The translations under genes and the position numbers were made by a program. Shown piece after piece: positions 1 through 64,000 of a stretch of DNA of 64,000 nucleotides. Source of the DNA: Aureispira sp. CCB-E (GTDB lineage Bacteria > Bacteroidota > Bacteroidia > Chitinophagales > Saprospiraceae); the NCBI RefSeq assembly GCF_031326345.1, contig NZ_CP133671.1, positions 3,658,001 to 3,722,000 on the forward strand. The letters are read 5' to 3'. The notes under the pieces were generated by a model. It ran no database searches. It saw only the letters and a program-made list of their open reading frames with translations, and had not been told where the DNA came from. Positions within the stretch are counted from its first letter, which is position 1, and each line of letters opens with the position of its first letter.

Positions 1-198
1 AATGGTTTCGTGATGTTCTAACTTAAATCGACCGTCAATGTCAGAAGTTGTGCCTAGTTGAATATTGTGGTTAAATGTAATATTAACAAAGGGTAAAGCT
101 TCTTTGGTTTCGGCATCTATAATGCTACCTTCCACAATGAATTGGGCATGGGTAGAAAGACAAAAAAATAGAAAAATAAATGTAAAAAATGAATGCAT
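1..198 (-). CDS. Outer-membrane/exported protein with CarboxypepD_reg-like N-terminus (partial)
   Basis: The gene runs off the left edge and only its first 66 codons are visible. The ATG lies at 196-198 on the minus strand. The product starts with a hydrophobic signal peptide of about 19 residues ending in THAQ. It then enters a CarboxypepD_reg-like beta-sandwich: VEGSIIDAETKEALPFVNI, followed by a TSDIDGRF segment. In Bacteroidota this domain sits at the N-terminus of TonB-dependent receptors and DUF5686-type outer-membrane proteins, and the missing C-terminus would decide between them. The reading frame is open across the whole visible part. I see only the export signal and regulatory domain; the transported substrate is unknown. 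Confidence 0.75.
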   Translation of the reverse strand, partial: MHSFFTFIFLFFCLSTHAQFIVEGSIIDAETKEALPFVNITFNHNIQLGTTSDIDGRFKLEHHETI

Positions 199-723
199 TG
201 TTTGTGAATCGATTCGAGTATGGTGTAGAATGGTTTATTGTATGACACTTTAGCTTAGTAAGAGCATTAACTGTCGGTATATACTGTTAGAGGTAGGTGC
301 TAAACTTAAGGAACACTTGTTCTAAAAGGGCAAGAAGGGGGAGTCATTGTGTGGTTCATAATTGTAATAATGAGAAAAGCATTTGATAAATCTAAAAAAA
401 ATATCGTTTTCAGGCAACCCAAAAGCATATAAAGAAATCTTATGAAGATTCTAAGTAAGAGGTCAGAAAAAATAAGAACAAAAAATGGGATTATTTTTTT
501 GAACGATTACTTAAGAACAAGATTTGAGCAAGTAATGGCACTATCAAAGTATGCACTAATCAATTGCTTAACAAATGTTTTCCGATTAGTTCAAAAATCT
601 TGCCCAACAAAAGTGAGGTTTGCCCATCGCATCTTTAATCCTAAAATAAGTGAGTAGCCTTTTGTTTTTTGTGTGAAGCTTTGTAACTTGTTCGTTCGTC
701 ATAACCAACAAAGCGCCGATCCT
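199..723. other. Intergenic stretch with no supported gene
   Basis: This 525-base region separates the divergent genes at 1-198 and 724-1737. It holds one 71-codon open frame (442-657, plus) whose product has no recognisable domain, no signal sequence and a composition like translated noncoding DNA, so I do not call it. I found no hairpin terminator or clear Bacteroidota promoter here. It must contain the start signals of both flanking genes. Confidence 0.5.
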
Positions 724-1737
724 ATGCCAACAAAACGAGGACTAAGAGAACATATTTACCACTTTATAGATAATGAAGAAGAGCAAAGTTTTGGAAGCCA
801 ATCATTTGAATTGTTTATTACTGGGCTCATTCTATTAAGCATTGTGGCCATTGTATTGGAGTCGTTTGATAATTTAAGAGAGCAATATGGTTACTATTTT
901 AATTTGTTTGAAAATATTACTTTAGGTATTTTTACCATAGAATACATTTTGCGTGTTTCTACAGCAGATTACAAATATAAAGATGCGGTATCTTGGCCTA
1001 CGGCTGCCTGGCGATTTATCACCTCTGGTTCAGGAATTGTAGATTTAATAGCAATCGCTCCAATCTTCTTCCATTTTGCTTCTTTCTTTGGTTTGAGAGA
1101 GTTTGCTCAAAATGATTTTCGATTCATTCGGATTTTGAAGATTACTCGATTGTTGAGAATTTTCAAAATGAACTCTTTTACCAATTCGATTACAGTCGTT
1201 GCAGAAGTCTTTACAGAAAAACGACACGATTTAGGGATTACTTTGTTTGTAACATTCGTATTATTATTAGTATCTTCTACCTTAATGTGGTATGTAGAAG
1301 GGCAAGAACAACCAGAATTGTTTCCTAATATTGTCGCTTCTTTTTGGTGGGCAATTGCTACCTTAACGACCGTCGGTTACGGAGATGTATTTCCGATTAC
1401 ACCTTTAGGAAAGTTTCTATCGGGATTGATTGCCTTGTTAGGAATTGGTTTGGTTGCGTTGCCAGCAGGTATTTTGAGTTCCGCTTTTATCGAAAAGCTA
1501 GAAGATGGCACCATCAAAGAGGAAGAAATAGACAATTATGTTCCCAAAGGGAATTTGCCACAAGCGCAATTTCAGAAAGTCAATACCAAAAAAAGTGACG
1601 ATAGTAGTTGGGCGACCAATGAAACCATAGAAACCAATCGTCATAAAGATTGTAGTCAGCACTTTGGAAAGGCTTTTGTATATTGCCCTTATTGTGGTGA
1701 AAAATTAAACGATGATGAAAATCATATACATACGTAA
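724..1737 (+). CDS. Voltage-gated potassium channel, six-TM, with C-terminal zinc-ribbon-like tail
   Basis: Homotetrameric Kv-type channel subunit of the inner membrane for K+ flux. From the ATG at 724 the product is 337 aa. S1-S3 lie at about 29-120. The S4 voltage sensor has basic residues every third position (R133, R136, K139, R142, R145). S5 is at about 170-190, the pore helix precedes the selectivity filter TTVGYGD (215-221), and S6 is at about 230-255. The acidic tail ends in a CPYCG knuckle preceded by a Cys-His pair, which looks like a small zinc ribbon; that is unusual for bacterial Kv channels. A GTG 51 bases upstream (673) is in frame but adds a non-hydrophobic stretch, so I prefer 724. 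The repeat element at 1813-1978 follows. Confidence 0.93.
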   Translation: MPTKRGLREHIYHFIDNEEEQSFGSQSFELFITGLILLSIVAIVLESFDNLREQYGYYFNLFENITLGIFTIEYILRVSTADYKYKDAVSWPTAAWRFITSGSGIVDLIAIAPIFFHFASFFGLREFAQNDFRFIRILKITRLLRIFKMNSFTNSITVVAEVFTEKRHDLGITLFVTFVLLLVSSTLMWYVEGQEQPELFPNIVASFWWAIATLTTVGYGDVFPITPLGKFLSGLIALLGIGLVALPAGILSSAFIEKLEDGTIKEEEIDNYVPKGNLPQAQFQKVNTKKSDDSSWATNETIETNRHKDCSQHFGKAFVYCPYCGEKLNDDENHIHT

Positions 1738-1812
1738 GTAGCGTTATTAATTAAAAGACAGTCAGAATGCTATTTGTAAAAAAAAGCAATAAACAGGTTA
1801 GTGTTCTTAAAT

Positions 1813-1978
1813 CAATAGTTCGTTGAAACCACGCAGTAGCAGCGAAGCTAACTAAAAGCGCAGCGCTCACGAAGTAAACTAATATAAATATAAATGTGCT
1901 TTTTTATCTTTTGGGTAACTAAGCTTGCGAGCTCACGAGCGCAGCGAGCTAAAAAAGTAAAAAAGCAACGAACTATTA
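1813..1978. repeat. Dispersed intergenic repeat, copy 1
   Basis: Bounded by CAATAGTTCGTTG at 1813-1825 and its complement CAACGAACTATTA at 1966-1978. Inside are the modules shared with other copies: a GCAGTAGCAGCGAAGCTAAC block, a segment reading AATATAAATGTGCTTTTTTA, and an AAGCTTGCGAGCTCACGAGC block. The inner TTTGATTATC inverted pair seen in other copies is deleted here. The copy fills most of the gap between the K+ channel and the beta-lactamase-like gene. Confidence 0.8.
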
Positions 1979-2000
1979 CTTAAATAAAAAAAAAGATATA

Positions 2001-3233
2001 GTGGTGAAGCTAGTTTTGAAGTGGATTTTTTTGATCAGCTTATTTCTCATATTTAGCAATTGTAATAATAATCAAGCGACAGCGGAAGAAGAATTACGAT
2101 TGAAAAAGGAAGGACAGACAGCTCGATTGATCAATAAACCCGACCCAGAGGAAGTTCGCATGAGAGACTTTCTAGAGCAATACGATACATTTATTACCAA
2201 TAAGTTTGAACAATTGGATTTACCAGGATTGGCGTATGCGATTGTAAAAGATGGAGAAGTAGTGTTGATGCGTACGCATGGTGTCCGAGAAAAAGGCGAA
2301 GAGGAGTTAATTGATGAACATACTACTTTTCGTTTAGCATCTATTTCCAAAGGCTTTGCAGCTGTGTTGGCAGGCTTGTTGGTCGATCAAGGATATATTG
2401 ATTGGAACGATAAATTGACGACTCATTTGCCTACGTTTAAATTGCGTAGCACAGCTCAAACAGAGGCGCTAACGATTCGACATACACTCAGCCATACTAC
2501 TGGTCTAAAAGAATATTCTGGAGCTAGTTTGATTTATAAGGATTGGTCTTGTGGTAGTATCTTGCGAGGATTAAGGAATGCCAAAATAGAAGAAAAACCT
2601 GCCAAAGTATTTGCGTATCAAAATGCTATTTTTAGTGCGATTAGCGAAATTGGAAAAGCAACTACAGACTTAAGTTATGGTCGTTTGTTAGATTCTATGA
2701 TTTTTAATCCTTTAGAGATGACAGACGCTTCTTCTAGTTATAAGGCAATGATGAGCAATGAAAACAAGGCAATTCCTCATGTTTTTAGTAATAGAAAGGG
2801 CTGGAGTAGTGTGAACATCCGCAAGAAGTGGTACAATGTGGGACCAGCAGCGGGCGTCAATGCAAGTATTTCGGACATGGCAATTTGGCTTCAAGCAATG
2901 CTTGGACATCATCCAGATATTATTCCTGAATCTGTATTAGGGGAAATTTTTAAACCTCATATTCCAATCAACGAAGATTCTAAATATTATGAAACATGGT
3001 CACCTGGTTTGACAGATGCATACTATGGAATGGGGTGGCGTATTTTTAATTATAAGAAGCATAAAATTGTTTATCATGGTGGTTTTGTGCGAGGTTATCG
3101 TCCCGAAATGGGATTTTGCCCAACAGAAGATATTGGAATTGTATTTTTGACGAATGCGTCTAAAAATGACCTGTCTTCTGCTTGTGTGCATGCTTTTTTT
3201 GAAATGTACTTTGCCCCAAGAGTGCCTAGCTAG
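2001..3233 (+). CDS. Serine beta-lactamase-like hydrolase, lipoprotein (class C/PBP4* family)
   Basis: A 410-aa periplasmic or envelope lipoprotein of the beta-lactamase-related serine hydrolase family (PF00144), whose members are esterases, D-aminopeptidases or penicillin-binding proteins as well as true beta-lactamases. The N-terminus is a lipoprotein signal with Cys21 (SNC). The SxxK nucleophile motif is S114-I-S-K117, a YxN motif is present in AYQNAIFS, and the third motif appears as HGG in VYHGGFVRG near the C-terminus. The start is a GTG at 2001, chosen because it alone gives the signal peptide; a second GTG follows directly. The exact substrate cannot be told from the sequence. It lies alone between a repeat and the glycosyltransferase gene 81 bases downstream. 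Confidence 0.9.
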   Translation: MVKLVLKWIFLISLFLIFSNCNNNQATAEEELRLKKEGQTARLINKPDPEEVRMRDFLEQYDTFITNKFEQLDLPGLAYAIVKDGEVVLMRTHGVREKGEEELIDEHTTFRLASISKGFAAVLAGLLVDQGYIDWNDKLTTHLPTFKLRSTAQTEALTIRHTLSHTTGLKEYSGASLIYKDWSCGSILRGLRNAKIEEKPAKVFAYQNAIFSAISEIGKATTDLSYGRLLDSMIFNPLEMTDASSSYKAMMSNENKAIPHVFSNRKGWSSVNIRKKWYNVGPAAGVNASISDMAIWLQAMLGHHPDIIPESVLGEIFKPHIPINEDSKYYETWSPGLTDAYYGMGWRIFNYKKHKIVYHGGFVRGYRPEMGFCPTEDIGIVFLTNASKNDLSSACVHAFFEMYFAPRVPS

Positions 3234-3314
3234 TTGCTTTTAGCAGACAAATATTTTCACTAATTGTTGTATTAAAAAAATGGTAGACTTGAACCCTTGT
3301 GTAAACCATTTTTT

Positions 3315-4700
3315 ATGAAGACAAATTATCTATTATTAATAGGCTCTATCATTGCCTACGTGTTATTAGGTTATGCAGTTCCAAGAACTTCCTTTGAGCT
3401 GTTTGCGATTTTATATGCCTTTTTATTTGCGTTGTATTTCTATTGGTGTTACCATGCAGAAAAGAAGTTCGACTCATCCAAATGGAAGATGTTTTTATTG
3501 GGAGCAATTCTTTTAAGAGCAGTATTCTTAGGTGCGATTCCCGAGCTTTCAGACGACTTTTGGCGTTATTTGTGGGATGGTAGATTGTTGAGTTTTGGCG
3601 TTAATCCTTATGAGTTTACACCAGTAGAATTATTAGGAACAGAGTTGTATGCAGAGGCACATTTAGAGCAATTGTATGCACAACTTAATTCTCCTAAGTT
3701 TTATTCTGTCTACCCGCCTATAACACAATTTTTCTTTACAGCAGCAACCTATTTTTTTACAGATAATGTACTCGCTAGTATTGTTGTCTTTCATGCCTTG
3801 GTTTTATGTTTAGAAATAGGCACCATAATATTGCTGGTTCGGTTGCTAAAATGCTTGAATAAGCCACTCTACTTGGCTTTCTTTTATGCTTTTAATCCAT
3901 TGATAATTCTTGAATTATCTGGCAATTTACACACCGAAAGTATTTTGATTTTCTTTATGACTCTAGCGCTGTATCTTTTTGCAAAAAAGGGGTATGCAAA
4001 ATCTGCCTTGGCATTTTCAATGGCGGTAGGAGCTAAGTTGCTACCATTGATGTTTATGCCCCTTATTTTGCATCGATTGTGGTTCAAAAGAGGGGTGTAT
4101 TATTGTATGCTTGTTGGGATCGTAAATCTAGCCTTATTAGTGCTCTTTTTTGATTTAGAAATGATACAGAAGATAAAAGAGAGTATGGGGTTGTATTTTG
4201 GTCATTTTGAGTTTAATGCAAGCATTTATTATCTAACAAGATATTGGTTAATTAACGAATATTGGTGGTTGTGGGATTATCATGAATATTTCATGGGATT
4301 TTCTCCTTTGGAGGATTTTTTGAAGATGGATTGGTATGTTCTCCTGCGTAAACTATTACCAATTATAGATTTGATCTTGATTCTATATATTTCTTTGAGA
4401 AAAAATATCCGAGCGTCAATTCAAACATTTTGGACAGCCTTTTTGATTATCTATTCTGTGCATTTCTTTTTGGCAACAACCGTTCATCCGTGGTACATTA
4501 CGCCTTTGGTAATGTTGGCTGTATTAAGTTCTTATAGAATGTATGTATTGATATGGACAGCCTTGATCGGCTTGACATATATCAGTTATCAACATGAAAT
4601 ATTCGCTGAAAACTCTTGGGCAATTGGGCTAGAATACGCGTTGGTATTCGTCGTATTAGTAGGCGAATTAAGACAAAAAAAGAAGAATACTTTAACTTAA
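3315..4700 (+). CDS. Polytopic membrane glycosyltransferase, GT87/DUF2029-like mannosyltransferase
   Basis: A 461-aa integral membrane protein with about 10-12 hydrophobic helices. The loop after the second or third helix carries SDDFWRYLWDGRLLSFGVNP. This is the acidic D-D...R-Y-x-W-D-G signature of polyprenyl-phosphate-sugar-dependent transferases of the GT-C fold (GT87/DUF2029/ALG-like). It probably adds mannose or a related sugar to a lipid-linked or cell-surface glycan on the outer side of the inner membrane. I chose the ATG at 3315 over the in-frame TTG at 3297, which would add six residues with no clear role. The stop codon overlaps the end of the convergent DUF2254 gene by 4 bases. 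The acceptor is not predictable. Confidence 0.8.
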   Translation: MKTNYLLLIGSIIAYVLLGYAVPRTSFELFAILYAFLFALYFYWCYHAEKKFDSSKWKMFLLGAILLRAVFLGAIPELSDDFWRYLWDGRLLSFGVNPYEFTPVELLGTELYAEAHLEQLYAQLNSPKFYSVYPPITQFFFTAATYFFTDNVLASIVVFHALVLCLEIGTIILLVRLLKCLNKPLYLAFFYAFNPLIILELSGNLHTESILIFFMTLALYLFAKKGYAKSALAFSMAVGAKLLPLMFMPLILHRLWFKRGVYYCMLVGIVNLALLVLFFDLEMIQKIKESMGLYFGHFEFNASIYYLTRYWLINEYWWLWDYHEYFMGFSPLEDFLKMDWYVLLRKLLPIIDLILILYISLRKNIRASIQTFWTAFLIIYSVHFFLATTVHPWYITPLVMLAVLSSYRMYVLIWTALIGLTYISYQHEIFAENSWAIGLEYALVFVVLVGELRQKKKNTLT

Positions 4701-5980
4701 ACGGACTCTAACAAACTTAATATCTTCTTAGCATCGTTTTTATTACTAATGGTCTGTTTTACATCATAAGCCAAGGCATCAATTTCCGCTTGGATAGCCC
4801 ATTTGTAATCGGGTAGAATAGCCTCGCTTTGGCAGATATAGATTAAAGTACGCATTAGAGTATGTGCTACACTCGCATCTCCTTTTCCATATTGACGAAT
4901 AGGTTGTACAATAATGCGCATCATTTCGTCAGGAGCAATTTTATTGTGAATGGTCTTGATATTGCTCTCTGGAATTTCAAGTTGAGTCGTAGGCTTAATT
5001 TGTAGAGCACGGTGCAGCAATTGACCTAGTTTAGAAATCGCATTAATCGCTGTTCCAGGATCGTTAATACCAGGAGAAAGCGCTTTGACCGCAACCTCGG
5101 AAAGCTTTATCATGCCCCCAGTACTGCTATCGTCCTCGTGCTGATTGCCTAGTATATAAAGACACAAACAAATTGCTTTTTCATCTTCTTCTGAAATTGT
5201 TCCTTTGATTCGAATAATTGGAGTACCCATCCAAATATGTTGATCGGCATAAGGCAAGATTTCAATAGTAGTCGAGCGTTTCTTAAAGGAATCGGGCAGC
5301 AAAGTACCATCAAAAGAATGGTAATATCCTGTGCGGTCACATTTGATAATCGTATAATCACCAGAAACATTTTGAATTGCGTTAGGAGCTTCTTGTTGTT
5401 CTTCAATTTCTTGTTCTAGGAGACGATTGCTAGCATAGTAAATCTGATTGATAATGTTGTGAATCTGTATGGACTGAGAAATACTATGGATGAAATAGAC
5501 GAATAAAACGACACAAGTTACCCCAAAAACAGCCGACATCATCACCGAAAATCCAATGGCATTGGTCGAAGAACCGTAGGTGCCCAAAGACATTAACACA
5601 ATAATACTATACAACAAGGTGCCAATATAAAACCCTAAAATGATTTGGTGTTTTTTGTCGGAGACGAGCCCTGGTAGTAATCTTGGCGAAAAATTGGAAG
5701 AAGCTTGATTCAGAACTACCATTACCATGGTAAAGCTAAATACCGTCAAAGAGAGAATGCCACTAAAAATAGTAGATAAAATCGAACTGGCGGTATCGTG
5801 CTCCTTGACAATTAAGTAAGGAACTACTTCTTTGAGGGTAGCAATAGCTTCTAAATTTTCGGCAAACAATAAAATAACTGCCAAGAAGACGAAAGACGTG
5901 CTAATTAAAATAGGGTAAAAGGCAATGCTATGAATTATAGCACTTTTTAATTTATTGATAAATTTTAAAGTGGCTTTCAT
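4697..5980 (-). CDS. DUF2254 family membrane protein
   Basis: A 427-aa predicted inner-membrane protein. It has four hydrophobic segments in the first 170 residues (about 17-45, 66-92, 112-135 and 140-165), followed by a soluble C-terminal domain. The segment SGILSLTVFSFTMVMVVLNQ and the SSNFSPRLLPGL sequence after it are typical of DUF2254. The later INDPGTAINAI motif is also characteristic. No biochemical role is established for the family. The gene is convergent with the glycosyltransferase gene and is read from the same strand as the exported protein at 6008-7057, which lies 27 bases upstream of it, so the two may be cotranscribed. Confidence 0.85.
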   Translation of the reverse strand: MKATLKFINKLKSAIIHSIAFYPILISTSFVFLAVILLFAENLEAIATLKEVVPYLIVKEHDTASSILSTIFSGILSLTVFSFTMVMVVLNQASSNFSPRLLPGLVSDKKHQIILGFYIGTLLYSIIVLMSLGTYGSSTNAIGFSVMMSAVFGVTCVVLFVYFIHSISQSIQIHNIINQIYYASNRLLEQEIEEQQEAPNAIQNVSGDYTIIKCDRTGYYHSFDGTLLPDSFKKRSTTIEILPYADQHIWMGTPIIRIKGTISEEDEKAICLCLYILGNQHEDDSSTGGMIKLSEVAVKALSPGINDPGTAINAISKLGQLLHRALQIKPTTQLEIPESNIKTIHNKIAPDEMMRIIVQPIRQYGKGDASVAHTLMRTLIYICQSEAILPDYKWAIQAEIDALAYDVKQTISNKNDAKKILSLLESV

Positions 5981-6007
5981 ATGATTCGTTAAGGGGAAAA
6001 TAGGAGA

Positions 6008-7057
6008 TTAAAATGATTTCCAAAGTCGCTTTCCATTGGAACCATCAAAAATTTGCAAATGCTTGCCCTTCGATTCGTAGCCTTCTAAGATAATTTTTCC
6101 CTCATAAGCACTCAACCAAACAGCATTAAAATAAGCACTCGTTGCATTGGTACCAAATGGAGCGACATCGGCTTCCCATTTCAAGGATTGGGTGGATAGG
6201 TCAATTGCCATTAAATGAACTTCAGGCGACCGACCATTATAAACTGCTAAAACGAGTGTATTTTCTATTATTAACGTTTCTATATGTGTAATGTTTTTAA
6301 AAGAAGGGTTTTTGAATTCAAAATTATCACTAATGTAGGTTACTTGAATACTGCCATTCGTTTTGTCCAATTGGACAAATCCATGTACATCCATATCCAT
6401 TTCAGCATCTCGAATGATGCCTACAGCAGAAAAATCGAACTGAGAAAGACTACCGTCAATAGTATTTAAAACCACTGTTTTGGGAATGCGGTTGACGTAA
6501 GAAGCAAAAACAACATTACTAGCCGTATGGGTGACGTAACCCAAATACGGTAGGTGATAAGTCAATTCGTTGTGTTGAACAAATTCGCTATGCGTTATTT
6601 GGACACCAAATAATTCTTTGCCCGTTTTATCGTATTTGTAAACGATATACCCATTATCAGCTTTTAGTGGTTTGATACAGATAACGCCATCAATTGCCTC
6701 AAGTAGTAAACTCCGACCTTGCATGGGTAAGCCTTTTTCTTTGTTTGGTAGAGGAGTAACCGCCTTAGTTTCTAGGTTTTTTAGCAAAATACTATTGTCT
6801 TCTATTATTTCAAAGAGCATACCTTGGTAGGCTAATTTATCAACCGCTAAGCCTTTGTAACGAACCGCATATGGACTATTTGTCTTAAATGACGCTGGCA
6901 ATTCATGATTGGTAGAGGTGTATTGCAACGTCTTTAAATCTAGAATTTTTCCATCAAAAGGATACCAGTGTTGGTAACTTTCTTCTGTTGCATTTTGCGC
7001 AAAAAGCAATGTTCCCCAAAAGACTAATAAGAGCAGTAAGTTTGTGTTTTTTAACAT
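6008..7057 (-). CDS. Exported protein, probable beta-propeller (PQQ-like repeats)
   Basis: A 349-aa protein with a cleavable signal peptide ending LLFAQ (about residues 1-20). The remainder is beta-rich with repeated blocks of the pattern 'hydrophobic strand - Asp/Asn-Gly - strand', for example VLNTIDGSLSQFDF and LSTQSLKWEADVA, ending with IFDGSNGKRLWKSF. The 'D-x-S/T-G-x-x-L/W-x-W' blocks resemble PQQ-like/quinoprotein propeller blades, but I see no catalytic signature. Function unknown; it is predicted to act outside the inner membrane. It starts just downstream of a repeat-filled gap and precedes the DUF2254 gene by 27 bases. Confidence 0.65.
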   Translation of the reverse strand: MLKNTNLLLLLVFWGTLLFAQNATEESYQHWYPFDGKILDLKTLQYTSTNHELPASFKTNSPYAVRYKGLAVDKLAYQGMLFEIIEDNSILLKNLETKAVTPLPNKEKGLPMQGRSLLLEAIDGVICIKPLKADNGYIVYKYDKTGKELFGVQITHSEFVQHNELTYHLPYLGYVTHTASNVVFASYVNRIPKTVVLNTIDGSLSQFDFSAVGIIRDAEMDMDVHGFVQLDKTNGSIQVTYISDNFEFKNPSFKNITHIETLIIENTLVLAVYNGRSPEVHLMAIDLSTQSLKWEADVAPFGTNATSAYFNAVWLSAYEGKIILEGYESKGKHLQIFDGSNGKRLWKSF

Positions 7058-7168
7058 TGTAAATTATAATTTGTATGGCTGTACTTGATTTTAACTAGCT
7101 TCGGTATTATCAATATTATTCAACTGCATATCAGTAGCGTAGCTAACTACTTACATTATATACCATTC

Positions 7169-7363
7169 CGTTGAAAAATCAATGGAGTATTAATTATCAT
7201 TACTCCGTTGAAAAATCGTATTAGTTTGATTATCAGTAAGATGTGCTTTTGTTAGCCTTTGTGCTAAAAGGCTGGTAATCAAACTAATGCAAGATGCTTT
7301 TTTACGTTTTTACTTCGTGAGCCTACGGGTTCGTAGGAAAACTAAAAAATCAACGGAGTATTA
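7169..7363. repeat. Dispersed intergenic repeat, copy 2 (TACTCCGTTG subtype) with a mini-copy
   Basis: The core runs from TTACTCCGTTGAAAAATCG at 7200 to AAAAAATCAACGGAGTATTA ending at 7363. The inner inverted pair is TATTAGTTTGATTATCAG and GTAATCAAACTAATGC. A tiny derivative consisting almost only of the two ends (TCCGTTGAAAAATCAATGGA) sits at 7169-7194, directly in front. A fragment GTAGCGTAGCTAACTAC lies at about 7135. Together they fill the 317-base gap between two minus-strand genes. Confidence 0.8.
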
Positions 7364-7374
7364 AATTATAGCAA

Positions 7375-8226
7375 CTATTCAATTAATAATTCTGGACGAT
7401 ATTCAAAATGCATCGTATCGTAATGATACCATTTGCCTCCCCAAATAAAACCATTCTCTTCAAATATTTGTACAATTTTTAGAGGAATTCTATTTTTATA
7501 AACAATCGGACGTTTTCCATCTTCTGTTTTATCTTGAACCGCCCAACGCCAATAATTTGAATACTTGACATTGATATCTATGGTCATCCCAAAGCTATGG
7601 GTACTCAAACGATTGGTTCCTGCTATTTTGCGCCAATTAAAAGTACCTCCTACGTTTTCTACGTATTTTTTTAATTCAGGATATTGTGCTAATTCTTTGG
7701 CGATATGAATTAATTTTTTGTCAATAGAATTGATTTGAGTAACAAGCAGTGACGTTCCTAAAAAATCGATTTCAACCAAATTTTTTCGAACAGCTTCTTT
7801 CGTCTGACCATACATTTTTAAAAAAAATGCTTCCACTCGAACTCGCCCTGGGTCACTGTTTCGACTGGGGATAGGAAAATCAATTCCTTTAGGATAAGGC
7901 ATTATAAACTGGTCTTCTAAATCAGGATGGTTGAGCAACATCTCAAAATCTTTATTGGGAGTACTGCCTCGATAAGGCATTGTATCACCGTCCATCCAAA
8001 TCAAGGCGGTAGAGCTAGCTTTGAAATTTTGTTCTGGATATGCTGCAATTAATTTTTGTAAACCAATAGGAATTGCCTGTTGAATGGTTTGAGAATGAAC
8101 GTTAAGAAGGGGAGAATGTGTGGAATTGATTGGAACGTGGTTGGGTTCTTTGCTTTTGGTAGTGCAAGCCAATAGAATGCTTAACCCCAAACTCCATAAA
8201 ATAAGATGTTGTAAAAGTAGTTTCAT
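7375..8226 (-). CDS. M15 family zinc peptidase, lipoprotein (D-Ala-D-Ala/L-Ala-D-Glu type)
   Basis: A 283-aa envelope lipoprotein: hydrophobic signal and lipobox LLAC with Cys21. The C-terminal half carries the M15 zinc site, STHSFGMTID with H210 and D217, and DTMHFEY with H273 after a WGGKWYHYD segment. These place it with M15C-type peptidoglycan peptidases that cleave cross-link or stem peptides. The N-terminal 120 residues are a spacer without a recognised domain. It is probably a wall-remodelling enzyme anchored to a membrane; the precise bond cut is inferred from the family. It is flanked on both sides by dispersed repeats, so it probably has its own promoter. Confidence 0.88.
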   Translation of the reverse strand: MKLLLQHLILWSLGLSILLACTTKSKEPNHVPINSTHSPLLNVHSQTIQQAIPIGLQKLIAAYPEQNFKASSTALIWMDGDTMPYRGSTPNKDFEMLLNHPDLEDQFIMPYPKGIDFPIPSRNSDPGRVRVEAFFLKMYGQTKEAVRKNLVEIDFLGTSLLVTQINSIDKKLIHIAKELAQYPELKKYVENVGGTFNWRKIAGTNRLSTHSFGMTIDINVKYSNYWRWAVQDKTEDGKRPIVYKNRIPLKIVQIFEENGFIWGGKWYHYDTMHFEYRPELLIE

Positions 8227-8387
8227 AACTAAAAATATAAAATCTAAGGGACTTTTGATAAAAATTATTCAACAAACCCACCAAAAATAAATCTACCTGC
8301 ATCTAATAATTTATAAGCTTAGATTCCCCATAATAATTTGAAGTGATAACAATTTTCATGCACGATTATAATACACCACTTTGCACA

Positions 8388-8698
8388 ATTAGTAGTTAGC
8401 TAGGTTGCTACTTCGTGGTTTCAACGAACTATTGACAATCAATAAACTGAGCTTCTTACCAACTTATCCTATCTGTATAGACAAATTTGATCATTTTTTG
8501 AGTGATTGCGTTTGTGCTCAATAGTTCGTTGAAAAACTTTATTAGTTTGATAGTCAACAAGTTATGTCTTTGTTGTGTTTTGTGTTAAAATTTTGATTAT
8601 CAAACTAATATAAATGTGCTTTTTTATCTTTTTGGTAAAAAAGTAAAAAACTAAGCTTGCGCCCTCATGAGCGTAGCGAACTAATCAACGAACTACTA
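8388..8698. repeat. Dispersed intergenic repeat, copy 3, with a truncated copy in front
   Basis: The full copy runs from CAATAGTTCGTTG at 8519-8531 to CAACGAACTACTA at 8686-8698. The inner pair is TTTATTAGTTTGATAGTCAA and TTGATTATCAAACTAATA, followed by TAAATGTGCTTTTTTATC and CTAAGCTTGCG blocks. At 8388-8432 a shortened copy retains TAGTTAGCTAGGTTGCTACT and CAACGAACTATTG. Together they occupy most of the 521-base gap between the divergent M15 peptidase and von Willebrand genes. Confidence 0.8.
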
Positions 8699-8747
8699 TG
8701 TACTAATAACTAAATGAATTCCTTCACACCTTTAAACAGAATAAACC

Positions 8748-10892
8748 ATGAGTAAATATTTTATTTTTAGCATCTTGTTTTTTGTTATTGTAATAACGAG
8801 TTATGGGCAAACAACAGGAACATTGCAAGGGAAAGTAATTGACGTAACCAATGATGAAGGTTTGCCTTTTGCTTCTGTGCTTTTAGAAAAGGACGATAGT
8901 TTAATTGCAGGTCGGCAGACAGATTTTGATGGCAATTATAACTTCTCGAATATTGAAGCAGATACGTATGATTTGACAGTATCCTATGTGGGGTATCCAT
9001 CAGTGAAAATAGAAAATATTGTTATCAAATTAGGACAGGTCGTTACTTTTGATGTAGAAATGGAAGAAGGGGTTAATGTAGAAGAAGTGGTTGTAAGAGC
9101 TTATCGAATTCCATTGATTGAGCAGAGTGCTACTTCTGGTGGTCAGGTATTGGGGGCAGAAGATATTAAAAATATACCCACAAGAAATATATCAAATATT
9201 ATATCAACAACAGCAGGCGTACATCAGAAAAGCAAAGGAAAGGGGATTTCAAGAGCTGGTTCAAGAGCGCATAGTAACCTGATTTTTGTGGATGGCTCAC
9301 CAGCCCCTAAAGCCCGAAAAGGTGGAAAACGAAGAGGAAAAAGAGCAAGGAATAGAAAGTTGGGATGCCCTACATTTGGAGCTGCGGGTTCAATGGCAAC
9401 CGCAAAAGAAGATCAAACGACGTCATCCAAAGGCATTGCTTCTGTAGAAAAACCAAGTAACGAGGAGTATGGTTCTTTTGTAGAAAATGAGTACATAGCG
9501 GTACGTGATGAAGCGCTGTCAACTTTTTCCATTGATGTGGATCGAGCTTCTTATGCCAATATTCGCCGCCATTTAAATCAGATGCAACCACCACCTAAAG
9601 ATGCGATTAGGATAGAAGAAATGATTAATTATTTTAATTATGATTATGAACAACCTAAAGACGAGCATCCTTTTCGTGTTCATACAGAAGTATCGGATTG
9701 CCCTTGGAACAAAGAGGCAAAATTGGTGCAGATTGGTCTGCAAGGAAAGAAAATTGATTTGGAAAAAGCGCCTATTAGTAATTTGGTGTTTTTGATAGAT
9801 GTTTCTGGATCTATGTCTTATGCCAATAAATTACCGTTGCTAAAAGAGTCTCTGAAACTGCTCATTAACAATATGAGAGCTAAAGATAAAATGGCTTTGG
9901 TGGTGTATGCAGGAGCTGCGGGGCTGATTCAGGCATCTACTAGTGACAAAAATAAATTATTAGAGGCTTTGGATAAATTAGAAGCAGGGGGTTCTACCGC
10001 AGGAGGCGCAGGAATCGAATTGGCTTATAAAATTGCTAAGAAAAACTTAGTAGCCGATGGCAATAATCGCGTAATCATTGCAACAGACGGCGATTTTAAC
10101 GTAGGGGCTTCTTCTACAACTGATTTGGAAAAGCTCATCGTAGAAAAGAGAAAAGACAATATCTTTTTGACCGTGTTAGGATATGGCATGGGAAATTACA
10201 AAGACAATAGAATGGAGGTCTTGGCAGACAAAGGAAATGGTAATTATGCATATATTGATAATATAAAGGAGGCTAAAAAAACGTTAGTCAAAGAAATGGG
10301 AGGAACACTCTATACGATTGCAAAAGATGTCAAACTTCAAATCGAATTTAATCCTGTAGAAGTTAAATCTTATCGACTGGTTGGGTATGAAAATCGTTTG
10401 TTGAATAAAGAGGATTTTAATAATGATGCCAAAGATGCTGGTGAGTTAGGAGCAGGTCATACAGTGACGGCTTTGTACGAAATTGTTTTGGCAGATAATT
10501 ATAAGGAGAGCAAAAGAGAGAAAAAAGTAGATGCATTGATTTATCAAAAAAATAAAGCGACGAGTTTAGCGCATAGCAGCAAAGATTTAATGACTATTAA
10601 ATTGCGTTATAAAGAACCAAAAGGAACAAAAAGTGTTTTAATGGCGTTGCCTGTCCCAAAAGACATCAAGCCTATTGCCGAAGCTTCCGAAAACTTTAGA
10701 TTTGCAACTTCAGTAGCGGGGTTTGGTATGTTGTTGAGAGCATCTAAGTTTTCGAATGATTTGACTTATGAGAACGTGTTGTCCTTAGCTCAAGGAGCGA
10801 AAGGAGCCGATAAGGAAGGTTATCGCCAGGAGTTTATCCGTATGGTCAAAAATGTATCGTCTATGTCAGCACAAGCTAACAAACAAAAATAA
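8748..10892 (+). CDS. von Willebrand factor A protein, YfbK-like (vWF_A + DUF3520) with CarboxypepD_reg and plug-like N-terminus
   Basis: A 714-aa exported protein. The signal peptide ends at about residue 20 (SYG-Q). Residues 23-105 are a CarboxypepD_reg-like domain. Residues 110-185 resemble a TonB-receptor plug (IKNIPTRNISNIISTTAGV, then GSRAHSN and FVDG). A very basic linker (186-205) follows. The YfbK-type N-terminal segment starts at about 240 (ENEYIAVRDEALSTFSIDVD), the vWF A domain is at about 343-520 with MIDAS residues D351, S353 and S355, and a DUF3520-like C-terminal region follows. vWA domains bind protein ligands through a metal. The role is probably protein binding or assembly in the envelope; no enzymatic motif is visible. 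It stands alone, followed by a strong terminator. Confidence 0.88.
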   Translation: MSKYFIFSILFFVIVITSYGQTTGTLQGKVIDVTNDEGLPFASVLLEKDDSLIAGRQTDFDGNYNFSNIEADTYDLTVSYVGYPSVKIENIVIKLGQVVTFDVEMEEGVNVEEVVVRAYRIPLIEQSATSGGQVLGAEDIKNIPTRNISNIISTTAGVHQKSKGKGISRAGSRAHSNLIFVDGSPAPKARKGGKRRGKRARNRKLGCPTFGAAGSMATAKEDQTTSSKGIASVEKPSNEEYGSFVENEYIAVRDEALSTFSIDVDRASYANIRRHLNQMQPPPKDAIRIEEMINYFNYDYEQPKDEHPFRVHTEVSDCPWNKEAKLVQIGLQGKKIDLEKAPISNLVFLIDVSGSMSYANKLPLLKESLKLLINNMRAKDKMALVVYAGAAGLIQASTSDKNKLLEALDKLEAGGSTAGGAGIELAYKIAKKNLVADGNNRVIIATDGDFNVGASSTTDLEKLIVEKRKDNIFLTVLGYGMGNYKDNRMEVLADKGNGNYAYIDNIKEAKKTLVKEMGGTLYTIAKDVKLQIEFNPVEVKSYRLVGYENRLLNKEDFNNDAKDAGELGAGHTVTALYEIVLADNYKESKREKKVDALIYQKNKATSLAHSSKDLMTIKLRYKEPKGTKSVLMALPVPKDIKPIAEASENFRFATSVAGFGMLLRASKFSNDLTYENVLSLAQGAKGADKEGYRQEFIRMVKNVSSMSAQANKQK

Positions 10893-10922
10893 AAAGCGTT
10901 TTATTGGTTATGGTTCGTTATG

Positions 10923-10960
10923 AAGTCATCTTAGATTTTTCTAAGATGGCTTTCTTATTT
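10923..10960 (+). terminator. Rho-independent terminator after the vWA gene
   Basis: Arms AAGTCATCTTAGA (10923-10935) and TCTAAGATGGCTT (10940-10952) pair over 13 positions with one G-T, with a loop of TTTT. The sequence continues TCTTATTTTC. It lies 30 bases after the vWA stop codon. Confidence 0.85.
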
Positions 10961-11056
10961 TCTATATATTGTTGAGCAAAATAAAATTGACACGTGATTC
11001 TAACATGCGTTGAATTTTCAGTATATTCGCACATTGAAATTTATAATACTATTAAC

Positions 11057-11260
11057 GATTATCACGAATGGAGTTGTGGGGTTCGATATAGCATTTTTTG
11101 TTTTACCTGTATCATCGAAAGACGTATAACCTCTACGAGAGTTTGATTATTAATTCTTTAAGGAGTTAAATGGTGAAAAATTACTCTATTGATAATCAAA
11201 TTGATACGATTTTTTACGAAGTGATGTAAAGAAAAAACAGAATATCTATTCGTGATAATC
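11057..11260. repeat. 204-bp palindromic element bounded by a 13-bp inverted repeat
   Basis: GATTATCACGAAT at 11057-11069 is repeated in perfect inversion at 11248-11260. Inside it lies a diverged copy of the dispersed repeat core: AGTTTGATTATTA and GATAATCAAATTGAT flank a 40-base middle, followed by the ATTTTTTACGAAGTGATG end motif. It occupies the upstream region of the SH3 protein gene (start 11288), so it may influence that gene's transcription or mRNA start. Confidence 0.6.
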
Positions 11261-11287
11261 ATTATTGTTTGTAGAAAATAGCAAATT

Positions 11288-11887
11288 ATGGCATCAAATA
11301 GACCACGTAGACGCAAAGAAGAAGAAACAAAACCGCAAAAAAGTTCTAAAGGTAAACTAAATAACATGGAACTATTAGGGATAGGTTTGTTTTGTGTCGC
11401 ATTTTTGTTGTATGGAATATCTAAATGTGGGAAAGAGCCTGCTGTAGAAACGCCTCAAGGTCCTGTTGTAACAGAAGAAGTGGTCGATTCTACAACAGAA
11501 AATCATAGATCAGAACCAGAGCCAAGAGATGACAATGGAAGTTCATTTTCAGGATCTGATAACGATAATAATGGGGCTGCAACACCAACGACCAATGTTG
11601 TTGCCAACAATGGAGGTGGTCGAAAATTATATGTTATTACAGATAGTTTGAGAGTGCGACAAGCGCCAAATTTGGGGGGCGAATTGGTCACTTATTTAAT
11701 GTATGGTGAGGAAGTGATTGATTTGGGGGAGCGTACGGTATTAGAAAAACTGCGTGTATCTCCAGACGAGGTAAGGACAGCTCCTTGGATTAAGGTTAAA
11801 AATAAAGCAGGGCAAGTTGGATGGGCATTTGGAGCTTATCTTCAATTTTATCCTGTGCCAACGAGTACCAACACATCAGGAAATTAA
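11288..11887 (+). CDS. Membrane-anchored bacterial SH3-domain protein
   Basis: A 199-aa single-pass protein. The basic N-terminus (RPRRRKEEE...) gives way to one hydrophobic helix (about 30-46), then a low-complexity linker rich in Glu, Asn and Gly (about 50-110). An SH3_3-like domain (about 113-192) begins LYVITDSLRVRQAPNLGGEL and ends GQVGWAFGAYLQF, the usual 'SLRVR...P' and 'GWv...yL' pattern of bacterial SH3 domains. These bind peptidoglycan or peptides at the cell surface. A 25-residue insertion before WIKVKN is slightly long for the domain. No operon partner: repeat material lies on both sides. Confidence 0.8.
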   Translation: MASNRPRRRKEEETKPQKSSKGKLNNMELLGIGLFCVAFLLYGISKCGKEPAVETPQGPVVTEEVVDSTTENHRSEPEPRDDNGSSFSGSDNDNNGAATPTTNVVANNGGGRKLYVITDSLRVRQAPNLGGELVTYLMYGEEVIDLGERTVLEKLRVSPDEVRTAPWIKVKNKAGQVGWAFGAYLQFYPVPTSTNTSGN

Positions 11888-11914
11888 GTAATCGTTCAAA
11901 AAAATAACAAGTAC

Positions 11915-12000
11915 CACGCAGTAGCAGCGCAACTAAAGCAGCCTTTTTTTGCGCTACTCTTCATCAGAAAAACTTGTCTTAGCTCGCTAAGCCTTCCTTT
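11915..12000. repeat. Fragment of the dispersed repeat
   Basis: ACCACGCAGTAGCAGCGCAA at about 11915 is the same block found in copy 1 and copy 4, followed by degraded sequence. No paired ends are visible, so this is a decayed or partial copy in the 209-base gap between the SH3 and GNAT genes. Confidence 0.5.
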
Positions 12001-12096
12001 TTCTTCTTTGATTAGCAAAACAATAATCTCATTTTTTGTTCTTATTTTTTCGGACCTTTTACTTAAAACAAACTAATGATCTTCTATTAAACGCAA

Positions 12097-12570
12097 GTGG
12101 AAAAAAAACGAGGAACATATCGATTAATACCAGCAACAAATCATTATACCAAAGAGATGAAGCAATTGGTATTTGATGTGTTGGAAGAGTATGGACTAAA
12201 GCCAGGAGCTATTGATTTTTGCTTGGACGATGTAGAAAAGCATTATTTTGAGCGAGGTGGGTATTTTGTCGTTATTTTAGATCAAAATGGTGTTGTTGTT
12301 GGAACAGGAGGAATCTATCCTTTGGATGGTCGAAGCTTGGAATTGCGAAAAATGTATTTGCGTTCGGAGCACAGAGGCAAAGGATTGGGACAATGGATGT
12401 TGACATTATTATTAGAAAAAGCAAAAATATTAGGATTCCAACGAGTCGAATTGGATACGGCTAGTGTCTTAAAAGAGGCAATTGGTTTGTATAAGAAAAA
12501 CGGATTTCAACGATTTGAATCAGATCATATGGTGGCTCGTTGTGACCAAGCTTATGAGTTGTTATTATAA
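12097..12570 (+). CDS. GNAT family N-acetyltransferase
   Basis: A 157-aa acetyltransferase that uses acetyl-CoA. The acceptor may be a small amine or a protein. The central motif A is LRSEHRGKGLGQWML with the R-G-x-G-x-G pyrophosphate-binding signature. Motif B appears as IGLYKKNGFQRFE. Length and order match a single-domain GNAT. The start is a GTG at 12097; there is no in-frame ATG before the first beta strand. It is followed after 74 bases by ribF, a gap that contains a mini repeat, so cotranscription is uncertain. The substrate cannot be predicted. Confidence 0.9.
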   Translation: MEKKRGTYRLIPATNHYTKEMKQLVFDVLEEYGLKPGAIDFCLDDVEKHYFERGGYFVVILDQNGVVVGTGGIYPLDGRSLELRKMYLRSEHRGKGLGQWMLTLLLEKAKILGFQRVELDTASVLKEAIGLYKKNGFQRFESDHMVARCDQAYELLL

Positions 12571-12571
12571 A

Positions 12572-12634
12572 TTAAAACGCTTGCTTCGTAATTATTACTC
12601 ATACAATTGTTAAAGGTGTTTTTACGAAGTAATG
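12572..12634. repeat. Short repeat related to the dispersed family
   Basis: Outer halves GCTTGCTTCGTAATTA and TTTTTACGAAGTAATGG form an imperfect inverted pair in the gap between the GNAT gene and ribF. The right half is the same end motif as in copy 6 and at 11210-11226. It could form a weak hairpin between the genes. Confidence 0.45.
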
Positions 12635-12644
12635 GGAAATAAGA

Positions 12645-13592
12645 ATGAGAATATATAAAGATTTAAATAATTTACCAGCATTCAAAAATGCAGTTTTAAC
12701 AATAGGTTCTTTTGATGGTGTACACGTTGGGCATCAACAAATTATTCAACAAATTAATGATTTGGCAAGGTCAATTGATGGTGAGTCTATTCTAATTACC
12801 TTTGATCCACATCCTAGATTTGTAGTTGGAAAGCGGCAAGATAACTTAAAACTCTTGAATACGCTCGAAGAGAAAGCCAATTTGTTGGAACAGTGTGCCG
12901 TTGATGTATTGGTCGTTGTGCCTTTTTCTAAGGAGTTTGCGAGTCAAAGCCCTGATGCCTATATTCAAGATTTTTTGGTGAAACACTTTAATCCCCAAAT
13001 TATAGCGATTGGTTATGATCATAAGTTTGGTCAAAATCGTGTTGGAGACATTTCTTATTTAAAAAAGTTTGAAAGCAAATACAACTTTCGAGTCGTTGAA
13101 ATATCTAAACAAGAGGTTGCTGATATAGCAGTTAGTTCTACTAAAGTAAGAAAAGCCTTGTTAGAAGGAAACGTGCATCAAGCGGAATGTTTATTAGGAC
13201 ATCCCTATGGGCTTAGAGGAACGGTTGTAAAAGGATTGCAAATAGGAAATACAATTGGTTATCCTACGGCCAACATAGAAGTTGCGAACCCATTCAAATT
13301 GATTCCTCCAGAAGGGATTTATGCTGTTGAAGTAGATTATGACCGCCGTTACGAAGGAATGTTGTATATAGGGAATAGACCAACTATTGACAATAATTTG
13401 AAGCAAACCATAGAAGTAAACATCTTTGATTTTAATCAGGATATTTATGGAGAGGAATTAAAGATAGATTTTATTGAATATCTGCGTGGGGATGCTAAGT
13501 TTTCGACATTGGAAGCATTAAAAAATCAATTAACAGAAGATAAAAAAGCTGCTTTGAAGGTATTTGAAGCTAGAAAAAAAATAAAACTATGA
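12645..13592 (+). CDS. ribF: Bifunctional riboflavin kinase / FAD synthetase
   Basis: Converts riboflavin to FMN and then FMN to FAD in the cytoplasm with ATP. The 315-aa length is that of the prokaryotic bifunctional enzyme. The N-terminal FMN adenylyltransferase domain (1 to about 185) has the nucleotidyltransferase motif GSFDGVHVGHQ (21-31). The C-terminal flavokinase domain (about 190-312) has GNTIGYPTANIEV with the PTAN motif, and GMLYIGNRPTI. The gene overlaps the following glycosyltransferase by 4 bases (ATGA), indicating translational coupling. No FMN riboswitch was recognised upstream. Confidence 0.97.
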   Translation: MRIYKDLNNLPAFKNAVLTIGSFDGVHVGHQQIIQQINDLARSIDGESILITFDPHPRFVVGKRQDNLKLLNTLEEKANLLEQCAVDVLVVVPFSKEFASQSPDAYIQDFLVKHFNPQIIAIGYDHKFGQNRVGDISYLKKFESKYNFRVVEISKQEVADIAVSSTKVRKALLEGNVHQAECLLGHPYGLRGTVVKGLQIGNTIGYPTANIEVANPFKLIPPEGIYAVEVDYDRRYEGMLYIGNRPTIDNNLKQTIEVNIFDFNQDIYGEELKIDFIEYLRGDAKFSTLEALKNQLTEDKKAALKVFEARKKIKL

Positions 13593-14701
13593 CGTTAAGT
13601 CCCTTAACAGAGCTCCCTAAAGTAGCTATTGTGATTTTGAATTACAATGGCATGAAAGATGATTATTTAGCTCAATTTTTGCCTTCTGTTTATGCCTCTG
13701 ATTATGCCAACTTAGAATTGTATGTTGTTGATAATCATTCTACCGATGATTCTGTTGCTTACTTGAAAAGTGAAGGCTTTCAGCCACACACCGATAAAAG
13801 CCAACAAGACCATGATTTTCCAAGATATTTAATTGAATTGGAGGAAAATTATTGGTTTGCAGGAGGATACAACAAAGCTTTGCCGTATGTCGATGCCGAT
13901 TATTATATTCTCTTGAACTCAGACGTAAAAGTTGCTTCAGATTGGATTCAGCCCATTATTAACCTAATGGAAAATGATGCGCAAATAGGGGCTTGTCAAC
14001 CCAAAGTTCGTATGGTTGCAGAACCTTATTTATTTGAACATGCAGGAGCTTCTGGAGGCTATATTGATAAGTGGGGTTATCCATTTTGTCGAGGAAGAAT
14101 TTTTACCAAAGTGGAAGAGGATAGAGGACAATACGATGATATTCAAGAAGTATTTTGGGCGACAGGTGCCGCCTTGTTTATTCGAAAAGAATTGTTTCAC
14201 AACTTGGGTGGATTTGATGCGGATTACAAAGCGCACATGGAAGAGATTGATTTGTGTTGGCGATTAAAACGTGCCAATTACAAAGTCATGGTTTGTCCTC
14301 AGTCTGTTGTTTGGCATGTAGGCGGAGGGACATTGCCACAACATAGCCCTCAAAAAGCATTTTTGAACTTTAGGAATAGTTTATCGACTATTTTTAAAAA
14401 TGAAACAGGCAACCAAGCGTATAAAATTGTTTTCATTCGATTATTATTGGATGCTATTGCTGGCTGTCGTTTTTTGATGAATGGCGAATTTGCCAATATC
14501 AAGGCTATTATTCGAGCCCATTGGTCGTTTTTTGCTCAGTATGGAAAGAACAAACAAAAGCGAAAAAGCACTGCTGAAACGGTAAAAAAATATGCTTATG
14601 AACAACAAGCTACTTACCGAAAAACAGGTGTGTATCCCAAAAGCATTGTTTGGCAGCATTTTGTAAAAGGTAAACAGACTTTTAATGACTTGGAATTGTA
14701 G
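13589..14701 (+). CDS. Family 2 glycosyltransferase
   Basis: A 370-aa cytoplasmic or membrane-associated GT-A transferase. It begins VAIVILNYNGMKDD, the usual nucleotide-sugar-binding strand, followed by YVVDNHSTDDS. The metal-binding NSDV segment takes the place of DxD. Acceptor-side residues appear as GGFDADYKAHMEEIDLCWRL, with the ED motif and catalytic-base region. The sequence is of the rhamnosyl-transferase-like WcaE/GT2 type common in Bacteroidota, with no membrane helix strong enough to call. The start overlaps the ribF stop by 4 bases. It probably acts on a cell-surface glycan; donor and acceptor are unknown. Confidence 0.9.
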   Translation: MTLSPLTELPKVAIVILNYNGMKDDYLAQFLPSVYASDYANLELYVVDNHSTDDSVAYLKSEGFQPHTDKSQQDHDFPRYLIELEENYWFAGGYNKALPYVDADYYILLNSDVKVASDWIQPIINLMENDAQIGACQPKVRMVAEPYLFEHAGASGGYIDKWGYPFCRGRIFTKVEEDRGQYDDIQEVFWATGAALFIRKELFHNLGGFDADYKAHMEEIDLCWRLKRANYKVMVCPQSVVWHVGGGTLPQHSPQKAFLNFRNSLSTIFKNETGNQAYKIVFIRLLLDAIAGCRFLMNGEFANIKAIIRAHWSFFAQYGKNKQKRKSTAETVKKYAYEQQATYRKTGVYPKSIVWQHFVKGKQTFNDLEL

Positions 14702-14774
14702 TGGTTGAGTGTATAAGTTAAGTTAGACAATTATGTAACAACTCATTGATAGCTTTATAGCGATTTTGATTATT

Positions 14775-14880
14775 CAATAGTTAGCTGCGCTGCTAACTAA
14801 AAGCGCAGCGCTCACGAAGTACCACGCAGTAGCAGCGAAGCTAATCAACGACCACGAAGTAGCAGCGTAGCTAACTACTA
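14775..14880. repeat. Dispersed intergenic repeat, copy 4 (nested fragments)
   Basis: Starts CAATAGTTAGCTGCGCTGCT and contains two copies of the CACG(C/A)AGTAGCAGCG block, at about 14822 and 14852, joined by AATCAACGACCACGAAG. It ends with GTAGCTAACTACTA. The inner stem of the full element is missing, so this looks like repeated end segments rather than a whole copy. Confidence 0.65.
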
Positions 14881-14912
14881 ATTATTATAATTAGTATCAA
14901 ATACAGTAAAAA

Positions 14913-15686
14913 ATGGACTATCGGATCATATTACCTCCTCAAGAACTTAGGAATGTCATTAGTCATTTTTGGGTTGGAACTTGGAATGTTCTAGAACAGC
15001 CACCTAATGAGACCTACTATATTGTTGCGAATAGTTTGACTGAAATCACTTTTGCCTTTAGTTCTCATCGTCAACACTCCAACTTATTGTTTTCAGTGGT
15101 ACAAGGACATACTAGTTTGCCGAATAAATTGCCTGTACAAGGATTTTATCATTTACTAGGCGTTGCCTTTTATTCTTATGCAATACCTACTGTTTTTAAG
15201 ATGCCGTCGTCAGAATTAAATGAGGAATTTATTGCTTTAGATACATTTTGGGGATATGAAGGAAGGGTTTTAAATGAAAAAATAGCCACTGCTCTAACCA
15301 CCGAACACCGTATTAAAATACTATCAGATTATTTTATTGCTGCGGTAAGAAAACAGCAAATGGAGGACAAAATAATTATAGGAGCCATAAAAAAAATAAA
15401 AGCATCAAACGGAATTATTAAAGTTAATGAGCTCGCCAATGACTTTTGTTTGTCGCAAAAACAATTTGCAAGACGCTTTAGAGCATTTGCAGGGTTCAGC
15501 CCTAAAATGTATTCAAGAATTATACGCTTCGAATCGGTTTTACAAAGCTACTCCAATACCTCCAATCTAACCGATGTCGCCTATGCCAATGGGTATTATG
15601 ATCAAGCACATTTTATACATGATTTTAAAGCATTTACAGGATATAACCCAACTGCATTTTGGAAAATAGGAGAGGAGCATAAATAA
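14913..15686 (+). CDS. AraC family transcriptional regulator with DUF6597-like sensor domain
   Basis: A 257-aa regulator. The N-terminal half (about 1-130) resembles DUF6597: YYIVANSLTEITFAF and a GFYHLLGVAFYSYAIPTVFK segment. The C-terminal half (about 155-255) is a double helix-turn-helix AraC DNA-binding domain, with VNELANDFCLSQKQFARRF for the first HTH and LTDVAYANGYYDQAHFIHDF for the second. The ligand is unknown. The DUF4386 membrane protein gene is read in the same direction 182 bases downstream. AraC/DUF6597 regulators often sit beside such small membrane proteins, so it may control that gene. Confidence 0.92.
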   Translation: MDYRIILPPQELRNVISHFWVGTWNVLEQPPNETYYIVANSLTEITFAFSSHRQHSNLLFSVVQGHTSLPNKLPVQGFYHLLGVAFYSYAIPTVFKMPSSELNEEFIALDTFWGYEGRVLNEKIATALTTEHRIKILSDYFIAAVRKQQMEDKIIIGAIKKIKASNGIIKVNELANDFCLSQKQFARRFRAFAGFSPKMYSRIIRFESVLQSYSNTSNLTDVAYANGYYDQAHFIHDFKAFTGYNPTAFWKIGEEHK

Positions 15687-15787
15687 GAATGTCCATTTTT
15701 TACAATTAAGGATTTTTTATTCCACCTACCTTTGAATTGTATTTAAAAAACAATTTTATGTTGTGTTATAAAGCTCATGAACTAATC

Positions 15788-15828
15788 TGTTGATAATTAA
15801 TTTAACGCGATTTTTAACGGAGTAACGA
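15788..15828. repeat. Fragment of the dispersed repeat
   Basis: GTTGATAATTAATTTAACGC followed by ATTTTTAACGGAGTAACGA reproduces the right-hand part of copy 6, which ends ATTTTTAACGGAGTAATG. It lies immediately upstream of the DUF4386 gene. Confidence 0.55.
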
Positions 15829-15868
15829 GAGAGGCGTAATACAGCTAAACTTCAATTCAAAAAAAGGT

Positions 15869-16549
15869 ATGTTAATAAAATCAGACAGAAAAGTATCCAT
15901 CATAGCAGGTAGCTTGATTCTTTTGGGAATTGTATCAGGTATTTTAAGTGTTGTACCTGCTGTAGAGGGCGAAGACTACCTTCGGCAAGCTTATCTACAC
16001 AAAAACCAAGTACTCTGGGGAGCTTTATTTCAATTCTTTTTGGTGCCAATATACATAGGGTTCGCTTTGTTGCTTTATCCCATTTTAAAGAATTACAAAG
16101 AGAATTTAGCATTGGGATTTGTAGGGTTTCGATTTGTAGCAGGCGTATTTCAATTAATAGGCATTATATTGTTGCCTGTGTTTGTCCTGTTAAGCCAAGA
16201 GTTTATAAAAACAGAAGTAACCAATGGCTTATCTTTTGATCAACTTGGAGGTATGCTGAAGTTAGGGCGAGATTTGACCAATCATTTAGGCGTTATGTTA
16301 GCAACTGGTTTAGGGAACTTGTTGATGTATTTTATTTTCTACAAAGCGCATTTAGTTCCCAAATGGTTGTCTATATGGGGGCTGGTTGGCAATTTATTGG
16401 CCATGTTAGCTAGCTTTCTAATTCTATTTTCTCAAATAGATGTCATCTCCACTTCGTTTGTTATGCTGAGTCTTCCTTTGGTTTTTCAAGAAATAGTTTT
16501 GAGTATTTGGTTGATTGTAAAAGGATTGGAGGAACGAAAAGCGAACTAA
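15869..16549 (+). CDS. DUF4386 family membrane protein
   Basis: A 226-aa polytopic membrane protein with six predicted helices at about 8-28, 46-70, 78-105, 130-155, 163-185 and 190-215. The opening segment ISIIAGSLILLGIVSGILSV-like pattern and the later GLGNLLMYFIFYKAHLVPKW are characteristic of DUF4386. Family function is unknown. It follows the AraC regulator in the same orientation. The 3' 126 bases overlap the 3' end of the convergent gene at 16424-17035, which is a long antisense overlap. Confidence 0.85.
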   Translation: MLIKSDRKVSIIAGSLILLGIVSGILSVVPAVEGEDYLRQAYLHKNQVLWGALFQFFLVPIYIGFALLLYPILKNYKENLALGFVGFRFVAGVFQLIGIILLPVFVLLSQEFIKTEVTNGLSFDQLGGMLKLGRDLTNHLGVMLATGLGNLLMYFIFYKAHLVPKWLSIWGLVGNLLAMLASFLILFSQIDVISTSFVMLSLPLVFQEIVLSIWLIVKGLEERKAN

Positions 16550-17035
16550 AGAGGCATTTATTATTGTAGCGCCATTTTTTTCTAACTGTTCAAGAAAGCT
16601 ATCCGATGATGGAAAAATTTTATTCAAGGAACCGTAATAATAGGAAGAAACAAAGAAGTTCTGTTGGGCTACTATTTTTAGATGTTTGTGCTTGATAAAT
16701 ACCTTTAATTTGGCATAATCGAATGATTGAGGATATTGATAACGATAGAATTCAATTGTTCTGCGTTTTAAATTAATGAGTGTTGTTTTGCCATTTCTGT
16801 TGTTATTGGTTAGAGTATCTAATAGGGATAAAAAGAGTATGTTGACATAGATAGTAGGAAACAACAACAGCAATAGCTCTATTTTTAAAAGTAAGTATAA
16901 TAGCAATAGATAGACGATAGCATGTGTATAAATTAAAACCTTTTTACATCTAGTGGAGAGTAAGGATCGTTCTATGAATCTATACACCTTGCCTTGTGAG
17001 GGCGGATGATGTTCGTCTAATATAAGATTGTACAT
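16424..17035 (-). CDS. Small membrane protein, YcxB-like fold, unusual C-terminal extension
   Basis: A 203-aa protein with two adjacent hydrophobic helices (about 34-56 and 57-72), followed by a mixed beta region containing INLKRRTIEFYRY and FFVSSYYYGSLNKIFPSSD. That layout (helix pair, then a PH-like beta domain, then 'FPS' and a short helix) resembles YcxB-like proteins, but I recognise no conserved catalytic residue. The last 41 codons lie antisense to the end of the DUF4386 gene and have a basic, low-complexity composition. They may be a tail acquired by loss of an earlier stop codon. The ATG at 17035 is the only reasonable start. Function unknown. Confidence 0.6.
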   Translation of the reverse strand: MYNLILDEHHPPSQGKVYRFIERSLLSTRCKKVLIYTHAIVYLLLLYLLLKIELLLLLFPTIYVNILFLSLLDTLTNNNRNGKTTLINLKRRTIEFYRYQYPQSFDYAKLKVFIKHKHLKIVAQQNFFVSSYYYGSLNKIFPSSDSFLEQLEKNGATIINASLVRFSFLQSFYNQPNTQNYFLKNQRKTQHNKRSGDDIYLRK

Positions 17036-17207
17036 GTATTTGAGCTGGCAAAGTCGTTATGAATATTTGATACAACGAATATACAAGGTAATAAGTTCTG
17101 TTATTTCTTTAACCTAGTTGCTTTCTTTGCTCACTAACCTACATCTTTTGATTTTAGTTTGGTTTTAAATTGATATTTTGATTGTTAAGTGGATAAAATA
17201 GTTGAAG

Positions 17208-18224
17208 CTAACTTAATACATCTGCGGTTGGCTCATTATAAAATTGTCTAGCCCAAAGGCGATAAAATCCAATAGGACCATCACCAGGAGCTAAAGGCGT
17301 ACGAATAATATACTTCTTATTTTCCCAAATTTTGAAATCCTGATAAACATCATTTTTGTATTCTCGAATGACTTGTTTGGAAATGATATAGCTAAGCAAG
17401 GATTTGGGGACAAGATTGAGCAATGGATTGATGCGACCAGGCTGTGTGATTTTTTTTAGAGAAGAAGCAATTCTAAGAATGATACGATCCCCGTCGGTAG
17501 GTGTTGGCAAGACAAAATGCCTTGTTTCTAGTCCATAAGGACTTGTTTTGGCTTCTACAAAAGAGAAACCTAAACCATGAACATGAGGAGTAAATTCTAT
17601 TTGAATAGGCTTGAAGTGTTTGCCCAAGAAACTATGTCGCTCCATGCCATACTTCGCGGATAGATAAGGACCTTCGGCAAAAGGCTCCTCAAGAATAGAT
17701 ACTTTGTTGTAACCGTGGATTTCAGAAAAATGCCCCACATCAACACTATTTTCACTTGTTTCTTGTGGATGGCTGCGCAATTCCCATTCTACCCACTCAA
17801 AAGGCATCCAGCCTTCTAGGTCAATTTGAGGAACCTGCCAATGAGGAGGTTTTCCTTCAGAGTCATAGTATGCCAAAATGACTCCATTGATTTCATTGAT
17901 TGGGAAAATATTCGCTTTTGCTTTAGAGGGAGGTTTGGTGCCATAGCCTGTTTTGGTACAATTTCCTTTGGTGTCAAACTCAAAACTATGGAAAGGGCAA
18001 CGAATGCATTCCCCTTGAACATCGCCCCCAAAACCAAAGTGCGCCCCCATGTGTGGACAATATGCGTCCATTATGCAAGCCTCGCCACTTTGAGTGCGAA
18101 AGACAACAACATCTTGCCCCATGAATTTTTTAGTGTGTATCTGTCCCTTTTTTAATTTTTTTGATATTTCAACTACATACCAGCCATTGGGAAATGGAGG
18201 TAAAACACGTTCTTTTGATGCCAT
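17208..18224 (-). CDS. Rieske-type oxygenase, KshA/Neverland-like
   Basis: A 338-aa Rieske [2Fe-2S] non-haem iron oxygenase component. The cluster motif is CPHMGAHFG (C56, H58) and CPFHSFEF (C76, H79). The catalytic domain has the mononuclear iron ligand pattern N159-x2-D162-x2-H165-x4-H170 in ENSVDVGHFSEIHG. Spacing and the downstream domain are closer to 3-ketosteroid 9-alpha-hydroxylase (KshA) and cholesterol 7-desaturase (Neverland/DAF-36) than to ring-hydroxylating dioxygenase alpha subunits, so a sterol or other lipid substrate is plausible but not shown. No reductase or ferredoxin gene is adjacent, so electrons must come from elsewhere. Monocistronic. Confidence 0.88.
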   Translation of the reverse strand: MASKERVLPPFPNGWYVVEISKKLKKGQIHTKKFMGQDVVVFRTQSGEACIMDAYCPHMGAHFGFGGDVQGECIRCPFHSFEFDTKGNCTKTGYGTKPPSKAKANIFPINEINGVILAYYDSEGKPPHWQVPQIDLEGWMPFEWVEWELRSHPQETSENSVDVGHFSEIHGYNKVSILEEPFAEGPYLSAKYGMERHSFLGKHFKPIQIEFTPHVHGLGFSFVEAKTSPYGLETRHFVLPTPTDGDRIILRIASSLKKITQPGRINPLLNLVPKSLLSYIISKQVIREYKNDVYQDFKIWENKKYIIRTPLAPGDGPIGFYRLWARQFYNEPTADVLS

Positions 18225-18416
18225 TGTTTTTTATTAGTGCTATTAATAATGTTGAGTTAGCGCCGCCTATTTACCTAACAAAAAATAAAATAATGAATTT
18301 AAATCACTTGTTCAAGCGAATAGTTTATTTTTTTGGTTAATAATAGGTGTGTTGTACTCAAAAAGTTGTGAAATATAACAATGGCAAGGATAGCAATAAA
18401 GGACTTTAAAGTTGAG

Positions 18417-19946
18417 TTATAAAATCCCATCCAAATCAGGAGGAAGTAGCTTAGGAATTTCATCATCAGGCGTATCAATGGGAACTTCTACTTGATAAAC
18501 ATCTGCCTCTACTCGTTCTCCTTTGTGATTGATGCAATAGGTCTCACCATTTTTAATAACTTGGGCAATACCATTTTGGAAATGACTAACGTAGTTGTAT
18601 AAGAAAGGAATGACTTCATTTCCTTCAATATCAATAAAACCCCATCGTTCCCATTTTTTTACACCAGCCAAATTCTCACTAAAGTTATAGGCAGCAGTAT
18701 ATTTAGGAGCGATAATAATATTGTGCGTTTTGTTATTGACAAATCCCCATTTATCTGTTTTTTTATCCAAAAAAGGCTCTACATGTTGCAAGTAGCCAAT
18801 AAGTTTGGTTGCATGCTCAATGCGATAAAGTGCTTCGTGATTAATGGTTTGAATGCTATCGATTAAGACATGCGCCATTCGTTGATAATTTTGAATACTG
18901 TAAAGCCTAGTAGCTTCTGACAGTGCGAATTCTAGTATCGCTTCTCGTTCACAAATCTTAATTTTGCGCTCAATGATTTTTCGTTCAGGCATAAAATTAG
19001 GTTGGTAATGCTCTAAGGCCAAAGTATACTGCTCTTTTGCCTTTTTCCACATAAGCGCCAAAAAATATTCGTGTCCTTGTGTTAAGTGTGCTTCAAAAGG
19101 CGCTCGCTTTTCCTTTAATTCAATTTCATCCAAATAGTTTTTAACCTTATTGTACAAACGACGAATGACGGCATCATCTCTTAAATCTAAAGCATCTTTA
19201 CAATTAAAAAAGCAAGTTTGATAATCTTGATTTTTGTAGGCTTCGTGAGCGGCTTTGGAGTAATGACGAAAATCTATTTCTCGATGGCAAATATCTACAT
19301 GAGCCTCAATGATTTTTATATCAGGGGCAAACCCTTCTCTCCATAATTTAACGGCTTCTTTGTAAAGCGGTAAAGCGGCACGCAAGCGCCCTGGGCGCTT
19401 TTGCCAATTGTTAAAAATAGCTTCGGCTTCTGTAATTTTTGATTTAAATGTTTCTTCTAATTCTTCTTTGCGTTGGCGTACTTTTTCTAACTTTCGATCT
19501 AGTTCTTGAACGACTTGATCAAATAATTCATTTTTGATATTAGAACTATCATAAATGGGGAGCCCTGCTCTAGGTAAGACATCCAAATTTCTGAATACTG
19601 TATCTTCCCACCAACAAGTATTTAATATAATAGGGACAACAATACTTTGTTCATTATCGTGCTGTTGTAGTGTTTCTCGTAGTTCTTGGGAGATAAAAAA
19701 GGGAGATAAAATAGAATTGTCACTCATAAGTAACAAGACCAAATCAGCGGCTTCTGTCAATTCACGGATACTTGCTCGCCCAGACTCTGATAAATCTGTT
19801 CCATCATACCAAACCTTATTGACTACATAACCTGCATTTTTTTTGTCTAGGCCTTCTAGGTTATGGAGCAATTCCTCAAATTGTACTTGATCTTTGGGGT
19901 GATAAGCAATGAAAATATTTAAGGTATAGGTAGCTTTTAAGTGCAT
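18417..19946 (-). CDS. TIR-domain protein with helical repeats and C-terminal WG repeats
   Basis: A 509-aa predicted cytoplasmic protein. The N-terminal TIR-like domain (about 8-135) runs LNIFIAYHPKDQ, VWYDGTDLSESGRASI and ADLVLLLMSDNSILSPFFISQEL, with E88 in the position of the NADase glutamate, then VVPIILNTCWWED. A coiled, charged segment (about 140-170) leads into TPR-like helices (about 180-400). The C-terminus has WG_beta repeats (DKWGFVNNKTHNI, ERWGFIDIEGNEVI). Bacterial TIR domains act as NAD+ hydrolases in defence or as scaffolds; WG repeats are presumed protein-binding. No partner gene of a known defence system is adjacent. Whether it hydrolyses NAD+ is inference. Confidence 0.8.
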   Translation of the reverse strand: MHLKATYTLNIFIAYHPKDQVQFEELLHNLEGLDKKNAGYVVNKVWYDGTDLSESGRASIRELTEAADLVLLLMSDNSILSPFFISQELRETLQQHDNEQSIVVPIILNTCWWEDTVFRNLDVLPRAGLPIYDSSNIKNELFDQVVQELDRKLEKVRQRKEELEETFKSKITEAEAIFNNWQKRPGRLRAALPLYKEAVKLWREGFAPDIKIIEAHVDICHREIDFRHYSKAAHEAYKNQDYQTCFFNCKDALDLRDDAVIRRLYNKVKNYLDEIELKEKRAPFEAHLTQGHEYFLALMWKKAKEQYTLALEHYQPNFMPERKIIERKIKICEREAILEFALSEATRLYSIQNYQRMAHVLIDSIQTINHEALYRIEHATKLIGYLQHVEPFLDKKTDKWGFVNNKTHNIIIAPKYTAAYNFSENLAGVKKWERWGFIDIEGNEVIPFLYNYVSHFQNGIAQVIKNGETYCINHKGERVEADVYQVEVPIDTPDDEIPKLLPPDLDGIL

Positions 19947-20202
19947 TGGTGTTGATTTATAATAGGGTAAACGGAAGAATTTTTAAATTTTTCTAAATTT
20001 CATCAAACTTTTTTCGGCTTTTTCTCTTCTATATACTAAACAATGTTTTATCTGGATCGTAGAGTATGTTGTCTGTGAGTTATTTATCCGTTTGTATGTA
20101 ACAAAATGAAGCAACAATATACGCCATTTTTAAAGGCATATTAGCCAAAGTAAATTGTCCGTTTTTTAAAATTAGAAAATAATGAATCAGTTAACAAATA
20201 TA

Positions 20203-20868
20203 ATGAAAAAAATAGCGATACTGGGTGTCTTAGCTATAATAGTAAGTTCTTGTATTAATAGGAGTGCAAGGCGTAGTTTTGAACGGTATGGCGTACACGG
20301 TCCTTACGATGCGATTATTGTTCCAGGAGTACCTTTTGAAAATGACGAGTGGAGTGAGATTATGAAAATGAGAGTGCATTGGGCTGTTTACTTGTATAAT
20401 CAGGGAACAACTAAAAATATTATTTTCTCTGGGAGTGCGGTTTATTCCCCTTACGTAGAAGCCAAAATTATGGCTTTGTATGCCGAACAATTGGGCGTAG
20501 ATACAGCGCATATTTATACAGAAGAAAGGGCAGAGCATAGTTCAGAAAACCTTTACTACTCTTATCGAATTGCCAAAGATAACAACTTAAAAAAGGTAGC
20601 TTTGGCAACAGATCCTTTCCAAGGTTCTTTTTTGAGAGGGTTTGCTAATAAAATCAAATTACATGATATTGGTTTTCTACCAATTGTATTTGATACGCTA
20701 AGCAAAATAGATTTGGTTACACCAGCAATAGATCCTAGTACAGCTTATGTAGATGATTTTAAATCAATTACCGAACGTGAAAATGGCTTTATTCGTTTTC
20801 AAGGAACAATGGGGAAATTTATAGAGTATGAAGAAGGGGATGATCCTAAGAGCAAAAAAAATAAATAA
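20203..20868 (+). CDS. YdcF/SanA-like (DUF218) lipoprotein
   Basis: From the ATG at 20203 the product is 221 aa and begins with a lipoprotein signal MKKIAILGVLAIIVSSC, Cys17 in an SSC lipobox. An ATG 21 bases upstream (20182) adds seven residues before the signal and is less likely. The DUF218 core includes YDAIIVPGVPFEN, the NIIFSGSAV strand-turn, TEERAEHSSENLYYS and KKVALATDPFQGSF. These are the expected acidic and Ser/Glu positions of the SanA/YdcF family, linked to envelope or peptidoglycan-precursor processes. The exact reaction is unknown. It is convergent with the M15 peptidase gene, with a 7-base gap. Confidence 0.88.
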   Translation: MKKIAILGVLAIIVSSCINRSARRSFERYGVHGPYDAIIVPGVPFENDEWSEIMKMRVHWAVYLYNQGTTKNIIFSGSAVYSPYVEAKIMALYAEQLGVDTAHIYTEERAEHSSENLYYSYRIAKDNNLKKVALATDPFQGSFLRGFANKIKLHDIGFLPIVFDTLSKIDLVTPAIDPSTAYVDDFKSITERENGFIRFQGTMGKFIEYEEGDDPKSKKNK

Positions 20869-20875
20869 ATGTTGG

Positions 20876-21616
20876 CTAGTAACTATTCCATCTTGCTCGA
20901 CGTCCACGCACATCAATATGGACGACTTGGGTGCCAGGATAAAGTCCTATGCCTCCTTTATTGCCAATAATTTTTTTATCGCAAAGTTCTAAGACAATTG
21001 CTTTATCTTCGGATGTATATTTGCCATCCTTGTTAACATCTCCAATCCAAAAATCCAAAGCTTGTCCTTTGATATGCCTACTTTTGGAGGCACCGTTTAC
21101 CAATTTATTTTGCTGTGGGGTGCGATGCCCTGAGGTGATTTGTATGGCATCTTGGTTTAATTTGAGTTGTTTTAATGCTTCTTGTAATTCGAGTGCTTTG
21201 AACAAAACTCTTTGGTCTATTCCCCAGTAAAGCTCTTGATCAGAAAAATACCACAAGTTTTTATACCGATTGTCTTTAGAAATTAAATCTTTGATTCGAT
21301 TATTACCAATTACCTTTTTATAACAATCTTTTTTCTTTAGAACATAAAAACGAATTCCTTTAGTTAAAGATAAATAAGAAGAATGATTCAGTTGCGATTC
21401 TGATAAATATTCTTTAGGCAAATCATCCAACGAAACAGTTTTAAAAGAAGCAAGAAGGTTTTGTATTGCTGCTTTATTATCTATATAATCATTTTTGTTA
21501 AAAAGATCATAGCAGACCATTTCTACCTTATCTCTGATTGCTGAAAAAGAAATTAGGATTCCAATACTACCAATTATAATTAATGAGCAGAGCGTTTTTA
21601 ATAAGCGTTTTTTCAT
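20876..21616 (-). CDS. M15A-type zinc peptidase with EF-hand-like loop
   Basis: A 246-aa exported or membrane-anchored protein, with an N-terminal hydrophobic helix at about 10-27. The catalytic domain (about 125-246) has the M15 zinc site H181 (SRHIKGQALDF), D188 and H233 (VVHIDVRGR). TSGHRTPQQNKLVNGASKS precedes it as in YcbK/DUF882 and VanY-like enzymes that trim peptidoglycan peptides. Between the zinc ligands lies D193-V-N195-K-D197-G-K-Y-T-S-E-D204, an almost perfect EF-hand/dockerin calcium loop. The gene is convergent with the DUF218 gene, and the stops are 7 bases apart. The substrate assignment is from the family. Confidence 0.85.
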   Translation of the reverse strand: MKKRLLKTLCSLIIIGSIGILISFSAIRDKVEMVCYDLFNKNDYIDNKAAIQNLLASFKTVSLDDLPKEYLSESQLNHSSYLSLTKGIRFYVLKKKDCYKKVIGNNRIKDLISKDNRYKNLWYFSDQELYWGIDQRVLFKALELQEALKQLKLNQDAIQITSGHRTPQQNKLVNGASKSRHIKGQALDFWIGDVNKDGKYTSEDKAIVLELCDKKIIGNKGGIGLYPGTQVVHIDVRGRRARWNSY

Positions 21617-21666
21617 AGAAGTTTAAGATATGATGTTTGCTTATGAAGTGTATATAATCTTGGTAT

Positions 21667-21674
21667 TATCTTTG
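21667..21674 (+). promoter_or_regulatory. Possible -7 element (TATCTTTG)
   Basis: Matches the Bacteroidota -7 consensus TAnnTTTG, 44 bases before the ATG at 21718. The only upstream TTTG (21636-21639) is 27 bases away, longer than the usual spacing of 17-23, so this is weak. Confidence 0.3.
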
Positions 21675-21717
21675 AAAAGAATTATTGAAAGATGGAATCA
21701 CCTATTAAAATCGAGAT

Positions 21718-22110
21718 ATGAAAAGACTTATGCTTAGTTTGATTTTAGGAATTGTCGCTTGCATACCTTTACAAGCACAAAAAGTAATCAATGACTTGGA
21801 ATTGAAAGGAATTCACTTAGAAAAATGCAAAGCATACGAGGGGTACTGCCTTGTTTTTGAAGCAGAAGGAACTTATTCAAGGAACGATTATCCACAAATG
21901 AAAATTTTTATTAACGATGCGTTGGTTGCAGAAACAGGTTGGTTATATGGAATTGAGTTAAGAGATGGCTATGAAATAGAAACTACGTTGACAGAACTCC
22001 CTGATAATTTTGAATGTCTTGTCGCAATACAATTATTGCATCGAAATAAAGGCGATTTATTCACATATACTCATCGAGCAACCCCTCATAAAAAGGAAAC
22101 TGAAAAATAA
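21718..22110 (+). CDS. Small secreted protein of unknown function
   Basis: A 130-aa protein with a signal peptide ending LQAQ (about residues 1-20). The mature part is predicted beta-rich, with the acidic and aromatic segment YEGYCLVFEAEGTY, a short IKLM-like strand MKIFINDALVAETGW, and a C-terminal HRATPHKKE tail. It contains three cysteines (Cys37, Cys44 and Cys101, approximately). I do not recognise a family. It is transcribed alone, with a possible -7 promoter element 44 bases upstream and a hairpin at its stop codon. Confidence 0.65.
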   Translation: MKRLMLSLILGIVACIPLQAQKVINDLELKGIHLEKCKAYEGYCLVFEAEGTYSRNDYPQMKIFINDALVAETGWLYGIELRDGYEIETTLTELPDNFECLVAIQLLHRNKGDLFTYTHRATPHKKETEK

Positions 22111-22138
22111 TCTTCTATCGCTTAGGATAGAAGATTAT
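22107..22138. terminator. Stem-loop terminator (likely bidirectional)
   Basis: Perfect 13-bp stem: ATAATCTTCTATC (22107-22119) and GATAGAAGATTAT (22126-22138), loop GCTTAG. It overlaps the stop codon of the upstream gene and lies 40 bases from the stop of the convergent hydrolase gene. The T-run is weak on both sides. Confidence 0.7.
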
Positions 22139-22177
22139 CTAGTGTTTTGATAACGTTTACAATACTTGAATTCCAAG

Positions 22178-23866
22178 TCATCGTTGGATGACTAACTTTT
22201 GAGTGTAAATATCTGCCTCATGTTCTAGACGAACCCAATATGTTCCATTCGGAATTTGACTTACGTCATAACTAATAAAGGGGCTATCTGCATTAAATGT
22301 CTGATGAACAGTGCGTCCCAACATATCTATAATGCTAACGTTATAAGAGCTGTTGAGTGGTCGGACAACTTTTAGATAGAATGTATTTTGACTAGGATTA
22401 GGCATTATTTTAAAGTAGTTGCTGGCAGGATCAATAGAGGTGATAGAAGATGCGACACTAACGGTAATATCTTGCTTGATATAACAACCACGTGTATCGG
22501 ATACCCTAACTTCATACACATCGGGTGCAAGTCCCGACACGCTATCTGTAGTTTGACCAGTTAAACTGCCTTGCCAATCATAAACATAGGGTCCTGTACC
22601 ATTGTTGGCTAAAAGTGTAATTGAGCCGTCGTTACTAGTGCCAGAGGAAGCATCTACAACAGTGTTGTTCAATGTCATTCCACCACTTAAATCCATGTAT
22701 AGTTCAAAAAATGCAAAAGCAGAAAGAATGGCTAATGGAGCACAAGCCGTATGATCTAAGGTAGGTCCTAGTTCTGTTGCAGAGACATTTAGAGCGCCCA
22801 AAGCAGTCATTGTGTCCAGTGCTACAACAGAATTGCCATAAAATACCTGTTCGTCTCCTTCACAATAATACATAGCCAAAGGAGCTTGAGGAACCCAACT
22901 ATAAACATCTTGTTCTCTTAATAATACCCTACCAAAATGGTTGGGGTCGTTTATATAATTACTAAAAAAAGTAGAATCCAGCATATGACTTGGGGTATCT
23001 GGTAATTGATTGTTAATCCAACCTGTAGAATGAACGCCATCAAAATAACTTGGTAGTAATGTATCGTAAGGAGAACGGAAAATCTCAGAAAGATTGTTGT
23101 AGACATTCCCATATGCCTCTTGCGCACCCAAAATAACATAAGGTAAATAAGCTGGAGTTGCATAAGGTTGAGGATTCGTAATGGTCGCAGCTTGTACACC
23201 TGATACATCGTAAGGTCCCGACATAGGGGCGCAAGCAGTTACTGTAAATTCGTTGGAAAGATTGGTTTCAATTTCTTTGAATGCTGCCATTGTAGAATGA
23301 CCACCTTGAGAATAGCCAAACAAAAAAACTTGGTCGTTTAAATTAAAACCTAAACTATCTTTCAGCTCACGAGCAGCTCGCATCATGTCAATAGTGGCAG
23401 AAGCCTCAGTTCTAGAATTTATATAGGGATGAAATCCAGGTTCGTCTCCTAAGCCTAAGTAATCGGGCATGGCACAAACGACGCCAGCAATAGCAGATGC
23501 CAGTACCCCAATTTGATACTCGGAGCCACCTTGATAAGAAGGAACACTTGTTTTGGTAGTTGTTGTTCCGTGTTGGTAACTGACCAAAGGAACAGGACAG
23601 GTAACGCCCGTTGGCACCACAAGTGCTCCTGTGGCAATTGTCGTTCCATTCCCTCTTGCATTAGATGTTGTATAACTTACTTTGTAATAATCTAATTCAA
23701 ATTCAGGGGCTACAACAGTAGGCGGAATCCCAAAGCCATTTAAAATCGCTTGGACATCTTGAATGTCGTAATGTTGTACGAGTTGATAGGAAACTAAATG
23801 TTGTTGTCCTAGGCTAGTTTGAAGCAGAGAAAAAGAGAAAACACAGAGTAAAATAAGTTTTTTCAT
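22178..23866 (-). CDS. T9SS-secreted alpha/beta hydrolase (lipase/esterase-like)
   Basis: A 562-aa secreted enzyme. A signal peptide (1-20, ending LGQ) is followed by an alpha/beta-hydrolase domain (about 30-400): VSYQHGTTTTK oxyanion-type loop, nucleophile elbow GYSQGG with S186, an acidic segment YYCEGDEQV, and LDHTACAP supplying the likely His. A SprB-like repeat (about 405-475) contains DWQGSLTGQTTDSVSGLAPD and ends CYIKQDITV. A type A T9SS C-terminal sorting domain (about 485-562) starts FKIMPNPSQNTFYL and ends NGTYWVRLEHEADIYTQKL. The product is thus exported by T9SS and probably held on the cell surface. The substrate is probably an ester lipid, by family only. Confidence 0.9.
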   Translation of the reverse strand: MKKLILLCVFSFSLLQTSLGQQHLVSYQLVQHYDIQDVQAILNGFGIPPTVVAPEFELDYYKVSYTTSNARGNGTTIATGALVVPTGVTCPVPLVSYQHGTTTTKTSVPSYQGGSEYQIGVLASAIAGVVCAMPDYLGLGDEPGFHPYINSRTEASATIDMMRAARELKDSLGFNLNDQVFLFGYSQGGHSTMAAFKEIETNLSNEFTVTACAPMSGPYDVSGVQAATITNPQPYATPAYLPYVILGAQEAYGNVYNNLSEIFRSPYDTLLPSYFDGVHSTGWINNQLPDTPSHMLDSTFFSNYINDPNHFGRVLLREQDVYSWVPQAPLAMYYCEGDEQVFYGNSVVALDTMTALGALNVSATELGPTLDHTACAPLAILSAFAFFELYMDLSGGMTLNNTVVDASSGTSNDGSITLLANNGTGPYVYDWQGSLTGQTTDSVSGLAPDVYEVRVSDTRGCYIKQDITVSVASSITSIDPASNYFKIMPNPSQNTFYLKVVRPLNSSYNVSIIDMLGRTVHQTFNADSPFISYDVSQIPNGTYWVRLEHEADIYTQKLVIQR

Positions 23867-24102
23867 TCGATTTGGTTTTGATTGTAAAAAGTTTGATCAC
23901 TTTAATATAATGATTTTAAAGGAGTTTTTAACGATAAAAATAATTTGCTTTGCGTGATTCCTTTTTAGTAGAAAAAGAATAGATCTAAAAACAAGATGAT
24001 TTAGTTGTATTGTTACCGTGCGGTTTTAATGAGTTGCTGGATTAACAAAAGTCTGCTAAAAGGACGTATTGATAGATTTTAAAAAAATAAAAGAATAATT
24101 AC

Positions 24103-25323
24103 ATGAACACACTATTAAACAAAGAACTTAAGTTGGTTTTATTATGGTTGTTATTTCCTATGTTAGGAATGGCTCAATCTGGCAATTGGATGTCGAGTAA
24201 ACAAATAGAGAAAGACAACTTATTATTTATAGAAGGAGGTACGTATAACATGGGGCAAGATGCAGAGGAGGATATTGTTCGTAGAGTAACGGTTAGTGCC
24301 TTTTATATAGCACCAACGGAAGTAACGAATAAGGAATATAGGGCATTTATCAATTGGCTAAATAAGCACAATAAATCACAGGTAGTAGCAATGTTACCTG
24401 ATACAAGTATATGGCAACGTTGTGTCTCTAAAGAGCTTGGAGAGCAACTTTTTAACGATTATTTTAGACTTCCAGCATTTGATTATTATCCTGTTGTTGG
24501 GGTATCTTGGTTGCAAGCTACTGCATTTACAAAATGGAAATCGGACCGTTATAACGAACAGCTCGCTAAAACAAGCGGATTGTGGTCTTCAGAGATGCAA
24601 GAGAAATATGCTTTTTCTACGGCTGAATTCCTTTCGGGAACTTATCATAAAAAAGAAGGGATAGATTTTCCTAATGGTCACAATCTATTCTTGCCCAATC
24701 ATCGATTACTAACCGAAGCAGAATGGGAGTATGCAGCTTGGGCATTAATTGGCAAGCGCCTTCAAAATGAGGATGGTTATGTGGCTAACCAACAATTAGT
24801 ATCGACACCTACGGACGGGAAAGAAAAGCATTATAAAAAAGAGATAAACCAAGAACGAAAAAAAGCCTTGCGCCACGCTCGAAAATATCCTGTTCCTAAT
24901 TATTATAATGCTGAGAAACACAACTTGCCTAAATGTGTCTTTGAAGGAGATATTAATGCTTATGGGATTTTTAATATGAATGGGAATGTAGCAGAATGGG
25001 TGTACGATGTTTATCAACCTATTTCCAAAGTAGTGGAAAACATTCCAAAACCAATAACGGCACCTCAATCCAAGGATACTCAAAAAACAATTCCTGAAGA
25101 TCAAATGAGTGTCATAGAAACACCATGGGAAGAAGTGGTCGCAAAAGGGAAGGCTGCTCAGTCTCATTTAAAGGTAGATGCCAATAGCTTACGTGTACTT
25201 AAGGGCGCTAAATCTGTTAATGAAAAAAGCCCAGGAAACCGAAAAGGCGCAAAAGCTGGAGGGCAACAAGAGCGTTTGATTGGTTTTAGATGTGGGATGA
25301 CTAGAGTAGAACCATTGGAGTAA
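24103..25323 (+). CDS. SUMF1/FGE-sulfatase domain protein, GldK/GldJ-like
   Basis: A 406-aa exported protein; signal peptide ending GMAQS (about 1-25). The formylglycine-generating-enzyme-like (SUMF1) fold begins FIEGGTYNMGQDAEED and continues VSAFYIAPTEVTNKEYRAFINWL, RLLTEAEWEYAAWA, FNMNGNVAEWVYDVY and IGFRCGM. In Bacteroidota such proteins are the gliding/T9SS lipoproteins GldK and GldJ. The acidic-to-basic insertion at about 240-380 is longer than usual, and I see no lipobox cysteine, so it is probably a paralogue or periplasmic variant rather than canonical GldK. The canonical FGE copper-binding cysteines are not obvious. Transcribed away from the secreted hydrolase. Confidence 0.8.
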   Translation: MNTLLNKELKLVLLWLLFPMLGMAQSGNWMSSKQIEKDNLLFIEGGTYNMGQDAEEDIVRRVTVSAFYIAPTEVTNKEYRAFINWLNKHNKSQVVAMLPDTSIWQRCVSKELGEQLFNDYFRLPAFDYYPVVGVSWLQATAFTKWKSDRYNEQLAKTSGLWSSEMQEKYAFSTAEFLSGTYHKKEGIDFPNGHNLFLPNHRLLTEAEWEYAAWALIGKRLQNEDGYVANQQLVSTPTDGKEKHYKKEINQERKKALRHARKYPVPNYYNAEKHNLPKCVFEGDINAYGIFNMNGNVAEWVYDVYQPISKVVENIPKPITAPQSKDTQKTIPEDQMSVIETPWEEVVAKGKAAQSHLKVDANSLRVLKGAKSVNEKSPGNRKGAKAGGQQERLIGFRCGMTRVEPLE

Positions 25324-25340
25324 AAAGATTCGATACATTT

Positions 25341-26378
25341 TTAATGTTTTATGGAATGATGGGGATTGCTAAAAGAAGGATGAGTTAGAATATACTTATC
25401 TGTCAGTGATTCTAAAAATGCCACCAAATCCTTTTGTTCTTGAGTATTCAAATGAAGTGGACGAATAAGAGGACTTTTGTGTTTGTGTGGTTGTCCTCCT
25501 CTGTTGTAATGTTGGATGACCTCTTCTAAGGTTTGAAGGCTGCCATCGTGCATATATGGAGCACTCATGCTAATGTTTCTTAAGGAAGGCACCTTAAAAA
25601 GAGCCCGATCTTGTTCTTGATAAGTCAGCCGAATTCTACCAGAATCAGCATAGTGTTCGTATAGACCATTGTTTTGAAACGAAAAATTAGAAAAATGAGG
25701 TGGGGTATGACACGAAGAACAATCTGTTTTATGACTCATAAATAGTTGTAGCCCTCTTTGAGCACTAGAACTAAGCGCCTTTTTTTTACGATAGTAAGTA
25801 TACTTGTCGTAAGGAGAATGGGCAGCAACCAAACTGCGTTCAAAAGCAGCAATAGAACGGGTGACAACATAAGGGTCAGGAGGGCGATTATAAGCTGCTA
25901 GGCTCATGGTACTATAGAGGCTGTCTTTGGCGATTCGTTGGGCGGCCAATACTATATTAAAATCGAGCTCATGTGTTTCTTGAATAGGAACTAAGATTTG
26001 CATTTCTAAAGTAGGGACACCTCCTGCTCTTGTAAAATAGGGGGCATAGGCAACATTAACTAGAGAGGGCGCATTTTGAGTCCCGAGACGTTGTTCTACA
26101 CCCAAACTAAGGGGCACACTGTCGGCAAAAGCAAATTGCTGTTTGTGACAACTGGCACAAGATACGGTGCTGTCTTTAGATAGAATAGGGTCGTAGAAAA
26201 GCATTCGCCCTAACTGAACACGGAGTTCTGTTGGTAAGTTATCTTCAGGGTGTTGGATATTTGGGAAATTATGAGGTAAATTATCATAAAAACCCATGGA
26301 AGAACTAGCTGTATGGCATCCTATTGTGCCATAGCAAAAAATTAAAACCCACAAAGATAGAGTAACCACTTTTAGCAT
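25341..26378 (-). CDS. Di-haem cytochrome c peroxidase family protein (MauG/MbnH superfamily), copy A
   Basis: A 345-aa lipoprotein-like exported protein (signal peptide, Cys21 at GTIGC). Two haem c motifs: C74-ASCH78 in the N-terminal half and C220-SSCH224 in the C-terminal half, with the MHDGSLQTLEEVIQHYN segment at the C-terminal end. Length matches bacterial di-haem peroxidases. The second domain's substrate-side region reads YFTRAGGVPTLEMQ where copy B has FFWDGRAELL, so one conserved aromatic/Arg block is replaced. It is the last gene of the three-gene unit starting with the MbnP-like gene. MauG/MbnH members oxidise protein residues at a distance, and that role is inferred here. Confidence 0.9.
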   Translation of the reverse strand: MLKVVTLSLWVLIFCYGTIGCHTASSSMGFYDNLPHNFPNIQHPEDNLPTELRVQLGRMLFYDPILSKDSTVSCASCHKQQFAFADSVPLSLGVEQRLGTQNAPSLVNVAYAPYFTRAGGVPTLEMQILVPIQETHELDFNIVLAAQRIAKDSLYSTMSLAAYNRPPDPYVVTRSIAAFERSLVAAHSPYDKYTYYRKKKALSSSAQRGLQLFMSHKTDCSSCHTPPHFSNFSFQNNGLYEHYADSGRIRLTYQEQDRALFKVPSLRNISMSAPYMHDGSLQTLEEVIQHYNRGGQPHKHKSPLIRPLHLNTQEQKDLVAFLESLTDKYILTHPSFSNPHHSIKH

Positions 26379-26399
26379 AAGTTATATTTGATATGATTG

Positions 26400-26429
26400 T
26401 AGAGGCGTAGCCTTAAAACTACGCCTCTA
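26400..26429. other. Intergenic hairpin within the peroxidase operon
   Basis: Perfect 11-bp stem TAGAGGCGTAG (26400-26410) and CTACGCCTCTA (26419-26429), loop CCTTAAAA, between the two peroxidase genes. It has no T-run on the minus strand, so it is more likely an mRNA-processing or attenuating element than a simple terminator. Confidence 0.65.
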
Positions 26430-26440
26430 TTAGTAATCAA

Positions 26441-27532
26441 CTAAAAAGGAGAGCTATATTCCTCCTTGATTGCTAGCTTATCGTCTGTTAATGTTTTCAG
26501 AAAAGCAATTAAATCTTGAATGTCTTGGTTTGAGAGCATTAATCCTCCATTGTGATAAGGGTATAATAATGCTGGATCTATAGTAGGAGAGTTGATCAAA
26601 CCTGTATTATAATGTTGAACAACTTCCTCTAAGGTTTTGAAGCGACCATCGTGCATATAAGGAGCTGTCAATGCTATATTTCTCAACGAAGGAACCTTAA
26701 ATTTAGCTTTGTCAGAACTATTAAGAGTTGCCTTTTCTCTTCCATTATCTGTAAAAATAGAGTCCAAGCCATTATTCATATAATCATCATTCTCGAAGTT
26801 TTTTCCTGAGTGGCAATGCGCACAATCGGCACCAGATATAGCAGGAAAAGATGGATTGTATTCGTTGAAAAATAAATCTTTTCCTCTTTGTTCAGCGGTT
26901 GTTAGAGCGACTTCACCTCGCAAATGTCGGTCATATTTGCTATCTACGGACACAATAGAAAACATAAACTGTTCTAGTGCTAACGCTATGCGTTCTTCTG
27001 TAATAGTCTCATCGCCAAAAGCCAAAAAGAATTGATTGCGGTATTGTTGTTCCGCCTGTAGTTTAGCGACTACGCTGGGCATCGTTTCTTGCATTTCCAG
27101 CGCATCTTGTATTGGTAACAATGCCTGATGCCTAAGCAATTCGGCACGTCCATCCCAAAAAAATCCATTGGTATTCCATGCTAAATTAAAGACAGACATT
27201 GCTTGTCGATGCCCTCGAAGGTCATTAACACCTTTTGAGAAAGTAGCGGTATCAGAAAAACCATACTCTTGCAAATGGCAAGAAGAGCAGCTAATAGAAG
27301 CATCTAAAGACAGCTTTTTTTCGTGAAATAACATCCGCCCCAATTGCACACCATCGGTTGTAAGTGGATTGTCCATTGGCAGATTTGGTGGTGGCAAGTC
27401 TCCAGTTTCTAATTGATAAGCAATAGGTTTATAAACTAGTGGTTCTTCTTTGGTGTGGCACCCGTATCCCAACAATATAATTGAGAGTAAGAGGCAAACA
27501 GGAAGGAGTTTTGTGTTATTACTGTTATTCAT
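26441..27532 (-). CDS. Di-haem cytochrome c peroxidase family protein (MauG/MbnH superfamily), copy B
   Basis: A 363-aa lipoprotein: signal LLLSIILLGYGC with Cys25. Haem c sites at C82-SSCH86 and C237-AHCH241. The segment FFWDGRAELL with Trp126 is the electron-transfer aromatic region usual in bacterial cytochrome c peroxidases, and the final MHDGRFKTLEEVVQHYNTG block is conserved. The start overlaps the MbnP-like gene's end by 8 bases, so the two are translated from one transcript. Copy A follows after a hairpin. A role as the oxidising partner of the MbnP-like protein is suggested by the context and the MbnP/MbnH precedent, not shown. Confidence 0.92.
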   Translation of the reverse strand: MNNSNNTKLLPVCLLLSIILLGYGCHTKEEPLVYKPIAYQLETGDLPPPNLPMDNPLTTDGVQLGRMLFHEKKLSLDASISCSSCHLQEYGFSDTATFSKGVNDLRGHRQAMSVFNLAWNTNGFFWDGRAELLRHQALLPIQDALEMQETMPSVVAKLQAEQQYRNQFFLAFGDETITEERIALALEQFMFSIVSVDSKYDRHLRGEVALTTAEQRGKDLFFNEYNPSFPAISGADCAHCHSGKNFENDDYMNNGLDSIFTDNGREKATLNSSDKAKFKVPSLRNIALTAPYMHDGRFKTLEEVVQHYNTGLINSPTIDPALLYPYHNGGLMLSNQDIQDLIAFLKTLTDDKLAIKEEYSSPF

Positions 27533-28481
27533 GAGTCACGGATATTTTTTGTGAAGTAATAACTTGTCCTTCTTTTTTTAGGTTCAAAATATACCAACCA
27601 GCATCTAAAAATTGGATGTTCTTCTTGTCAGGAGAGGCAATAATATTGGAATATACTTTGCCCGTCATATCATAAATCTCAACACTAGTATCCAACGATT
27701 CATCGGCATCAATCGTTAATGTTTGCCCTACTCTTACGGGATTGGGATATATAGAAATCGTGCTAGAAGCCAACTTGACAACAGGCACAGACATAGAGCC
27801 ATCCGAAAATACTAGGGTGTTAAAATTGTTGAGAACAGTCCTAGCAGCACCTGTTTCTCCATGACTAACAACTCCCGAACTGACATCTATAGAGTGCAAT
27901 GCTTTGGCATAATCTGCATCAATAATTACTTCTAAATCATTATTATTGATATAACCATTGGTCACAATCGTTTTAACTTTGTAGTTGCTGTCGCCTAAGC
28001 CGTGCATTTGAAAAACATCAGACATAGAGGAACCTGAAACGCCCTCGAATGCAACGAAACGATAGCCAGCTGTCCACCCCCAATGCATAGAAGGTGATTG
28101 TGGCGCTAGAGGATGATTGGCAGGATAAGTCGTTGGGTCTAAATGATTTTCTGCATTACCTACCCCAATGCCAAAAGAAACACTATCTAAGTTGTTAATA
28201 TTAAAATTACCTAGTAATTGATTAGTAGAGGTATTGGCATTAACCAAAATAAAGGTATTGTTGACAGCTGTTTGAGTACCATCATGGTAAAGCGTAATAT
28301 TGCTAATGTAGTACTGTAAACGAGTTACTTGAAAATCACTACCAACATTATTGGGTGTTGTCTGGTTAAAAGCAAAATTGCTGCTTCCAAGGAGATGATT
28401 AATTTTGAAGTAGACGTCTTTTTGAGCATAGGATGTCTGTAATGCTAAGGTAGCACAGAGGAATAAAATTATATTTTTCAT
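27525..28481 (-). CDS. MbnP-like copper-associated protein with T9SS sorting domain
   Basis: A 318-aa exported protein. Signal peptide 1-20 (ending YAQ). The MbnP-like domain (about 22-225) shows VYFKINHLLGSSNF, FQVTRLQYYISNI and the diagnostic SMHWGWTAGYRFVAFEG with W134 and W136. In methanobactin systems, MbnH converts a Trp of MbnP to kynurenine, which then takes part in Cu(I) binding. The C-terminus (about 240-318) is a T9SS type A sorting domain (ISIYPNPVRVGQTL, then SLDTSVEIYDMTGKVY and GWYILNLKKEGQVITSQKI), so this version should be displayed on the outer membrane. It is the first gene of a three-gene unit. The copper role is inferred from the family. Confidence 0.85.
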   Translation of the reverse strand: MKNIILFLCATLALQTSYAQKDVYFKINHLLGSSNFAFNQTTPNNVGSDFQVTRLQYYISNITLYHDGTQTAVNNTFILVNANTSTNQLLGNFNINNLDSVSFGIGVGNAENHLDPTTYPANHPLAPQSPSMHWGWTAGYRFVAFEGVSGSSMSDVFQMHGLGDSNYKVKTIVTNGYINNNDLEVIIDADYAKALHSIDVSSGVVSHGETGAARTVLNNFNTLVFSDGSMSVPVVKLASSTISIYPNPVRVGQTLTIDADESLDTSVEIYDMTGKVYSNIIASPDKKNIQFLDAGWYILNLKKEGQVITSQKISVTHE

Positions 28482-28516
28482 TATTATGTATATTATTGTG
28501 ATTAACTATTTTAATA

Positions 28517-28719
28517 TAGTAGTTCGTTGATTAGCTCCCTGCGGTCGTGAGATCACTATCGCTTAGTTGTTTACTTTTTACCAAAAAGATAAAAAAGCAC
28601 ATTTATATTAGTTTGATAATCAAATTTTTAACACAAAACGCAATAAATTTACAACTTATTGATTATCAAACTAATAAAGTTTAGCTGCGCTGCTACTGCG
28701 TGGTTTCAACGAACTATTG
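28517..28719. repeat. Dispersed intergenic repeat, copy 5
   Basis: Runs from AGTAGTTCGTTGATTAGC at 28517 to CAACGAACTATTG at 28707-28719. It contains the AAAGCACATTTATATTAG block, the inner pair AGTTTGATAATCAAAT and TTGATTATCAAACTAAT, and GCTGCGCTGCTACTGCGTGG. It lies in reverse orientation relative to copy 3. It fills about half of the gap upstream of the MbnP-like operon. Confidence 0.8.
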
Positions 28720-28910
28720 TTAATAGACTTTAAAAAGTTATTGTTATGCTTGTTCATTGATTGATTTGATGTGTCATTTAGTACACTAAAGACCTACTTT
28801 ATACCATTGGTTATGGCATAAAAAATCAACAAGCAGGGCTAAATAAGCTTATAACACAATAGGTCTGGTGTCTCTATTGTAGCTATAAAGTAGCTATAAA
28901 TAGTTGCTCT

Positions 28911-29417
28911 CTAACATAAAAATGATTGATGCAAAATGTATAAAGGAACATCTGGCGGAGGGAAAAAATAAGCAATAGGATGCTGAGCAAATGAGCTAAA
29001 CCCTAGTATAGTATGTTGCTTTGGAAATATAGGTGCATAAAAAGGGAGTTGATGAAGGTATTGGGCGGTTGTTTCTAAATCTAATTCTGAAGAAACAGCG
29101 TTTAAGTCAGATTTTGCCAATGACTGTTCATCTAAACAGCAAGGCTTCTTCTTAAAAGAGTTTTGTTGCTGCAAGAGAGCTTGATCAAAGCAACTTAGGT
29201 ATAAGTTTTTGGAGTTTGAGCAACAAGTTTTAGCTAGTACCTTTGGGAATGCATTTTGTTCTTTTGCTTTTTGTTTTTTACAACAAGGTTGTATGGTATT
29301 AACAAAAAAAGCAATGGCTTTTAATTCATCTTGACAATAATGACTATAGGTTGCAATCCCTATGGTAGAGAATAGAACCGTCCAAATATTGAGAATATGA
29401 ATTAACTTTAAGAACAT
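28911..29417 (-). CDS. Cys-rich HYC_CC_PP family protein
   Basis: A 168-aa exported or membrane-anchored protein. An N-terminal hydrophobic helix (1-22) precedes the H26-Y-C28 motif. Cys pairs follow at 45-46, 65-66 and 93-94, and a C-terminal PPPDVPLYILHQSF segment completes the HYC...CC...PP pattern. This family often neighbours metal-related TonB receptors in Bacteroidota, although none is adjacent here. The repeated CC pairs suggest metal or redox binding. It is on the same strand as the MbnP/peroxidase operon, separated from it by a repeat-filled gap of 429 bases. Confidence 0.75.
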   Translation of the reverse strand: MFLKLIHILNIWTVLFSTIGIATYSHYCQDELKAIAFFVNTIQPCCKKQKAKEQNAFPKVLAKTCCSNSKNLYLSCFDQALLQQQNSFKKKPCCLDEQSLAKSDLNAVSSELDLETTAQYLHQLPFYAPIFPKQHTILGFSSFAQHPIAYFFPPPDVPLYILHQSFLC

Positions 29418-29972
29418 GAAAGATGGATTGATTTTTGAAATAAAGTTTTATTAAAGTGGTTACTTTTGTTATTAAAATAGGATTTTTTATTAATTTGATA
29501 AGATATATTTTGAATAAAAAAACAACGAATGAACGATTCTAATCTGTAATTAGATTGTCAAGATACGATGTTTAAGAGATGGTGTTTATTTTTGTAGAAT
29601 CTTTTTATTATAAGCTAAAAGTGTTAAATCTTAGTTGTAATAAAAAGAGAGGAAAAAAGATATTTAGGTACAAAACACCTAAATATATACCCGTTTATTT
29701 GCTAGTAATTTAGAGAATAGAATGCTACTTTTTATCTAGAAAATTGTCCTAAAACATTGTTGCACTCTTGCTTTAAGTAAAACTGAATTCTATGTTAAGG
29801 AATGGATTCCTTTAATTTCTACTAAAATATTGTTGATAATAGTTGTATCTTTAAAAATTCTTTATTCTTTTGAATGAAGGTTGAATGCACTTTTTATATC
29901 AGGGATAGGCTTGGAAATTTTAGCTGTGAAAACCAATTTTTTTTAAGCATACTCTCAAAAAACTTTGACCAA
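29418..29972. other. Divergent promoter region with no gene
   Basis: A 555-base region between the HYC_CC_PP gene and the nuclease gene. A plus-strand TTTG (29434-29437) with TACTTTTG (29461-29468) is spaced 23 bases, the long end of the Bacteroidota promoter range, but it is about 500 bases from the nuclease ATG. No hairpin terminator or repeat was seen. An in-frame ATG at 29874 would lengthen the nuclease but hides the signal peptide. Confidence 0.4.
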
Positions 29973-31226
29973 ATGTTAAAGCATATTAATTGGTTTGCTG
30001 TTCTTTTTTTATTGGGAAATTACCCTATGTTAGCTCAAGTAAAAACAGCAGATTTAATTGCCAATTTAGAAAAAGAAGCACTTAATTTAGAAGCACGTCA
30101 AGCAGCATTGGCAGATGATTTGGAAATTTTGCGCTTAAAAAAAATTAAAGAAGATATTCGTTCTGTTGGGCTTCCTGAAGTGCCTGAAACTGTGAAAAAT
30201 GAAGTGGTAGAACATGGTGCTATGATATTAGGTTATAACGAAACCCATGAACAAGCCAATTGGGTAGCTCATATTATTATACCAGCTGTTAACAAAGGTA
30301 ATTTGTCTAGAACCAACGACTTTCGGCGAGATTCTTTGGTCTCTACTGGATCCGCTGTCAAAGCAGATTATTGGTATAGTGGTTATGATAGAGGGCATCT
30401 AGCTCCATCGGCAGATTTTAGATGGTCGAGTAGAGCAATTAGTGAATCATATGTTTATTCGAATATGGCTCCACAACGTCCAGAGTTAAATCGAGAGGGG
30501 TGGGCAGATTTAGAAAGTTTTATTCGAAAGCATGTATGGGTTAAAAATGAACAACTCTATGTAATTACAGGACCTGTTTTTGATAACGAAATGGAAACGA
30601 TCACGCAAGGACCTAATGTTGTATCTATTCCCAAGCGATTTTATAAAGTGGTTTTAGATGTAACTGGCGAAGAGAAAAAGGCAATTGCTTTTGTAATGCC
30701 CAACGAACTGTGTACACAACCTTTGGTCTCTTACGCTGTTTCTGTTGACGAAGTAGAAAAAATAACAGGCTTGGACTTTTTTCCCAATTTGGATGAGACA
30801 TTGGAAAGCGAGTTAGAAGCTAATTTTGATTATGCGAAATGGGAAGAACTCAAAGAGGGCGAAATTCCTACACAAGAACCTTTGAAATTAAGCGAACGAC
30901 CTAAAAATACCTTGAACTCTGTTGAAGCAGATTTGTTTATGAATAAAAAAGCATGTGTTTGTGGCATGGTTGTTTCGACACGCAAAACGAATGGAGGTTC
31001 GGTTTTCTTTAACTTTGATGCCAAATTCCCTAATCACACTTTTTCTGGCTCGGTTTGGGCTAGTAATATTAAGAATTTTAGCTATGACCCTGAAATTGAA
31101 TTTTTAGGAAAAAAAATATGCATTACAGGAAAAATAACAGATTATAAGGGAAAGCCAACGATGACAGTTGAAAATGAAAAAAAAGTTACTTTTTTAGATG
31201 ATAAAGGAAAAGCTTTACCCCGATAA
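29973..31226 (+). CDS. Secreted DNA/RNA non-specific endonuclease (NUC1 family) with OB-like C-terminus
   Basis: A 417-aa nuclease of the beta-beta-alpha-metal NUC1/EndoG family. The signal peptide (1-22, MLAQ) supports the ATG at 29973 rather than 29874. A coiled-coil-like segment (about 27-60, LEKEALNLEARQAALADDL) precedes the nuclease domain (about 75-270), which has the catalytic motif DRGH (139-142) in YSGYDRGHLAPSADF and YSNMAPQRPELNREGW with the metal-binding Asn. A C-terminal OB-fold-like domain (about 310-412) ends ITGKITDYKGKPTMTVEN. Extracellular nucleases of this type scavenge nucleotides or clear DNA. The OB-like tail may hold nucleic acid. Confidence 0.92.
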   Translation: MLKHINWFAVLFLLGNYPMLAQVKTADLIANLEKEALNLEARQAALADDLEILRLKKIKEDIRSVGLPEVPETVKNEVVEHGAMILGYNETHEQANWVAHIIIPAVNKGNLSRTNDFRRDSLVSTGSAVKADYWYSGYDRGHLAPSADFRWSSRAISESYVYSNMAPQRPELNREGWADLESFIRKHVWVKNEQLYVITGPVFDNEMETITQGPNVVSIPKRFYKVVLDVTGEEKKAIAFVMPNELCTQPLVSYAVSVDEVEKITGLDFFPNLDETLESELEANFDYAKWEELKEGEIPTQEPLKLSERPKNTLNSVEADLFMNKKACVCGMVVSTRKTNGGSVFFNFDAKFPNHTFSGSVWASNIKNFSYDPEIEFLGKKICITGKITDYKGKPTMTVENEKKVTFLDDKGKALPR

Positions 31227-31271
31227 AGAAGAGCCCTTTAATGTTGGAGAGGTGATTAAATCATATAATTT

Positions 31272-31514
31272 ATGGAAGAGAATAATAACGAAACGGAAGA
31301 AAAAAGATATCTAACACCAGAAGAACAGTTGGAAAAAATAAAAGTATCTCGCCGATTACTTCGCACAAAAATAAAAGAGTTTATAGAAGAAGAGACAGGA
31401 GAGACTTATCAGTTGGAGGATGACTTGTATGGTATATTTAGAGCCCTTAGTCCTGCCCAGCAACAAACTATTACAGGCAAAATTGCACTATTCGAAAAAT
31501 TTCCTAATCAATAA
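31272..31514 (+). CDS. Small hypothetical protein, charged helical
   Basis: An 80-aa highly charged protein (about a quarter Glu), with two predicted helices: TPEEQLEKIKVSRRLLRTKI and a second covering ALSPAQQQTITGKI. There is no signal peptide or recognised domain. It starts 46 bases after the nuclease stop codon on the same strand, so it may be the second gene of that unit. Composition is coding-like, but function is unknown. Confidence 0.5.
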   Translation: MEENNNETEEKRYLTPEEQLEKIKVSRRLLRTKIKEFIEEETGETYQLEDDLYGIFRALSPAQQQTITGKIALFEKFPNQ

Positions 31515-31725
31515 GTGATTGTTGGTAGCTGGTGTGTTTGTAATGTCTATAACCATGTTTTTGGAAGAAAAGTAGTTTAAAGACTTACTTTAAGACGAAT
31601 AGAAATGTTTAAAAATGTTTGTCATTTTGCAGAAAAAAAGCTTATTATAGCAGTTTGGTAGTTTGTATTAGACGATTATAACAAACTATTGACAACGTTC
31701 ATACGAAAATCAATTATAAAATATA

Positions 31726-33564
31726 ATGACGAAAAATAAATCTTTTGAGTTTACCCCATTTCCTCATTCCCAAAAGATTAGCAACACTTCCGATCTTGAA
31801 GTTCCAGAAACACTTTATTTCAGAACTAAAGAAGAGTTTGATCGAGCTGTAGGGCAGGACTTTATTGAGTATGCCAATAAAATAATAGGGCAGGGACAAA
31901 AATTTCTGGTTGGACTGGCACATGGGCAATCTCCCGCTGGTGCTTACGAGTATATTTTGGAACATTACCATGAAATAAGCAATCCTTCGCTTATTCGTTT
32001 TACATTCACCAATTCTAGATTAAAACGTCAACGAGGTTTAGAAGGTGTTATGGATGCACGGGCATTTTTGACTAAAATGCTTCGTAAAGGGCTTATAACC
32101 AAAGATCAAATCTTAGGAAGAAGTCTAAATAGAGACGATATAGATCAATATGCAGAAGGGTTTAATAATCGTCTCAAGAACTATTTAAAAGAAAATAACA
32201 AGGTCGGATTTGATTATGTTTTTCTGAGTTTTGACCCAACAGGAAAAGTGGCCGCTGTTTCTAGAAACTCTGAGGCTTTTGCATCTGATGAACTTGTGAT
32301 TATTGTTGATGACGTAGGAGAGAAGGAAATAACAGGGACTCCTAGTTTTTTGGCAAAATCAAAGCGCATTGCATTTTTGGCTACCAAGTCAGACAAGCGC
32401 CGTCCATTGGCATGGTTGTATTATCGTTGGGGAAAAGCCAATGAAAGTCCGAGTTTTTTACGTCACATAGACAAGGTCCAAGATCGAATGACGGTATTTA
32501 TAGACGATCAGGCATTGACTTGGCCTCAGATAGAGATTGTGCGCCAAACGCCTTATGGTCCTAGTACCATTCGTTTAGACTTTGCCAAGCCTTATGATGA
32601 GCATGCGACAGAAAAATTGCCTGTTGTTTTACTAATTCATGGATTTTTGGGCTTGAATTCCTTTGATGGAATTTTGGCAGAATTGCCAACACATCAGTGT
32701 ATTGGAGCAGCGATGCACTATGGTTCTATTCCTCATGATCTCCCCCCGAAGCTGTATTCAAATCACGTGGTTAAGAACATCAATGAGGTTGTGACTTATT
32801 TTGGAGAGCGAGGGCATTCTGTATACATCTTCGATCACTCTATGGGGAATACCTATTTTATGCTAATGGATCGAGATTACAAAAGCCTATCTGGAATCCA
32901 AAAATACTTGTGTGGTAGAATTGGAGCAAACCCGTTTTTCTGCGAACACGCCAAACATGCCTTTATAGGTTTCCTAGATAATGTTTTATTGCCTGCTGTT
33001 AGTTTTAGAAAAAATACAGGGTGGAAAACAATGTTGATGACCTTGCGTCGCTTGGTTCCTTTGGATACGCGCAAAGGGGTGCGAAAAAGAGGCATCCGAT
33101 TGACTGATTGGCTGATTCGAAAAGATTCGGTCACACGAGAGCGAATTTGGCAAGCCGTAAAAGAGCGGATTTTATATATTATGACCAATCTAGATTCTGT
33201 TCCTCACTTGGATAGAATACCAATTGAGCGAGCGTTGAGTCGTTTGCCTGCCAAAGTGTTTGCCATACAAGTCCATGCGGCTTTGTTAGAATCTAAATCA
33301 CACGATAAGCAAACATCAATGGAAAATATGGCCAAATACAATGTGCCTGTTTTAATTCTTAAAAGTGAGAAGGATGCTATCGCCAAATTTTCGCCTAAAT
33401 TACACCAAACACCTAATGTAACGGTCGTTGATGTAACGGACGAAAAAGAAACGGATTTGTTTAGAGAACACCTTTACCACATGGTCAACCCAGAAAAAGC
33501 AACTCATATTATAGTGGATTTTGTAGAACGGGTGGAGGAACAGCGTAAGAAGTCTTCTTATTAA
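31726..33564 (+). CDS. Fusion of degenerate NagB/6-phosphogluconolactonase-like domain and alpha/beta hydrolase
   Basis: A 612-aa cytoplasmic protein. Residues about 28-245 resemble the sugar-phosphate isomerase fold of NagB and 6-phosphogluconolactonase (LVGLAHGQSPAGAYEYIL in the phosphate-loop position, FDYVFLSFDPTGKVAAVS in the GxGxDGH position). The catalytic Asp-Gly-His is replaced by P-T-G-K, so that half is probably not the classical enzyme. Residues about 295-600 form an alpha/beta hydrolase: LLIHGFLG for the oxyanion loop, nucleophile elbow D370-H-S372-M-G-N, and a C-terminal REHLYHMV supplying a His. Both domains in one chain is unusual. The substrate is unknown. Confidence 0.75.
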   Translation: MTKNKSFEFTPFPHSQKISNTSDLEVPETLYFRTKEEFDRAVGQDFIEYANKIIGQGQKFLVGLAHGQSPAGAYEYILEHYHEISNPSLIRFTFTNSRLKRQRGLEGVMDARAFLTKMLRKGLITKDQILGRSLNRDDIDQYAEGFNNRLKNYLKENNKVGFDYVFLSFDPTGKVAAVSRNSEAFASDELVIIVDDVGEKEITGTPSFLAKSKRIAFLATKSDKRRPLAWLYYRWGKANESPSFLRHIDKVQDRMTVFIDDQALTWPQIEIVRQTPYGPSTIRLDFAKPYDEHATEKLPVVLLIHGFLGLNSFDGILAELPTHQCIGAAMHYGSIPHDLPPKLYSNHVVKNINEVVTYFGERGHSVYIFDHSMGNTYFMLMDRDYKSLSGIQKYLCGRIGANPFFCEHAKHAFIGFLDNVLLPAVSFRKNTGWKTMLMTLRRLVPLDTRKGVRKRGIRLTDWLIRKDSVTRERIWQAVKERILYIMTNLDSVPHLDRIPIERALSRLPAKVFAIQVHAALLESKSHDKQTSMENMAKYNVPVLILKSEKDAIAKFSPKLHQTPNVTVVDVTDEKETDLFREHLYHMVNPEKATHIIVDFVERVEEQRKKSSY

Positions 33565-33894
33565 GAGCAAATAAACGAACTTTATTAAGAAACCCTACCT
33601 TAAACATTTCGCAAGTGTTTACAATCATATTGATTCTTATGCTTCTTCTTTATCTATCTGAAAAATAGTTATAACAAAAAATAAACATTTTAGAACAATA
33701 CCAAGCCTGTCTATAACAAAAAGTAATATTTTAAATATAATAATAATAGCTTTGTTTTAATGTCAATCTTGACAGAGAAAGGAGATGCTTTTTAGAGGTA
33801 AGTTTCATAGTGAATGACCAATAAAATTACTACTTGATTTTGCGGTTATTTGTGGTGAAGAATTCCTTAAAAACTCCACTTAAAACAAGCAAAT
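33565..33894. other. Intergenic region with weak promoter element
   Basis: A 330-base region with no open frame of interest. TAGCTTTG at 33747-33754 fits the -7 consensus but has no TTG at the right distance. Two imperfect direct copies of ATAACAAAAA(A/G)TAA lie at about 33670 and 33714. No terminator or dispersed repeat recognised. Confidence 0.35.
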
Positions 33895-34455
33895 ATGATC
33901 GAAGGTATTTTAGATGCATTAGAACTTGCGAAAGAAATTGGTGATGTTGTAATTTCATTATCAGAAAGTTCTAAAACCTTAGAAGGTAGAAACCGATCAA
34001 TGGTGATTAAGGTCTACAACAAAACACAATTCAAATTAATTTTTACTGCTTCTCATGAAGATTGGGGAAAATTATGGAAGGCTCCCACCAATATTGATGA
34101 ATTTAGCGCCATGACATTTTCTGCGGCAGACTCAGATGGGACTATTTTAACAGGACTTCAAGGCGGTGCTGCGTTTCGATTGGAAATGCCTGAAGAAGGA
34201 GGGGAAACAGAAACGTTAGACATTGCTATAGGCTTTGACAATCCAGAAATTGGTTCGGAAAAAACTTGTGTTATTTTTTCAGATAGCCCTAAAAAAGCAG
34301 CTGACGATGTCAAAAAAGATGGGCATTCTGCACTTTCCAAAACTTATAAAGGTAAGAATGTAAAAGGCGAAGATGTCACGATACAATTTAGAATTGCTTC
34401 TGTTCCAGCTCAAGAGAATACCAATATTATTATCACCCAGTTATTGGTAGATTGA
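33895..34455 (+). CDS. Aegerolysin-like beta-sandwich protein with N-terminal amphipathic helix
   Basis: A 186-aa protein with no signal peptide. Residues 1-30 form a predicted amphipathic helix (ILDALELAKEIGDVV). The remainder is beta-rich: MVIKVYNKTQFKLIF, then HEDWGKLWKAPTNIDEFSAM, SAADSDGTILTGLQGG and IGFDNPEIGSEKTCVIF. The order 'N-T... HxxW ... P-x-x-I ... S-D-G-x-x-T-G-x-x-G-x-A ... D-N-P-x-x-G-S' matches aegerolysin/crystal-protein family patterns, which bind lipids or form membrane pores with partners. This is a pattern-level resemblance, not a search result. It sits 62 bases before a small helical gene on the same strand. Confidence 0.55.
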   Translation: MIEGILDALELAKEIGDVVISLSESSKTLEGRNRSMVIKVYNKTQFKLIFTASHEDWGKLWKAPTNIDEFSAMTFSAADSDGTILTGLQGGAAFRLEMPEEGGETETLDIAIGFDNPEIGSEKTCVIFSDSPKKAADDVKKDGHSALSKTYKGKNVKGEDVTIQFRIASVPAQENTNIIITQLLVD

Positions 34456-34517
34456 TCGTTTATTCTCCCCAAAAAAATAGTATTAAAACAACAACAATAA
34501 TTTAAAATATATATATC

Positions 34518-34856
34518 ATGAGTAAGTTAAATTGGAAAGATTTAGAAAACAAAACGCATAAAGAGTTAATGGCAATTGTGGGCAAAATAGAAGCAGGAGC
34601 AAAAGATGTAGTAGAAGCGGGAGAAGCGTTTTATACCAAACACGAAAAGGAAATTAAGAAAGCAATTTGTGGTCATCAGAGTTCTATTTCAGGAAAGATT
34701 ACCAAAGAAAATATAGATCAACTTGTTGAAACACTTGCAAGTCATTTGAATAAGACAGTTGATACGAAAGATAAGGTATGGGAAGCTCTTGCAGCACTTG
34801 CTGTTGATGCTTTAAAGCAAGGATTGAACAATTATTGTGCAAATTATAACGCTTAG
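34518..34856 (+). CDS. Small helical protein, probable partner of the upstream aegerolysin-like gene
   Basis: A 112-aa all-helical protein (helices about 5-50, 60-82 and 84-108) with no signal peptide, charged throughout. It contains an amphipathic C-terminal helix VWEALAALAVDALKQGLNNY. No family recognised. It lies 62 bases downstream of the aegerolysin-like gene, is followed by a strong terminator at 34888-34920, and is read in the same direction, so the two form a short unit. A chaperone, immunity or membrane-partner role would fit, but nothing in the sequence proves it. Confidence 0.55.
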   Translation: MSKLNWKDLENKTHKELMAIVGKIEAGAKDVVEAGEAFYTKHEKEIKKAICGHQSSISGKITKENIDQLVETLASHLNKTVDTKDKVWEALAALAVDALKQGLNNYCANYNA

Positions 34857-34887
34857 AGTCAATCTCAATCTATCTATTGAAAGAAAA

Positions 34888-34920
34888 AAGTCCTCTCGTT
34901 AAGCAATAACGAGAGGACTT
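34888..34920. terminator. Bidirectional stem-loop terminator
   Basis: Perfect 14-bp stem AAGTCCTCTCGTTA (34888-34901) and TAACGAGAGGACTT (34907-34920), loop AGCAA, between the convergent small helical gene and the acyl-CoA dehydrogenase gene. An A-run precedes it (34882-34889), so the minus strand ends in a T-run. It serves the acyl-CoA dehydrogenase gene best. Confidence 0.9.
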
Positions 34921-34957
34921 CATATATACAAAGATATCTATAAGGATATCTATAAGC

Positions 34958-36178
34958 TTATTTAAAAGCATTAAGCCCAGTCACATCCATTCCTGTAATT
35001 AACAAGTGAATATCATGAGTACCTTCGTAAGTCAATACTGTTTCCAGATTCATCATGTGACGCATACAAGGGTATTCGTTTGTAATCCCCATACCACCGT
35101 GGATCTGACGTGCTTCACGGGCAATTTCTAATGCCATGTGAACATTGTTACGTTTGGCCATAGATACTTGAGCAGGAGTTACTTTTCCAGCATCAAACAA
35201 GGTTCCTAATCTCCAAGCTAACAATTGAGCTTTTGTGATTTCAGTGATCATTTCAGCCAATTTCTTTTGTGTCAATTGGAAACCAGCGATTGGTTTACCA
35301 AATTGCTCACGCTCTAAAGAGTAACGCAGAGCAGAATCGTAACAATCCAAACCAGCACCAATTGCTCCCCAAGCAATTCCATAACGTGCTTTGGTTAAGC
35401 AAGATAATGGACCTCTTAAACCTTTGATGTTTGGTAATAATTGAGATTTGTGAATACGAGCATCTTCAAAAACCAATTCACCAGTGACAGACGCACGCAA
35501 GGATAATTTGCCTTCAATCTTAGGAGCAGAGCAGCCCGGTGTATCCATTTCAACAATTAAACCACGAATGACACCTTCTTCATCTTTTGCCCATACAACC
35601 GCAATGTCAGCGATAGGAGAGTTGGTGATCCACATTTTTGCACCATTCAAGATATAGTAATCACCATCTTTTTTGATGTTTGTGGTCATTGATCCTGGAT
35701 CTGAACCAGAGTTAGGCTCAGTCAAACCAAAACAACCAATCATTTCACCACTAGCTAATTTGGGTAAGTATTTTTCACGATGTTCCTCGCTACCATATTT
35801 GTAGATTGGATACATGACCAAAGAACCTTGAACAGAAGCCGCAGAACGAATTCCAGAATCACCACGTTCCAATTCCATCATCATCAAGCCGTATGTTACC
35901 TCATCAGCACCTGCACAGCCATATTTTTCAGGTAGACTTGGGCCCAAAGCACCCAACTCGCCAAGACCTTTGAGCAAGTGTCTAGGATAAATGGCACGCT
36001 CGTAAGCATCTTCTATAATTGGACTAACTTCTTTTTTTACCCATTCACGAGTAGCCATTTGAGCAATTTTTTGCTCTTCTGTTAGTAAACCATCTAAATC
36101 ATAATAATCATGACCAGCATAACGATCTGTTTTTGCTGCTCTTTTGAATGTTGTGCTATCAACAGTTAGATTTTGCAT
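34958..36178 (-). CDS. gcdH: Acyl-CoA dehydrogenase, glutaryl-CoA dehydrogenase-like
   Basis: FAD-dependent mitochondrial-type acyl-CoA dehydrogenase. Glutaryl-CoA dehydrogenase oxidises and decarboxylates glutaryl-CoA to crotonyl-CoA in lysine and tryptophan breakdown. From the ATG at 36178 it is 406 aa; an ATG at 36193 would add five residues. FAD/substrate motifs: CFGLTEPNSGSDPGSM, MWITNSPIADIAVVW, and LYSLEREQFGKPIAGFQ-like helix (RYSLEREQFGKP). The C-terminal LETVLTYEGTHDIHLLITG carries the catalytic Glu as in GCDH. The specificity call rests on overall likeness to GCDH. It is followed by the 34888-34920 terminator and is monocistronic. Confidence 0.88.
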   Translation of the reverse strand: MQNLTVDSTTFKRAAKTDRYAGHDYYDLDGLLTEEQKIAQMATREWVKKEVSPIIEDAYERAIYPRHLLKGLGELGALGPSLPEKYGCAGADEVTYGLMMMELERGDSGIRSAASVQGSLVMYPIYKYGSEEHREKYLPKLASGEMIGCFGLTEPNSGSDPGSMTTNIKKDGDYYILNGAKMWITNSPIADIAVVWAKDEEGVIRGLIVEMDTPGCSAPKIEGKLSLRASVTGELVFEDARIHKSQLLPNIKGLRGPLSCLTKARYGIAWGAIGAGLDCYDSALRYSLEREQFGKPIAGFQLTQKKLAEMITEITKAQLLAWRLGTLFDAGKVTPAQVSMAKRNNVHMALEIAREARQIHGGMGITNEYPCMRHMMNLETVLTYEGTHDIHLLITGMDVTGLNAFK

Positions 36179-36379
36179 AAAATAAATTTTCAACGGTTAA
36201 ATAGTTGTTTTGGGGCAGGCTTGTAATCACTGATCAAACGCTGCAACAAATGTTGCCGCAAATTTACTAAGAATAAATTGATTTGTCTATAAATGGTCTA
36301 ATATTCTAAAGGAGAATTCTTCCGATATAGGAGCTTCATTGCTTATTATTGATAAGTTTGGGGCGCTGGGTTTGATAAA

Positions 36380-36940
36380 TCAAAGCCAAGTAAGTGCCCC
36401 TAACTGAACCTCTTCTGTTCGACCAGAATTAAAGGTTAGACGAATTTTAAAATCATGTGTATTGCTGCTCGCTGTTGGTTTTTGGGGAAAGGTAATGTTC
36501 CAATTGTCTATATAGTAGCTATCAAAATACTTATTGTCGATCCATTCTTGAGCAGATATACCATTAATAAGCAGCATTGGAAGCAAAGAATGCCCAGGTA
36601 AATAATTATTGAATGGGGCGCTGCTAGTAATCGTAATATCAACCAAGCCGTCCTTCATGCCCAACTCACCAGGAATAGGGCAAGATATTGCATAGGCACT
36701 ACTGATAAAGGGATTTGGACCTAGTTGGATATGGTCGCTCAAAAACTCGTATTCGTATTCTACTCTTAGTACAAGTGTATCTGTTACAATCGTATCTTGA
36801 ATAGGTATAACACGACCATCAAAGCTAATTGGTGTGATCTGTAAAGTGGTTAAATTCCAGTAGTCGGGACGGTCACAACAACTCAATGCTAGACCGAATA
36901 AGCTAGAAATAATAAAAAGAATAAATAGTCTTGTTTTCAT
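36380..36940 (-). CDS. Lipoprotein of unknown function
   Basis: From the ATG at 36940 the product is 186 aa and starts with a lipoprotein signal (MKTRLFILFIISSLFGLAL, then SCC). An in-frame ATG at 36982 would put 14 residues ahead of the signal, so I reject it. The rest is beta-rich (LVLRVEYEYEF, LVDITITSS, HDFKIRLTF), like small Bacteroidota surface lipoproteins of DUF5034 type, but the match is not specific enough to name. It lies between the gcdH-like gene and the DUF1853 gene on the same strand. Confidence 0.6.
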   Translation of the reverse strand: MKTRLFILFIISSLFGLALSCCDRPDYWNLTTLQITPISFDGRVIPIQDTIVTDTLVLRVEYEYEFLSDHIQLGPNPFISSAYAISCPIPGELGMKDGLVDITITSSAPFNNYLPGHSLLPMLLINGISAQEWIDNKYFDSYYIDNWNITFPQKPTASSNTHDFKIRLTFNSGRTEEVQLGALTWL

Positions 36941-37121
36941 AAGTTGTATTTTTAAATTCGCTAGGCAATCATGAGATTGCAAGCTTAGTTAGGTAAACTA
37001 TGAAGGATATAAAAGATGATTTGAATTGAATGAAAATCGAGCAAAAAAAGAACCAAAATTGTTTAAAACCTTATTTTAGATTGAACTTTTATGTTAAAGT
37101 TTGTGATTAATAGTTGAAAAT

Positions 37122-37976
37122 TTACCACCAAACAATAAAGAGTTTTGAGTAGCTGCCTCCTTTTTGTTTTACCCAGCACATAGGAGCCCTTTTATTGGCG
37201 AGACTAATTTTAATTTGTTCCAGAATGATAGAATAAGACTTCCAATTTGTATGATGTATAGGAGCGCTGCCCCAATCTTGTTTTTGGGGTAGAAAAAATT
37301 GTTGATCTTGAAAAAACTTGTTGGTCTCAAATTCATCTAAACGCATCCAATAACCTTGTATGCAGGCTTTGTTGATAGAGTGGTCTTCACAAAAAGGAGC
37401 ATAATAGGGTACAAAAAGGGCAGCTTTAAAACTTAGATGTTGTTCTATGGTAGAAGAATTGATGCCTAACTCGTGGAGCAAATCTTGGGTTTTGGGGTGT
37501 TGTAATAATGGAAACTGCTTTTGGGAAAGCTTATCCATTTTTTGTTGCAAACTATCTTTGTAATTGGGACCAATCCAAGGATCGTTGTGGTATAAACTTG
37601 CTTTAGGGACATACAAGTAAAATTTATAAACTTGTTCCAAATGAATTACTTGTCTACTGTGGCGGTGTTGTATCAAAAAGTCTATTTCTCCAAGGGTGAT
37701 TTTGTTATCAAAAACTTGAATATTTTGAGCTAAAATTCTGTAAGGGGTATCATTTTGTAAATAATAGCTCATAAAATGTTCTACTCGTTTGCCCAGTACT
37801 AAGTTGGGAGAAATGGCCTGCTCCCAATGTTGTAAGATGGATGTTGTCGGAATGGATGGAGCACTGGTTTCAAAAATAGAAAAGTTTTGACGTTGATGGG
37901 ATGTTCTAACATCTTGTCCCTGCAAGAAGCCTTGGTATTGCTGTATTAAGCGTTGATGTATGGGAATAGTGTGCAC
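37122..37976 (-). CDS. DUF1853 family protein
   Basis: A 284-aa protein when started at the GTG at 37976. The DUF1853 core includes RVEHFMSYYLQNDTPYRIL, TLGEIDFLIQHRH, IHLEQVYKFYLYVP and DPWIGPNYKDSLQQKM, which look nuclease-like (PD-(D/E)xK-type motifs E-I-D and E-Q-V-Y-K are present) but with no proven function. The open frame runs on upstream to an ATG at 38099, but that part (about 40 codons) is encoded by the dispersed repeat at 38036-38197 and is arginine-rich and unrelated to the family. I therefore place the true start internally. No operon partner. Confidence 0.75.
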   Translation of the reverse strand: MHTIPIHQRLIQQYQGFLQGQDVRTSHQRQNFSIFETSAPSIPTTSILQHWEQAISPNLVLGKRVEHFMSYYLQNDTPYRILAQNIQVFDNKITLGEIDFLIQHRHSRQVIHLEQVYKFYLYVPKASLYHNDPWIGPNYKDSLQQKMDKLSQKQFPLLQHPKTQDLLHELGINSSTIEQHLSFKAALFVPYYAPFCEDHSINKACIQGYWMRLDEFETNKFFQDQQFFLPQKQDWGSAPIHHTNWKSYSIILEQIKISLANKRAPMCWVKQKGGSYSKLFIVWW

Positions 37977-38035
37977 AAGAATAGTTTTTGATGTAACAAA
38001 AAGGAAAAAGTGAATTAGGATAATGATATAAAAAT

Positions 38036-38197
38036 TAGTACTTCGTTGATTACCTACGGTGCTACTTCGTGGTAGCTCCCTGCGGTCGTGAGAGCGCAAG
38101 CTTAGTTTTTAAGTTTGATTATCAGTTTTTTAGAGTTAAGGCAAGTGAGGGTTATCTTGCTGGTAATTAGGCTGATGCGATTTTTAACGGAGTAATG
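38036..38197. repeat. Dispersed intergenic repeat, copy 6
   Basis: Runs from TAGTACTTCGTTGATTACC near 38036 to ATTTTTAACGGAGTAATG ending at 38197, so it mixes a TAGTTCGTTG-like left end with the TACTCCGTTG-type right end. It contains AGCTCCCTGCGGTCGTGAGA and AGTTTGATTATCAG. The left half overlaps the upstream extension of the open frame of the DUF1853 gene on the minus strand. Confidence 0.75.
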
Positions 38198-38372
38198 AAA
38201 AATACAACCTCTATTTAAAAAGCAGATAGACCCAACAATAGGAAAGGTCGTATACGTGAGCACTTAGTTACGCTGTTACGACGTGATTCCTATGAAGTGC
38301 CGATACACCAAAATTCATTCGATTGGCATCTACCTTCATATAGATGCGTCATCTGCACCAAATAACGACAAC

Positions 38373-38945
38373 ATGAAGCATCTTTTTTCTTTTTATTCAA
38401 TCGTTTTAAGTACCTGTTTTTTATTGTTATGGAACACTTCTAGTTTATTAGGACAAAGAAGTATTTATAACGAAGATATTAAATTAAAAGTAAAAACGAC
38501 AGGCAAATTGCTATCTGCGAACAAATTAATCATGGTAATTGATATTGATCTTCCTGATGGTTGGAAACTTAAGGTAGAAGATGGATACGAATCGATGTGG
38601 CAAGGGGATATTGATACTGTAGATATGGCACTGAAATTTAGACCTAATACAGACTATCAAATAGCACAACGCTTGAAGGCAGATCGGAAACCTGGAATAC
38701 ATGGCTTTTATTATGAAGATGTACGTTTTGTTCAAACAATAAGAATAAACACAAGAGTATTGCCACTCTATATAGATGCAGAATTAAAATTATCTTTGGT
38801 TAGAAAGGACGAAAAGGATTTCGCAAAAGCAAATCCATGTTGTTTGCTTCAGGTTTGTCCAAAACGAAAGGCACAAAAAACATTGAAGGTAGGATGGGAC
38901 TGTAACCGAAGAGAGAAGGTTTATTTGGAAGATATTAAACGTTGA
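38373..38945 (+). CDS. Secreted protein of unknown function
   Basis: From the ATG at 38373 the product is 190 aa with a signal peptide (MKHLFSFYSIVLSTCFLLLW...LLGQ). An in-frame ATG at 38283 adds 30 residues ahead of the signal and is less likely. The mature part is beta-rich: KLKVKTTGKLLSANKLIMVI, DLPDGWKLKVEDGYE, and FYYEDVRFVQTIRINTR, ending in a basic segment with a CC pair (NPCCLLQVCPKRK). The N-terminal half resembles the DsbD-like interchange domain at fold level only. Function unknown. It is separated from the MuiA-like gene by a repeat fragment. Confidence 0.6.
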   Translation: MKHLFSFYSIVLSTCFLLLWNTSSLLGQRSIYNEDIKLKVKTTGKLLSANKLIMVIDIDLPDGWKLKVEDGYESMWQGDIDTVDMALKFRPNTDYQIAQRLKADRKPGIHGFYYEDVRFVQTIRINTRVLPLYIDAELKLSLVRKDEKDFAKANPCCLLQVCPKRKAQKTLKVGWDCNRREKVYLEDIKR

Positions 38946-38994
38946 TTTTTTGGGTTGTCGTTAGTTGTTAAGATGAAAGAATCTCTATTATTGT

Positions 38995-39036
38995 TTTAAT
39001 AATCTGTTGATTACTTCGTGAGCGCAGCTAACTATT
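38995..39036. repeat. Fragment of the dispersed repeat
   Basis: TAATCTGTTGATTACTTCGT and GAGCGCAGCTAACTATTGTT reproduce the left part of other copies without the inner stem. It sits immediately upstream of the MuiA-like gene. Confidence 0.5.
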
Positions 39037-39060
39037 GTTATTTATAATTAAACTAATATT

Positions 39061-40857
39061 ATGCAAAAACTAAGCATACTAACGCTCTTTTTATGTATTC
39101 ATTTTGGGGTATGGGGACAAGAAAAAACAACGTCTACCAAATCCACAATTGAATCCGTTACTGTTTACAAAAATAATGCTCGAATTCTTCGGAAAGCAAA
39201 GGCAAATATTCCCGCAGGGAGTAGTGAATTAATTTTAGAACAGCTGAGCCAAAAGATACTGATTAATAGCATTCAAGTTAAAATAAGTAACAGCAATGTG
39301 GCTTTAGTTTCTGCTGTGCCGAGGATTAATTACTTGAAACAAACAGAAGCCTCAGAGCGCTTTCAAACAATTAACGATTCTTTAGAATTAATTGCTCGTG
39401 CAATTAAAACCTTGACCTTAGATGAAGGTGTTGTTCGAGTGGCTAAGAAAACTTTATTGGAGAACAATCCTTTGGGCTCAGGTTACAAAGAGGGCTTTAC
39501 GGTGAAAGAAGTCAAGGAAGTCATGGAATTTAAACGCAAAGAGTTGGCAGCGCTAGAGAAAGAGTTATTGGCATTGGATTATCAAAAAAAGGCTTTGCAA
39601 GAGCAAGAGCAAATACTTCGTCAACAACAAAACGCCTTGTATGGTGCTAGAAGCAAACCTTCTGGAGAAATTGTTTTAAAGTTACAGTCGACATCTAATG
39701 TAGCAACGGATATTGAAGTAGTTTATGTCGTAACAGATGCGGGATGGCGTCCTTTGTATGATCTGAAATCAGAAGGAGTTGGCAAGCCTCTGGAGTTGGT
39801 GTATAAGGCACATGTTTTTCAGCAAACGGGTTTTGATTGGCAACAGGTAAAGCTAACACTTTCTTCTAGTGATCCTTCTTTGAGCCACGATCGCCCTATT
39901 TTGAACCCTATGCAATTAAATTTATTGGCGACAACAAATGTTACTACCAAAAAGAAAAAAGGGAATACATATATTCAGTACCAAGGTTCTGGAAACGTGG
40001 TGTTAGAGTCTCAAATTCAAAAGAGAGATATAGATTTTATTAGACATAATCCTCAACGCTCTATTTCTAGTGTTGTAGTTACAACAGCCACTGTTAATGC
40101 ATTGGATGAGGGCGAAGCAATTAACTCCAACGGTTCTCGGTCGTCCAGTAACGATGTTTATGTAGATGGAGTACGTGTCATTGGTAACGTTAGTATTCCT
40201 GAATCTGAAATTATAACTACCGAAGCTTTTACCGACCTCTTAGCGAATGAGAATCATACGATGGACTTTAACTTAGAATTGTTACAGGATATTCCAAGTG
40301 ATGGAGAACAGCATATTGTAGAAGTTAAACGTCATGAAATGGAAGTGGACTATGAGTATCACATTGTTCCTAAATTGGATAAAGGGGCTTTTTTGTTGGC
40401 TAAAATAACAAATTATGGACAGTATAATCTGTTGAGTGGTAAGGCGAATATCTTTTTTGAAGGTGTTTATCTGGGGCAATCGTATCTGAATTCTAAAGTA
40501 ACAACCGATACTTTGTTGTTATCGTTGGGGAGAGATGAAAAAATTAGTGTGCGTAGAGAAAAACTTAAAAGTGTCCAGAAAGAACAAGGGAACTTTGTAA
40601 AGGAACATCTTGGGTTTGAGATTAGTGTTCGAAACAACAAAAACGAAACGATTAAGGTGACGGTATTGGATCAAGTACCTGTTTCTAAGAATAAGGAATT
40701 AGAAATAAAACTACTGGAAAGTACGAGTGCTATTTTTTATGAACCTTATGGCTCTTTGAGATGGAGAAGGGATGTTCAAAAAAACGAGACCCTAAAATTA
40801 AAGTTTGAATACGAGGTTAAATATCCTAAAGATAGAGGTGTGACAAAAACAAATTAA
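39061..40857 (+). CDS. Mucoidy-inhibitor MuiA-like protein (DUF4139/DUF4140) with plug-like insert
   Basis: A 598-aa exported protein (signal peptide 1-19). The DUF4140 N-terminus (ESVTVYKNNARILRKAKANI) is followed by a coiled helical region (about 140-195). The DUF4139 half begins at about residue 205 (VVYVVTDAGWRPLYDLKS), with the long inserted segment at about 325-400 carrying QRSISSVVVTT, NGSRSSSNDVYVDG and GNVSIPESE, a TonB-receptor plug-like block. The C-terminal region is typical DUF4139. MuiA is a poorly characterised envelope family linked to mucoid-type surface polysaccharides in enterobacteria. The function here is unknown. Confidence 0.8.
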   Translation: MQKLSILTLFLCIHFGVWGQEKTTSTKSTIESVTVYKNNARILRKAKANIPAGSSELILEQLSQKILINSIQVKISNSNVALVSAVPRINYLKQTEASERFQTINDSLELIARAIKTLTLDEGVVRVAKKTLLENNPLGSGYKEGFTVKEVKEVMEFKRKELAALEKELLALDYQKKALQEQEQILRQQQNALYGARSKPSGEIVLKLQSTSNVATDIEVVYVVTDAGWRPLYDLKSEGVGKPLELVYKAHVFQQTGFDWQQVKLTLSSSDPSLSHDRPILNPMQLNLLATTNVTTKKKKGNTYIQYQGSGNVVLESQIQKRDIDFIRHNPQRSISSVVVTTATVNALDEGEAINSNGSRSSSNDVYVDGVRVIGNVSIPESEIITTEAFTDLLANENHTMDFNLELLQDIPSDGEQHIVEVKRHEMEVDYEYHIVPKLDKGAFLLAKITNYGQYNLLSGKANIFFEGVYLGQSYLNSKVTTDTLLLSLGRDEKISVRREKLKSVQKEQGNFVKEHLGFEISVRNNKNETIKVTVLDQVPVSKNKELEIKLLESTSAIFYEPYGSLRWRRDVQKNETLKLKFEYEVKYPKDRGVTKTN

Positions 40858-40949
40858 GTTGTATATTCACATATTATGTAAGTGGTAGATGGGCGGATGG
40901 ATGCGCGTGTCACTCCACTTTAATGAAAGAATAACCTTAATAAAAAGAA

Positions 40950-41411
40950 ATGAGAACAGCTGTTTTTGCAGGGTCGTTTGATCCAATTACCAAAGGTCAT
41001 ATCAATATTGTTAAGCGAGCACTACCGATGTTTGATAAGATTATTGTTGCTATGGGAATCAATTCCGCTAAAAAATATTTTTTTGATACGGAACAAAGAA
41101 TTGCTTTTTTGGAAGCAGCTTTTGAAGATGAACCTAAGGTAGAGGTAGATACCTACGAGCAGTTAACCGCATTTTATTGTCAAGAGAAAGGAGCTAATTT
41201 TTTGCTGAGAGGCTTGCGTAACTCGACGGATTTTAATTATGAAAATACGATTGCTAATTTGAACGCAACCATTGGCGAAAACTTAGAAACGGTTTTTCTG
41301 ATAGCAGCAGCGGAATATTCTTGTTATAGTTCAACGGTAGTGCGGGAGATTATCAAAGGAGGGGGAGATGCCAGTATTTTCTTGCCAAAGCAAGTGCTTG
41401 CTTTGATGTAA
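40950..41411 (+). CDS. coaD: Phosphopantetheine adenylyltransferase
   Basis: Transfers AMP from ATP to 4'-phosphopantetheine in the penultimate step of coenzyme A synthesis. A 153-aa nucleotidyltransferase of normal length. The nucleotide motif GSFDPITKGH (8-17) has T14-x-G-H in place of HxGH, the usual form for this enzyme. Later motifs are QRIAFLEAAF, LLRGLRNSTDFNYE and ISSTVVREI-type CYSSTVVREIIKGG. Followed by a hairpin terminator, so probably monocistronic. Confidence 0.97.
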   Translation: MRTAVFAGSFDPITKGHINIVKRALPMFDKIIVAMGINSAKKYFFDTEQRIAFLEAAFEDEPKVEVDTYEQLTAFYCQEKGANFLLRGLRNSTDFNYENTIANLNATIGENLETVFLIAAAEYSCYSSTVVREIIKGGGDASIFLPKQVLALM

Positions 41412-41420
41412 ACAGAGTGC

Positions 41421-41460
41421 CATCCATGATGTACTTATTGCCATCATGGATGCTGCTTTT
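41421..41460 (+). terminator. Terminator after coaD
   Basis: Perfect 11-bp stem CATCCATGATG (41421-41431) and CATCATGGATG (41442-41452), followed by CTGCTTTT. It lies 10 bases after the coaD stop codon and just before the end of the convergent PAP2-like gene. Confidence 0.8.
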
Positions 41461-41466
41461 AGAATG

Positions 41467-42186
41467 TTAAGTGCTGAACATATAATTTAAGGCGACAAAT
41501 TGAGCTAAGAAGCCCACAAAGTATCCTCCGTAGATGTCTGAAACTTGATGAGAACCTAATAATAAACGAGCTGTCCCTACTAGTCCACAGCTCAAAATCC
41601 CAAAGATGAACAAGAATTCTGCGCCACCATAACTTCTTGCTATGATAATGATAATCATAGCTAAAAAACCTCCCATTCCAACCGTATGCATGCTTATTTT
41701 AGTAAATAAATTGATAAAAAAAGCAATAAATAAAGCGATGGTTGCCCCAAGAGTAAATATCTTAATTTCCAAAGGAAGCCCTGTTGTGCTGTTTTGTGCC
41801 ACCATTGCCATATAAAAAACACCTGTCAAGATATAAGGAATTTTGCGCTCATCCTGTGTGGTTAAAGAAAGCGTTTGTACCATTCCTAGGGCTCGCATCA
41901 ACAACACGCCAACCATTGGTATAATACAGCTAAAAGAGAGTAAGTGAACGAACCAGAGCCCTTTGGAGGTTACTTTTCCAAAAGCAAAGATGCGTTCTGT
42001 ACTAGCCTCTCCAAAAAGAAATGGATTGAAATAAGCTAGCAATACATAGGCGTAACTCAACACAAACAAGGGATGAAAAATAATGGAAATGATTGTTGCT
42101 AATATTCTAAGAGGAAGCGGAACAACTTGTTTGTAGCGTTCTGCGGTAGCAATTTCCTGCTCATCTCTATAGTTGGTAATGGACAT
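41467..42186 (-). CDS. PAP2-like membrane phosphatase family protein
   Basis: A 239-aa polytopic protein from the ATG at 42186 (an ATG at 42255 adds a non-hydrophobic leader). Six hydrophobic helices. The loop motifs KISMHTVGMGG and GTARLLLGSHQVSDIYGGY hold the His/Arg/His set of PAP2-type lipid phosphatases (H in SMHTVG, then R and H in TARLLLGSHQVSD). Such enzymes dephosphorylate lipids such as undecaprenyl pyrophosphate or phosphatidate. The first K-x6-R-P motif is missing, so it is a PAP2-like variant rather than a canonical enzyme. Convergent with coaD. Confidence 0.75.
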   Translation of the reverse strand: MSITNYRDEQEIATAERYKQVVPLPLRILATIISIIFHPLFVLSYAYVLLAYFNPFLFGEASTERIFAFGKVTSKGLWFVHLLSFSCIIPMVGVLLMRALGMVQTLSLTTQDERKIPYILTGVFYMAMVAQNSTTGLPLEIKIFTLGATIALFIAFFINLFTKISMHTVGMGGFLAMIIIIIARSYGGAEFLFIFGILSCGLVGTARLLLGSHQVSDIYGGYFVGFLAQFVALNYMFST

Positions 42187-42322
42187 TGATGACAAATAAT
42201 TTAACTCAAAATATAAATTTATAGTGTGGATGTGAAGAAGGTGATCACCTACCACCCCCCAAACTTTCGCAATATAGCAAATAATCTTCGATTGCTGTGC
42301 CCAATTCTTGACAGGATGTTTT

Positions 42323-42835
42323 CTAGTAGAAAAAAAGCAACATGGAAGACATTAAAATTCCAGTAAAAGTAGAAACAAAGAGTAAAATAAATGGCGCAGC
42401 AATATTCGTTTGCCCAACTTCTACAAGGGTAGAAAATCTACTAGCTTCTGTTGGGTGCGTTCGTTTGATTTGAGTGATTGTTTTTTGAGCATGATTGTAA
42501 TAAATCCAGTTGCTGAACAAACCAAAAAAAGGATAGAAGGAATAGCTGATCAAGACAGTTTCCCAATAGCTGTCAATGCCTAGTAAAATGATAATAAAAA
42601 AATTGACAAAATGAGGGAATAAAACCCCAATGAGAGCATATTTATACATTTTGCGGTAACTGAGCCAGTATATGTGTAAAAACAAGGCTGGGAAGTGAAA
42701 GTGGACTTTGGTATCTTGTTTTTGAAATTTGCGCCAAATAGGGATGTAATAAGAGGCATTGGCACCAATAAAAACTTCCCATTCGTGTTCATCAGGACTA
42801 AGGTAGATGTCTATTTCGTTGTCTAGTATTTCCAT
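42323..42835 (-). CDS. DUF2628 family membrane protein, copy 2
   Basis: A 170-aa membrane protein: a soluble, acidic N-terminus (MEILDNEIDIYLSPDEHEWEVFIG), then FHFPALFLHIYWLSYRKMYKYAL and further helices to about residue 168. The 'F-P-A-...-W-x-x-Y-R-K-M-Y' block is the DUF2628 signature. It is a clear paralogue of the neighbour upstream: the same MEILDN start, NWIYYNHAQKTI and VGQTNI segments. Function unknown. The start codon is 3 bases after the stop of copy 1. Confidence 0.85.
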   Translation of the reverse strand: MEILDNEIDIYLSPDEHEWEVFIGANASYYIPIWRKFQKQDTKVHFHFPALFLHIYWLSYRKMYKYALIGVLFPHFVNFFIIILLGIDSYWETVLISYSFYPFFGLFSNWIYYNHAQKTITQIKRTHPTEASRFSTLVEVGQTNIAAPFILLFVSTFTGILMSSMLLFFY

Positions 42836-42838
42836 AAT

Positions 42839-43351
42839 TTAAATTATTCCCAAAAAAGTTTCTATAAATCTAGTTAATACAAAGAGGACAATACCCATAA
42901 ATATGGGAAACTGAATATCGGTTTGCCCTGCATCTCGAATGGACTTTTCTTCCAAGACTTTAGAAAGACCTGCGGTTTTAATGCTTGCTATCTTTTTTTG
43001 AGCATGATTATAATACGCCCAATTGGCATAAAATCCCCACGCCAAATAAACAAAGAAGAACATGATTTCTATAAATAGGGTAAGTTCAGGGGAAGCATTG
43101 AATAAGAATGGAAGGTAATTGGTTACTTGGCGGGCAGCAAAGAGCAAAAAATAAATTAGATACATTTTTCTAAAAGCTGCCCAGCCAACCCAAAAAATAA
43201 AAGCAGATAGATTGAAGTGAATTTTTTGCCCTTGTTCCATCTTTTGCCAAACGGGTAAGTAATAATCAAATTTGTCGCCAATAAATAATTTCCAATCGGC
43301 TTCTTTTTCAGATAGTTCCTCTTCAAAAATATGGTTGTCTAATATTTCCAT
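42839..43351 (-). CDS. DUF2628 family membrane protein, copy 1
   Basis: A 170-aa paralogue of the gene at 42323-42835 and the same length. MEILDN start, then LSAFIFWVGWAAFRKMYLIYF for the DUF2628 block and NWAYYNHAQKKI, AGQTDI for the middle. The two copies are in tandem with only 3 bases between them, so one mRNA and coupled translation are likely. They probably arose by a recent local duplication and may form a hetero-oligomer. Function of the family is not known. Confidence 0.85.
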   Translation of the reverse strand: MEILDNHIFEEELSEKEADWKLFIGDKFDYYLPVWQKMEQGQKIHFNLSAFIFWVGWAAFRKMYLIYFLLFAARQVTNYLPFLFNASPELTLFIEIMFFFVYLAWGFYANWAYYNHAQKKIASIKTAGLSKVLEEKSIRDAGQTDIQFPIFMGIVLFVLTRFIETFLGII

Positions 43352-43536
43352 GATGTTTTAGTGTTTTCTAAGCAATTGAATAAAGGATGTCGTATAAAAT
43401 AAAAGATAGCTATTTTTTCTGAACGATTACGTAATTAAGACAAAAAGCAGCTTGTGACAGAAGTTATTCTATTCTGTTTAGTAGGAGAAATAGTTGTTGA
43501 GCAAAGTTAGGAAAATTTTGCCTTGAAATAAATGTA

Positions 43537-43575
43537 TAAAAAAAGCCATTTTCCCAAAAGAGAAAATGACCTTTC
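43537..43575 (-). terminator. Terminator after sppA
   Basis: On the minus strand GTCATTTTC (complement of 43562-43570) pairs with GAAAATGGC (complement of 43545-43553), one G-T, followed by a T-run (complement of the A-run at 43538-43544). It lies 50 bases past the sppA stop codon. Confidence 0.75.
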
Positions 43576-43620
43576 TAAAATATATTAAAGCTTCTTTTGT
43601 TTATACTATAAGACGGCTTA

Positions 43621-45468
43621 CTACTTGATATCTATATGATAAGGAAGGCGCATTTGAACTCCTTTCATAGACTTAACGGTTTCCACTGCTTTGATATACT
43701 CAATGTATTCGTTGTATTGGCTACTCGTCAACGAAGATTTTAACTCTTGCAGCAACTGAGTTTTGATTTCATCTTCATCGTCTTCACCACCTAAAACAGC
43801 TGCTAGGCGTTCTTCAAATGATTTTGTTTTTGGATAGCCTACAACACTATAATTGTCTTCCGTCAAGTTAGCTGATTTAGCAATTGCATTAATAGCATCA
43901 TCCAAACCACCCAATTCGTCAACCAAGCCGATTTCAAGGGCTTTTTTACCTAACCAGACACGTCCTTGTGCAACACTATCAACAGCTGCCATACTCATGC
44001 CACGACCTTCACTAACACGTGTTTTAAAGGTTTTGTACACTTGGTCAACACTTTCTTGAATGATTTGTCCTTCTTCTTCGCTGAATTTGTAATAAGCACT
44101 ACCTCTAGACATCATAGAGTATCGACCAATCTTAACCGTATCCATTGTTACTCCCAAGTGATTTTCTAACAAACCTCTCATGTTAGGAATCATACCAAAA
44201 ACACCAATAGACCCTGTGATCGTACGATCTTCTGCAAAGATGCGCTCTGAGTTAGAAGCAATATAGTAACCACCAGAAGCCGCAACGTCTCCCATAGAAG
44301 TCATCACTTTGATACCTTGTTCTTTTGCCTTTTCTAATTCTCTCCAAATAATATCAGAAGCCAAAGCACTACCACCACCAGAATTAACACGCATTACAAT
44401 TGCTTTTACATCTTCATCTTTACGCAATTTTCGGATAATGCTTGCGTATTTATCACCTCCAATAGACCCTTTTTCTCCTTCGCCATCAACGATACTTCCT
44501 TCGGCATACACAACAGCAATCTTATCTGAACCATTGTTAGATTTTAGTTCATTTTTATGAACAGATACATATTTTTTGAGCGTAGCAACTTCTATTTTGT
44601 CATCTTCAGCAGTCCCTAATTTACTGCGTAATTCGTCCAATACTTCGTCTTTGTATTTAGTTGCATCAACTAACTTGTGCGTAACAGCATCTTGAGGTTC
44701 TCTAACAAGTGCATTGTTGGCAATGCGTGCCAATTCTGCAGCATCAATATTGCGTGCCGCTGCCAAATCTTCTAAATACATATCATACATACCACTCATG
44801 TATTCCGTTACTTGCTTGCGATTTTCGGGAGACATTTCTGTAAGACGAAACGGCTCTGTAGCAGATTTGAATTTACCAGCATAAAAGATTTGAAATGTAA
44901 CACCAAGTTTATCCATTAAGCCTTTGAAATAAGTCATCTCACCAGCAAAACCATAGAAAGAGAAGCCTCCTTGAGGATGAATGTATACAGGAGAAGCAAC
45001 AGAAGCAAAGTAATAGCTTTTTTGATCGTAATAATTGCTGTAAGCCATTACAAACTTGCCACTTTCTTTAAATTCTAATAATTTATCGTGCAAAACTTTT
45101 GAAGACGCCCATCCCAATGGTACCGAGTTCAAGTCCAAGTAAATACCTTTGATGTTGTCATCGTTTACGGCAATATCAATCAATTTGCAAATGTCTGTTA
45201 AACCAAGATTCTCGTTTAACATATCTTGAAAATCATAAGGGTCTTGTGCCGAGTTGTTCGACAATTCAGGAATAGGCTGATTGAATTGTAGTTTTAAAAC
45301 AGTATTGGGTTTTATTACAGGGAGACCACCTTGTGATGCTTGGTATCCAACAAAAATAAAACCTCCAACAATTACTCCCAATGCCAGCAACGTGCCTAGA
45401 CAGGAAGTGAAAAAAAGTTTAAAAAAGCCAACTTTTGCTTTTATAACTTGAGGTTTCTCAGAACTCAT
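43621..45468 (-). CDS. sppA: Signal peptide peptidase SppA, 67K type
   Basis: A 615-aa inner-membrane serine protease that degrades cleaved signal peptides. One N-terminal membrane helix (about 21-45), then two fused protease domains, as in the 67K type. The catalytic pair is K201 (GKFKSATEPF) in the N-terminal half and S398 (GDVAASGGYYIAS) in the C-terminal half, with VNSGGGSALASDI forming the conserved loop. Length and order match. Transcribed away from the ABC/M1 gene region in the same direction, followed by a hairpin terminator. Confidence 0.96.
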   Translation of the reverse strand: MSSEKPQVIKAKVGFFKLFFTSCLGTLLALGVIVGGFIFVGYQASQGGLPVIKPNTVLKLQFNQPIPELSNNSAQDPYDFQDMLNENLGLTDICKLIDIAVNDDNIKGIYLDLNSVPLGWASSKVLHDKLLEFKESGKFVMAYSNYYDQKSYYFASVASPVYIHPQGGFSFYGFAGEMTYFKGLMDKLGVTFQIFYAGKFKSATEPFRLTEMSPENRKQVTEYMSGMYDMYLEDLAAARNIDAAELARIANNALVREPQDAVTHKLVDATKYKDEVLDELRSKLGTAEDDKIEVATLKKYVSVHKNELKSNNGSDKIAVVYAEGSIVDGEGEKGSIGGDKYASIIRKLRKDEDVKAIVMRVNSGGGSALASDIIWRELEKAKEQGIKVMTSMGDVAASGGYYIASNSERIFAEDRTITGSIGVFGMIPNMRGLLENHLGVTMDTVKIGRYSMMSRGSAYYKFSEEEGQIIQESVDQVYKTFKTRVSEGRGMSMAAVDSVAQGRVWLGKKALEIGLVDELGGLDDAINAIAKSANLTEDNYSVVGYPKTKSFEERLAAVLGGEDDEDEIKTQLLQELKSSLTSSQYNEYIEYIKAVETVKSMKGVQMRLPYHIDIK

Positions 45469-45708
45469 ATTTTATATTGTTTTTTTTAATAATTTTTTGT
45501 GTAAAAAGTAAGTTACTAAATTACTGTTTTTGATAAGAATTTTTGTCTTTTTGATCAATTATTTGCAGAACCTAGTAAATCTATTGTTCCATTGAATTAC
45601 CATAAATATTAGTTTTTTGTTCCAATTTATAAGTTTCCTTAGACTAATGTCTATTTTTTATCTGCGAACAATCATTTTTAAAGACAAAAATTCATCAACA
45701 GCCAGCTT

Positions 45709-48700
45709 CTACTCCTTTAGAACAACGGATTTTACATTGTCTGAAATGGTTCGTTCTATTAATAATCGTTTGGGATCTATAGCTGCTTTAACAGGCATTT
45801 TGTCTACGACCAAGCTAAAATGTAAATCATTGCCATCAAACAAAACACGTTCTACTTTGACAAGCTCTTTTTCCTCGTCATCGGTATAAATTCCAATATC
45901 TACCCAATCTTCAAAATCAATTTTAGTTTCAGTACCAATAGAGTCCACACGTAATTTATATGCCTCGATATTAAAATCAACTTGATAGTTACCATTGTCC
46001 AATTTTTGATAGCTGGCTTCTTTCAAACGATAGTCGTACAACGTAATCTCTTTAAACCAATCTGTCATTAAATAATTCAGAGAATCAGGTACTTTGGGTT
46101 CCAAAAGTCTTAAAAAGTCCAAAGAAGTTGGATAGGGAGGATCTTGATAACGATACAATTCCAAGAACTCTTTTAGAGCTTGATTGAGGCTATCTTCCCC
46201 GATATAATCTTGCAAAGCATATAAAATCAAAGCACCTTTCCCATAATGAATATACCCTTGATTTTGTACTTTGTACAAGGGTGTTTCTTTTCGTGTTTCA
46301 GAACTACGCCCCCCGAGATAACGATCAAAATTATATTTTAAAAACTGTTTCATTCGCAAGTCGTCCTTTAGGTCATTTTTCATAACCATCAAAGAAGAGT
46401 ACTCTGCAAAACTTTCAGACAGCATGGTACTCCCTTCCATACTAGAACCAATAACTTGATGTGCCCACCATTGGTGCGCCATTTCATGCGCTATAACAGC
46501 ATTAATAATATTATTATCAGTTTCATCTTCCAAGTTGATGATAAAACCAAAAGACTCTGAGTATGGCATCGTGCCAGGAAATGCTTGTGCAAAAGTAGAG
46601 TACCTTGGAAATTCAATAATACGAGCTTGTTTGTGATAGTAAGGACCAAAGTTTTTGGTAAAATATTCTAAAGAATTCTGCACTGCATCTAACATCATAT
46701 CAATGTTGTAAGAGTGCTGTTTGTCGTAATAAATTTCAATGTCAATTCCTTGCCAATTGCGTTGAGCTATTTCGTATTTGGCAGACATAAAAGAATAGAA
46801 GTTTTGAGAAGCACGATCTACTTTATAATGATATTTTTTTCGTCCTCCTTCTTTGGTTTCTTGCACTAATGTTCCTGGTGCAATGGCAACTTGATCTTCA
46901 GAGGTAGAAATGTATGTTTCTACATTGACCCAATCTGCTCCTCCATTTGTCAAGTAGTTGCTCATGCAATGGTCACTACAAGGAGATTCTAAGGTAGGCA
47001 TATATTTCTTGGGACCCAAGTCATATTTTTTTCGAGTATATTTTTCTCTTAATTCGATGCTTTCGTTGTAACCAATAAATGGTAGGATATTACTGTTGTT
47101 TAAGAAGGTGCCGTTTTGAGCAACACTCAAATTGCTAACTTCATTTTCAAATCCTTTGGGGACATAAGAGGCGTCTACTGTAATTGTAGTTGTTTGATGA
47201 GGTGCTAAGGGGGCATCCAATTGATAAATTAAGTATCCGATCTCTTCGTCTTCAAAGACTAGCTTGGCATTGGGAACGGTTACGCTCATATTCCAGTCTT
47301 CATCTACAATAAAATGTAGCGAGTCAATGGCATGATGTGATTTATTCGTCAACACTACTTTTGAATTGCTCAACACTGTTCTAGATTTTGGGAAAATATC
47401 AATGTTATAAGTTACATCCGTGATTTTTGGTTGAGGGATACCTTGATATTTTTTATAATTTTTTTCATAATTGACTAGTAATTTCTCTGTGGCATCAGAA
47501 CTGTCGTACTCGTTAATTACTTGTGTGTTATAAAAGACAAAACTAGCAGTTGCTATCCATAGTATAGAGGCAATTCCTAAACCTATCGCATAGCGAGGAT
47601 TCAGATGTTTTTTTATGGATTTAAGACGACTGCTCAATCCTGTGGAAGCTCCTCGAACCCAAATTAAACCACCAAAACCTAATAAAACAACTCCTAGTAA
47701 AATCCAATACAAGTTGAACCAAAGTATACTAATTAATGCAGGGCCAAAGCCATTCATATCTGAATAGGTTAAGGAAGGCGTAGCTCCTAGGTTCACCATA
47801 TTTGATTGCACGTCAAACATTAAGAAAATCAGCTCTAGAATAAAAATTAAAATAACCGAAATAAAGTAACCAATGTACAGGTTGTTGCAGAGAATTTGTA
47901 CAAAGACCAAAGTGAAAGACCAAAAAATAAAAATGGGTAAAATCTTAAGCAAAAACATTTGCAGGTACAATCCTATTTGCAAATTATAATAACCATTTAG
48001 TATTTGATACAACATACAAATGATCATTGCTGCAAAATGGATGATACTGACAGTAGAAACTAAAGCAATTACTCTAGCAAACAGGGCTACAATAGAATTA
48101 TGAGGGGTGACATCAATTACCTCATTAATTTTTGCCATGCGATCTCGCCAAACAAGTTCGCCACTAAAGAAGACGACAATAATGATTTCGAATACTACCA
48201 AAGAACCATTCAAGGCATCTAACATTTTGTACGTAACAGGGTAAGATTGCAGACCGTAATACTCAAAACCTCCAAAAAGGGAGGTGAATAGCATGATACC
48301 GCTAAAAATGAATAACACTTTGTAAGTGGTACTACGGGTAATACTATAGAAATTTAGCTTGAAGAAACTGATAAAACTCAACCAAGTAGTTTGTCGATTA
48401 AATGCAGTTGTAAAGGCTGGTTTTAGAAGACTTTTGGGAGATGTTTTTCCTGCATTGGTTGTTTGTTTCGCTTTGGATGTTGATTTTTTTTCTGCAAATG
48501 AGAAAGAAAAATAAGAACCAACTAAAACCATCAAACCAATTCCTATCCAAATCAATCGATTGACTACCAATAACCAACTGAAACTAGCCCCAATCGTATT
48601 TTTTTCGACCGTAGTAGCATATTTAGTGTCAATACTATAGGTTCTAATTCCGAAGGTGTCAGATAAAGCAGCAAGTGTTTCATTGTCAAGATTAGAAGCC

Positions 48701-49296
48701 AAGCTTCCTGAAGCAAAATAGGCTACAATGATTACCAATGCACCAACAAAAGAAACAACGGTGTTTCTCCATTTGTTAGCAATAGAAAAGATGATAGCAC
48801 CCGCAATGAATAGATTGGGAATAATAAAGAGTACTAGGTTATTAAAAAAAGCACTACCATAAATAGGTCCAATCCGTTCGGCATCTACAGAGCCTGTTGC
48901 TAAGGCAATTTGACTGCCTAAAAAGAAGCCAACAAAAATACCTAAAAAGGGAATAATAGATAAGACAAGAGCTCCCATAAAGCGCCCGAAGTAATAGCCT
49001 GATTTTTGGATGGGAGTACTAAAGAGAATTTCATTAAACTTATGATTGTAGTCTCGAAGAGCAGCATTGTTAAAGAAGGCAGCAGGCATCATCAAGCAAA
49101 TCAGCAGCAAAATAATAGTGTATTGAGTTAGAACATGTGGCGCATTTTTGTAAATGTTTCCAACACTACCTCCAATAATGATATTATCGCTGGCTATAGC
49201 TCCAGAAACAAGAAGCGTTATAATTAAAAAGAAAATCCAAATCATAGGTCGTTTGATGGACATGGATATCTCTCGTTTGAAGAATTCTACGAACAT
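45709..49296 (-). CDS. ABC-2 type permease fused to M1 family aminopeptidase
   Basis: A 1195-aa inner-membrane protein. The N-terminal part (about 1-590) has two six-helix blocks: the first begins IKRPMIWIFFLIITLLVSGAI and the second begins STTYKVLFIFSGIMLF. Like ABC-2 permeases, the blocks are joined by a Ser/Lys linker. The C-terminal part (about 620-1195) is an M1 metallopeptidase domain with zinc motif H937-E938-M-A-H941 and E961 in LSESFAEYSS, facing the periplasm. It probably works with the ATPase at 49531-50415, 234 bases upstream on the same strand. Such fusions are widespread in Bacteroidota, but the transported peptide is unknown. Confidence 0.9.
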   Translation of the reverse strand: MFVEFFKREISMSIKRPMIWIFFLIITLLVSGAIASDNIIIGGSVGNIYKNAPHVLTQYTIILLLICLMMPAAFFNNAALRDYNHKFNEILFSTPIQKSGYYFGRFMGALVLSIIPFLGIFVGFFLGSQIALATGSVDAERIGPIYGSAFFNNLVLFIIPNLFIAGAIIFSIANKWRNTVVSFVGALVIIVAYFASGSLASNLDNETLAALSDTFGIRTYSIDTKYATTVEKNTIGASFSWLLVVNRLIWIGIGLMVLVGSYFSFSFAEKKSTSKAKQTTNAGKTSPKSLLKPAFTTAFNRQTTWLSFISFFKLNFYSITRSTTYKVLFIFSGIMLFTSLFGGFEYYGLQSYPVTYKMLDALNGSLVVFEIIIVVFFSGELVWRDRMAKINEVIDVTPHNSIVALFARVIALVSTVSIIHFAAMIICMLYQILNGYYNLQIGLYLQMFLLKILPIFIFWSFTLVFVQILCNNLYIGYFISVILIFILELIFLMFDVQSNMVNLGATPSLTYSDMNGFGPALISILWFNLYWILLGVVLLGFGGLIWVRGASTGLSSRLKSIKKHLNPRYAIGLGIASILWIATASFVFYNTQVINEYDSSDATEKLLVNYEKNYKKYQGIPQPKITDVTYNIDIFPKSRTVLSNSKVVLTNKSHHAIDSLHFIVDEDWNMSVTVPNAKLVFEDEEIGYLIYQLDAPLAPHQTTTITVDASYVPKGFENEVSNLSVAQNGTFLNNSNILPFIGYNESIELREKYTRKKYDLGPKKYMPTLESPCSDHCMSNYLTNGGADWVNVETYISTSEDQVAIAPGTLVQETKEGGRKKYHYKVDRASQNFYSFMSAKYEIAQRNWQGIDIEIYYDKQHSYNIDMMLDAVQNSLEYFTKNFGPYYHKQARIIEFPRYSTFAQAFPGTMPYSESFGFIINLEDETDNNIINAVIAHEMAHQWWAHQVIGSSMEGSTMLSESFAEYSSLMVMKNDLKDDLRMKQFLKYNFDRYLGGRSSETRKETPLYKVQNQGYIHYGKGALILYALQDYIGEDSLNQALKEFLELYRYQDPPYPTSLDFLRLLEPKVPDSLNYLMTDWFKEITLYDYRLKEASYQKLDNGNYQVDFNIEAYKLRVDSIGTETKIDFEDWVDIGIYTDDEEKELVKVERVLFDGNDLHFSLVVDKMPVKAAIDPKRLLIERTISDNVKSVVLKE

Positions 49297-49530
49297 AATT
49301 AAAAAATTAAAACCGCTTTATGTGAAGAGTTTTATCTCCCAGAAGGTCTGTTAAATAGGGTAGAAGTGACTTTGTAATTGGGAAGTTGTACTCGTTGGCA
49401 GGTATCAAAAATATCCCTTTTTATATTAGAGGGGGATTTTTGGAGGTGCTCCAAAGCGTTATTAAAAAATAAATGAAAGTGACAGCAAAGAAATTATTAA
49501 GCAGGCAAAGTAGACTACTATTTTAGCGGA

Positions 49531-50415
49531 CTAATACGCTTCGTTGGTTCGTTTTATTTTGCTGAAAAATACATCTTCAATACTAGGAGTAATAGGTTCA
49601 AAGCCATTTTCTGGATTGGACTCGTCTAAAATATGGATAAGTGGGTTGCCTGCAATGAGTTTATCTGAAATGACATAGTACTTGCTCTTATAGTCTGTTA
49701 CTTGACTACGTTCAATAACTTTGCGCCAAACTTTTCCTTTAAGTTCATCAATTCCTTTTTGTGGAGTCCCTTGGTAAACTAGTTGTCCTTTGTTCATAAT
49801 GGCCATATTCGAACAGAGTTCTTTGACATCGTCTACGATATGTGTTGAGAGAATGATAATGACTTTCTCGCCGACAGAAGCTAACAAGTTATGAAAGCGA
49901 TTGCGTTCACCAGGATCAAGACCAGCTGTTGGCTCATCAACGATAATTAACTTAGGGTTGCCAATCAATGCTTGTGCAATTCCTACTCGTTGTTTCATTC
50001 CACCAGAGAAACCTTTTACTTTTTTATGTTTGTGTTCGCTTAGGTTTACTTTTTCTAGTAAATGGTCAACTAACTCTTTGCGTTCTTTTTTTTGACTAAT
50101 ACCTTTGAGGGTTGCGATATGATCCAGAAGTTGATAGGCTGTAATGTGTGGGTATACTCCAAATTCTTGAGGGAGATAACCCAGCACTTTTCGTAGATCG
50201 GTAGGATTTTTAAAGACATCTAAATCATCTAAAAAAATAGAGCCACTATCGGCTTCTTGCAAAGAGGAAATGGTGCGCATTAAGGAAGATTTCCCTGCAC
50301 CATTGGGACCCAATAGACCAAACATTCCATTAGGGATTTCCAAAGATATATTATCCAATGCTTTGACACCATTGGGGTAAGTTTTGGAGAGGTTATTAAT
50401 TTTTAGACTAGACAT
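49531..50415 (-). CDS. ABC transporter ATP-binding protein
   Basis: A 294-aa cytoplasmic ATPase. Walker A is G36-PNGAGKS-S44, Q-loop in GYLPQEFGVYP, signature SGGMKQRVGIAQAL, Walker B LIIVDEPTAGLDPGE, and H-loop LSTHIVDD. A C-terminal extension (about 230-294) has little similarity to other families. It precedes the ABC permease/M1 fusion on the same strand and is presumably its energy-coupling partner. The transported substrate is unknown. Confidence 0.95.
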   Translation of the reverse strand: MSSLKINNLSKTYPNGVKALDNISLEIPNGMFGLLGPNGAGKSSLMRTISSLQEADSGSIFLDDLDVFKNPTDLRKVLGYLPQEFGVYPHITAYQLLDHIATLKGISQKKERKELVDHLLEKVNLSEHKHKKVKGFSGGMKQRVGIAQALIGNPKLIIVDEPTAGLDPGERNRFHNLLASVGEKVIIILSTHIVDDVKELCSNMAIMNKGQLVYQGTPQKGIDELKGKVWRKVIERSQVTDYKSKYYVISDKLIAGNPLIHILDESNPENGFEPITPSIEDVFFSKIKRTNEAY

Positions 50416-50594
50416 TTGTGTACAATTTAGTAGAGTAAATATTCAATGAATGAAAATAATAACTAGATTTCAAGTTTAAAAATACTAGTTGTTTATCTAA
50501 TATAGGTTGTATTAAAGGTATTTATAGATAACTACTTTTAGTAATGTCTAAGGAAAAAAAATAATTCCACGCAAGAGAGACATCTAGACGAAAG

Positions 50595-51530
50595 TCATAA
50601 TTTACTCTGCAAACGCTCAATTAAATCCATTATATCATCAAAACGAGCCAAATAAGCAATCCATGTGATTGGTATCCCCACCTCGCCATATACGATTCCT
50701 GCCAACCCTCCAGTAATAGCGCCTGTTGTATCGGTATCTCGACCAAGATTGACTGCTGCCAAAACGGTTTCAGAATAACTATTATGCTTTAATAAGCACC
50801 ACAAACTAGCTTCTAGACTATCTATAACATAACCACCAGAGTTGATTTCTTTTTGGTGCAACTGGTAAAGAGGTGTAGAGACAGCAAGGATTCGATTAAA
50901 AACAGCTAAATGTTCTTGAGAGAAGTTTTGAGTTTGAGCAAAATTATTGATTACAATAATTACAGCTTTATAAGCCTCTAGTTTTTCTTTGCCTTGTAGT
51001 AGCAATCGAGCGTATTCTAAATAAATAAAACAAGCAAAACGAGCAATAAAATGCCCATGAGTTAAGGAAGATACATCGCTTGTCATTGCCCATCGTTCTT
51101 CTATGGGACGATTTTGAGTATAAAAGATAAGTGGTAAAATGCGCATCAAAGAGCCGTTCCCATTGCTTTGTATATCCTTGCCACCTGCATTTTGAGGTAG
51201 AACGATTCCTTGTTCCAATTTCAAAATGGCTTGCCGAGTCGTGTTGCCCATGTCAAAAACAACGCCGTGTGGTGTCCAGTAAGCCTGTCGATACCAATTG
51301 ACAAAATGATTGCCTAGTTGTCTAAGGTCATATCCTTGTGCTAGCATTTCCATCAAACAAAAGGTCATGGTACTATCGTCCGACCATGTTCCTTTGGGTT
51401 GTTGATGTGTGCCGTATTCTCGTAGGATTTTGACAGGATTTTTTTGAAGTGTTTGGCGAGACATAAACTCAACAGGAACGCCAAGTGCGTCACCTACAGC
51501 CAAGCCAAGGATGGCAGATTTTAGGTTCAT
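50595..51530 (-). CDS. ADP-ribosylglycohydrolase family protein
   Basis: Cleaves ADP-ribose from modified proteins, nucleic acids or small molecules. From the ATG at 51530 the product is 311 aa and starts directly with MNLKSAILGLAVGDALGVPVEF; the ATG 108 bases upstream adds a leader without similarity. Family motifs: GDALGVPVEF, WSDDSTMTFCLME, the S-x-T-H-x region VSSLTHGHFIARF, and GRDTDTTGAITGGLAGIVYGE with the metal-binding Asp residues. Complete and of normal length (ARH/DraG-like). No ADP-ribosyltransferase gene is adjacent, so the target is unknown. Confidence 0.93.
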   Translation of the reverse strand: MNLKSAILGLAVGDALGVPVEFMSRQTLQKNPVKILREYGTHQQPKGTWSDDSTMTFCLMEMLAQGYDLRQLGNHFVNWYRQAYWTPHGVVFDMGNTTRQAILKLEQGIVLPQNAGGKDIQSNGNGSLMRILPLIFYTQNRPIEERWAMTSDVSSLTHGHFIARFACFIYLEYARLLLQGKEKLEAYKAVIIVINNFAQTQNFSQEHLAVFNRILAVSTPLYQLHQKEINSGGYVIDSLEASLWCLLKHNSYSETVLAAVNLGRDTDTTGAITGGLAGIVYGEVGIPITWIAYLARFDDIMDLIERLQSKL

Positions 51531-51681
51531 GATTGATAAGTGTTTAGTTATTTTGTGTTTTGAGCAAGCTTGGATTAGTAGCACACAGGAGCTGCTTACG
51601 ATGAAAGAAAGCGATTGCAATTTTTTATAAATAAACAAAAAAAATCAACAAACTGCTAGATCTAGTTTACTAAAAAATAAA

Positions 51682-51715
51682 AATCAGAACAAAGAATTAA
51701 TTCTCTGTTCTGATT
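51682..51715 (-). terminator. Terminator after the 51746-52567 lipoprotein gene
   Basis: 17-bp stem: AATCAGAACAAAGAATT (51682-51698) and AATTCTCTGTTCTGATT (51699-51715), one G-T. On the minus strand it is followed by a T-rich tail (complement of AATAAAAAT at 51675-51681 region). It lies 31 bases beyond the stop codon at 51746. Confidence 0.88.
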
Positions 51716-51745
51716 ATGCAATAGTTATTTTAGCAAAGTTTTAAT

Positions 51746-52567
51746 TTAAAACCAACCACAATGCCCCGAATAGCTTGTTGTAATCCCCGCAAGAGAATAA
51801 GGAGGTCGAGGACCAACGCCAACAGAACCAAAATCAAGGGCTCGAATGTTGCCACCATTTCTAGCATCTAAACTAGAGTTGTAATTGTAGCGATAAAGAG
51901 AACTAAAGACAACGGTATTGGCTTTTTTGACTTCAAGCCACAACCATCCATTGGTGTTAGAGTGTATAACTAGGCTCATATCACTGCTAAAAGTAAAACT
52001 CGTATTGGGATGAACTCTACTATGTAAACTTGCAGTAGTGCTTGGGGTAATAACAGCTGCTAGTGTGTAAGGATTAATAGAAAAATTGAGTGTTACGGTT
52101 TGCCCTACACCATTCAATGTAAAGAGTAGCTTTCCTGGGCGATTATTTGAGTATTGATCGGGATAAGCGTAGAGATAGCTATTGTTCAAATTAAAGGCGA
52201 TCCACTGTGTTGTGCCTGTTCGAGTTCCAAAGTTTAATAAATCATAACCATTGGTGGGCACAGAAGGATAAGCAACGCTTATTCTTCCTGAATTATAGGC
52301 AGAGTGAGGGGATCGAGCGGCTGTGTTTGGAGAACGCAATTCTGATGGAATGGGTTGTTCTGTAAGAGTTAAAAACTCTATATTTTTTTGTTGCATCTGC
52401 TTGCTTACTTCTTCTAATGTTTCTTGTGGTTTTTCTGAAGTTTGATCTTCAATTGCAAGATTTTTTGCTTCTGCTTCTTGTTTGACCAGCTCCATCGTTT
52501 CTTTTTCACAAGAAGTTGCCAAAAAAGAAGTAATCATTGCGAATAAAAAAAGATTTTTAAGTGTCAT
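51746..52567 (-). CDS. Lipoprotein of unknown function
   Basis: A 273-aa lipoprotein: signal MTLKNLFLFAMITSFLATSC with Cys20. Residues 22-70 are a charged, Glu/Gln-rich helix. The rest (about 85-273) is beta-rich and Ser/Thr/Asn-rich: NNSYLYAYPDQYSNNRP, LNFSINPYTLAAVI, HSNTNGWLWLEVKK. No domain recognised; the profile is that of an outer-surface lipoprotein. The terminator at 51682-51715 closes the gene. Confidence 0.65.
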   Translation of the reverse strand: MTLKNLFLFAMITSFLATSCEKETMELVKQEAEAKNLAIEDQTSEKPQETLEEVSKQMQQKNIEFLTLTEQPIPSELRSPNTAARSPHSAYNSGRISVAYPSVPTNGYDLLNFGTRTGTTQWIAFNLNNSYLYAYPDQYSNNRPGKLLFTLNGVGQTVTLNFSINPYTLAAVITPSTTASLHSRVHPNTSFTFSSDMSLVIHSNTNGWLWLEVKKANTVVFSSLYRYNYNSSLDARNGGNIRALDFGSVGVGPRPPYSLAGITTSYSGHCGWF

Positions 52568-52922
52568 CTTTATTGTTTTTAGTTATAAATGAGTACACCT
52601 CTTGGGTGCTTTAATTGGTGCAAAATCTAAATAAGAGCAACTATGTTAGTTGCTAGAAAATGTTGGGGAAGATATTATATGTTGTAGTACAAAGAGAACT
52701 TACAGTAGCTAAAAAAAATAGCTTGTAATAGGCGTAAGTGTCAGAAGGGGAGCGTTTTAAATATGCATGTGACAATGCAATTATAAGATAAATAAATAAG
52801 ACTTTTTATTATTTGCGATGAATGACCGCTTTTGAGCGGAGTTTGGTTGTTTTTCTGCTTGCAATAGATACAGAGGCGCAAAAAGGGGAAGGTTGGAGAG
52901 GATAACTTGATTGGCTTTATAA
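52568..52922. other. Intergenic region, nothing supported
   Basis: A 355-base region between the lipoprotein gene and the ExbB-like gene. A 69-codon open frame on the minus strand (52741-52950) has no coding signature. A short GC hairpin CCGCTTTTGAGCGG at 52826-52839 with a following T-rich stretch is the only structure seen; it may terminate the ExbB-like gene. Confidence 0.4.
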
Positions 52923-53294
52923 TTATTGGATACGATATTTTTGAAACCACTTTAAATAAAGGCGAGCCACTTTTGAAAGTATAAAGATAATGAGTCCTAA
53001 GAAGGTAGGAATAAAAGAGATGAATAACCCTTTGTAAATGATCGTTCTAGAAATTTTTCCATGAGCAGATTCAATGATGCGCAAACTTGCAGTTAAGCCA
53101 ATTAATTGTCCTAAAACTCCTAAGAATAAAGCCAGCAAACCTAATTTGTGCATGTATAAAAGGCGTTTGTGTATGCTTTGTTGTTTGAGAATAGATACAA
53201 GGGATTGGATAAAGAAAAAAATTAGTAGTAACCCAATGAAACATATAGGTGCTGTAAAAAGTAGTCCTCCTTCTATTAAAAATTGTAAGAGCAT
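52923..53294 (-). CDS. MotA/TolQ/ExbB-like membrane protein
   Basis: A 123-aa membrane protein with three helices: 9-35 (ICFIGLLLIFFFIQSLVSIL), 48-70 and 88-112 (GLFISFIPTFLGLIIFIL). The order, with GLTASLRIIESAHGKISR between helices 2 and 3, resembles the MotA/TolQ/ExbB proton-channel fold, where a Thr/Ser-rich helix lines the channel. No ExbD or TonB gene is adjacent, so it is either a stand-alone member or works with partners elsewhere. Function inferred from the fold only. Confidence 0.65.
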   Translation of the reverse strand: MLLQFLIEGGLLFTAPICFIGLLLIFFFIQSLVSILKQQSIHKRLLYMHKLGLLALFLGVLGQLIGLTASLRIIESAHGKISRTIIYKGLFISFIPTFLGLIIFILSKVARLYLKWFQKYRIQ

Positions 53295-53634
53295 AGTTAT
53301 TTATTTATAATAGTTAGCTAGGTTGATTGGGCTTCTTTTTTTGTTCAAGAAATTGAATCTTTTATCTAGAGCAAAAACGAATATTAAAAGTACCGTAATG
53401 TGCCATAATTACGGTTGTTTGCAAAAACTAAATGCTTGATTGAATTGCACTTTTGGAGAAAGATTTAAATTGGTTATTTGTCATTTTTAGTTGTAAAAAT
53501 GAGCGTGAAAAACTATTTTAGTATAAAAAGCATTGTTTGCTAAATGCTTGTGAGGAGTTCGCCAATTTTATAAAAAACGAATCAAAGACAGCTTTTGTAG
53601 GGACGGTTAAATAAAACAAAAGATACTCAATCGT
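53295..53634. other. Upstream region of the LytS kinase gene with a hairpin
   Basis: A 340-base region. An 8-bp inverted repeat ACCGTAAT (53392-53399) and ATTACGGT (53408-53415) with loop GTGCCATA could be an operator or a weak terminator. No Bacteroidota promoter pair with correct spacing was found. Confidence 0.35.
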
Positions 53635-54777
53635 ATGCTAAATGGTGTTAAAAAAGGGCAAAAATACTCCTTCAAAGAAGGAAAAAAGATCGTTGTTGTG
53701 CATATTTTCTTGTGGTGTTGTGTATTGTTTTTCTTTACGCAATTCTTCAAGTTTCAGACAGAAGATTTTACCAAAATTATTAATTTTTCTCTTTTGTTAA
53801 TGCCCGTAACCATCACAACAACTTATGCAACCATCTACCACTTAATTCCCAAATATCTACTAAGAAAGCACTATTGGACGTTTCTTATTTACAGTATTTA
53901 CCTAATTACTATTTCAGCATGTCTGATAGCTTTATCAATATTGGGAGGATTAGTTTTTTTGTCTGACTTAAACGTAGATGAAATGCTTCCTATGTCCAAA
54001 AACTTCATGTTGGTTTTTATAGGAGTGTATACCATCGTTTTTATTGCGAGTGCTTTTTCATTAGAACGACAAAATCAGCATACTATTACCAAAAATCAAG
54101 AGCTAAAAAATCAATTGCTCGAAAGAGAATTAAAACTCAATGCCCAAAAGCTGAATTATTTAAAAATGCAAATTCATCCACATTTCTTATTCAATACCTT
54201 GAATACAATTTATGGGTTTGCGCTACAAAAATCAGACTATACGGCAGAAATGATCCTACGATTGTCCAACTTGTTGGATTACTTGTTGTATCAAATTAAT
54301 GATGCTGTCGTTGAATTGCGTGAAGAAGTAGAACACATCCAAGATTATATTGCACTAGAGAAACTTCGTTTTCAAGATGTTCTGAATATTAATTTTGAGA
54401 TTTCCATGAATGAACGTCCGACTTTAGTTGCCCCAATGTTGATGTTGCCCTTTGTTGAAAATGCATTTAAACATGGTGCTATCAAAAATGGTGTTTTTGA
54501 TATAACGATAAAGCTTCAAGTAAAGGGAGAACAAATTTATTTTGCTATTAGCAATAGTATTAGCAGTGATTTTGAAGATTCTCAAGTAGGAGGAATTGGG
54601 CTAAAGAATATTAGAAATCGATTGGATTTGCTATACAAAGATAGGCATCTACTTAATTTTGATGTCAATGACGATTGTTTTAAGGTAGAGTTGTATCTGA
54701 ACAATGATACGAATGAAGAGAGAAACTATTTAAGGAAAATGGATTTTAGCAAATTTAAAATGGATATTGTGTTCTAA
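53635..54777 (+). CDS. LytS/YehU-type sensor histidine kinase
   Basis: A 380-aa inner-membrane histidine kinase. Four N-terminal helices (about 17-40, 50-72, 80-108 and 122-142), then a coiled-coil linker. The H-box MQIHPHFLFNTLN has the phosphorylated H183 (H181 also). A HATPase_c-like domain follows, with FVENAFKHGAIKNG (N-box) and GGIGLKNIRNRL (G-box). The architecture is LytS/YehU, paired with the LytTR regulator 101 bases downstream. The stimulus is unknown. Confidence 0.93.
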   Translation: MLNGVKKGQKYSFKEGKKIVVVHIFLWCCVLFFFTQFFKFQTEDFTKIINFSLLLMPVTITTTYATIYHLIPKYLLRKHYWTFLIYSIYLITISACLIALSILGGLVFLSDLNVDEMLPMSKNFMLVFIGVYTIVFIASAFSLERQNQHTITKNQELKNQLLERELKLNAQKLNYLKMQIHPHFLFNTLNTIYGFALQKSDYTAEMILRLSNLLDYLLYQINDAVVELREEVEHIQDYIALEKLRFQDVLNINFEISMNERPTLVAPMLMLPFVENAFKHGAIKNGVFDITIKLQVKGEQIYFAISNSISSDFEDSQVGGIGLKNIRNRLDLLYKDRHLLNFDVNDDCFKVELYLNNDTNEERNYLRKMDFSKFKMDIVF

Positions 54778-54878
54778 GAAATCTTGTTTACAGCTTTGTT
54801 AAATGGTAGGACTACTGTGCAGTTTTGATTTTTATAAACCGATTCGATACAATTAATACAATAAAAAATAACAAATTA

Positions 54879-55598
54879 ATGGCTTCAAGAATAAGATCTA
54901 TCATTGTTGATGACGAACCGACAGCACGAGATATTTTAAACATTCACTTAGCTAAAATTCCAACAATAGATGTTGTGGCAATTTGTAAAAATGCTTTAGA
55001 GGCTTTTGAAGCGATTAATACCAAAGAAGTAGACCTTATATTTTTAGATATTAATATGCCAGGAATATCGGGTTTGTCATTTGCCAAAACGATTTCAAAA
55101 GACAAAAAGATAGTTTTTACGACAGCATATCGAGAATTTGCTTTAGAAGGTTTTGAACTAAAAGCTGTTGATTACTTGCTAAAACCGATTTCTTTTGAAC
55201 GTTTGTTGCAATCGATAGAGAGTTATGTAGAAGTTAGTCCTTTTGTGCCCATGAGTAAGATGGAGATAGAGCCAATTCATCGAACGTTTATTTTTGTTCG
55301 TTCTGATCGGAAAATGGTAAAAGTTGTTTTTTCGGAAATCCTTTATATCGAAAGTTTTGGAGATTATTTAAAGATTCATCTTAATAATAAATTAATAACA
55401 ACCCGTCAAACACTTTCTAGCATTGAAATACAATTACCAGCTAAGCATTTTATAAGAATCCATCGTTCTTTTATTGTGAATATGTATGCCATTCATTCAT
55501 TTTCTAACGAAGCAATAGAGGTGAATGGTGTCTTTTTACCTATTAGCCGAGGATACAAAAAAGAGACTTTGATTCGTTTGGAAGCAACCATAAACTAA
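54879..55598 (+). CDS. LytTR family response regulator
   Basis: From the ATG at 54879 the product is 239 aa; a TTG 54 bases upstream (54825) adds 18 residues and is less likely. Receiver domain (1-120) with D11/D12, phospho-acceptor D57 (LIFLDINMPGISG) and K in YLLKPISF. C-terminal LytTR DNA-binding domain from about 145: FIFVRSDRKMVKVVFSEILY, then LNNKLITTRQTLSSIE and FIRIHRSFIVN. Regulates transcription in response to the LytS-type kinase upstream. Target genes cannot be told from this window. Confidence 0.93.
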   Translation: MASRIRSIIVDDEPTARDILNIHLAKIPTIDVVAICKNALEAFEAINTKEVDLIFLDINMPGISGLSFAKTISKDKKIVFTTAYREFALEGFELKAVDYLLKPISFERLLQSIESYVEVSPFVPMSKMEIEPIHRTFIFVRSDRKMVKVVFSEILYIESFGDYLKIHLNNKLITTRQTLSSIEIQLPAKHFIRIHRSFIVNMYAIHSFSNEAIEVNGVFLPISRGYKKETLIRLEATIN

Positions 55599-55646
55599 AG
55601 CTGTCAATACTAATACCCAATTATTTTCGCAAAAAACACATAAAAA

Positions 55647-55680
55647 AAGCTAAAATCTTTATTGGTAAAGATTTTAGCTT
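55647..55680. terminator. Bidirectional stem-loop terminator
   Basis: Perfect 15-bp stem AAGCTAAAATCTTTA (55647-55661) and TAAAGATTTTAGCTT (55666-55680), loop TTGG, with an A-run before it (55642-55648) giving a T-run on the minus strand. It separates the convergent LytTR and thiolase genes. Confidence 0.9.
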
Positions 55681-55720
55681 GATTATATGATAGACAAAGC
55701 ACTGTTTAGTGCTAGTTATA

Positions 55721-56908
55721 TTATACTAGCTCCACTACCATAGCAGAAGCACCACCGCCACCATTACAGATACCAGCAACACCAATTTTTCCACCTTTGT
55801 GTTTTAGAGCAGAAAGCAATGTAATAACAATTCTACAACCAGAAACACCAATAGGATGCCCCATAGAAACAGCTCCGCCCAACACATTTACTTTATCGTG
55901 GTCTAAGTTCAACTCTTTCATATTAGCCAAAGCAACAACAGAAAATGCCTCGTTGATTTCGAATAAATCAGCATCTTCTAATTTGATGCCTGCTTTTTGA
56001 GCAGCCTTAGGCATTGCCAAAGAAGGAGTTGTTGTAAACCAAACAGGCTCCTGAGCTGCGTCAGCAAAACTTCTAATCTTAGCAATCGGTTTTAAGCCCA
56101 ATGCTTCAGCTTTTTCTTTGCTCATTAAAACAACAGCAGCAGCACCATCGTTGATTTTAGAAGCATTGATAGCCGATACAGTTCCATCTTTTTTGAAGAC
56201 CGCACGACCTTTCTTGACGCTAGCTAAGTCTGTAATACGTTTGTTATCTACCTCTTCATCTCTACTAACGATGATAGGATCTTTTCTACGTTGAGGCACA
56301 CTTACAGGAACAATTTCGTCTGCAAACCAACCATTCTCATAAGCAGCTCTAGCACGCTCATAAGAAGCAAAAGCATACTCATCTTGCTCATCCTTAGAGA
56401 TATTTTTACCTTCAGCACAAACCTCTCCACAAACACCCATCATATTGCCATCATAAGGATCTTGCAAACCATCTCTAACGATGGCATCTACCATTTGACC
56501 ATTGCCATAACGAATTCCAGTACGCCCAGAAGGGATATAATGTGGTGCTTGAGACATACTCTCCATTCCTCCTACAACAACACAATCGTTATCACCCAGC
56601 ATAATAGATTGAGCACCTAGCATCATTGCTTTCATTCCAGAAGAACATACTTTATTGATGGTCGTACAAGGTACTGTATTCGGAATACCAGCAGCTAAAG
56701 CAGCTTGCTTGGCAGGAGCTTGTCCTGTATTGGCTGTTAAAACGCAACCCATATACACTTCACCTACTTCTTTGGCATCAATTCCTGCACGCTCAATAGC
56801 ACCTGTAATTGCTGTTTTTCCCAAATCAATAACATTAACAGAAGACAATATACCACCTAAGTTTCCAATAGGAGTTCTTGCAACTGATACAATATATACT
56901 TCTTTCAT
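55721..56908 (-). CDS. Acetyl-CoA acetyltransferase (thiolase)
   Basis: Condenses or cleaves acetoacetyl-CoA (thiolase II type), serving fatty-acid or ketone-body metabolism. From the ATG at 56908 the product is 395 aa; the upstream ATG at 56956 adds a short non-conserved leader. Catalytic residues: C88 (NKVCSSGMKA), NEAFSVVAL, GHPIGVSGCRIV with the second Cys, and the terminal GICNGGGGASAM. Length typical of the biosynthetic class. Monocistronic, ending at the 55647-55680 terminator. Confidence 0.95.
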   Translation of the reverse strand: MKEVYIVSVARTPIGNLGGILSSVNVIDLGKTAITGAIERAGIDAKEVGEVYMGCVLTANTGQAPAKQAALAAGIPNTVPCTTINKVCSSGMKAMMLGAQSIMLGDNDCVVVGGMESMSQAPHYIPSGRTGIRYGNGQMVDAIVRDGLQDPYDGNMMGVCGEVCAEGKNISKDEQDEYAFASYERARAAYENGWFADEIVPVSVPQRRKDPIIVSRDEEVDNKRITDLASVKKGRAVFKKDGTVSAINASKINDGAAAVVLMSKEKAEALGLKPIAKIRSFADAAQEPVWFTTTPSLAMPKAAQKAGIKLEDADLFEINEAFSVVALANMKELNLDHDKVNVLGGAVSMGHPIGVSGCRIVITLLSALKHKGGKIGVAGICNGGGGASAMVVELV

Positions 56909-57181
56909 GATTGTAATTTTCTTATGGTAAAAAATTATTATTTTAAAATTTGGCACGAAACTACAAAAAATATTGGAGTTTGTCTAGGTTTTATTCTAAT
57001 AAAATAACAGGAGAGAGGTTGAAATCTATGCTAAACAGCGGTTTTTAAATGTAGTGTAAATCGACAAGTAAGTTCACCAGTTATTTGATCCAAAGCGACT
57101 ATTGTCTAAGAAAACACCTTGTCACATTTGACTCCTTTTGTAGAGCACTATATAAACTAAATAAAAGACAGTCGTGAATTG

Positions 57182-57721
57182 TTATCGCTGCAAAACGAGT
57201 TTATAGTCTTCAATAATACCACTTCCATTCAAAGTTAGATTTATTTTATTCGCTTTAATCGTACCAGCAACATCATAAGGAACAGGAAGAAAAGAAGGAT
57301 TTGTAATTGAACCATTGGTTATACCTACAGGTAATACAGTCTCTTCAACAAAAATATTCTTTTTTTCTAAATCTATAGTGAGAGGGATATCATTTCCAAT
57401 ATGACCTAAAAAGTTTTTTAGAATAATTTGGTTTGGAGTAACTTCTGACATCTCTATCGTATAGACAACAGATTGCGTATCACTACGCATAAATGTATAA
57501 TAGCCAATTTGAGTACCATGCCAATTTTCTCCCGTATAGTCTGAACTAATGGAAACACATTTGTTGTCAGATTTCTTGTAGCCAGGGTCACAAACACAAA
57601 TACCATTACTACAATTTCCATTGGTACAAACGACTCCCGAACATGGATCACAAGAACTTGCTATTGCTCCCCCTGTAAATAGAATCATGGTCAAAAAAAC
57701 TCCTTTAATAAATTTTTTCAT
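57182..57721 (-). CDS. Secreted protein with EGF-like domain
   Basis: A 179-aa exported protein. Signal MKKFIKGVFLTMILFTGGAI, then ASSC24 which may be a lipobox. An EGF-like domain (about 27-55) has six cysteines: C27, C32, C37, C42, C44 and C55, in VCTNGNCSNGICVCDPG. The C-terminal beta-rich domain (about 60-179) includes YTGENWHGTQIGYYTF and an ending GIIEDYKLVLQR. EGF-like domains are uncommon in bacteria and usually make protein contacts. Function unknown. Monocistronic. Confidence 0.7.
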   Translation of the reverse strand: MKKFIKGVFLTMILFTGGAIASSCDPCSGVVCTNGNCSNGICVCDPGYKKSDNKCVSISSDYTGENWHGTQIGYYTFMRSDTQSVVYTIEMSEVTPNQIILKNFLGHIGNDIPLTIDLEKKNIFVEETVLPVGITNGSITNPSFLPVPYDVAGTIKANKINLTLNGSGIIEDYKLVLQR

Positions 57722-58093
57722 AGGTAATAAATTTTTTAAAAATAATTATTTTAAGATTTTAGTTTATGGCTCAAATTATAAGATTAAGAATTTGTTAGGC
57801 TCTTTTTCTGACCTTATAAAATGAAGTAATAAAAATGCCTGCAAATGTACAGAATTTTATCAAAAATAGCGACTTTGATTCACTATTTTAGTACTCGTTA
57901 TTAGCGAACTATTGTAAGAATGTCTCTTCTGTCAATTCATATGGTAGTTTTTAAGTAGGGGGTAAGTTATTTAGCAGCTTTCAAAGGTGTTATTGAATGT
58001 TAGAAGAGCAGTGACAATGGGATAAAGTGCTATAGAAAATGTCTGAATACAGCATATCCTGTATTCAGGCATTTTTATTTCTTAAAGGATTGT
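57722..58093. other. Intergenic region with repeat scrap and terminator
   Basis: A 372-base region upstream of the EGF-like gene and downstream of pdxJ. It holds a scrap of the dispersed repeat (TTATTAGCGAACTATTG at 57898-57914) and the terminator at 58040-58071. No promoter pair with good spacing was found for the EGF-like gene. Confidence 0.5.
58040..58075. terminator. Terminator for pdxJ
   Basis: 13-bp stem TGTCTGAATACAG (58040-58052) and CTGTATTCAGGCA (58059-58071), loop CATATC, one G-T. A T-run follows on the plus strand. It lies 20 bases beyond the pdxJ stop. Confidence 0.78.
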
Positions 58094-58822
58094 CTAATCC
58101 TTCACTGTCAAACACTCCAAGTACATTTGCACGGTGTTTTGTAGCCCATAATACAATGAATCTACGACCAAAGCATGCCCAATAGAAACTTCCAATAGAT
58201 TGGGAATATTTTCTTGAAAATAGCGCAAATTATCTAAGTTAAGATCATGCCCTGCATTAATACCAATTCCCAATTCGTTGGCAATTTTTGCCCCATTGAC
58301 ATAAGGCTGTATAGCAGCTGCTCTATCTTTGTGATAATTTTCAGCATAAGGACCTGTATAAAATTCTATTCGATCAGCACCCACTTTTTTTGCCCCTTCA
58401 ATAAACTTTTCAACAGGGTCGCAAAAAATAGAAACGCGAATGCCTTTCTCTTTCAAGACACCAATTGTTTCCGTTAAAAAAGCTTCGTGTGTGATCGTGT
58501 CCCAGCCACTGTCAGAAGTCAACGCATTTTGAGCATCAGGAACCAACGTGCATTGGTCGGGGGCATTGGCTAAAACCAAATCCATAAATTTTTGAGTGCG
58601 TGGATTTCCTTCGATATTAAATTCAGTAGTTGCAATTGCTTTTAAGGCAGGAATATCCGCATAAGTAATATGGCGCTCATCTGGGCGAGGGTGGACGGTA
58701 ATACCTTCGGCTCCATAGGCTTCTATATCTTTGGAGACTTTTATTAAATCAGGATAATTACTTCCTCTAGCATTGCGAATCAAAGCAATCTTATTGACAT
58801 TGACACTTAGACGTGTTTTCAT
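58094..58822 (-). CDS. pdxJ: Pyridoxine 5'-phosphate synthase
   Basis: Condenses 3-amino-2-oxopropyl phosphate with 1-deoxyxylulose 5-phosphate to pyridoxine 5'-phosphate in vitamin B6 synthesis. A 242-aa TIM-barrel enzyme of normal length. Opening LSVNVNKIALIRNARG and TVHPRPDERHITYADI carry the phosphate- and substrate-binding His/Arg/Asp; INAGHDLNLDNL and SIGHALVVDSL form the later loop. Followed by a strong terminator at 58040-58071. Monocistronic. Full-length. Confidence 0.97.
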   Translation of the reverse strand: MKTRLSVNVNKIALIRNARGSNYPDLIKVSKDIEAYGAEGITVHPRPDERHITYADIPALKAIATTEFNIEGNPRTQKFMDLVLANAPDQCTLVPDAQNALTSDSGWDTITHEAFLTETIGVLKEKGIRVSIFCDPVEKFIEGAKKVGADRIEFYTGPYAENYHKDRAAAIQPYVNGAKIANELGIGINAGHDLNLDNLRYFQENIPNLLEVSIGHALVVDSLYYGLQNTVQMYLECLTVKD

Positions 58823-58850
58823 AATTTAGTACCTAGTATAAAATATATAA

Positions 58851-58915
58851 TAATACTTCGTGGGTTACTTCCTGTGATGATGAAGTTATATTATTGATTA
58901 TTAGTTTTAATTTTT
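58851..58915. repeat. Fragment of the dispersed repeat
   Basis: AATACTTCGTGGGTTACTTC, then TTATTGATTATTAGTTTTAA, related to the left end and inner part of other copies but with the rest lost. It sits upstream of pdxJ. Confidence 0.4.
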
Positions 58916-59037
58916 GAAATAAATTATATTGATAACCAATGGAATATAGTTTAATGCAAAACAGTGTAAAGAACGAAAAATTAAAAGAAGTCCCAAAGAT
59001 AATATGATTTGAGAATTACTTGATGGATGTTTTGAAT

Positions 59038-59895
59038 TTATTTTGAGAGACCTAGCATTTTGCCCACCATAGCAGCAAATTTTCGAGTTGGAATTAACCG
59101 AGGGATAATCCAGTTTTTGAGTTTCCCATAAACAAGCGGATACCGTGCTTTGGGATTTTTATGTTCGACAATATCTGCCATCATGTCACCAAACTTAGCT
59201 TGTTCGTAGCCTATTTTAGACATTTTTAGCATGAAATTTTTGAACTTTTTGCCAGGCTCTATATAGTCCGTTTCTTCGAATTTGCTCAAATCAACTTCCT
59301 CTGCTTTGTCCCAAATTGGAGTTTTTACAACACCAGGACCAATAACAACCACATCAATTCCATACAGTAAGAGTTCCATACGTATAGTTTTTGAAATGGC
59401 TTCGAGAGCGTGTTTGCTTGCCGAGTAAGGTCCCATAAAAATATTGGCAATTTCGCCTGCGGCAGAACTCATGTTAAAAATACGACCAGGGGCATGAGGG
59501 CAATTTTTTTTCGCTCCTAAAAGAGGCAAAAAAGCTTGTGTAACACCAACCAGCCCAATTACATTGACCTCCATTTGCCAACGTAAATCTTCCAACGGCA
59601 GGTGCATCATTGGTCCCCAGACAGCCACTCCTGCATTATTAATCAAGGAATGAATGCCTTCATTGCCAATAAGTTGTTCTACTCTTGCCGCTTCTTGCCG
59701 AACAGCTTGCATATCGGTTACGTCAAACAAGAGAGGCTCGAATAAATCCCCAAATTCTTTTTTAAGGCGATCGGCATCTTCTTGTTTGCGAACAGAACCG
59801 AAAATTTTATACCCTCTTTTTACTAAAGATGCTACAGTGGCATAGCCGATTCCTGTCGAGGCACCTGTAACAACAATGTTTTTGCTTTTTCTCAT
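59038..59895 (-). CDS. Short-chain dehydrogenase/reductase (SDR)
   Basis: A 285-aa NAD(P)-dependent oxidoreductase, Rossmann fold. Nucleotide-binding TGASTGIGYA at the N-terminus (10-18), LINNAGVAVWG for the structural Asn, catalytic Ser in FNMSSAAGEI and YSASKHALEAISK with the Tyr-x3-Lys pair. The C-terminal region (about 200-285) with KNWIIPRLIPTRKFA is longer than in the smallest SDRs. Substrate unknown. It stands alone, with repeat sequence upstream. Confidence 0.92.
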   Translation of the reverse strand: MRKSKNIVVTGASTGIGYATVASLVKRGYKIFGSVRKQEDADRLKKEFGDLFEPLLFDVTDMQAVRQEAARVEQLIGNEGIHSLINNAGVAVWGPMMHLPLEDLRWQMEVNVIGLVGVTQAFLPLLGAKKNCPHAPGRIFNMSSAAGEIANIFMGPYSASKHALEAISKTIRMELLLYGIDVVVIGPGVVKTPIWDKAEEVDLSKFEETDYIEPGKKFKNFMLKMSKIGYEQAKFGDMMADIVEHKNPKARYPLVYGKLKNWIIPRLIPTRKFAAMVGKMLGLSK

Positions 59896-59925
59896 TGATT
59901 GGAAATTAATGGATGATTTTGATTA

Positions 59926-60115
59926 TTACTTCGTGGGTAAATTGTATTAGTATGATTATCAATAGAGTATGTTTTGTTGTTTAATTTCTTAAAGAATTGA
60001 TAATTAAACTGATGCAAAGATGCTTTTTTTAGTTTTTTACAAAAAAACTAAGCGATAGCAATCTCACGACCGTAGGGAGCTACCACGAAGTAGCACCGCA
60101 GCTAAGTACTATATT
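59926..60115. repeat. Dispersed intergenic repeat, copy 7
   Basis: Left end ATTACTTCGTGGGTAAATTG at 59926, inner pair TTAGTATGATTATCAA and TGATAATTAAACTGATGC, then AGATGCTTTTTTTAG, CTAAGCGATAGCAATCTCAC and the right end block CACGAAGTAGCACCGCAGCT to 60115. It precedes the IS4-type element and does not overlap it. Confidence 0.75.
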
Positions 60116-60281
60116 ATATCAAATAGATTTTTATTAGAGTTAAGATACTATCTATTTTAAGAATCTTAAACAATCGTTTAGAAAAATAAGAGGCTGGATG
60201 CCAATTTTGAGAGATTGCTTAATTAAGAAAAATAAAATAAAAAACATGAGTCATCCCGAATTTATGAGATGACAAAAAAAT

Positions 60282-60339
60282 AAAAACTCTTGCGTAAATT
60301 TGGGATTAACGACAATTCCAAAACGACAAGAGTTTTTTT
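60282..60339 (+). promoter_or_regulatory. Hairpin with T-run in front of the transposase start codon
   Basis: AAAAACTCTTG (60282-60292) pairs perfectly with CAAGAGTTTTT (60327-60337), and the following T-run abuts the ATG at 60340. It would end transcripts entering from outside or block translation of read-through mRNA, the usual protection in IS10/IS4-type elements. Confidence 0.7.
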
Positions 60340-61686
60340 ATGTATAAAACATACTTACAAGATAAAATAGAAAAAGGAAAAATAAATGGTGCCGACAATT
60401 TTCTTTTGAAAAAAAGTTCTAAATACTTAGAAGGATTACTGATAAAACTAGATGAGCAAATAGATAGCCGTTTGGTTAGAACATTTTATAATCTATTCAT
60501 TTCGATACTAATATTAAGAAACAAGAGTAGCGGTTTACTTTTAAGTGAGTTAGGCGGGTACATTTGTGGATTTCGGAAGGCACCAGCAGGGACAAAGCGA
60601 ATAAGCAACTTGTTAAGGAGCAAAAAATGGGAACACAAGTTAATAAAAGACTATTTGTTTGAGAAGACAAAAGAGCGTATTGCCAGCTTGCAAAAAGAAG
60701 GAAAACGCCCTTTGTTGTTATGGGATGATTCTCGTTTAGAAAAGCCAGAAAGTTGGTGGAGTGAAGGATTGTGTAGTGTCTGGAGTAGTAAAGGCAAGCG
60801 ATTAACAAAAATTAAACGCGGTTTTTACCGACCACCAAGTAGCAGAATATGTGTCCCTGGCTATAAGTGGACAGCTACGATGTTGTCTTGCCTAGGAGGA
60901 GTGCCAAGTGTTTGTCAAATGACTTGGTGGACAACAAGAGGCAAGCATAAAGAACTCGCTACTAATATCATTTTTCGTATGCTAAAACGATTAAAAAAGG
61001 AATTAAATACAGGAGTTCTACATGTTTTGGATAGAGGATATGCAAATATCTGGACAGTAGAGCATATGTTACATTTCCAACAAGATTTTCTGATCCGTTG
61101 GAAGAAAAATCATCTACTTATCGCTACGAAAAAAGGAAAGAAGAAAACACATTTATTAGCCCGTTCATTTAAAGGAAAAAAACCTAGATTAATTTATGAC
61201 AAGGAACGAAAAGAGCAACGTTCTGCAACTATAGCATGGGGAGAAGTCTTTCATCCAGAGTTACCCGATATTCCCTTATATTTAGTTATTCTTAGAGACA
61301 AAAAAAGACAGACTCCTCCTATTTATTTTCTGACTTCTGTAATCATTACAAATGCCAGAACTGCTTGGGAAATGGCGAATAGCTATATGCATCGCTGGGA
61401 AATTGAGCAATCTTTTCGTTTCTGTAAAACAGAGTTAGCAATGGAATCTCCTAGATTGTGGTTTTGGGAAAACAAGCTTAAGTTATTAGCTATCGTTGCT
61501 TTGGTTTATGATTTTCTTTTAACTCTACTTCGAAATTGGAGAACTTGGGTCAACCTTTTCCTCCGAAACTGGGGACATCGAACAGGAAATCGGTATAGAA
61601 ATACTTCCATACCGATTTACCGTCTTAGAGCTGCCATCTCCGTTTGTATTTTTTCTCTCTTTGCTCTATTACAAAATTCGGGATGA
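60340..61686 (+). CDS. IS4-family transposase
   Basis: A 448-aa DDE transposase. The DDE residues are D129/D130 (LLLWDDSRLEK), D231 (VLDRGYAN) and E356, set in the YREK signature Y349-x2-R352-x3-E356-x6-K363 (YMHRWEIEQSFRFCK). The C-terminal part is basic and aromatic. Reading frame and residues are intact, so the element may be active. The ATG at 60340 follows immediately after the hairpin with T-run. No second gene within the IS. Confidence 0.93.
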   Translation: MYKTYLQDKIEKGKINGADNFLLKKSSKYLEGLLIKLDEQIDSRLVRTFYNLFISILILRNKSSGLLLSELGGYICGFRKAPAGTKRISNLLRSKKWEHKLIKDYLFEKTKERIASLQKEGKRPLLLWDDSRLEKPESWWSEGLCSVWSSKGKRLTKIKRGFYRPPSSRICVPGYKWTATMLSCLGGVPSVCQMTWWTTRGKHKELATNIIFRMLKRLKKELNTGVLHVLDRGYANIWTVEHMLHFQQDFLIRWKKNHLLIATKKGKKKTHLLARSFKGKKPRLIYDKERKEQRSATIAWGEVFHPELPDIPLYLVILRDKKRQTPPIYFLTSVIITNARTAWEMANSYMHRWEIEQSFRFCKTELAMESPRLWFWENKLKLLAIVALVYDFLLTLLRNWRTWVNLFLRNWGHRTGNRYRNTSIPIYRLRAAISVCIFSLFALLQNSG

Positions 61687-61720
61687 CTCATGTTGGCTAA
61701 TATTGTAACATTTGCAACAC

Positions 61721-62239
61721 TTAAAGTGTCTCTAGAACCTTTTTTAGGGCATCTCGATCAGCTTCAAATTTGAGGTTGTTCTCTAAATCTATTTTGTCAT
61801 GAAAATTACCAAGACTGTGTTTGCCAACTACAGTTGCGCCCCAATAAGGAATGACTTCTTGTAATTTTGCCAAGGAACTTGCTCCTCCATTTCCACCAGG
61901 TGAAGTACTTAATAAGACAACTTTTTTATCTTGCAAAAATTTTTGTCCTTTGTTGCGAGAAAGCCAATCCAAGATGTTTTTTAGAAAAGCAGTTGGTAGC
62001 CCATTATGTTCTGGTGAAGCAAGAATAATAGAATCGTATTCTTGTATCAAATCATATAGTTGAGTAATGTTTTGAGGCAGACCAGTTGTTTTTTCGATGT
62101 CTTCGCTATAAATAGGAGCATCATAGTCTCTTAGGTCAATAACATCTATCTCTTTTACTAACTTTGCAGCAGCGTGTACCAATCGTTGGTTAATAGAACT
62201 TGAGCTGTTGCTTCCTGAAAATGCAAGTATTTTTTTCAT
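61721..62239 (-). CDS. NADPH-dependent FMN reductase family protein
   Basis: A 172-aa flavodoxin-like oxidoreductase from the ATG at 62239 (the ATG at 62266 adds a charged leader). FMN-binding GSNSSSSINQRLV at the start, then SPEHNGLPTAFLKNILDWLSR and STSPGGNGG in the flavin loop. Family members reduce FMN, quinones or chromate with NAD(P)H. It is the second gene of a unit with the MarR regulator, 61 bases downstream of it, and carries a variant of the MarR palindrome (62268-62283) in that gap. It is probably induced by a quinone-like or oxidative signal; that inference rests on the context. Confidence 0.92.
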   Translation of the reverse strand: MKKILAFSGSNSSSSINQRLVHAAAKLVKEIDVIDLRDYDAPIYSEDIEKTTGLPQNITQLYDLIQEYDSIILASPEHNGLPTAFLKNILDWLSRNKGQKFLQDKKVVLLSTSPGGNGGASSLAKLQEVIPYWGATVVGKHSLGNFHDKIDLENNLKFEADRDALKKVLETL

Positions 62240-62267
62240 AATATAGTATTTTAAGTGTTTGTACAAT

Positions 62268-62283
62268 ATTTGTAATTACAGAT
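62268..62283. promoter_or_regulatory. Variant MarR operator (ATTTGTAATTACAGAT)
   Basis: One mismatch from the perfect palindrome found twice upstream of the MarR gene. It lies in the 61-base gap between the MarR and FMN reductase genes, next to a TTGTACAA palindrome at 62259-62266. It suggests separate control of the reductase gene. Confidence 0.6.
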
Positions 62284-62300
62284 GTTGATTTAAAAAAAAA

Positions 62301-62750
62301 TTATTTTCTTATTTTATCTAATAATAAACTGAGCTGAGTGGCTTCTGCTTCTGTTAAATTCTTTTTTATCGCTTCAGTAGTTTTTATCTCAGATTTGAGT
62401 TTTTTTAGCAAAGCAATGCCAGCTGCTGTGATTTTAATATCTACCATTCGTCTATTGGTCGGGTTGGTAGCTCGTTCTACATAACCTAGTTTATCTAGCT
62501 TGTCTAGTAGCCGAGTTAGGTCTCCTCGCTTGTTGAGTAAAACTGCCTTAATATCTCCAGGGCAAGCTACATCGGGATATCTTCCATTCAGAATACGTAA
62601 AATATTGTAGTGTTGATCATGAATAGAATAAGGTTTTAGTATTGCCAATAATCGGTCACTAAATACATTGCTTGTGAAGTGTAGATTGACAAGTGCTTTT
62701 TCCCACTCATTTTCGAATTTCTTTTGTTGTATTGCTTCGTTTATGTCCAT
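62301..62750 (-). CDS. MarR family transcriptional regulator
   Basis: A 149-aa winged-helix repressor. The recognition region is PGDIKAVLLNKRGDLTRLLDKLDKLGYVER and the wing ATNPTNRRMVDIKIT, the usual MarR pattern. Divergence to other families is clear; there is no sensor domain beyond it. First gene of a two-gene unit with the FMN reductase. Two perfect 16-bp palindromes lie over its own promoter, so it almost certainly represses itself. The inducer is unknown but is probably a small oxidant or aromatic. Confidence 0.93.
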   Translation of the reverse strand: MDINEAIQQKKFENEWEKALVNLHFTSNVFSDRLLAILKPYSIHDQHYNILRILNGRYPDVACPGDIKAVLLNKRGDLTRLLDKLDKLGYVERATNPTNRRMVDIKITAAGIALLKKLKSEIKTTEAIKKNLTEAEATQLSLLLDKIRK

Positions 62751-62767
62751 ATTTATGTTATTCCGTT

Positions 62768-62811
62768 ATTTGTAATTACAAATGTACAATTTTTTATTTG
62801 TAATTACAAAT
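62768..62811 (-). promoter_or_regulatory. MarR operator pair overlapping a Bacteroidota promoter
   Basis: Two perfect palindromes ATTTGTAATTACAAAT (62768-62783 and 62796-62811), centres 28 bases apart; the second extends to 22 bp. On the minus strand TTTG (62807-62810) and TACATTTG (62779-62786) are spaced 20 bases, matching the -33/-7 Bacteroidota promoter, so each palindrome covers one element. The start codon of the MarR gene is 29 bases past the -7 element. Confidence 0.8.
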
Positions 62812-63253
62812 AAATGTGCCTTTTTTCAAAAAAAATGTATTCTCTAAAATAAAAAGGCAGATGGATTATGATTATTTCGAACTTTCTATTTTGAATTATT
62901 CTACAGTACTCTGTTTTTTGTCGAAGTATTGCTACCTTAATAACAATAACAGAATCATTTGCTCTAGTTATGCCTTTGTAAATATTTAATTTAGAATTGT
63001 GATGCGTCAACCTAAACAGCATTTATTTGTTCTGTTAATAATTGTAATACTTAGCTACACTACTCAATTCTTTTCATCAATCCTAAATTTCCAAACTTAG
63101 CTTGTTGGTTGGAGTTTTTGATAAAAGATAGCTCAAATTATGTTGGTTTTAAATGTTTTGCCAATTTAAATTGTATCGTGTTGATTATTAGTGTGGTATG
63201 ATTTTATTGTGAAGTAATGATGATTATTGAATTATTATAAAAAAAAATACGCC
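62812..63253. other. Intergenic region upstream of the acyl-CoA oxidase-like gene
   Basis: A 442-base region with no supported gene; a 72-codon open frame on the minus strand (62804-63022) overlaps the MarR operator and has no coding signature. A scrap resembling the dispersed repeat (GTGTTGATTATTAGTGTGG and GTGAAGTAATGATG) lies at 63178-63233, just before the ATG at 63254. Confidence 0.4.
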
Positions 63254-64000
63254 ATGTTACCCGAAAAGTATTCTCCACAAGTTGCTTCTTTAATTCCTTT
63301 GTTTTATATCGGATGGTCTGATGCGGTGCTAGGACCTAGTGAAATAAAGTTGATACAAAATAAGATTAATAATTTTGACTGGATAAAAGAAAGAGACAAA
63401 CAGCTTTTATTATCATGGATGGATCCAACGAATCCGCCATCAGATAGTCTCCATCAAGAATGGGCAGAAAGTATCCAATCGACCGCTCAAAGCATGAATT
63501 CAGATGGACGACAAACTTTGGTAGATTTGGGAATTGAAATGGCAAAAATACAATCCGATAATCAAACATGGTTGACTCCCAAGGTTGTTGAAGCTTTAAA
63601 AAAACTAGAAGAGGCGATTGGTATTGTTAGCTTAGAATTGCACAGCCACCTTCTAACACAACAACAAATTATAGAAGAAAGAGAAGCGACGCTAAATCAT
63701 TCTAACATTGATGTGAAAGCCTTGCAACACATATTGGATGATGATTATATAGAAATACGAGCCAATGTTTTCAAAATCTTGCACGACCCAATGTTTAATT
63801 TGGAGACCATTCGGAACAAAGAAACGTATAGAGAACATGTATTAAAATGGGTACACCTACTTGCTGAACAAGGATACGGTGCATTGCATTTTCCTAAAGA
63901 ATATGGTGGCATTGACGACATGGGAGCTTATGCAGCTGTATTTGAAACGTTAGGTTATCACGATTTGAGTTTGGTAGTAAAGTTTGGGGTACAGTTTGGA
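63254..64000 (+). CDS. Acyl-CoA oxidase/dehydrogenase-like protein (partial)
   Basis: The gene runs off the right edge; 249 codons are visible from the ATG at 63254. Residues 1 to about 135 form an extra helical domain (VASLIPLFYIGWSDAVLGPSE resembles TerB-like or similar helical segments) not usual in acyl-CoA dehydrogenases. From about 155 the sequence enters an acyl-CoA oxidase/dehydrogenase N-terminal domain: LAEQGYGALHFPKEYGG, YAAVFETLGYHDLSL and the final VVKFGVQFG, close to the peroxisomal-type oxidase pattern. Substrate and domain end are outside the window. Confidence 0.75.
   Translation, partial: MLPEKYSPQVASLIPLFYIGWSDAVLGPSEIKLIQNKINNFDWIKERDKQLLLSWMDPTNPPSDSLHQEWAESIQSTAQSMNSDGRQTLVDLGIEMAKIQSDNQTWLTPKVVEALKKLEEAIGIVSLELHSHLLTQQQIIEEREATLNHSNIDVKALQHILDDDYIEIRANVFKILHDPMFNLETIRNKETYREHVLKWVHLLAEQGYGALHFPKEYGGIDDMGAYAAVFETLGYHDLSLVVKFGVQFG

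Follow-up and report, generated by a model that had tools for sequence, protein, structure and literature searches.

A T9SS-tailed MbnP-like protein encoded with two types of di-haem MauG/MbnH-like enzyme: a putative cell-surface copper-binding module in Aureispira and its relatives

Copper handling in methanotrophs is the best-known setting of MbnP/MbnH pairs; there, a tryptophan of MbnP is reportedly converted to kynurenine, as is needed for copper binding. What, then, might a marine Bacteroidota bacterium do with an MbnP-like protein that carries a T9SS sorting tail and is encoded together with two di-haem peroxidases? The question is raised by three ORFs in our window, the whole 64,000-nt stretch of Aureispira sp. 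CCB-E NZ_CP133671.1 (3,658,001–3,722,000) to whose positions all coordinates refer; they lie on the minus strand, as do all other features given below. The MbnP-like gene (27525..28481) encodes 318 aa, with a signal peptide at approximately residues 1–19, an MbnP domain at 21–201, and a T9SS type A tail at 244–314. The px1 gene (26441..27532, 363 aa) encodes a W-type di-haem MauG-like enzyme and px2 (25341..26378, 345 aa) an R-type di-haem MauG/MbnH-like enzyme, both lipoprotein-like. A sequence-only reading of this DNA had described an 8-base overlap between the MbnP-like gene and a peroxidase gene, and a second peroxidase downstream; both observations hold, the overlap with px1 being 27525–27532 and px2 starting 62 bases past the px1 stop.

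The MbnP identification, for which that reading had called for a profile search, is borne out by PF20243 (E 2.7e-29, 102.8 bits, cut-off 27), and the two tryptophans that it named do lie inside MHWGW (M132-H133-W134-G135-W136, codons 28074..28088), the predicted oxidised and copper-binding motif, with W134 the predicted kynurenine site. A PDB match to MbnP (7l6g) that places the protein within the MbnP fold required a wider alignment (E 2e-4); PDB searches with the protein itself or with a profile of its own clade gave no MbnP match, their significant matches being T9SS tails. MHWGW aligns with GMAWNW of 7l6g, and H160 (codon 28002..28004), a predicted copper ligand, with VHVG; we take the M/WxW/His positions of 7l6g to be its copper-site ligands. 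The H160-equivalent His is also kept in 31/31 other WxW MbnPs, while within the MbnP-like protein's clade H133 and H207 are invariant and H123 nearly so.

The sorting tail (residues 244–314, 27540..27752), likewise proposed earlier, is recognized by PF18962 Por_Secre_tail (E 1.9e-9, 38.1 bits, cut-off 27), by TIGR04183 for T9SS type A tails (49.1 bits, cut-off 23), and by fold matches to T9SS tails. The genome encodes SprA (2416 bits) and at least 150 T9SS tails; with its tail above cut-off and a T9SS present, the MbnP-like protein is a predicted T9SS type A substrate. A T9SS tail alone is unremarkable, being found in 9 of 20 control regions. A chance fusion of the tail to this protein was ruled out by its presence in 50 of the 51 clade members described below.

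Both px1 and px2 match CCP_MauG far over cut-off and have two CxxCH motifs each, in agreement with their earlier assignment as di-haem peroxidases. The top PDB match of each is 6e1c (‘Di-heme enzyme’), which we take to be MbnH of Methylosinus trichosporium OB3b. Membership of the strict MbnH family did not survive the profile check: TIGR04039 gives 283.8 bits for px2 and 228.2 for px1 (cut-off 362.85), with none of its 10 matches in the genome above cut-off. Since the MbnP-like protein also falls below the cut-off of TIGR04052, the MbnP_like_WxW equivalog (41 bits, cut-off 140), the strict family names are earned neither for the enzymes nor for MbnP. Both enzymes retain the distal Gln/Pro/Glu, as numbered in MauG, and both have a MauG-type Tyr at the 6-coordinate haem (Y308 in px1). 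They differ at the inter-haem Trp position: px1 has Trp (W126, 27155–27157), and px2 has Arg instead (Arg117, 26028–26030) and no Trp at all beyond residue 30. A single-sequence AlphaFold model of px2 (mean pLDDT 33.5) was set aside. The possibility that px1 and px2 are recent duplicates was ruled out: their types fall into clades of their own in a FastTree analysis of sequences of at least 290 aa (local support 0.999 and 0.977), and 23 alignment columns tell them apart, conservation inside either type exceeding 75% in each column.

The strong matches of the two enzymes also include several solved cytochrome c peroxidases, a result that, together with the CCP_MauG hits, would suit ordinary peroxidases working in H2O2 defence beside a surface protein that has lost copper binding. 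We consider this very unlikely: in both enzymes Tyr replaces the Met ligand of the high-potential haem that PMC6405878 gives for classical cytochrome c peroxidases, 50–51 of 51 clade members retain the Met, the His, and the two Trp of the MbnP site, and metal genes lie close by in relatives. A methanobactin system was also ruled out, as the genome has no MbnB-family maturase gene (no PF05114 match).

The sequence-only reading had further called for a survey of T9SS-tailed MbnPs, and this found the arrangement to recur in dozens of genomes; the gene trio is therefore more than chance and not peculiar to this genome. Among 198 related genomes, an unseeded search, on which all 51-gene and 49-locus counts are based, yielded 51 such MbnP genes in 47 genomes; MHWGW is identical in 51/51, and the T9SS tail and the His equivalent to H160 are each present in 50/51. 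A separate seeded scan gave 66 loci, 57 with an MbnP domain (L036–L092) and nine with a tail only, which were kept out of the 49-locus counts because MHWGWTAG was a seed. Across the phylum, with seven candidates scored per genome, T9SS-tailed MbnP was found in 12 of 296 genomes, probably an underestimate because tail candidates crowded the first look. Enzymes were typed by regular expression, with ambiguous calls settled from the aligned inter-haem column, excluding fragments <120 aa (a 78-aa fragment at L171 is thus uncounted). On this basis the R-type enzyme, lacking the inter-haem Trp and mostly with Arg there, occurs at 45 of 49 loci, the W-type, which keeps this Trp, at 33, the two side by side at 32, and the R-type alone at 13. 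The most recurrent partner of the T9SS-tailed MbnP is thus the downstream px2 type, not the overlapping px1 type. The WxW motif is kept at three loci (L116, L120, and L121) without a nearby enzyme.

We judge, with confidence slightly better than even, that the trio is a cell-surface copper-binding module whose maturation falls to MauG/MbnH-like enzymes, the px2 type being the constant partner and px1 an accessory. As its signal peptide suggests, the MbnP-like protein would be taken to the periplasm by Sec, where, by homology, an H2O2-fed di-haem MauG/MbnH-like enzyme would convert W134 of M-H-W-G-W towards kynurenine, presumably what the MbnP site needs for holding copper; the R-type px2 would be the constant enzyme here, and the W-type px1 an accessory added at most loci. 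M132 and H160 may then bind one copper, probably Cu(I), beside the modified W134, with possible contributions from H133, H207, and H123. The T9SS would move the protein over the outer membrane via its type A tail and anchor it outside, where it may buffer or sequester copper. We count against this module the scores below the TIGR04052 and TIGR04039 cut-offs, the three enzyme-less loci, and a peroxidase knock-out in Methylomicrobium alcaliphilum from which its authors suggest that enzyme-free kynurenine formation is possible (PMC3912023). It is nevertheless px1, not px2, that adjoins MbnP in the window.

That adjacency, with its 8-base overlap, could instead couple MbnP to px1 as the working MbnH-like enzyme, leaving px2 to, e.g., electron transfer or H2O2 removal. 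The missing Trp of px2 would fit, as bis-Fe(IV) stabilization and TTQ formation by MauG are described as requiring the inter-haem Trp; yet BthA has Ser at this position and still forms bis-Fe(IV), so that MauG and BthA point opposite ways on the need for this Trp in long-range oxidation (PMC6405878). We find px1 quite unlikely to be the working MbnH-like enzyme in this sense, given that the R-type is commoner (45 versus 33 loci), that the W clade went unrepresented in six of the seven genomes having an R-only locus, among 26 enzymes read from 30 of the 44 matches, and that R-type enzymes retain the Tyr (94/94), the distal Glu (94/94), Pro (93), and Gln (91).

Since px1 and px2 are both lipoprotein-like, oxidation could occur in the periplasm or outside. 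Maturation of the kynurenine-copper site may have two stages in two compartments, the Arg-bearing MbnH-like enzyme starting it in the periplasm, the T9SS moving the protein between, and the Trp-bearing partner, as a surface lipoprotein with an LES-like tag, finishing, repairing, or re-oxidizing the site once export is complete; each enzyme would have its own oxidation step, perhaps one per Trp of the pair, or else the W-type might handle H2O2 and copper at the surface. The pairing of both clades at 32 of 49 loci is consistent with this, as are the residues at the lipid Cys (CHTKEEP in px1 versus CHTASSS in px2) and the location of SACCP on the cell surface together with MopE (PMC3912023). An LES-like acidic motif following the lipid Cys is found in 27/33 W-type and 21/34 lipoprotein-like R-type enzymes as compared to 8/61 background ORFs (seven of the 45 R-type enzymes, each <325 aa, were excluded), but its presence in so many R-types counts against the scheme. 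Moreover, the LES of Capnocytophaga is C-X-K-(D/E)2-X or similar (PMC5080379), with the px1 Lys one position farther out; the LES is not established in Saprospiraceae; and 13 loci are R-only. We regard this scheme as unlikely. If true, it would make MauG-type long-range oxidation routine with a positive charge replacing the bridging Trp, and would couple a covalent protein modification to T9SS export.

For the copper-binding module, gene neighbourhoods bear on function. Genes for HMA, multicopper-oxidase, P-type-ATPase, or RND-pump families lie within 5 kb at 18/49 loci versus 0/20 control regions, these families having been chosen after some loci had already been seen; the other 31 loci have none of them, which we also count against the module. 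We likewise count against it that the sole candidate metal gene adjoining the window locus is an HYC_CC_PP family gene (NF047658; 28911..29417; 46.7 bits, cut-off 28), Cys-rich and possibly metal-related; such a gene is near MbnP at 16/49 loci versus 1/20 control regions. A TonB-receptor profile, at best a weak test of uptake, matched at 1/49 loci versus 2/20 controls, so uptake is not favoured. Protection from copper appears somewhat more likely than uptake, because the genes around MbnP in relatives encode efflux or detoxification functions more commonly than receptors.

In the open literature searched we found no description of a T9SS-tailed MbnP, nothing on MbnP in Bacteroidota with copper, and nothing on HYC_CC_PP; among the MbnP papers listed, only PMC3621798 and PMC10167746 deal with methanobactin. 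Surface kynurenine-copper proteins with such peroxidases are already known from methanotrophs (CorA, MopE), and what is new here is a variant, one suggesting that Bacteroidota have a way of handling copper at the cell surface. As 32 surveyed loci pair a Trp-bearing and a Trp-less enzyme beside one T9SS-tailed substrate protein, it becomes testable whether the Trp-less form performs MbnH chemistry, and whether Trp is converted to kynurenine before or after T9SS export.

Other Bacteroidota MbnP/di-haem pairs (e.g. L001, L007–L035) share the MbnP domain, the WxW, and usually the adjacent di-haem gene, but no T9SS tail was found in them, they mostly have M[YF]WxW instead of MHWGW, and their enzyme is mostly of a Trp-bearing WDGG/WDGA type. 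MbnP/MbnH of M. trichosporium OB3b (7l6g, 6e1c) resemble the trio in the MbnP fold, the aligned M-x-W-x-W and His, and the adjacent di-haem gene, whereas the T9SS tail, the MHWGW with its clade-specific His, the two enzyme clades, one lacking the inter-haem Trp, and a genome free of MbnB-family genes are the trio's own. CorA/CorB of Methylomicrobium album and MopE/SACCP of Methylococcus capsulatus likewise place a surface-associated copper protein beside a di-haem peroxidase, and PMC3912023 describes kynurenine near copper in CorA and MopE, co-transcription with the peroxidase gene, and repression of both proteins by copper; their copper sits on two His, with one peroxidase and no known T9SS, whereas a Met/His site is predicted for the trio. 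BthA of Burkholderia thailandensis is like px2 in being a MauG-type di-haem enzyme with a Tyr ligand and no inter-haem Trp; it has Ser at that position (PMC6405878) and another partner protein, whereas px2 has Arg and is encoded next to a second enzyme that bears the Trp.

An MbnP-like ORF with a T9SS type A tail (27525-28481, minus strand) overlaps by 8 bases a di-haem gene, px1 (26441-27532, minus strand), and a second di-haem gene, px2 (25341-26378, minus strand), lies downstream, as the sequence-only reading had described; an opposite-strand gene comes next after px2. The MbnP-like protein is 100% identical to the copy in Aureispira sp. CCB-QB1 (L036). Upstream is a Cys-rich minus-strand gene of the HYC_CC_PP family (28911-29417), separated from the MbnP gene by 429 bases, compared to 154 in locus L037; the difference may be due to a dispersed repeat of ∼230 bp (28493-28725) that lies between the two genes, is matched at least 46 times in the genome (565 candidates, of which 40 were scored) and contains an 18-nt perfect inverted repeat. 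Another T9SS-tailed protein, with secretory-lipase and SprB-repeat matches, is encoded nearby on the same strand (22178-23866).

Because MHWGWTAG was among the seeds of our first scan, we performed a second search with the MbnP domain alone against 198 genomes, most of them from the same family and order. This search retrieved 51 MbnP genes above 200 bits in 47 genomes, with a gap down to the next score of 155 bits; they form 49 loci, every one of which was read, window included. The T9SS tail profile matches 50 of the 51 proteins. M132, H133, W134, W136 and H207 (window numbering) are each present in all 51, H160, the predicted copper ligand, in 50, and H123 in 48. In 31 other WxW MbnPs, the H133 column instead holds Tyr, Phe, Leu or Asn and the H123 column Gly, Asp or Ala, and these two residues therefore mark the T9SS-tailed clade; at the H207 column, 16 of the 31 have Met and 9 have His. 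Even sampling across the phylum gave a close match in 12 of 296 genomes, probably a low estimate. The trio is a real, conserved module. Five loci (L067, L069, L070, L151 and L168) have two T9SS-tailed MbnP genes each, around or before the enzymes, such that a single set of enzymes may act on two substrates. A contig labelled Bradyrhizobiaceae (L082) also carries a T9SS-tailed MbnP and an R-type enzyme (defined below), and is probably a misassigned metagenome contig.

The di-haem enzymes of the 49 loci fall into two clades in our tree (33 and 44 members used): W-type (support 0.999), which includes px1 with inter-haem Trp W126, and R-type (support 0.977), which includes px2 with Arg117 instead. 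Among full-length enzymes of these loci, the inter-haem column holds Arg in 40 and Trp in 33, with T, G, K, S and H once each. In wider sets, the 94 R-types all retain both CxxCH motifs, the Tyr and the distal Glu (Pro in 93, Gln in 91), and the 66 W-types, a few from outside the clade, all retain Trp and Glu (Tyr, Gln and Pro in 65). An R-clade enzyme found later (L230, genome G082) has Met at the Trp column and Phe at the Tyr column. Both types occur together at 32 of 49 loci, and a non-Trp enzyme occurs with no typed W-type at 13, of which three have an untyped fragment and three lie <2.4 kb from a contig end; one locus has a W-type alone, and three have no enzyme, two of these at contig ends. 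Downstream order for the 51 MbnP genes is R–W in 28, R only in 14, W–R in 3 (including the window), W only in 2 and none in 4. Seven genomes with an R-only locus yielded a W-clade gene elsewhere in one, G074 (26 enzymes read, from 30 of 44 matches). Thus, the R-type is the constant partner of the clade MbnP and the W-type is accessory. MauG is described as requiring its inter-haem Trp, yet BthA, with Ser there, still forms bis-Fe(IV) (PMC6405878); R-type enzymes therefore need not be inactive for lack of the Trp.

As a natural control, the predicted kynurenine site, W134, can be followed through six MbnP-domain matches in the window's own genome, the sixth below the Pfam cut-off. A di-haem gene adjoins the window MbnP, L001 (WxW) and L005 (W..W, first Trp kept); L003, L004 and L006 have neither Trp at the W134 column nor an adjacent di-haem gene, and the same is true of L184-L187 from Aureispira. 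L118 keeps the first Trp alone beside an enzyme, which fits the first Trp as the target. Counter-examples are L116, L120 and L121, which keep WxW with no enzyme near. L104 and L184-L187 form a second Aureispira MbnP paralogue family, in which the Trp pair has been lost and no peroxidase gene lies close by; L104 and L184-L186 have the T9SS tail, and a ∼624-aa gene, leucine-rich-repeat in L104, adjoins the MbnP gene in L104, L184, L185 and L187.

Within 5 kb of MbnP, an HMA, multicopper-oxidase, P-type-ATPase or RND-pump gene occurs at 18 of 49 loci versus none of 20 control regions (14–15 kb each, drawn from 20 of the genomes with these loci; Fisher p = 8e-4), and HYC_CC_PP at 16 versus 1 (p = 0.015), for families picked after some loci had been viewed, with profiles seeded from those loci. 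The 18 comprise HMA (11), multicopper oxidase (4), P-type ATPase (4) and RND (4), overlapping; P-type ATPases and RND pumps as families are not all for copper. The other 31 loci have none of the four families within 5 kb. Many of the stretches read are cut by contig ends. A TonB-receptor profile matched at 1 of 49 loci versus 2 of 20 controls. Representatives confirmed by Pfam are a double HMA (L156), a T9SS-tailed multicopper oxidase accompanied by another oxidase piece (L107), a P-type ATPase whose start is His-rich (L157) and an RND pump (L108), and, among loci of the first, seeded scan, a multicopper oxidase whose tail scores 26.3 bits against a cut-off of 27 (L083), a TonB receptor with a Fur-type regulator (L054), and a TonB receptor, HMA and MauE (L067). 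In L107 (6096-8882) and L181, multicopper-oxidase pieces, one T9SS-tailed, directly precede the gene for the T9SS-tailed MbnP and may represent a surface copper-oxidase that MbnP feeds. A recurrent block adjoins the trio in L154, L156, L170, L114 and L158: HYC_CC_PP, a 258–263-aa protein that matches no Pfam family and may be a beta-barrel, a secreted protein with a double HMA and, at all but one of these loci, an NHL-repeat protein.

Among surveyed enzymes 325 aa or longer, a simple rule classes all 33 W-types and 34 of the 38 R-types as lipoprotein-like. An acidic motif resembling LES, the surface-lipoprotein signal, follows the Cys in 27 of these W-types and in 21 of the 34 lipoprotein-like R-types, compared to 8 of 61 uncurated background lipoprotein-like ORFs. 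The lipid Cys begins CHTKEEP in px1 and CHTASSS in px2. In the LES described for Capnocytophaga, Bacteroides and Flavobacterium, Lys is mostly at +3 (PMC5080379); in px1 it is at +4. Together these features suggest that px1 may face outwards.

Under strict curated names the trio is neither TIGR04052 nor TIGR04039. Its function is most likely surface copper handling, with kynurenine, copper and location all predicted. CorA and MopE are copper proteins of the cell surface that contain kynurenine and are each partnered by a di-haem peroxidase, CorB and SACCP respectively, SACCP itself being surface-located (PMC3912023). The same paper reports a peroxidase knock-out in Methylomicrobium alcaliphilum, whose authors suggest that kynurenine formation is possible without the enzyme. 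The trio would work like the CorA and MopE systems, but with another protein family, the T9SS route and a second enzyme clade.
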